A stretch of 11,953 nucleotides of DNA from an uncultured Clostridia bacterium (lineage in GTDB: Bacteria > Bacillota > Clostridia > Oscillospirales > Acutalibacteraceae), in the NCBI GenBank assembly GCA_958445555.1, contig CAUCSW010000008.1:1-11953 (forward strand). The letters are read 5' to 3'. Of this stretch, positions 1 to 11,953 are shown piece after piece. A program made the position numbers and the translations under genes. The notes beneath the pieces are model-generated. The model did not search any database. It had not been told where the DNA came from and saw only the letters and a program-made list of their open reading frames with translations. Within the stretch, counting starts at the first letter, position 1, and each line of letters begins with the position of its first letter.

Positions 1-346
1 GCTCGACCTTTCCCATTCCCGTTTCATCCACACCGAGTTCAGCCATGATCTGAGCTTCAGACCTTGTGAGATCTCTTATCGCGGTGATGATCTTTTCTCT
101 TTCTTCAACGCTCATTGAGCGGACCGCCTTATAGCCTGCGTTTGCGGCATCTATGGCGTCGTTCATATCCTCATAAACACCAACATACCGTCTGCCTTTA
201 TATTCAGCACCGTTGTAAGGCTTTTTTTCGGCAACCGCATCGGCCGATGCCGAAGCGACAGTTGCAGAAGACTGCTTTCCGTCCGACAGACTGCTTATTA
301 CCTGTTTTACGATGCTTTCGATCTGTTTGGAATCAAGTTGAGCCAT
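1..346 (-). CDS. CoA-acylating aldehyde dehydrogenase, N-terminal part (PduP/EutE-like)
   Basis: The first 115 codons are present, from ATG at 346-344; the rest runs off the left edge. By family this enzyme oxidises propionaldehyde (or acetaldehyde) to the acyl-CoA with NAD+ inside the shell. Residues 1-20 form an amphipathic helix (MAQLDSKQIESIVKQVISSL) typical of an encapsulation peptide. A low-complexity Ser/Ala linker (about 21-40) follows, then the start of the catalytic domain (YKGRRYVGVYEDMNDAIDAA) and the motif ETGMGKVE at the edge, as in PduP/EutE. A GAGGTG ribosome binding site lies 6 bases before the ATG. It follows the acetate kinase gene by 15 bases, so it is probably the next gene of the same transcript. 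The catalytic cysteine is outside the window. The family call is firm; the substrate is inferred from the locus. Confidence 0.9.
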   Translation of the reverse strand, partial: MAQLDSKQIESIVKQVISSLSDGKQSSATVASASADAVAEKKPYNGAEYKGRRYVGVYEDMNDAIDAANAGYKAVRSMSVEEREKIITAIRDLTRSEAQIMAELGVDETGMGKVE

Positions 347-361
347 TTTTCACACCTCAGT

Positions 362-1564
362 TTATTTTCGGGAGACAATCTCCGCTGTGTCAAGTGCTAT
401 CATAAGTTCTTCATTAGTCGGAACGACCAGTACCTTTACACGCGATTCGGGAGCTGAGAGAAGATACTCTTCGCCTCTAGGCGCCTCGTCATTTGCTTTT
501 TTATCAAAGCTTATTCCGAGATACTCCATATCCTCGCAAACCATCTCGCGGACTTTCCTGTCATTTTCGCCTATACCCGCCGTAAACACCAAAACATCAA
601 GACCGTTCATTTCGGCAACATAAGCACCTATAAGCTTCTTTACACTGTTCACAAGCATTTTCTGCGCAAGGGCGGCGCGCTCATCACCTTTGTCGACCGC
701 GTTTTGGATTTCGCGAAGGTCGTTTGAGATACCGGACACGCCGAGTATTCCCGATTTTTTATTCAGCAGGGTATCCGCCTCGGCAACCGAAAGACCGTAT
801 TTATTCATTATGTAGGTGATAACGGTCGGATCAATCGCTCCCGAGCGGGTCCCCATTACGACTCCGTCCTGAGGGGTGAAGCCCATAGAGGTATCGATCG
901 CAACGCCGCCGAGCTCGGCAGTCACAGAAGAACCGTTTCCGAGATGACAGGTTATCATTTTCAGCTCTTCGGGGCTTTTGCCGAGGATCTCAGCCGTCCT
1001 CGCCGTTACATAACGGTGGGAAGTTCCGTGAAATCCGTATTTTCTCACCCTGTCATTTTCATAGAACTCATAGGGTATCGGATAAACATAGTTATGGGGC
1101 GGTATATCTCCGTAAAATGATGTGTCGAAAACGCCCACCTGCGGCGTGTTCGGCATAAGCGATATGCAGGCGCGCATTCCGGAAATAGCCGGCGGTCCGT
1201 GCAACGGATTGATCGGGACTATCGTTTCAAGGTAGTTTATCACATCGTCATCGATAATTGACGATCTTCTTAATTTTTCACCGCCGTGAGCGATCCTGTG
1301 ACCGACAGCGTCAATTTCACCTATATCGGATATAACGCCGTATTCTTTGTCGGTCAGCAGCCTCAAAACAAGCTCGATCGCTTCTTTATGGCTCGGCATC
1401 GGATAATCCGCTTCATATTTTCGCCCGTCCGAAGTCTTGTGTATAATTCTTCCGCCCGTGCCGATATTCTCACAGAGGCCCTTTACCGACACGGCACCCG
1501 TTTCGGTATCTATCAGCTGATACTTAAGCGAGGAGCTTCCGGCATTTATGACAAGTATCTTCAT
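362..1564 (-). CDS. ackA: Acetate/propionate kinase
   Basis: Full-length 400-residue acetokinase-family protein, which converts acyl-phosphate and ADP to the acid and ATP. Visible motifs: the N-terminal phosphate-binding NAGSSSLKY (7-15), GHRIAHGGE (88-96, with Arg90), VFDTSF with Asp147, FHGTSHR with His179, TCHLGNGSS, MGTRSGAIDP and FTAGIGEN. All key residues look intact. The start has GGAGAAGAAA just before the ATG. It sits 13 bases after the DeoR-type regulator and 15 before the aldehyde dehydrogenase. In this context it would harvest ATP from propionyl-phosphate, like PduW. No targeting helix is seen at either end, so it probably works in the cytosol. Acetate and propionate kinases cannot be told apart from sequence by eye. 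Confidence 0.93.
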   Translation of the reverse strand: MKILVINAGSSSLKYQLIDTETGAVSVKGLCENIGTGGRIIHKTSDGRKYEADYPMPSHKEAIELVLRLLTDKEYGVISDIGEIDAVGHRIAHGGEKLRRSSIIDDDVINYLETIVPINPLHGPPAISGMRACISLMPNTPQVGVFDTSFYGDIPPHNYVYPIPYEFYENDRVRKYGFHGTSHRYVTARTAEILGKSPEELKMITCHLGNGSSVTAELGGVAIDTSMGFTPQDGVVMGTRSGAIDPTVITYIMNKYGLSVAEADTLLNKKSGILGVSGISNDLREIQNAVDKGDERAALAQKMLVNSVKKLIGAYVAEMNGLDVLVFTAGIGENDRKVREMVCEDMEYLGISFDKKANDEAPRGEEYLLSAPESRVKVLVVPTNEELMIALDTAEIVSRK

Positions 1565-1577
1565 TTTCTTCTCCGAA

Positions 1578-2336
1578 TCAGTAAATTATATCAACGCCGC
1601 TCTCAGAGAAGCGGCTGAGCCAGACGCCGTCCGGCTCGCAGTCGGTAACCACGGTGTCGATCGATGAAAGGTCACAGACCTTCACAAATGACGCTTTGTC
1701 GAATTTTGAGGAATCGACCGCAAGTATTCTCTTCTTTGCCGAACCGAACATTGCGTTCTTGATAGCCGAATCCCTTTCGTTTGAATCGGTGACACCTATT
1801 GACGCGTCAATGCCCTTGCAGGAGCAGATCGCCATATCCACATGAAATCCCGAAACCATTTTTTCAGCCTGATAACCGACAAGCGAAAGAGCCCCCTCTT
1901 TGAGTGTGCCGCCGGTTGAAATGATGTTCCATTCCGACTTGTTGCACAGTTCTATGAGTATCTCTATTGAATTCGTGATTATGGTTATATCTTTACGGTT
2001 CATAATATGCTTTATGACGCAGAGCGCAGTTGTACTTGAGTCAAGCATCAGATAGGCGCCGTCATCGATCATATCGGCAATAAGCGCCGCTATGTGCTGC
2101 TTACCTTCGACATTTTTCTGCTTACGGACCTGAAAAGGGAGGTCAAGATTTATATTGTCAGCCTTAACGGCACCGCCGTATGTTTTATGAACCAAGCCGT
2201 CATTGTCCAGCTTTTCAAGATCGCGGCGTATCGTTTCTTCGGTAACACCGAATTCCTTGCTCAGATCGCTTACAAGCACCTTTCCCTCAAGGACGAGCTT
2301 TGACAGTATAGCGTTTCTCCGTTCAATGGCTAACAT
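1578..2336 (-). CDS. DeoR-family transcriptional regulator
   Basis: A 252-residue protein with the classic DeoR layout. The N-terminal winged helix-turn-helix (about 6-57) includes the signature VTEETIRRDLEKLDNDG and HKTYGGAV. The C-terminal sugar-phosphate sensing domain shows LDSSTTAL, ITNSIEI, STGGTL, GIDASIGVTDSNE and AVDSSKFDK. Members usually repress catabolic operons and are released by a phosphorylated sugar or intermediate, plausibly fuculose-1-P, rhamnulose-1-P or DHAP here. An AGGAG site lies 8 bases before the ATG. It lies inside the operon, 16 bases after the PduT-like gene and 13 before the kinase, so it is probably under its own control. A likely target is the repeat array at 9403-9453. 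Being a regulator is sure; the ligand and site are inferred. Confidence 0.92.
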   Translation of the reverse strand: MLAIERRNAILSKLVLEGKVLVSDLSKEFGVTEETIRRDLEKLDNDGLVHKTYGGAVKADNINLDLPFQVRKQKNVEGKQHIAALIADMIDDGAYLMLDSSTTALCVIKHIMNRKDITIITNSIEILIELCNKSEWNIISTGGTLKEGALSLVGYQAEKMVSGFHVDMAICSCKGIDASIGVTDSNERDSAIKNAMFGSAKKRILAVDSSKFDKASFVKVCDLSSIDTVVTDCEPDGVWLSRFSESGVDIIY

Positions 2337-2352
2337 CTGATCTACTCCTGAT

Positions 2353-2901
2353 TTATAAAATACTCTGCCAGAGTTTTATATCGGGGTTGGGGATCACGGA
2401 CGAATCAAGCAGCAAACCCTTATCGGCTGCCGTGGATTCCGCCTTTTCGATTGCCGCCTTAACTGCCGAGACAGATCCTGTGATCAAAAGGTATGATTTT
2501 CCGCACATACCTCTGCAAAGTCTCAGTTCAAGCAGATCGACAAGGCTGGTCTTTGCAGCCGTATCCGCCGCGACGACGGCACTCGCCGCAGAATATGTTT
2601 CAAGGACTCCGAGAGCCTCGGGATTCTCGGGTGCGACCGCACCGTATATTGCCGGAAAAATGGCATCGTGCGGGTTGCCGAGCACGAATGTGTCGACCAC
2701 CTTATCGCTTTTAAGCTTTGTCGCCGCTTCAACAGAAGCTTTGACCGCGCTTAGCTCGCCTGCGATAATAACTATGTATTTACCCGGACAGACGGTAGTG
2801 CTTTGAATAACCTCAACCTCTGCCGTTTTTATCATTGTATCGGCAGCGGCGATGCCCGAAGAAACGGTCATCAGCTCTACCATTCCGATAGCTTTATTCA
2901 T
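2353..2901 (-). CDS. pduT: PduT-like trimeric BMC shell protein (tandem BMC domains, Fe-S pore)
   Basis: A 182-residue protein with two BMC domains (about 4-88 and 96-178), which forms pseudohexameric trimers. The first domain carries TTVCPGKY with Cys38. PduT of Salmonella binds a [4Fe-4S] cluster at the trimer pore through Cys38, so this is probably a redox-active shell tile. The second domain has an extra pair, Cys129 and Cys133 (LRLCRGMCGKSY). Its ATG overlaps the TGA of the preceding PduS-like gene by one base (TGATG), so translation is probably coupled, which fits a PduS-PduT electron relay across the shell. The stop is followed after 16 bases by the regulator gene. Confidence in family and orientation is high; the cluster is inferred from the conserved cysteine. 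Confidence 0.92.
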   Translation of the reverse strand: MNKAIGMVELMTVSSGIAAADTMIKTAEVEVIQSTTVCPGKYIVIIAGELSAVKASVEAATKLKSDKVVDTFVLGNPHDAIFPAIYGAVAPENPEALGVLETYSAASAVVAADTAAKTSLVDLLELRLCRGMCGKSYLLITGSVSAVKAAIEKAESTAADKGLLLDSSVIPNPDIKLWQSIL

Positions 2902-4238
2902 CAGTCAAGCTCCTTTCGGCGGGTTACGATAACATACCTGTCGTTTACCTCGGTCACCGTTCCGTTTATTGACGAATGTATGGTGACAGACAACTTGCCT
3001 TCGGCGGCAGTGCCGATAACATCGCCTTTATTGACGGCGTCGCCCTGCTTGACTGCTGCCGAGGCAGGTACGCCTATATGCTGAGAAAGCATAATTTTGA
3101 CCTTGTCATATTCGATCTCGCGATCCACAAAGGGAGCGTCGACATTGTATTCCGCAAGGCCGAGTCTTTCAACCAGTCTTTCCACCGGTATCAGTCTGCC
3201 GCTTCTTTGTTCGCTCACGCCGTGCATGACCGCTTCAGGCGGGCGAACGCCGTTTTTACGAAGCTCTCCCCTGACCTTTCCTATAAGCATGGAGGGGCTG
3301 AGTCCCTGAAAACAGGAGAACATGGTGCACAGGTCGCATCCGCAGCAGAAGTTAGAGTTGAGAAAAGCTTCGCTGTCTGCGGTATTACCCGAGGCAAAGG
3401 CTCTCATAAGCCTTGCCGGATCAATGGGACTGCCGAGAAGATGGCGCGGGCAAAGGTCGGTGCAGTAATGGCACTGACAGCACGCAGCCATAACTCTGTG
3501 GACCGAAACGGTCGGTGCTTCGTTCTTTTTAGTGACGACATGATGATGGGCAGGCAGCACTATCACTGCATTGGAGGTCTTTGTTACCACATCGTTTTCA
3601 TTGACAAGCGGACCTGTCATCGGTCCACCGCCGACAAGTGCAAAGTCCTTCACCGTTGCTCCGCCTGCGGCCTTGATGACCTCCGCATATGTAACGCCGA
3701 GCGGCACTTTAAGTGTTACAGGTGCCTTGACCGCTCCGGTAACGGTTATATATTTTGAGCTGACGCCCTCACCCTTTATTGCGTGATAGGCATTAAACAT
3801 GGTTTCGACATTATAAACTATAACACCGACACTTATCGGTAATTTGCCGGCGCCGACGACGCGACCCGTCGTCTCATATATTGTAACGACCTCATCTCCC
3901 GACGGGTACGCCTCAGGGAGAAGTCCGATCCGTGCCTTCGGATGCGAAGGCAGCGCCGACTTCACCGCTTCCACAGCCTTTTTATAAGAAGGCTTGACCG
4001 CCACAATTATATTGTCGGCACCTACGGCTTCCGCCACGGTGTCAAGTGCCGTAAGGATCTCCTCCGTATGCAACGCAAGCAGCTGCCTGTGAAGTCTGAG
4101 CAAGGGCTCACACTCGGCGCAGTTGAGGATTATGGTATCGGCATTTTCATTAAGTTTTGCGTAGGACGGGAATCCGGCACCGCCTGCTCCGACTACGCCG
4201 CCGTCCCTCAACTTCTTTGAAAGTTCCGTTATATTCAT
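2901..4238 (-). CDS. pduS: PduS-like / RnfC-related flavo-iron-sulfur electron-transfer protein
   Basis: A 445-residue protein counted from ATG at 4238-4236; an in-frame TTG at 4247 would add three residues. The N-terminal part has the RnfC/NuoF-like FMN/NADH fold signature GAGGAGFPSY and LNCAECEP. A middle region carries two 4Fe-4S motifs: C-x2-C-x2-C-x3-C-P at about 253-264 (CCQCHYCTDLCP) and C-x2-C-x2-C-x4-C at about 298-309 (CCGCDLCTMFSC). The C-terminal domain resembles the RnfC barrel (VKQGDAVNKGDVIG). In Salmonella, PduS is a cobalamin reductase. No B12-dependent enzyme is visible here, so general NADH or electron exchange with the lumen through PduT is more likely. It starts within 6 bases of the EutN stop and overlaps PduT by one base, so the three are probably coupled. 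In the second cluster the usual CP is CF. Confidence 0.92.
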   Translation of the reverse strand: MNITELSKKLRDGGVVGAGGAGFPSYAKLNENADTIILNCAECEPLLRLHRQLLALHTEEILTALDTVAEAVGADNIIVAVKPSYKKAVEAVKSALPSHPKARIGLLPEAYPSGDEVVTIYETTGRVVGAGKLPISVGVIVYNVETMFNAYHAIKGEGVSSKYITVTGAVKAPVTLKVPLGVTYAEVIKAAGGATVKDFALVGGGPMTGPLVNENDVVTKTSNAVIVLPAHHHVVTKKNEAPTVSVHRVMAACCQCHYCTDLCPRHLLGSPIDPARLMRAFASGNTADSEAFLNSNFCCGCDLCTMFSCFQGLSPSMLIGKVRGELRKNGVRPPEAVMHGVSEQRSGRLIPVERLVERLGLAEYNVDAPFVDREIEYDKVKIMLSQHIGVPASAAVKQGDAVNKGDVIGTAAEGKLSVTIHSSINGTVTEVNDRYVIVTRRKELD

Positions 4239-4243
4239 CTTTA

Positions 4244-4528
4244 TCAATCATCCAAACCGATAGAATTATCAATTATTCCGACTATTGCGGCATCGACCGG
4301 AGCTTCTGCCATTCCGCAGCCGATTCGGGCTGCGCTTCCGGTCGCAACAAGTACCGTCTCTCCGATACCTGCGCCGACATTGTCGACCGCAATTATTTTC
4401 TCTTTGCCCATTTTGCATATAGGCTCAACAATCATAAACTTGCTGCCCAAAAGGCGCTCGTTCTTACGCGTGGCAACCACGCTTCCCACGACTTTACCGG
4501 CTATCATCTGTCGTTGTTCCTTTCGCAT
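4244..4528 (-). CDS. eutN: BMC pentamer vertex protein (EutN/CcmL family)
   Basis: A 94-residue protein of the EutN/CcmL family, which closes the twelve vertices of the shell as pentamers. Recognisable features are MIAGKVVGSVVATRKNERLLG at the start of the core, the conserved AVDNVGAGIGETVLVATGSAAR, and the closing VDAAIVGIID strand. The core aligns from Met8. The upstream ATG at 4528 has the better ribosome binding site (AGGTGA, 6 bases away), while the internal ATG at 4507 has only AAAGGA about 10 bases away, so I keep the longer form and flag both. It is the only pentamer gene in the window. It follows a gap with a hairpin and its own candidate promoter, which would let this low-copy component be made at a different level from the hexamers. 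Confidence 0.93.
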   Translation of the reverse strand: MRKEQRQMIAGKVVGSVVATRKNERLLGSKFMIVEPICKMGKEKIIAVDNVGAGIGETVLVATGSAARIGCGMAEAPVDAAIVGIIDNSIGLDD

Positions 4529-4609
4529 ATCTCTTCACCTGCCGCAAGCGATGCCGAAATAAAGCATTCCGACGCTTATTATGCGGCTTTGGATGCCAAT
4601 ATTACCGTT

Positions 4610-4638
4610 ATATTACGATGCTTTTTCGTTACCGTCAA
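4610..4638 (-). promoter_or_regulatory. Candidate sigma-A promoter for the eutN-pduS-pduT-regulator-kinase segment
   Basis: Reading the minus strand, TTGACG at 4638-4633 is followed after exactly 17 bases by TAATAT at 4615-4610. The -35 box matches consensus at five of six positions; the -10 at four. A transcript would start near 4603 and leave a leader of about 75 bases before the EutN ATG. It lies directly downstream of a terminator-like hairpin, which is where a second promoter would be useful. It is predicted from sequence only, and the -10 is imperfect. Confidence 0.5.
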
Positions 4639-4642
4639 ACCG

Positions 4643-4663
4643 AAAACGGCGTAACGCCGCCTT
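4643..4663 (-). terminator. Terminator- or attenuator-like hairpin after the hexamer genes
   Basis: On the minus strand the RNA folds into a 9-pair stem (AAGGCGGCG with CGCCGUUUU, two G-U pairs) closed by a UUA loop, and the U run forms the 3' arm. The U tract is short and is followed by CGGUUUG, so termination would be partial at best. It sits in the 227-base gap between the last hexamer gene and eutN, immediately before the candidate promoter. Confidence 0.45.
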
Positions 4664-4680
4664 CTGTTTCAATGTGGCTG

Positions 4681-4704
4681 TGGCTCCCGCGGCCGCGGGA
4701 GCCA
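4681..4704. repeat. 24-base perfect GC-rich palindrome
   Basis: The sequence TGGCTCCCGCGG/CCGCGGGAGCCA is a perfect palindrome. As RNA it would form a very stable 10-pair stem with a GGCC tetraloop. No U tract follows on the minus strand, so it is not a standard terminator. It lies 51 bases after the stop of the hexamer gene at 4756, where such hairpins often block 3' exonucleases and stabilise upstream mRNA. A DNA-level role as a dyad binding site is also possible. Confidence 0.7.
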
Positions 4705-4755
4705 AACAACATTTGCGACTTGTAACTGATCAATTACGCGCGAAGTTTTGAGCTC

Positions 4756-5034
4756 TTATTTAAGAGTAGGCAAAATCTTCTCGACATCTGCGTGAGGTCT
4801 GGGGATTACATGAACTGCAACCAGCTCGCCGAGCTTGGAAGCTGCGGAAGCGCCTGCTTCCGTTGCCGCCTTGACAGCGCCGACATCACCGCGAACCATA
4901 ACGGATACGAGTCCCGAACCGATCTTCTCGGTTCCGATAAGCTCAACATTAGCTGCCTTGCACATTGCATCGGCTGCCTCTATTGAAGCTACAAGTCCTC
5001 TGGTTTCAACCATTCCGAGTGCTTCGAGTGCCAT
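4756..5034 (-). CDS. BMC-H hexameric shell protein, copy 1 (PduA/EutM-like)
   Basis: A 92-residue single BMC-domain protein of canonical length, forming the flat hexamers of the shell facets. Features: [28 protein letters not shown] at the start, the pore loop EKIGSG (about residues 36-41), [17 protein letters not shown], and [14 protein letters not shown] near the end. The pore is the PduA type, expected to pass small polar metabolites such as 1,2-propanediol. It differs from each of the two sister copies (5114-5392 and 6180-6458) at only six residues. A strong AGGAGG site precedes the ATG. It is the last hexamer gene of the shell cluster; a 227-base gap with hairpins follows. Confidence 0.96.
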
Positions 5035-5057
5035 TGTGATTTCCTCCTGTAAGTATT

Positions 5058-5083
5058 TTTATCCGCTTTTTGCGGTGGATAAA
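5058..5083 (-). other. Intercistronic stem-loop between two hexamer genes
   Basis: The 79-base gap between the long hexamer gene and copy 1 contains an inverted repeat, TTTATCC and GGATAAA, with an inner CCGC/GCGG that can pair instead around an AAAAA loop. It lies just upstream of the AGGAGG of the next gene. No run of U follows, so it is more likely a processing or stability element than a terminator. The fold is weak and the role unknown. Confidence 0.3.
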
Positions 5084-5113
5084 CTATAATTGTAAACTTG
5101 CCTTCCGTGCTCC

Positions 5114-5392
5114 TTATTTCAGAACGGGAAGGATCTTTTCAACATCCGCATGTGGTCTGGGGATCACATGGACCGCAACAAGCTCACCAAGCTTGGAAGC
5201 AGCCGCTGCGCCCGCCTCAGTGGCAGATTTGACCGCGCCGACATCGCCGCGGACCATAACGGATACGAGTCCCGAACCGATCTTCTCGGTTCCTACGAGT
5301 TCGACATTGGCTGCCTTGCACATTGCGTCGGCTGCCTCTATGGATGCTACAAGACCTCTTGTTTCTATCATTCCGAGTGCTTCAAATGCCAT
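5114..5392 (-). CDS. Internal-start short isoform: canonical BMC-H, copy 2
   Basis: In-frame product of the second start in the long shell gene: 92 residues with the same length, pore loop (EKIGSG) and C-terminus ([10 protein letters not shown]) as the other hexamer copies. It differs from copy 1 at six positions (for example Phe3, Ile8, Ser56, Val90). The evidence for separate translation is GGAGG at 5405-5401 with an 8-base A-rich spacer before the ATG at 5392. This is as good as the sites of the stand-alone copies, and nothing else in the frame needs it. It would give plain hexamer subunits able to co-assemble with the extended form. Confidence 0.7.
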
Positions 5393-5791
5393 TTTTTTAA
5401 CCTCCGTGTTTTTCTGTGATACCGCCGTTTTTGCCTCGGCCGCTCCGACGGCCTTTTGTTGTTCGACTTCGGGCTTGGATACTTCAGTCTCCGCCTTATC
5501 GATTTGCTTTGCATCCGAATCAGACGCCTTCACTGCCGATTCAGCTTTTATAATGCTCCTCTCGGCTCTGTTCGGCTGCACCGCCGAATTCTCATCCAAC
5601 TTCATCTCGCCGAGATTTTTCTCATCAAGTCTCTTCTCGCCGGACCTCTTTTCGGCAGACTCTTTTGCGTCGAACTTATTTCCGTCGAATTTCTTCTCGG
5701 CGGGTCTCTTATCGTCCTTACCCTTTTCGACGGGCTTCTTTTCGCCGGGCTTTACATCTTTACGCGACATAAATACGCCGTTTTCCGACAT
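5114..5791 (-). CDS. BMC-H shell protein with long charged N-terminal extension (probable dual-start gene)
   Basis: The full 225-residue product has a hydrophilic, Lys/Glu/Asp-rich, Gly-poor extension (1-133) with no recognisable fold, then a complete 92-residue hexamer domain (134-225) nearly identical to the two sister shell proteins. Residues 16-70 run in a five-residue repeat ([25 protein letters not shown] and so on). The ATG at 5791 has GAGGTGA 6 bases upstream. An internal ATG at 5392 (Met134, MAFEALGM) has its own GGAGG at 5405-5401, 8 bases away, exactly where a normal hexamer gene would start. Both forms are therefore likely made, like PduB/PduB' or the carboxysome CcmM forms. The extension could face the lumen or cytosol and bind cargo, other shells or a filament; this is inference. 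It lies 12 bases after the 118-residue shell gene. Confidence 0.9.
5582..5746 (-). repeat. Degenerate 15-base / pentapeptide repeat in the shell protein extension
   Basis: Codons 16-70 of the long shell protein read as eleven consecutive five-residue units in one register: [55 protein letters not shown]. The rough consensus is [GAD]-E-K-[KR]-x. At DNA level this is a decayed 15-base tandem repeat. It implies growth of the extension by slippage or unequal exchange. Confidence 0.75.
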
Positions 5792-5803
5792 TCGGTATCA
5801 CCT

Positions 5804-6160
5804 CTATACTTCACTTATGTACCCCTCGTCGGTCTCCGCATTCGCGGTCGACTCCGGCTTTTTCTGCCCATTTTCGGACTTGTTTTTGAGGCGAGATGCG
5901 CTCAGAGCAACCAATCTCAGCACCTCGGGGTGCGGATTGGCGATCACCGAATATGCAGCAGGCTTTATTATTCCGCCTCTTACGGCATTTTCAACTGCGG
6001 CGGTGACTGCGGAAACCTGACCTTCAACAATTATCGTAACAAGTCTGCCTCCGAGCTTACGCTCCCAGCTTACAAAACTGACATCGGCGGATTTACACAT
6101 TATGTCCAGACAGTCTACCGCGCCGGTAACACTCTGGACTTCGACAAATCCCAAAGACAT
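5804..6160 (-). CDS. BMC-H-type shell protein with charged C-terminal tail
   Basis: A 118-residue protein with one BMC domain (about 1-88), starting MSLGFVEVQSVTGAVDCLDIMC and ending its core near SVIANPHPEVLRLV. The pore segment reads SWERKLGGRLVT, so the common KIGSG is replaced by KLGGR. This puts an Arg next to the expected pore and would change charge and permeability. Residues 89-118 form a hydrophilic tail (NKSENGQKKPESTANAETDEG) with no cysteines, unlike the Fe-S tail of PduK. A GGAG site lies 9 bases before the ATG. It is 19 bases after hexamer copy 3 and 12 before the long-extension gene. It is a divergent facet subunit; the exact subgroup is unknown. Confidence 0.9.
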   Translation of the reverse strand: MSLGFVEVQSVTGAVDCLDIMCKSADVSFVSWERKLGGRLVTIIVEGQVSAVTAAVENAVRGGIIKPAAYSVIANPHPEVLRLVALSASRLKNKSENGQKKPESTANAETDEGYISEV

Positions 6161-6179
6161 AAGCTATTTCTCCGTTCGA

Positions 6180-6458
6180 TTATTTCAGAACGGGAAGGAT
6201 CTTCTCAACATCCGAATGAGGTCTCGGAATTACATGGACGGCAACAAGCTCGCCAAGCTTGGATGCAGCTGCCGCACCTGCCTCTGTAGCGGCCTTTACC
6301 GCTCCGACATCGCCGCGCACCATAACGGATACGAGTCCGGAACCTATCTTCTCGGTTCCCACAAGTTCAACATTGGCTGCCTTGCACATTGCATCGGCTG
6401 CTTCGATATTTGCTACGAGTCCTCTGGTCTCTACCATTCCCAAAGCTTCAAGTGACAT
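6180..6458 (-). CDS. BMC-H hexameric shell protein, copy 3 (PduA/EutM-like)
   Basis: A 92-residue canonical hexamer subunit. The start [22 protein letters not shown], the pore loop EKIGSG and the end [13 protein letters not shown] match the two downstream copies, with six differences from each (for example Ser2, Asn17 and Ser82). GGAGGAATTCATT precedes the ATG, a strong ribosome binding site. It sits 24 bases after the 104-residue shell gene and 19 before the 118-residue one. As a close paralogue it should co-assemble with copies 1 and 2; why three nearly equal copies are kept is unclear, but dosage is the simplest reason. Confidence 0.96.
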
Positions 6459-6482
6459 AATGAATTCCTCCGAATACGATAA

Positions 6483-6797
6483 TTATTTTTTATCAAACGC
6501 ATTAAGTTTTAACATTTTCTCTGTACCGGGCTCCGTGTTGGCAATAATATGTGTGCTCACAACGCCCGACACCCTGTTTGCGGCATCCTTAGCCGCCTCG
6601 ATCGCCGCCGTGACCGCATCCACGCTTCCGCGGAATTTGATGCACACAATAAGCGGCACGGGAAGCGAATCGGGATTTCCCGGCTTGTTTTTATCGAAGT
6701 TTTCAACGGTAACATCCGCCGCCTTGCAACCCGCATCACAAGCGGTAAACGCCGCGGCAAGTCCGTAGACCTCGATAAATCCTGTTGCCATTCCCAT
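6483..6797 (-). CDS. Divergent BMC-H shell protein with enlarged pore loop
   Basis: A 104-residue single BMC-domain protein. The fold is clear from ATGFIEVYGLAAAFTACDAGCKAADV at the start, FRGSVDAVTAAIEAAKDAA in the middle and STHIIANTEPGTEKML at the end. Between the first helix and the central strand the usual short EKIGSG pore loop is replaced by a longer segment, about residues 33-48 (NFDKNKPGNPDSLPVP), rich in Pro and Asn. The pore is therefore probably different in shape. Cysteines occur at 20, 24 and 52, which leaves open a metal or cluster site like those of GrpU-type shells, though I see no diagnostic motif. GGAGG lies 7 bases before the ATG. It directly follows the alcohol dehydrogenase gene by 14 bases and opens the shell cluster. 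Confidence 0.9.
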   Translation of the reverse strand: MGMATGFIEVYGLAAAFTACDAGCKAADVTVENFDKNKPGNPDSLPVPLIVCIKFRGSVDAVTAAIEAAKDAANRVSGVVSTHIIANTEPGTEKMLKLNAFDKK

Positions 6798-6811
6798 ATT
6801 GAATCCTCCGC

Positions 6812-8023
6812 TTATTTATTGACTATTGCGATCTTTAAGCCCTGCATTGAAAGGTTGGTCTTCAGTGCTTCGTTGATCTCCTCAAGCGGGAACTTGTGGG
6901 TTATGAGCTTTTCGATCGGCAGACCGATCGCTTTTGCTCTCTTAAGGAAATCGAAGGTGGTCGCATAGTCTCTGAGGGTATATACCCAAGAGCCGACAAC
7001 TGTAATTTCCTTCGCGCACATATCAAAGTGCGGGTTGATCGTTGCGTCTCCGCCGTTTATAAAGAAGCCGAGCTCGCAAAGTCCGCCGCCGTTTCTTATA
7101 AACTTATAGATATTTGAGTGCGCGACGGGCGAACCGGTGCACTGGAAAGCAAAATCGGCAAGATATCCGCCGAATGCATTCTTTACACCCTCGGTAAGTG
7201 CGTCAAGACCCTGATAATCCTTAAAGTTTACGGTGGCATTAGCGCCCATCTTCTTGGCAAATTCCAGTCTCTGGGCATTGCCGTCGACCGCGACGATGTT
7301 TTCAACACCCATCGCGCGGAGGACCGCTATGCACAAAAGTCCTATCGGACCGCATCCCTGAACCGCCACCCTGCTGTTGAAGCGGAGAATACCCACGGTC
7401 TTTGCGCGCTCTACCGCGTGAACAAGCACCGCAGAGGGTTCTATAAGGATACGGGAATCAAGATCGAGATCGCTTACATTGAAGATCGTTGAACCTTCAC
7501 GAACGAATATGTAGTCGGAGAACCATCCGTTGAGATGGATATCGTCATCGGGCAGAAGTCCGTAAACATCCGCTCCACCGACATTCTGCTTGTTGAGATC
7601 GAACATTGTGATGTCCGGATTGTCCTTGAATATCATACAGGTGACGACCTTGTCTCCTATATGAAGGGGCTTGCCGGCACTGTCCTTGGTCACATTCTTG
7701 CCCATGGCGACTATCTCGCCGGTGCCCTCGTGTCCGAGTGCGACCGGGATGAGTCCGAACGGATCGCGCTTAAACTCATGGGCATCGGTTCCGCAGACTC
7801 CGCAGCCTTCGACCTTTACAAGGATATCGCCGTCCCCGAGTTTGGGTATCGGATATTCCTTGACATCAAAGTGCTCAGGGGATGTCAGGACCGCGACATG
7901 TGCCTTTTCGGGAATGCCTCCGACCGATCCTTGTGCGGCAGAAGGTGCAGCCGCTGCGCCGCCGTTCATTGAACTGATGACCTTTTTGACGATCTGTTCA
8001 ATATCATTGGTATTGATTTCCAT
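6812..8023 (-). CDS. Zinc-type (MDR) alcohol dehydrogenase with N-terminal encapsulation peptide
   Basis: A 403-residue medium-chain dehydrogenase/reductase. Residues 1-20 (MEINTNDIEQIVKKVISSMN) form an amphipathic targeting helix very like that of the aldehyde dehydrogenase, joined by an Ala/Gly/Pro linker (21-38). Catalytic zinc ligands are Cys77 (in EGCGVCGTDAHE) and His98-Glu99 (GHEGTGEI). The NAD(P) Rossmann motif is GCGPIG at 223-228, with Asp247 after the second strand favouring NAD. The four cysteines of the usual structural zinc lobe are missing; only Cys129 lies there. In this pathway it would reduce propionaldehyde to 1-propanol and recycle NADH inside the shell, though lactaldehyde reduction cannot be excluded. 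AGGA lies 5 bases before the ATG, and the gene follows the GlcG-like gene by 14 bases. Confidence 0.92.
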   Translation of the reverse strand: MEINTNDIEQIVKKVISSMNGGAAAAPSAAQGSVGGIPEKAHVAVLTSPEHFDVKEYPIPKLGDGDILVKVEGCGVCGTDAHEFKRDPFGLIPVALGHEGTGEIVAMGKNVTKDSAGKPLHIGDKVVTCMIFKDNPDITMFDLNKQNVGGADVYGLLPDDDIHLNGWFSDYIFVREGSTIFNVSDLDLDSRILIEPSAVLVHAVERAKTVGILRFNSRVAVQGCGPIGLLCIAVLRAMGVENIVAVDGNAQRLEFAKKMGANATVNFKDYQGLDALTEGVKNAFGGYLADFAFQCTGSPVAHSNIYKFIRNGGGLCELGFFINGGDATINPHFDMCAKEITVVGSWVYTLRDYATTFDFLKRAKAIGLPIEKLITHKFPLEEINEALKTNLSMQGLKIAIVNK

Positions 8024-8037
8024 ATAGATCCTGCCTT

Positions 8038-8520
8038 CTAAATCAATTTACTAAATACTTTTGCTCCGTAATCTCCGAGAGCGGTATCCTGCTCCGCGGT
8101 ACCTCCGCTTACACCGAGGCCTCCGATCAATTTTCCGTCACCCGAGACAAGAGGAACTCCTCCCCCGAAGATAACAATCCTGCCGCCGTTTGTATTCTGT
8201 ATCCCGTAAAGGCTTCCGCCGGGTGCCGCAAGCTTGCTCAGATCTTTAGTAGGCATCTTGAGTGCCACCGAAGTGAACGCCTTGTTTTCGGCAATGTCAC
8301 GGCTTGCGATGAAGGCTCCGTTCATACTCTGCTGAGATATGATGTTTCCTCCTGCATCAGCTACCGCCACGACCGCCTTTACGCCGAGACGCGCCGCTTC
8401 CTTCTTCACCTCTTCGGTAAGATGAAGCGCAAGCTCCAGGGTCATTTCCGACCCGCCGAAACCGGTATACTCATTAACGGCATTTTTTACCGCTCTGATA
8501 ATACTGTCAGTATCATACAT
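8038..8520 (-). CDS. GlcG/HbpS-PduO C-terminal-like protein, possible BMC cargo
   Basis: A 160-residue protein of the GlcG/HbpS/PduO-C family (also annotated as heme-binding protein). Signatures: MTLELALHLTEEVKKEAARLG, AVVAVADAGGNIISQQSMNGAF, NKAFTSVALKMPT, YGIQNTNGGRIVIFGGGVPL and KLIGGLGVSGGTAEQD. I chose ATG 8520 because GGTGA lies 5 bases upstream; a GTG at 8529 has no good site. Residues 1-17 (MYDTDSIIRAVKNAVNE) are amphipathic and resemble the targeting helices of the neighbouring enzymes, so it may enter the shell. PduO C-terminal domains bind heme or flavin-type cofactors and have no settled role. It lies between the aldolase and alcohol dehydrogenase genes, 15 and 14 bases away, in the same transcript. 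The family call is firm; the job is unknown. Confidence 0.88.
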   Translation of the reverse strand: MYDTDSIIRAVKNAVNEYTGFGGSEMTLELALHLTEEVKKEAARLGVKAVVAVADAGGNIISQQSMNGAFIASRDIAENKAFTSVALKMPTKDLSKLAAPGGSLYGIQNTNGGRIVIFGGGVPLVSGDGKLIGGLGVSGGTAEQDTALGDYGAKVFSKLI

Positions 8521-8535
8521 AGTCGTCACCGACGA

Positions 8536-9339
8536 TTATTTACCGAGCTGAGCAAGAACCTTCTTGGTGATCTCGGCTATAAGATCCTCACTTGACGAAC
8601 CGCAGCCGCCGTTTCCGCCGCAGCCTCCGCAGCCGTGGCAGCTGGGCTTGCCTTCCTTGACATTCGGGCAGAGGTCGGCAGGATGCTTACCCTTGAGACC
8701 AAACTTACGACGAATCTCATAAAGTTTTTCGACCTGCGACTTTGAAAGCTCCTTGGGTCCGCCGAGCATCTTGGAGAGATAAAGAAGCTTTGCATAGAAC
8801 TCAACCGACTCCATCTTATGGTAAGCATTCAGAAGAGAATCGGAATATGTAAGAGCACCGTGATTCTCAAGAAGTACCGCATCAAAATGCTGGAGGTATT
8901 TCTCGACCGCATCGGGTATCTCATCGGTAGAAGGTGTGCCGTATTCGGCTATCGGAACGCATCCGAGAGCAATAACAGCCTCGGGCATGATCGGCTGGGT
9001 AAGCGGAATTCCCGCAATGGCAAAGCTTGTGGCATAAACGGGATGTGCATGAACAACCGAATTAACATCGGGTCTCTGCTTATAAACTCTCATATGCATC
9101 TTGATCTCAGAGGAGGGCTTAAATCCGGGATTTGCCTGGATCACCTTACCGTCGGCGTCGACCTTGCATATGTACTCGGGGGTCATAAAGCCCTTGCTCA
9201 CACCGGTAGGGGTGCAAAGAAACTCATGATCGTTGAGCTTTACGGAGATGTTGCCGTCGTTTGCCGCAACCATTCCCTGACCGTAGATGCGCTTACCGAT
9301 GTCACAGATTTGTTTTTTGATCTCGTACTCTGATGCCAT
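8536..9339 (-). CDS. Class II aldolase (fuculose/rhamnulose-1-phosphate type) with C-terminal encapsulation peptide
   Basis: A 267-residue protein whose first 220 residues are a full aldolase II/adducin domain (FucA-like). Visible: AANDGNISVK (25-34), TPTGVSKG (43-50), PSSEIKMHM with Glu78 as the likely acid/base, zinc ligands His97 and His99 (HAHPVYATSFA), and His160 (LLENHGAL). It would split fuculose-1-P or rhamnulose-1-P to DHAP and L-lactaldehyde, the precursor of 1,2-propanediol. A linker (224-250) holds five cysteines in a Gly-rich setting (CHGCGGCGGNGGCG), followed by an amphipathic targeting helix, residues 251-267 (EDLIAEITKKVLAQLGK). This tail is typical of aldolases of fucose/rhamnose microcompartments. 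It is the first gene after the promoter at 9377-9405, with AAAGGAG 9 bases before the ATG. Fuculose versus rhamnulose substrate is undecided. Confidence 0.92.
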   Translation of the reverse strand: MASEYEIKKQICDIGKRIYGQGMVAANDGNISVKLNDHEFLCTPTGVSKGFMTPEYICKVDADGKVIQANPGFKPSSEIKMHMRVYKQRPDVNSVVHAHPVYATSFAIAGIPLTQPIMPEAVIALGCVPIAEYGTPSTDEIPDAVEKYLQHFDAVLLENHGALTYSDSLLNAYHKMESVEFYAKLLYLSKMLGGPKELSKSQVEKLYEIRRKFGLKGKHPADLCPNVKEGKPSCHGCGGCGGNGGCGSSSEDLIAEITKKVLAQLGK

Positions 9340-9376
9340 TTTTATTTTCTCCTTTATATGCGTTTTTTACAGTTTA

Positions 9377-9405
9377 ATTATATATGTCATTCAAACAAAA
9401 GTCAA
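9377..9405 (-). promoter_or_regulatory. Strong sigma-A promoter of the aldolase-shell operon
   Basis: On the minus strand, TTGACT (9405-9400) and TATAAT (9382-9377) are separated by exactly 17 bases. The -35 has one mismatch and the -10 is perfect. The predicted start near 9370 gives a leader of about 30 bases ending in AAAGGAG and the aldolase ATG. No terminator separates the upstream GTPase gene, so read-through from the glycyl radical enzyme transcript is also possible. Confidence 0.85.
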
Positions 9406-9453
9406 CACAAAAATGTTGTTTTTTGTTGTTTTTTATCTATAAATTGTTGTTTC
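9403..9453. promoter_or_regulatory. Putative operator array: three phased GTTGTTT repeats plus an inverted half-site
   Basis: On the plus strand GTTGTTTT occurs at 9415-9422 and 9425-9432, and GTTGTTTC at 9446-9453. Start-to-start distances are 10 and 21 bases, one and two helical turns, so all copies face the same side. An inverted partner, CAACA at 9403-9407, pairs with TGTTG at 9414-9418 across 6 bases and overlaps the -35 box. DeoR-family repressors often use such short repeats, and the locus encodes one at 1578-2336. The link between the two is inferred. Confidence 0.6.
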
Positions 9454-9458
9454 ACTGA

Positions 9459-9926
9459 TTATTTGCCGTAAAAGCGTTTGTGAAATTCTGCTTTCGGATC
9501 ATAATCGGTCAAGAATTGTTTCAGTTCGTCTATTCCCTCGCCCGTCAGCGAGTCGACTCTGAAGATCCTCTTGCACCCTGAAAGCCTCAGCCAGCGTTCG
9601 GCTCTGTCCGGATCGGCGTTCTTTTTTGTCAATCCGGTGACGATTCCTATGACCTCGCGGTTTGCCATTGAAGCAATGTTGGGTCCGAACAAGGAAAACG
9701 GTTCGTTTGCGTCTATCAGCAGCCCCACAATATCCGCTTCATAACTGTAAAGGGCAAGTGCGCCGCCGAGTATCTTGGTTTCGGCATATTCGCCCGGGGT
9801 ATCTATAAGGAATTCCCGCCTTTCGACGGTCTGCGTTTTGTCATAAGAAATGCTCTCGCCCGTGAGCGCCTGGATAAGCGTTGTTTTTCCGGCTCCGCTC
9901 CTGCCGATAAGTATCAGCTTGTTCAT
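9459..9926 (-). CDS. EutP/PduV-like small GTPase
   Basis: A 155-residue P-loop protein of the EutP/PduV family, which is associated with microcompartments; PduV is reported to act in their placement in the cell. Seen: Walker A GRSGAGKTT (8-16), IDTPGEY (41-47, the G3 motif), and VDSLTGEGIDEL (124-135, G5 region). The G4 position reads TKKN (100-103) where the family has TKxD or SKTD, so the Asp that reads the guanine ring is replaced. GGAG lies 8 bases before the ATG. It sits 13 bases after the EutS-like gene and is the last gene before the internal promoter region. No membrane segment or targeting helix is visible. Its true role in this locus is unknown. Confidence 0.9.
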   Translation of the reverse strand: MNKLILIGRSGAGKTTLIQALTGESISYDKTQTVERREFLIDTPGEYAETKILGGALALYSYEADIVGLLIDANEPFSLFGPNIASMANREVIGIVTGLTKKNADPDRAERWLRLSGCKRIFRVDSLTGEGIDELKQFLTDYDPKAEFHKRFYGK

Positions 9927-9939
9927 AGCGGGAGCTCCG

Positions 9940-10323
9940 TCAGGTCTTGGTTATATCGCACACCGTGAAATGAAGGACATTTTCTGCATACTCCGCCACT
10001 GCACGAACCGCCGATTCAACCTGTGACACGGTTCCCGTGACGATGAGCGTGCCGCTGAAGCGATCGACAAAGCCGAGATCAACGCCCGATGCCTTGGTGG
10101 CTATATCCCCGGCAATAATCGCCGTTTCCGCAGGTGTCATCGTTATGATGCCTATTGCGGTTTTTGAATACTCACCCGCAGGGTCGAGACCGAGCTTGAC
10201 ATACAGTATTTCGTCGGGGTTTGCTATTATATGCGCTATGGTTATCTGCTTACCCGGAACGATTTCCTGGATGATGCGTGCCTTGCCGTCGTTTCTTAAC
10301 GCATCATATATCGTGTTTTCCAT
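9940..10323 (-). CDS. EutS/PduU-type circularly permuted BMC-H shell protein
   Basis: The product is 127 residues from ATG 10323. Diagnostic stretches are RIIQEIVPGKQITIAHIIANP, AIGIITMTPAETAIIAGDIATKA, VDLGFVDRFSGTLIVTGTVSQVESAV and the end HFTVCDITKT, all as in EutS and PduU. These proteins are permuted hexamer subunits whose N-termini build a small beta-barrel over the pore. PduU has been proposed to contact PduV, and here too the gene is followed (13 bases) by the GTPase gene. I chose ATG 10323 because AGGGGG lies 6 bases upstream; an ATG at 10329 overlaps the activase stop (ATGA) and an in-frame ATG at 10344 is also open. The N-terminus is longer than that of EutS by about 15 residues. 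Confidence 0.93.
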   Translation of the reverse strand: MENTIYDALRNDGKARIIQEIVPGKQITIAHIIANPDEILYVKLGLDPAGEYSKTAIGIITMTPAETAIIAGDIATKASGVDLGFVDRFSGTLIVTGTVSQVESAVRAVAEYAENVLHFTVCDITKT

Positions 10324-10325
10324 TT

Positions 10326-11114
10326 TCATCCCCCTATCACGCATATGAGTCCTGACTGTTCTGCGACCCTTTTGAGTATTTGCATCTTCTCATCGGTCGG
10401 CGGAGTTATATGACCCATTTCGTAATTCCTTCCGAGACCGGCGTATTTGTCCTGTCCGAGTCTGTGATACGGAAGAAGATGTATTTTTGTTACATTTTTA
10501 AGACCCGCCGCAAAACGGGCTATCTCTTCGATCTCCTCGGGAGTATCGTTAAATGTCGGTATGACCGGCACCCGTATGACCATATCTGCGGCATTCTCGG
10601 CAACGATCGCCGCATTTTGCAGGATCATCGCATTGTCTCTGCCCGTGAAGGCTTTGTGCTTTTCGGGGTTCATATGCTTTATATCCATAAGGTAATCATC
10701 GATATAAGGCAGTATCTTAAGTATCGTTGCGGCGGGCGCGCAGCTCGTGGTCTCGATTGCCGTATTTATTCCCTTTTCCTTGGCACCTTTAAACAAGGCG
10801 AGTGCAAAATCGGGCTGACAGAAGGTCTCACCGCCCGAGAGTGTCATCCCCCCGCCGCTGCGGCGATAGTATATCCTGTCCTTTTCAACCGTCTCAAGAA
10901 CCTTTGCGGCGGTAATGTCTTCGCCCACGGTTTTTGTCACTCCGCCGATTGTAAGCTCCTCGGTTTTATAATTCTGAGATTCGGGATTGCAGCACCATCT
11001 GCACCTCAGCACGCAGCCTTTTAAGAATACTATCGTTCGTATTCCCGGACCGTCGTGGACGCTGAAGCGCTGAATGTCAAATATGCGCCCGGTCGTATCA
11101 AGATAATCATTCAT
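10326..11114 (-). CDS. Glycyl radical enzyme activase (radical SAM, PflA-like)
   Basis: A 262-residue radical SAM protein that installs the glycyl radical on the enzyme encoded just upstream. It starts with GRIFDIQRFSVHDGPGIRTIVFLKGC. The cluster motif C-x3-C-x2-C is Cys34, Cys38, Cys41 (GCVLRCRWC), and the SAM-binding TLSGGE is at 91-96. The later motifs YLMDIKHMNPEKH, RVPVIPTFNDT and LLPYHRLGQDKY are also typical. Many activases of dehydratase-type radical enzymes are near 300 residues, with a cysteine-rich ferredoxin-like insert after the first motif. Here that segment is short and has no further cysteine set, so the protein is closer to PflA in build. AGGAA precedes the ATG by 8 bases but can fold into a small hairpin. 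Its stop overlaps the region of the EutS start. Confidence 0.94.
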   Translation of the reverse strand: MNDYLDTTGRIFDIQRFSVHDGPGIRTIVFLKGCVLRCRWCCNPESQNYKTEELTIGGVTKTVGEDITAAKVLETVEKDRIYYRRSGGGMTLSGGETFCQPDFALALFKGAKEKGINTAIETTSCAPAATILKILPYIDDYLMDIKHMNPEKHKAFTGRDNAMILQNAAIVAENAADMVIRVPVIPTFNDTPEEIEEIARFAAGLKNVTKIHLLPYHRLGQDKYAGLGRNYEMGHITPPTDEKMQILKRVAEQSGLICVIGG

Positions 11115-11201
11115 AGGAACATTTCCTTATAAGATAATTCGCCGAAAACGGAATACCGGCGTGCTGCCACTCTGCGCTTCAGCGGTCTGCCCGCTTTGCC
11201 C

Positions 11202-11243
11202 GAACCGAACGGTCATGCTGTCAGTAACCGCGCTGTTCGGTTC
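11202..11243 (-). other. Stem-loop across the stop codon of the glycyl radical enzyme gene
   Basis: GAACCGAAC at 11202-11210 and GTTCGGTTC at 11235-11243 are perfect inverted repeats (9 pairs) with a 24-base loop that holds the TGA stop and a further possible 3-pair extension (GGT/ACC). No U tract follows. It may protect the 3' end of the abundant enzyme mRNA or lower flow into the activase gene 106 bases downstream. The fold was found by eye. Confidence 0.4.
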
Positions 11244-11953
11244 TTCTTATTATATCATCCTGCAAAGAGCGGGAAAGTGTTGTAAACAATGCGGAATACC
11301 CTGCCACGCGCACAACAAGCGACTTGTATCTTTCGGGGTGCTTCTGAGCGTCGAGAAGGGTCTCTCTGTCGACAACATTGAACTGCATATGACTGCCCTT
11401 CTGATCAAAATATCCCCTTACGAGCGCCACAAAGCTTTCAAGACCGCTTTCGCCTTTAAGTGCCGAAGGATGGAATTTCATATTGAACAGGGTCCCGTGT
11501 GAGGCAATGTAGTGATCCAGCTTGGAGACCGAGTTGCAGGATGCGGTCGGACCGTGAGTGTCTCTTCCCGCCGCAGGCGAAACGCCGTCGGCAACCGGTG
11601 TGCCTGCAAGGCGCCCGTCCGGAGTGGCGCCGGTCTGCGCGCCGAGAGGAACATTTGCAGAGACCGGGTAAAGTCCCGCCTGGAACATACCCCCGCGCGG
11701 ATTGCGGTATTTTTCGAGAGGCCTTGTATAGAAATACGCAGCTTCCCTTGCAAAGTAGTCCACCTCGGGGACATCGTTTCCAAACTTGTCCAAAGCCTCG
11801 ATATCCTTTTTAAGCCTGTCGTAAAGTGCTTTTTTCTCGGGCTCGGTCGGATTCTTTCCCACGCTCTCGCATATAGCCCTTATCTCATCGACACTGCAGA
11901 TCTTACCTTTATTAGCAAGCTCCTTTACTATCAAAGCGCATATTCTCTCGGTT
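11221..11953 (-). CDS. Glycyl radical enzyme, C-terminal part (propanediol/glycerol dehydratase type)
   Basis: The last 243 or so residues are present; the frame stays open to the right edge (TERICALIVKELANKG), so an apparent start near 11934 is not real. The glycyl radical motif RVAGYSALF is intact; its Gly is codon 11299-11301, 26 residues from the end, with the usual LQDDIIRRTEQ after it. Upstream lie NPRGGMFQAGLYPVSANVPLG, GATPDGRLAGTPVADGVSP and DTHGPTASCNSVSKLDH, typical of dehydratase-type members. With an aldolase and PduP-like enzyme in the locus, 1,2-propanediol dehydratase is the best guess. The other part with the catalytic Cys and Glu, and any targeting helix, is outside the window. 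Choline lyase is less likely because the local genes are sugar-related. Confidence 0.93.
   Translation of the reverse strand, partial: TERICALIVKELANKGKICSVDEIRAICESVGKNPTEPEKKALYDRLKKDIEALDKFGNDVPEVDYFAREAAYFYTRPLEKYRNPRGGMFQAGLYPVSANVPLGAQTGATPDGRLAGTPVADGVSPAAGRDTHGPTASCNSVSKLDHYIASHGTLFNMKFHPSALKGESGLESFVALVRGYFDQKGSHMQFNVVDRETLLDAQKHPERYKSLVVRVAGYSALFTTLSRSLQDDIIRRTEQRGY

Follow-up and report, generated by a model that had tools for sequence, protein, structure and literature searches.

A gene for a canonical hexameric shell protein (BMC-H), found on the minus strand of an 11,953-nucleotide stretch from an uncultured Clostridia bacterium (hereafter the window, meaning the whole of that stretch), is predicted to encode two proteins in one reading frame, a plain hexamer subunit and the same subunit with a long charged N-terminal tail. 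From the conservation of its internal start in related loci, the dual start as a conserved gene design is close to certain. What the tail does is a matter of analogy with known shell proteins, of which PduK offers the closest guide.

The gene, its locus and its relatives

The gene (5114..5791, minus strand) is an open reading frame with an ATG start, and its long product has 225 amino acids. The 133-residue N-terminal extension (5393..5791, minus strand) has a motif-bearing start, continues as low-complexity charged sequence (44% K/R/D/E) and is cysteine-free; to the eye it resembles degenerate repeats of the (A/G)-E-K-(K/R)-x-(D/E) kind. PF00936, the sole Pfam family reported, matches residues 138-213 only, in one stretch (E 4e-29), which makes the window protein a canonical BMC-H with one domain. 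A second ATG, codon 134, at 5392-5390, begins a short form of 92 amino acids (5114..5392, minus strand), a plain canonical BMC-H by PF00936, which contains KAAN and PRPH and is identical to each of two neighbouring plain hexamers at 87 of 93 aligned positions (stop included). In the extension region there is no stop in the coding frame, as compared to four and 12 in the other two frames of the same strand.

Each ATG is preceded by a Shine-Dalgarno sequence (SD). GAGGTGA (5798..5804, minus strand) lies 6 nt upstream of the first ATG (5791), and its first G is the final base of the TAG stop codon of the upstream K-like gene (5806-5804). The internal GGAGGT (5400..5405, minus strand) lies within coding sequence, where the codons ahead of the ATG read T-E-V-K-K; counted as GGAGG (5405-5401) it is 8 nt, and as GGAGGT (5405-5400) 7 nt, before the ATG at 5392. 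The initial annotation had described a 133-residue charged extension and a full hexamer domain in one frame, with GAGGTGA before the ATG at 5791 and GGAGG at 5405-5401 before that at 5392; the frame (5791-5114, with PF00936 at 138-213) and the coordinates of both SDs were confirmed, and the masses of about 25 and 9 kDa given there are the right size for 225 and 92 residues.

The K-like gene (5804..6160, minus strand), whose stop lies 12 nt before the long start, encodes a BMC-H of 118 amino acids with a 28-residue charged C-terminal tail. On the same strand, BMC domain matches identify two plain canonical BMC-H paralogues of 92 amino acids each (6180..6458 and 4756..5034) and another BMC-H of 104 amino acids (6483..6797), and a family match identifies a BMC-P, the EutN/CcmL vertex pentamer (4244..4528). 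Two more minus-strand genes, one with RnfC-type family matches (2901..4247) and the other a BMC-T with two BMC stretches (2353..2901), we take to be PduS-like and PduT-like, respectively, from the locus type and general knowledge, there being no model specific for PduS or PduT behind the names. Family matches on the minus strand further identify a class II aldolase of the fuculose-phosphate type (8536..9339), which served as the sampling marker, a glycyl-radical-enzyme activating protein (10326..11114) and the C-terminal part of a glycyl radical enzyme, cut by the end of the window (11221..11934); an alcohol dehydrogenase of the lactaldehyde reductase type (6812..8023) was also recognised by family match, and there is a DeoR-type regulator.

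By its predicted gene content the locus is of the GRM5 type (glycyl-radical, fucose/rhamnose). The GRM5 enzyme set of glycyl radical enzyme, activating enzyme, class II aldolase and alcohol dehydrogenase-type enzyme is present together (substrates predicted), and homologues of PduS and PduT, which define GRM5 (PMC6325248; this and the other papers given by accession are cited from extracts), lie at 2901-4247 and 2353-2901. Neither an aldehyde dehydrogenase nor a phosphotransacylase was found in the window; two related loci (L003 and L036) have open reading frames that look like these by eye, downstream of DeoR or AckA, a position that would fall past the low end of the window.

Several features of neighbouring and matching proteins may be recorded here. 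The aldolase (8536-9339) has a Cys/Gly-rich stretch before its C-terminal helix, with Cys 224, 234, 237 and 240 invariant in 24 aligned sequences (window included), possibly a metal or Fe-S site just ahead of a putative encapsulation peptide. In the alcohol dehydrogenase (6812-8023) about 40 residues precede the family matches, an amphipathic-looking start followed by an Ala/Gly linker, like an encapsulation peptide. The best protein matches (P0002-P0020) each have either several BMC domains or a K-like domain fused in; that the window protein is a tandem or fusion of this kind was rejected, since it has one BMC domain. Seven relatives (P0018, P0019, P0020, P0023, P0036, P0046 and P0048) join a K-like domain and a canonical hexamer in one protein; the linkers KEEKIM (P0018) and KEERRM (P0036) resemble, at the protein level, an internal SD read as protein, and P0048 has no linker. 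In P0077 and P0108 a BMC-H resembling by eye the 104-residue type of the window is fused to a canonical hexamer.

Relatives of the locus were chosen by an alignment search of genome contigs with the aldolase and not by the hexamer gene. The search gave at least 593 stretches and at least 579 relatives, of which the best 80 were taken as loci; this sample is biased toward close relatives of the window's aldolase, and the extension played no part in the choice. Canonical BMC-H genes numbered 165 in 74 sources (73 of the best 80 loci and the window), and 46 of them, each from a different source, had an open ATG extension of at least 15 amino acids. Three of the 46 were left out as spurious: in L055 the 95 codons run across the K-like gene in another frame, in L066 the extension of 19 amino acids belongs to another hexamer of the array and has a poor SD, and in L074 that of 17 amino acids belongs to the third hexamer. 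There remained 43 genes (42 loci and the window), and among the 122 genes not counted as extended just these three have such an open extension. With three further loci cut by a contig end (L005, L006 and L023), in each of which the extended hexamer follows a K-like gene and of which L005 and L023 retain the internal ATG and its SD, the final tally is 45 extended and 26 plain among the 71 scorable loci of the best 80, or 46 of 72 sources extended when the window is included; nine of the 80 were unscored, their hexamer array being missing or cut. For two loci scored plain (L018 and L030) the available DNA has neither a K-like nor a glycyl radical enzyme gene, and they could belong to a different locus type. 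Close homologues without the extension, which the initial annotation had named as speaking against its proposal, are thus the smaller part (26 of 71). In the 43 genes the extension is 25-133 amino acids long (median 36), the window's being the longest; judged by the recognised genes, the extended hexamer comes right after the K-like gene in 32 and after another canonical hexamer in 11.

For an enlarged set, 397 genomes of the family of a Faecalicatena contorta genome were searched, of which 112 had a match at E 1e-30, and 78 neighbourhoods of these 112 were read. The set comprises 84 loci in which the extension has 20 amino acids or more (42 of L001-L080, 26 of L082-L110 and 16 of L111-L158); it leaves out the window, L005, L006 and L023, and L081 was dropped as a copy of L067. 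An order-wide search with the protein P0072 gave a match at the cut-off in 33 of 396 genomes; the 30 loci obtained from it contained 56 hexamer genes, four of which had an extension of at least 12 amino acids, two of these in known genomes (L008 and L009). A protein search with the P0072 extension alone found 12 proteins, the query included.

Conservation of the internal start and of the extension

The internal ATG is kept in 83 of the 84 extended genes of the enlarged set. An SD of at least 6 nt precedes it in 80 of the 83 and one of at least 5 nt in all 83, as compared to 30 and 167, respectively, of 3131 control ATGs, internal and in frame, from 781 further genes in the 80 loci plus the window. 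This conservation (80/83 versus 30/3131) rules out a chance origin of the second start.

The choice among synonymous codons points the same way. Within the internal SD, lysine is encoded by AAG 73 times and never by AAA, versus 222:441 elsewhere in the extensions (p 2e-32), and glutamate by GAG 80 times and never by GAA, versus 99:290 elsewhere (p 3e-40); after dereplication (74 genes, 73 with the ATG) the p values are 2e-29 for Lys and 4e-35 for Glu. In the 46 genes of the aldolase sample, the spurious three included, AAG occurs 33 times at codon -5 and GAG 42 times at codon -4, AAA and GAA not once, the rest of the same extensions having AAG:AAA and GAG:GAA ratios of 92:212 and 32:147. Because the SD lies in the coding frame, the residues commonly found before the second methionine, K-E-(E/V)-K-(K/R), are the protein reading of an SD like AAGGAGGTAAAGAAA-ATG or AAGGAGGAAAAAAGA-ATG. 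By its codons, then, the internal SD is kept by selection. The earlier proposal of one BMC-H gene with two starts is supported by the conservation and by this selection on synonymous sites; dual initiation is strongly supported at the level of sequence, and very probably both starts are used somewhere in the family of extended hexamers.

An SD would also precede a plain gene, and the coding status of the extension therefore needs separate evidence. Related extensions were compared in 20 pairs, up to a point 18 nt ahead of the internal ATG; pooled pN was 0.22 and pooled pS 0.40 (ratio 0.54), pN being above pS in three of the pairs. For the hexamer domain pN was 0.010 and pS 0.31. All 21 gaps in nucleotide alignments of the extensions are multiples of three. 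Gap lengths and pN/pS together rule out a non-coding extension and mark it as translated sequence. There is no stop between the two starts, so that any ribosome initiating at the first ATG will, if it completes translation, necessarily make the fusion.

In what ratio the two forms are made can be estimated from the start sites. A simple calculation of the energy of pairing with the anti-SD favours the internal site in 36 of 43 genes (median -11.7 versus -7.4 kcal/mol) and the SD of the long form in seven; the values for the window are -10.2 (internal) and -7.1 kcal/mol (long). With this predominance of the internal SD (36 of the 43), mainly plain subunits with few tailed ones would be expected, and the minority of extended subunits suggested in the initial annotation is supported as an expectation. 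According to predicted local folding of 83 genes, the internal start is also more open (median unpaired 0.74 versus 0.52 over -15..+2). For the window this range gives similar values at both starts (0.53 and 0.47 unpaired); over -14..-7 its internal SD is fairly paired (0.25 unpaired) and its long SD open (0.58). An excess of the short form is thus predicted in general and is less certain for the window. The long start lies -14 to +50 nt from the stop of the K-like gene (median +5, n = 32), and the overlap of the long SD with this stop in the window would suit reinitiation.

The tail and its possible roles

The dereplicated extensions (n = 74) have a median of 83% disorder-promoting residues, and 59 of the 74 are net positive. 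A predicted model of the window protein, weak in itself (mean pLDDT 61.9, alignment of 18), has a pLDDT of about 40-57 over residues 1-130 and no structure over 1-116; in a fold search with this weak model the hexamer domain resembles PduA/EutM. A motif common to all extensions is not evident. Fifteen proteins, the window's included, begin with VFMS(K/R)xD(V/I)KP, followed by a variable linker. This motif was found in no other open reading frame above 60 codons of the window, nor in L001-L158, and was for that reason rejected as a tag common to other proteins; the order-wide search with P0072 (396 genomes) did not find its clade.

The N-terminus of PduA and of canonical BMC-H proteins is on the concave side, and in recombinant shells this side is turned to the cytoplasm (PMC6109187, PMC10902431), the orientation in native shells being ambiguous according to PMC6109187 itself; N-terminal fusions to PduA appear to be incorporated in shells (PMC6109187). 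With the N-terminus on a concave, putatively cytoplasmic face, an outside role of the tail is favoured and luminal cargo binding disfavoured; the roles put forward in the initial annotation, binding of cargo, clustering of compartments and crosslinking, are putative.

We therefore infer as first choice a role like that of PduK, ahead of a control of size and of a tether like PduB. Ribosomes that end translation of the K-like gene, or that bind the SD at its stop, would start at 5791 and make the tailed subunit, in which 133 disordered, charged residues precede the hexamer domain; ribosomes on the internal SD would start at 5392 and make the plain subunit, usually in excess. Plain and tailed subunits would mix in hexamers, also with the near-identical paralogues, mixing being likely because the short form is nearly identical to the neighbouring hexamers. 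On the concave, putatively cytoplasmic face the tails would act like the flexible C-terminal extension of PduK, keeping shells apart or anchoring them to other parts of the cell, with the effect that compartments spread out and aggregation is avoided, and the two SDs would set the dose of tails. In PduK the flexible extension was proposed to be on the outer concave face, and compartments of delta-pduK stay at the poles (PMC9132943); that the role of the PduK tail is a proposal of its authors weighs against the whole chain. To this chain, of a dual start plus a cytosol-facing disordered tail with a PduK-like role, we assign, by analogy, a probability of about 0.4. A tail that is no more than a brush is less easily reconciled with the VFMSxxDVKP motif, seen in close relatives of the window, than is one that binds a specific partner.

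More tentative is a self-dosed decorated shell, in which two ribosome sites would fix the ratio of plain to tailed subunits and a charged layer facing the cytoplasm would replace the functions of PduB and/or PduK, the tail being either on the N-terminus of the hexamer or on the C-terminus of the K-like protein. The K-like C-terminal tail is charged, extends 2-30 residues past an SAxR-type anchor and is shorter where the hexamer is extended (n = 35 extended versus 24 plain, p 1e-4): 27 sources are extended with a short K-like tail, eight, among them the window, extended with a long one, 19 plain with a long one and five plain with a short one. A check for kinship left four independent pairs on well supported branches, without significance, and kinship may explain the trade-off. 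Since 26 of 72 sources are plain, five of these with a short K-like tail, no tail is essential everywhere.

If the tail were inside the shell like the N-terminus of PduB, which joins core and shell (PMC12108088, PMC9132943), its end peptide (VFMSxxDVKP in the window's clade) could bind cargo and tie the shell to the core. The conserved N-terminal motif with a variable linker in this clade would agree with such a tether, and a PduB over the family cut-off is absent from 29 of 30 host genomes, mostly draft assemblies; in the single positive genome it lies on another contig than the GRM5 locus, and a PduB elsewhere in the host was on this search rejected. Against a tether speak weak partial matches to the PduB model below the cut-off in 21 of the other 29 genomes, which were taken for BMC-T paralogues such as PduT, the position of canonical BMC-H N-termini on the concave face, taken as outside, and the restriction of the motif to the window as compared with L001-L158, most extensions being without an evident common motif. 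We consider a luminal tail unlikely.

Elongated subunits might also act on the geometry of the shell, tailed mixed hexamers altering curvature and particle size. In GRM2, addition of the C-terminally elongated CmcE, or replacement of CmcC by the elongated mutant CmcC', led to large particles, and heterohexamers formed during translation were suggested by the authors (PMC6971018). The near identity of the short form with its neighbours makes mixing likely in the window too; the GRM2 precedent, however, is C-terminal, and the wide range of extension lengths (25-133 amino acids) suggests a loose constraint. An effect on geometry we likewise consider unlikely.

Doubtful to a higher degree is that the short form alone matters. 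The extension would then be a leader, translated either for coupling to the K-like gene or so that the internal SD stays unstructured, and the tailed product a tolerated by-product. The nearness of the long start to the K-like stop (median +5 nt), the usually weaker SD of the long form and the fast evolution of the extension would agree with this. Coupling needs no stop-free fusion in frame, yet every gap has a length divisible by three and pooled pN/pS stays below 1, and the extended frame stays open in two loci that lost the internal start. In L077 (13276) both the internal ATG and its SD are lost, and two plain hexamer genes follow; in L006 (after 9230) the extension enters the hexamer domain without a Met or a good SD, and the contig ends inside the domain. 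In the absence of the internal start only the long form is possible from the gene in L006 and L077, and the short form from the extended gene is therefore dispensable there. The two loci may be regarded as natural tests of this dispensability. An incidental internal SD with the long form as sole product, as life without the internal start in L006 and L077 might indicate, is very improbable in view of the synonymous codons at the SD (AAG 73:0, GAG 80:0) and of its frequency (at least 6 nt in 80/83 versus 30/3131 controls).

The make-up of a shell is usually attributed to separate genes. If both starts are used, the number of tail-bearing subunits would be fixed within one gene, by a conserved dual start in the principal type of shell tile. 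This would provide a natural, testable handle on the dispersal, sizing or content-tethering of microcompartments in gut bacteria with fucose/rhamnose loci, and a ready-made part for engineered shells on which tags are to be displayed in controlled number. A single annotated start per gene would then merge two products, and organelle proteomics may miss a shell form.

Comparison with known systems

PduB is a two-domain BMC-T, and CcmM, the short form of which comes from an internal start, is not a BMC-domain shell protein; the window gene, unlike PduB, encodes a single-domain canonical BMC-H. PduB, listed as BMC-T (PMC6384099, PMC10902431), and PduB' are long and short forms from overlapping genes, an N-terminal extension of 37 amino acids apart (PMC9132943), and the window gene is like them in having a predicted long and short form that differ by an N-terminal extension. 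The extension is 25-133 amino acids long in the aldolase sample versus 37 in PduB, and its N-terminus is expected on the face opposite to that of PduB. With CcmM58/CcmM35, two forms of one carboxysome protein (PMC10902431), the gene shares a long and a short form of one protein, in the window both predicted.

Extensions of BMC-H proteins of up to 200 residues have been described, most of them C-terminal (PMC8217296), and an SPU-type BMC-H has an N-terminal one (PMC9052549). In Cphy_1182 from the GRM5 locus of Clostridium phytofermentans the match to PduA is confined to residues 73-161 (PMC3557285), and an N-terminal extension of 72 amino acids is therefore implied. Like the window gene, Cphy_1182 follows a PduK-like gene in a fucose/rhamnose GRM locus (PMC3557285), the two being compared by description only; the extracts of that paper do not mention a second start for it. 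The initial annotation knew of no hexamer protein with such an extension. As to the extension itself this did not hold, an N-extended BMC-H protein being mentioned in PMC9052549 and another implied, for Cphy_1182, by PMC3557285; a second start is mentioned in the extracts of neither paper. A description of a dual-start BMC-H was not recognised among the papers listed from the open literature.

PduK likewise belongs to the BMC-H proteins, and its flexible extension has been proposed to point to the cytoplasm; the protein affects the positioning of compartments (PMC9132943). Its extension is C-terminal with a tetracysteine motif (PMC6325248), whereas that of the window protein is N-terminal, cysteine-free and followed by an internal start. 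CmcE of GRM2 is, like the tailed form, an elongated BMC-H, and it changes particle size when added (PMC6971018); unlike in the window gene, its elongation is C-terminal and comes from a separate gene.
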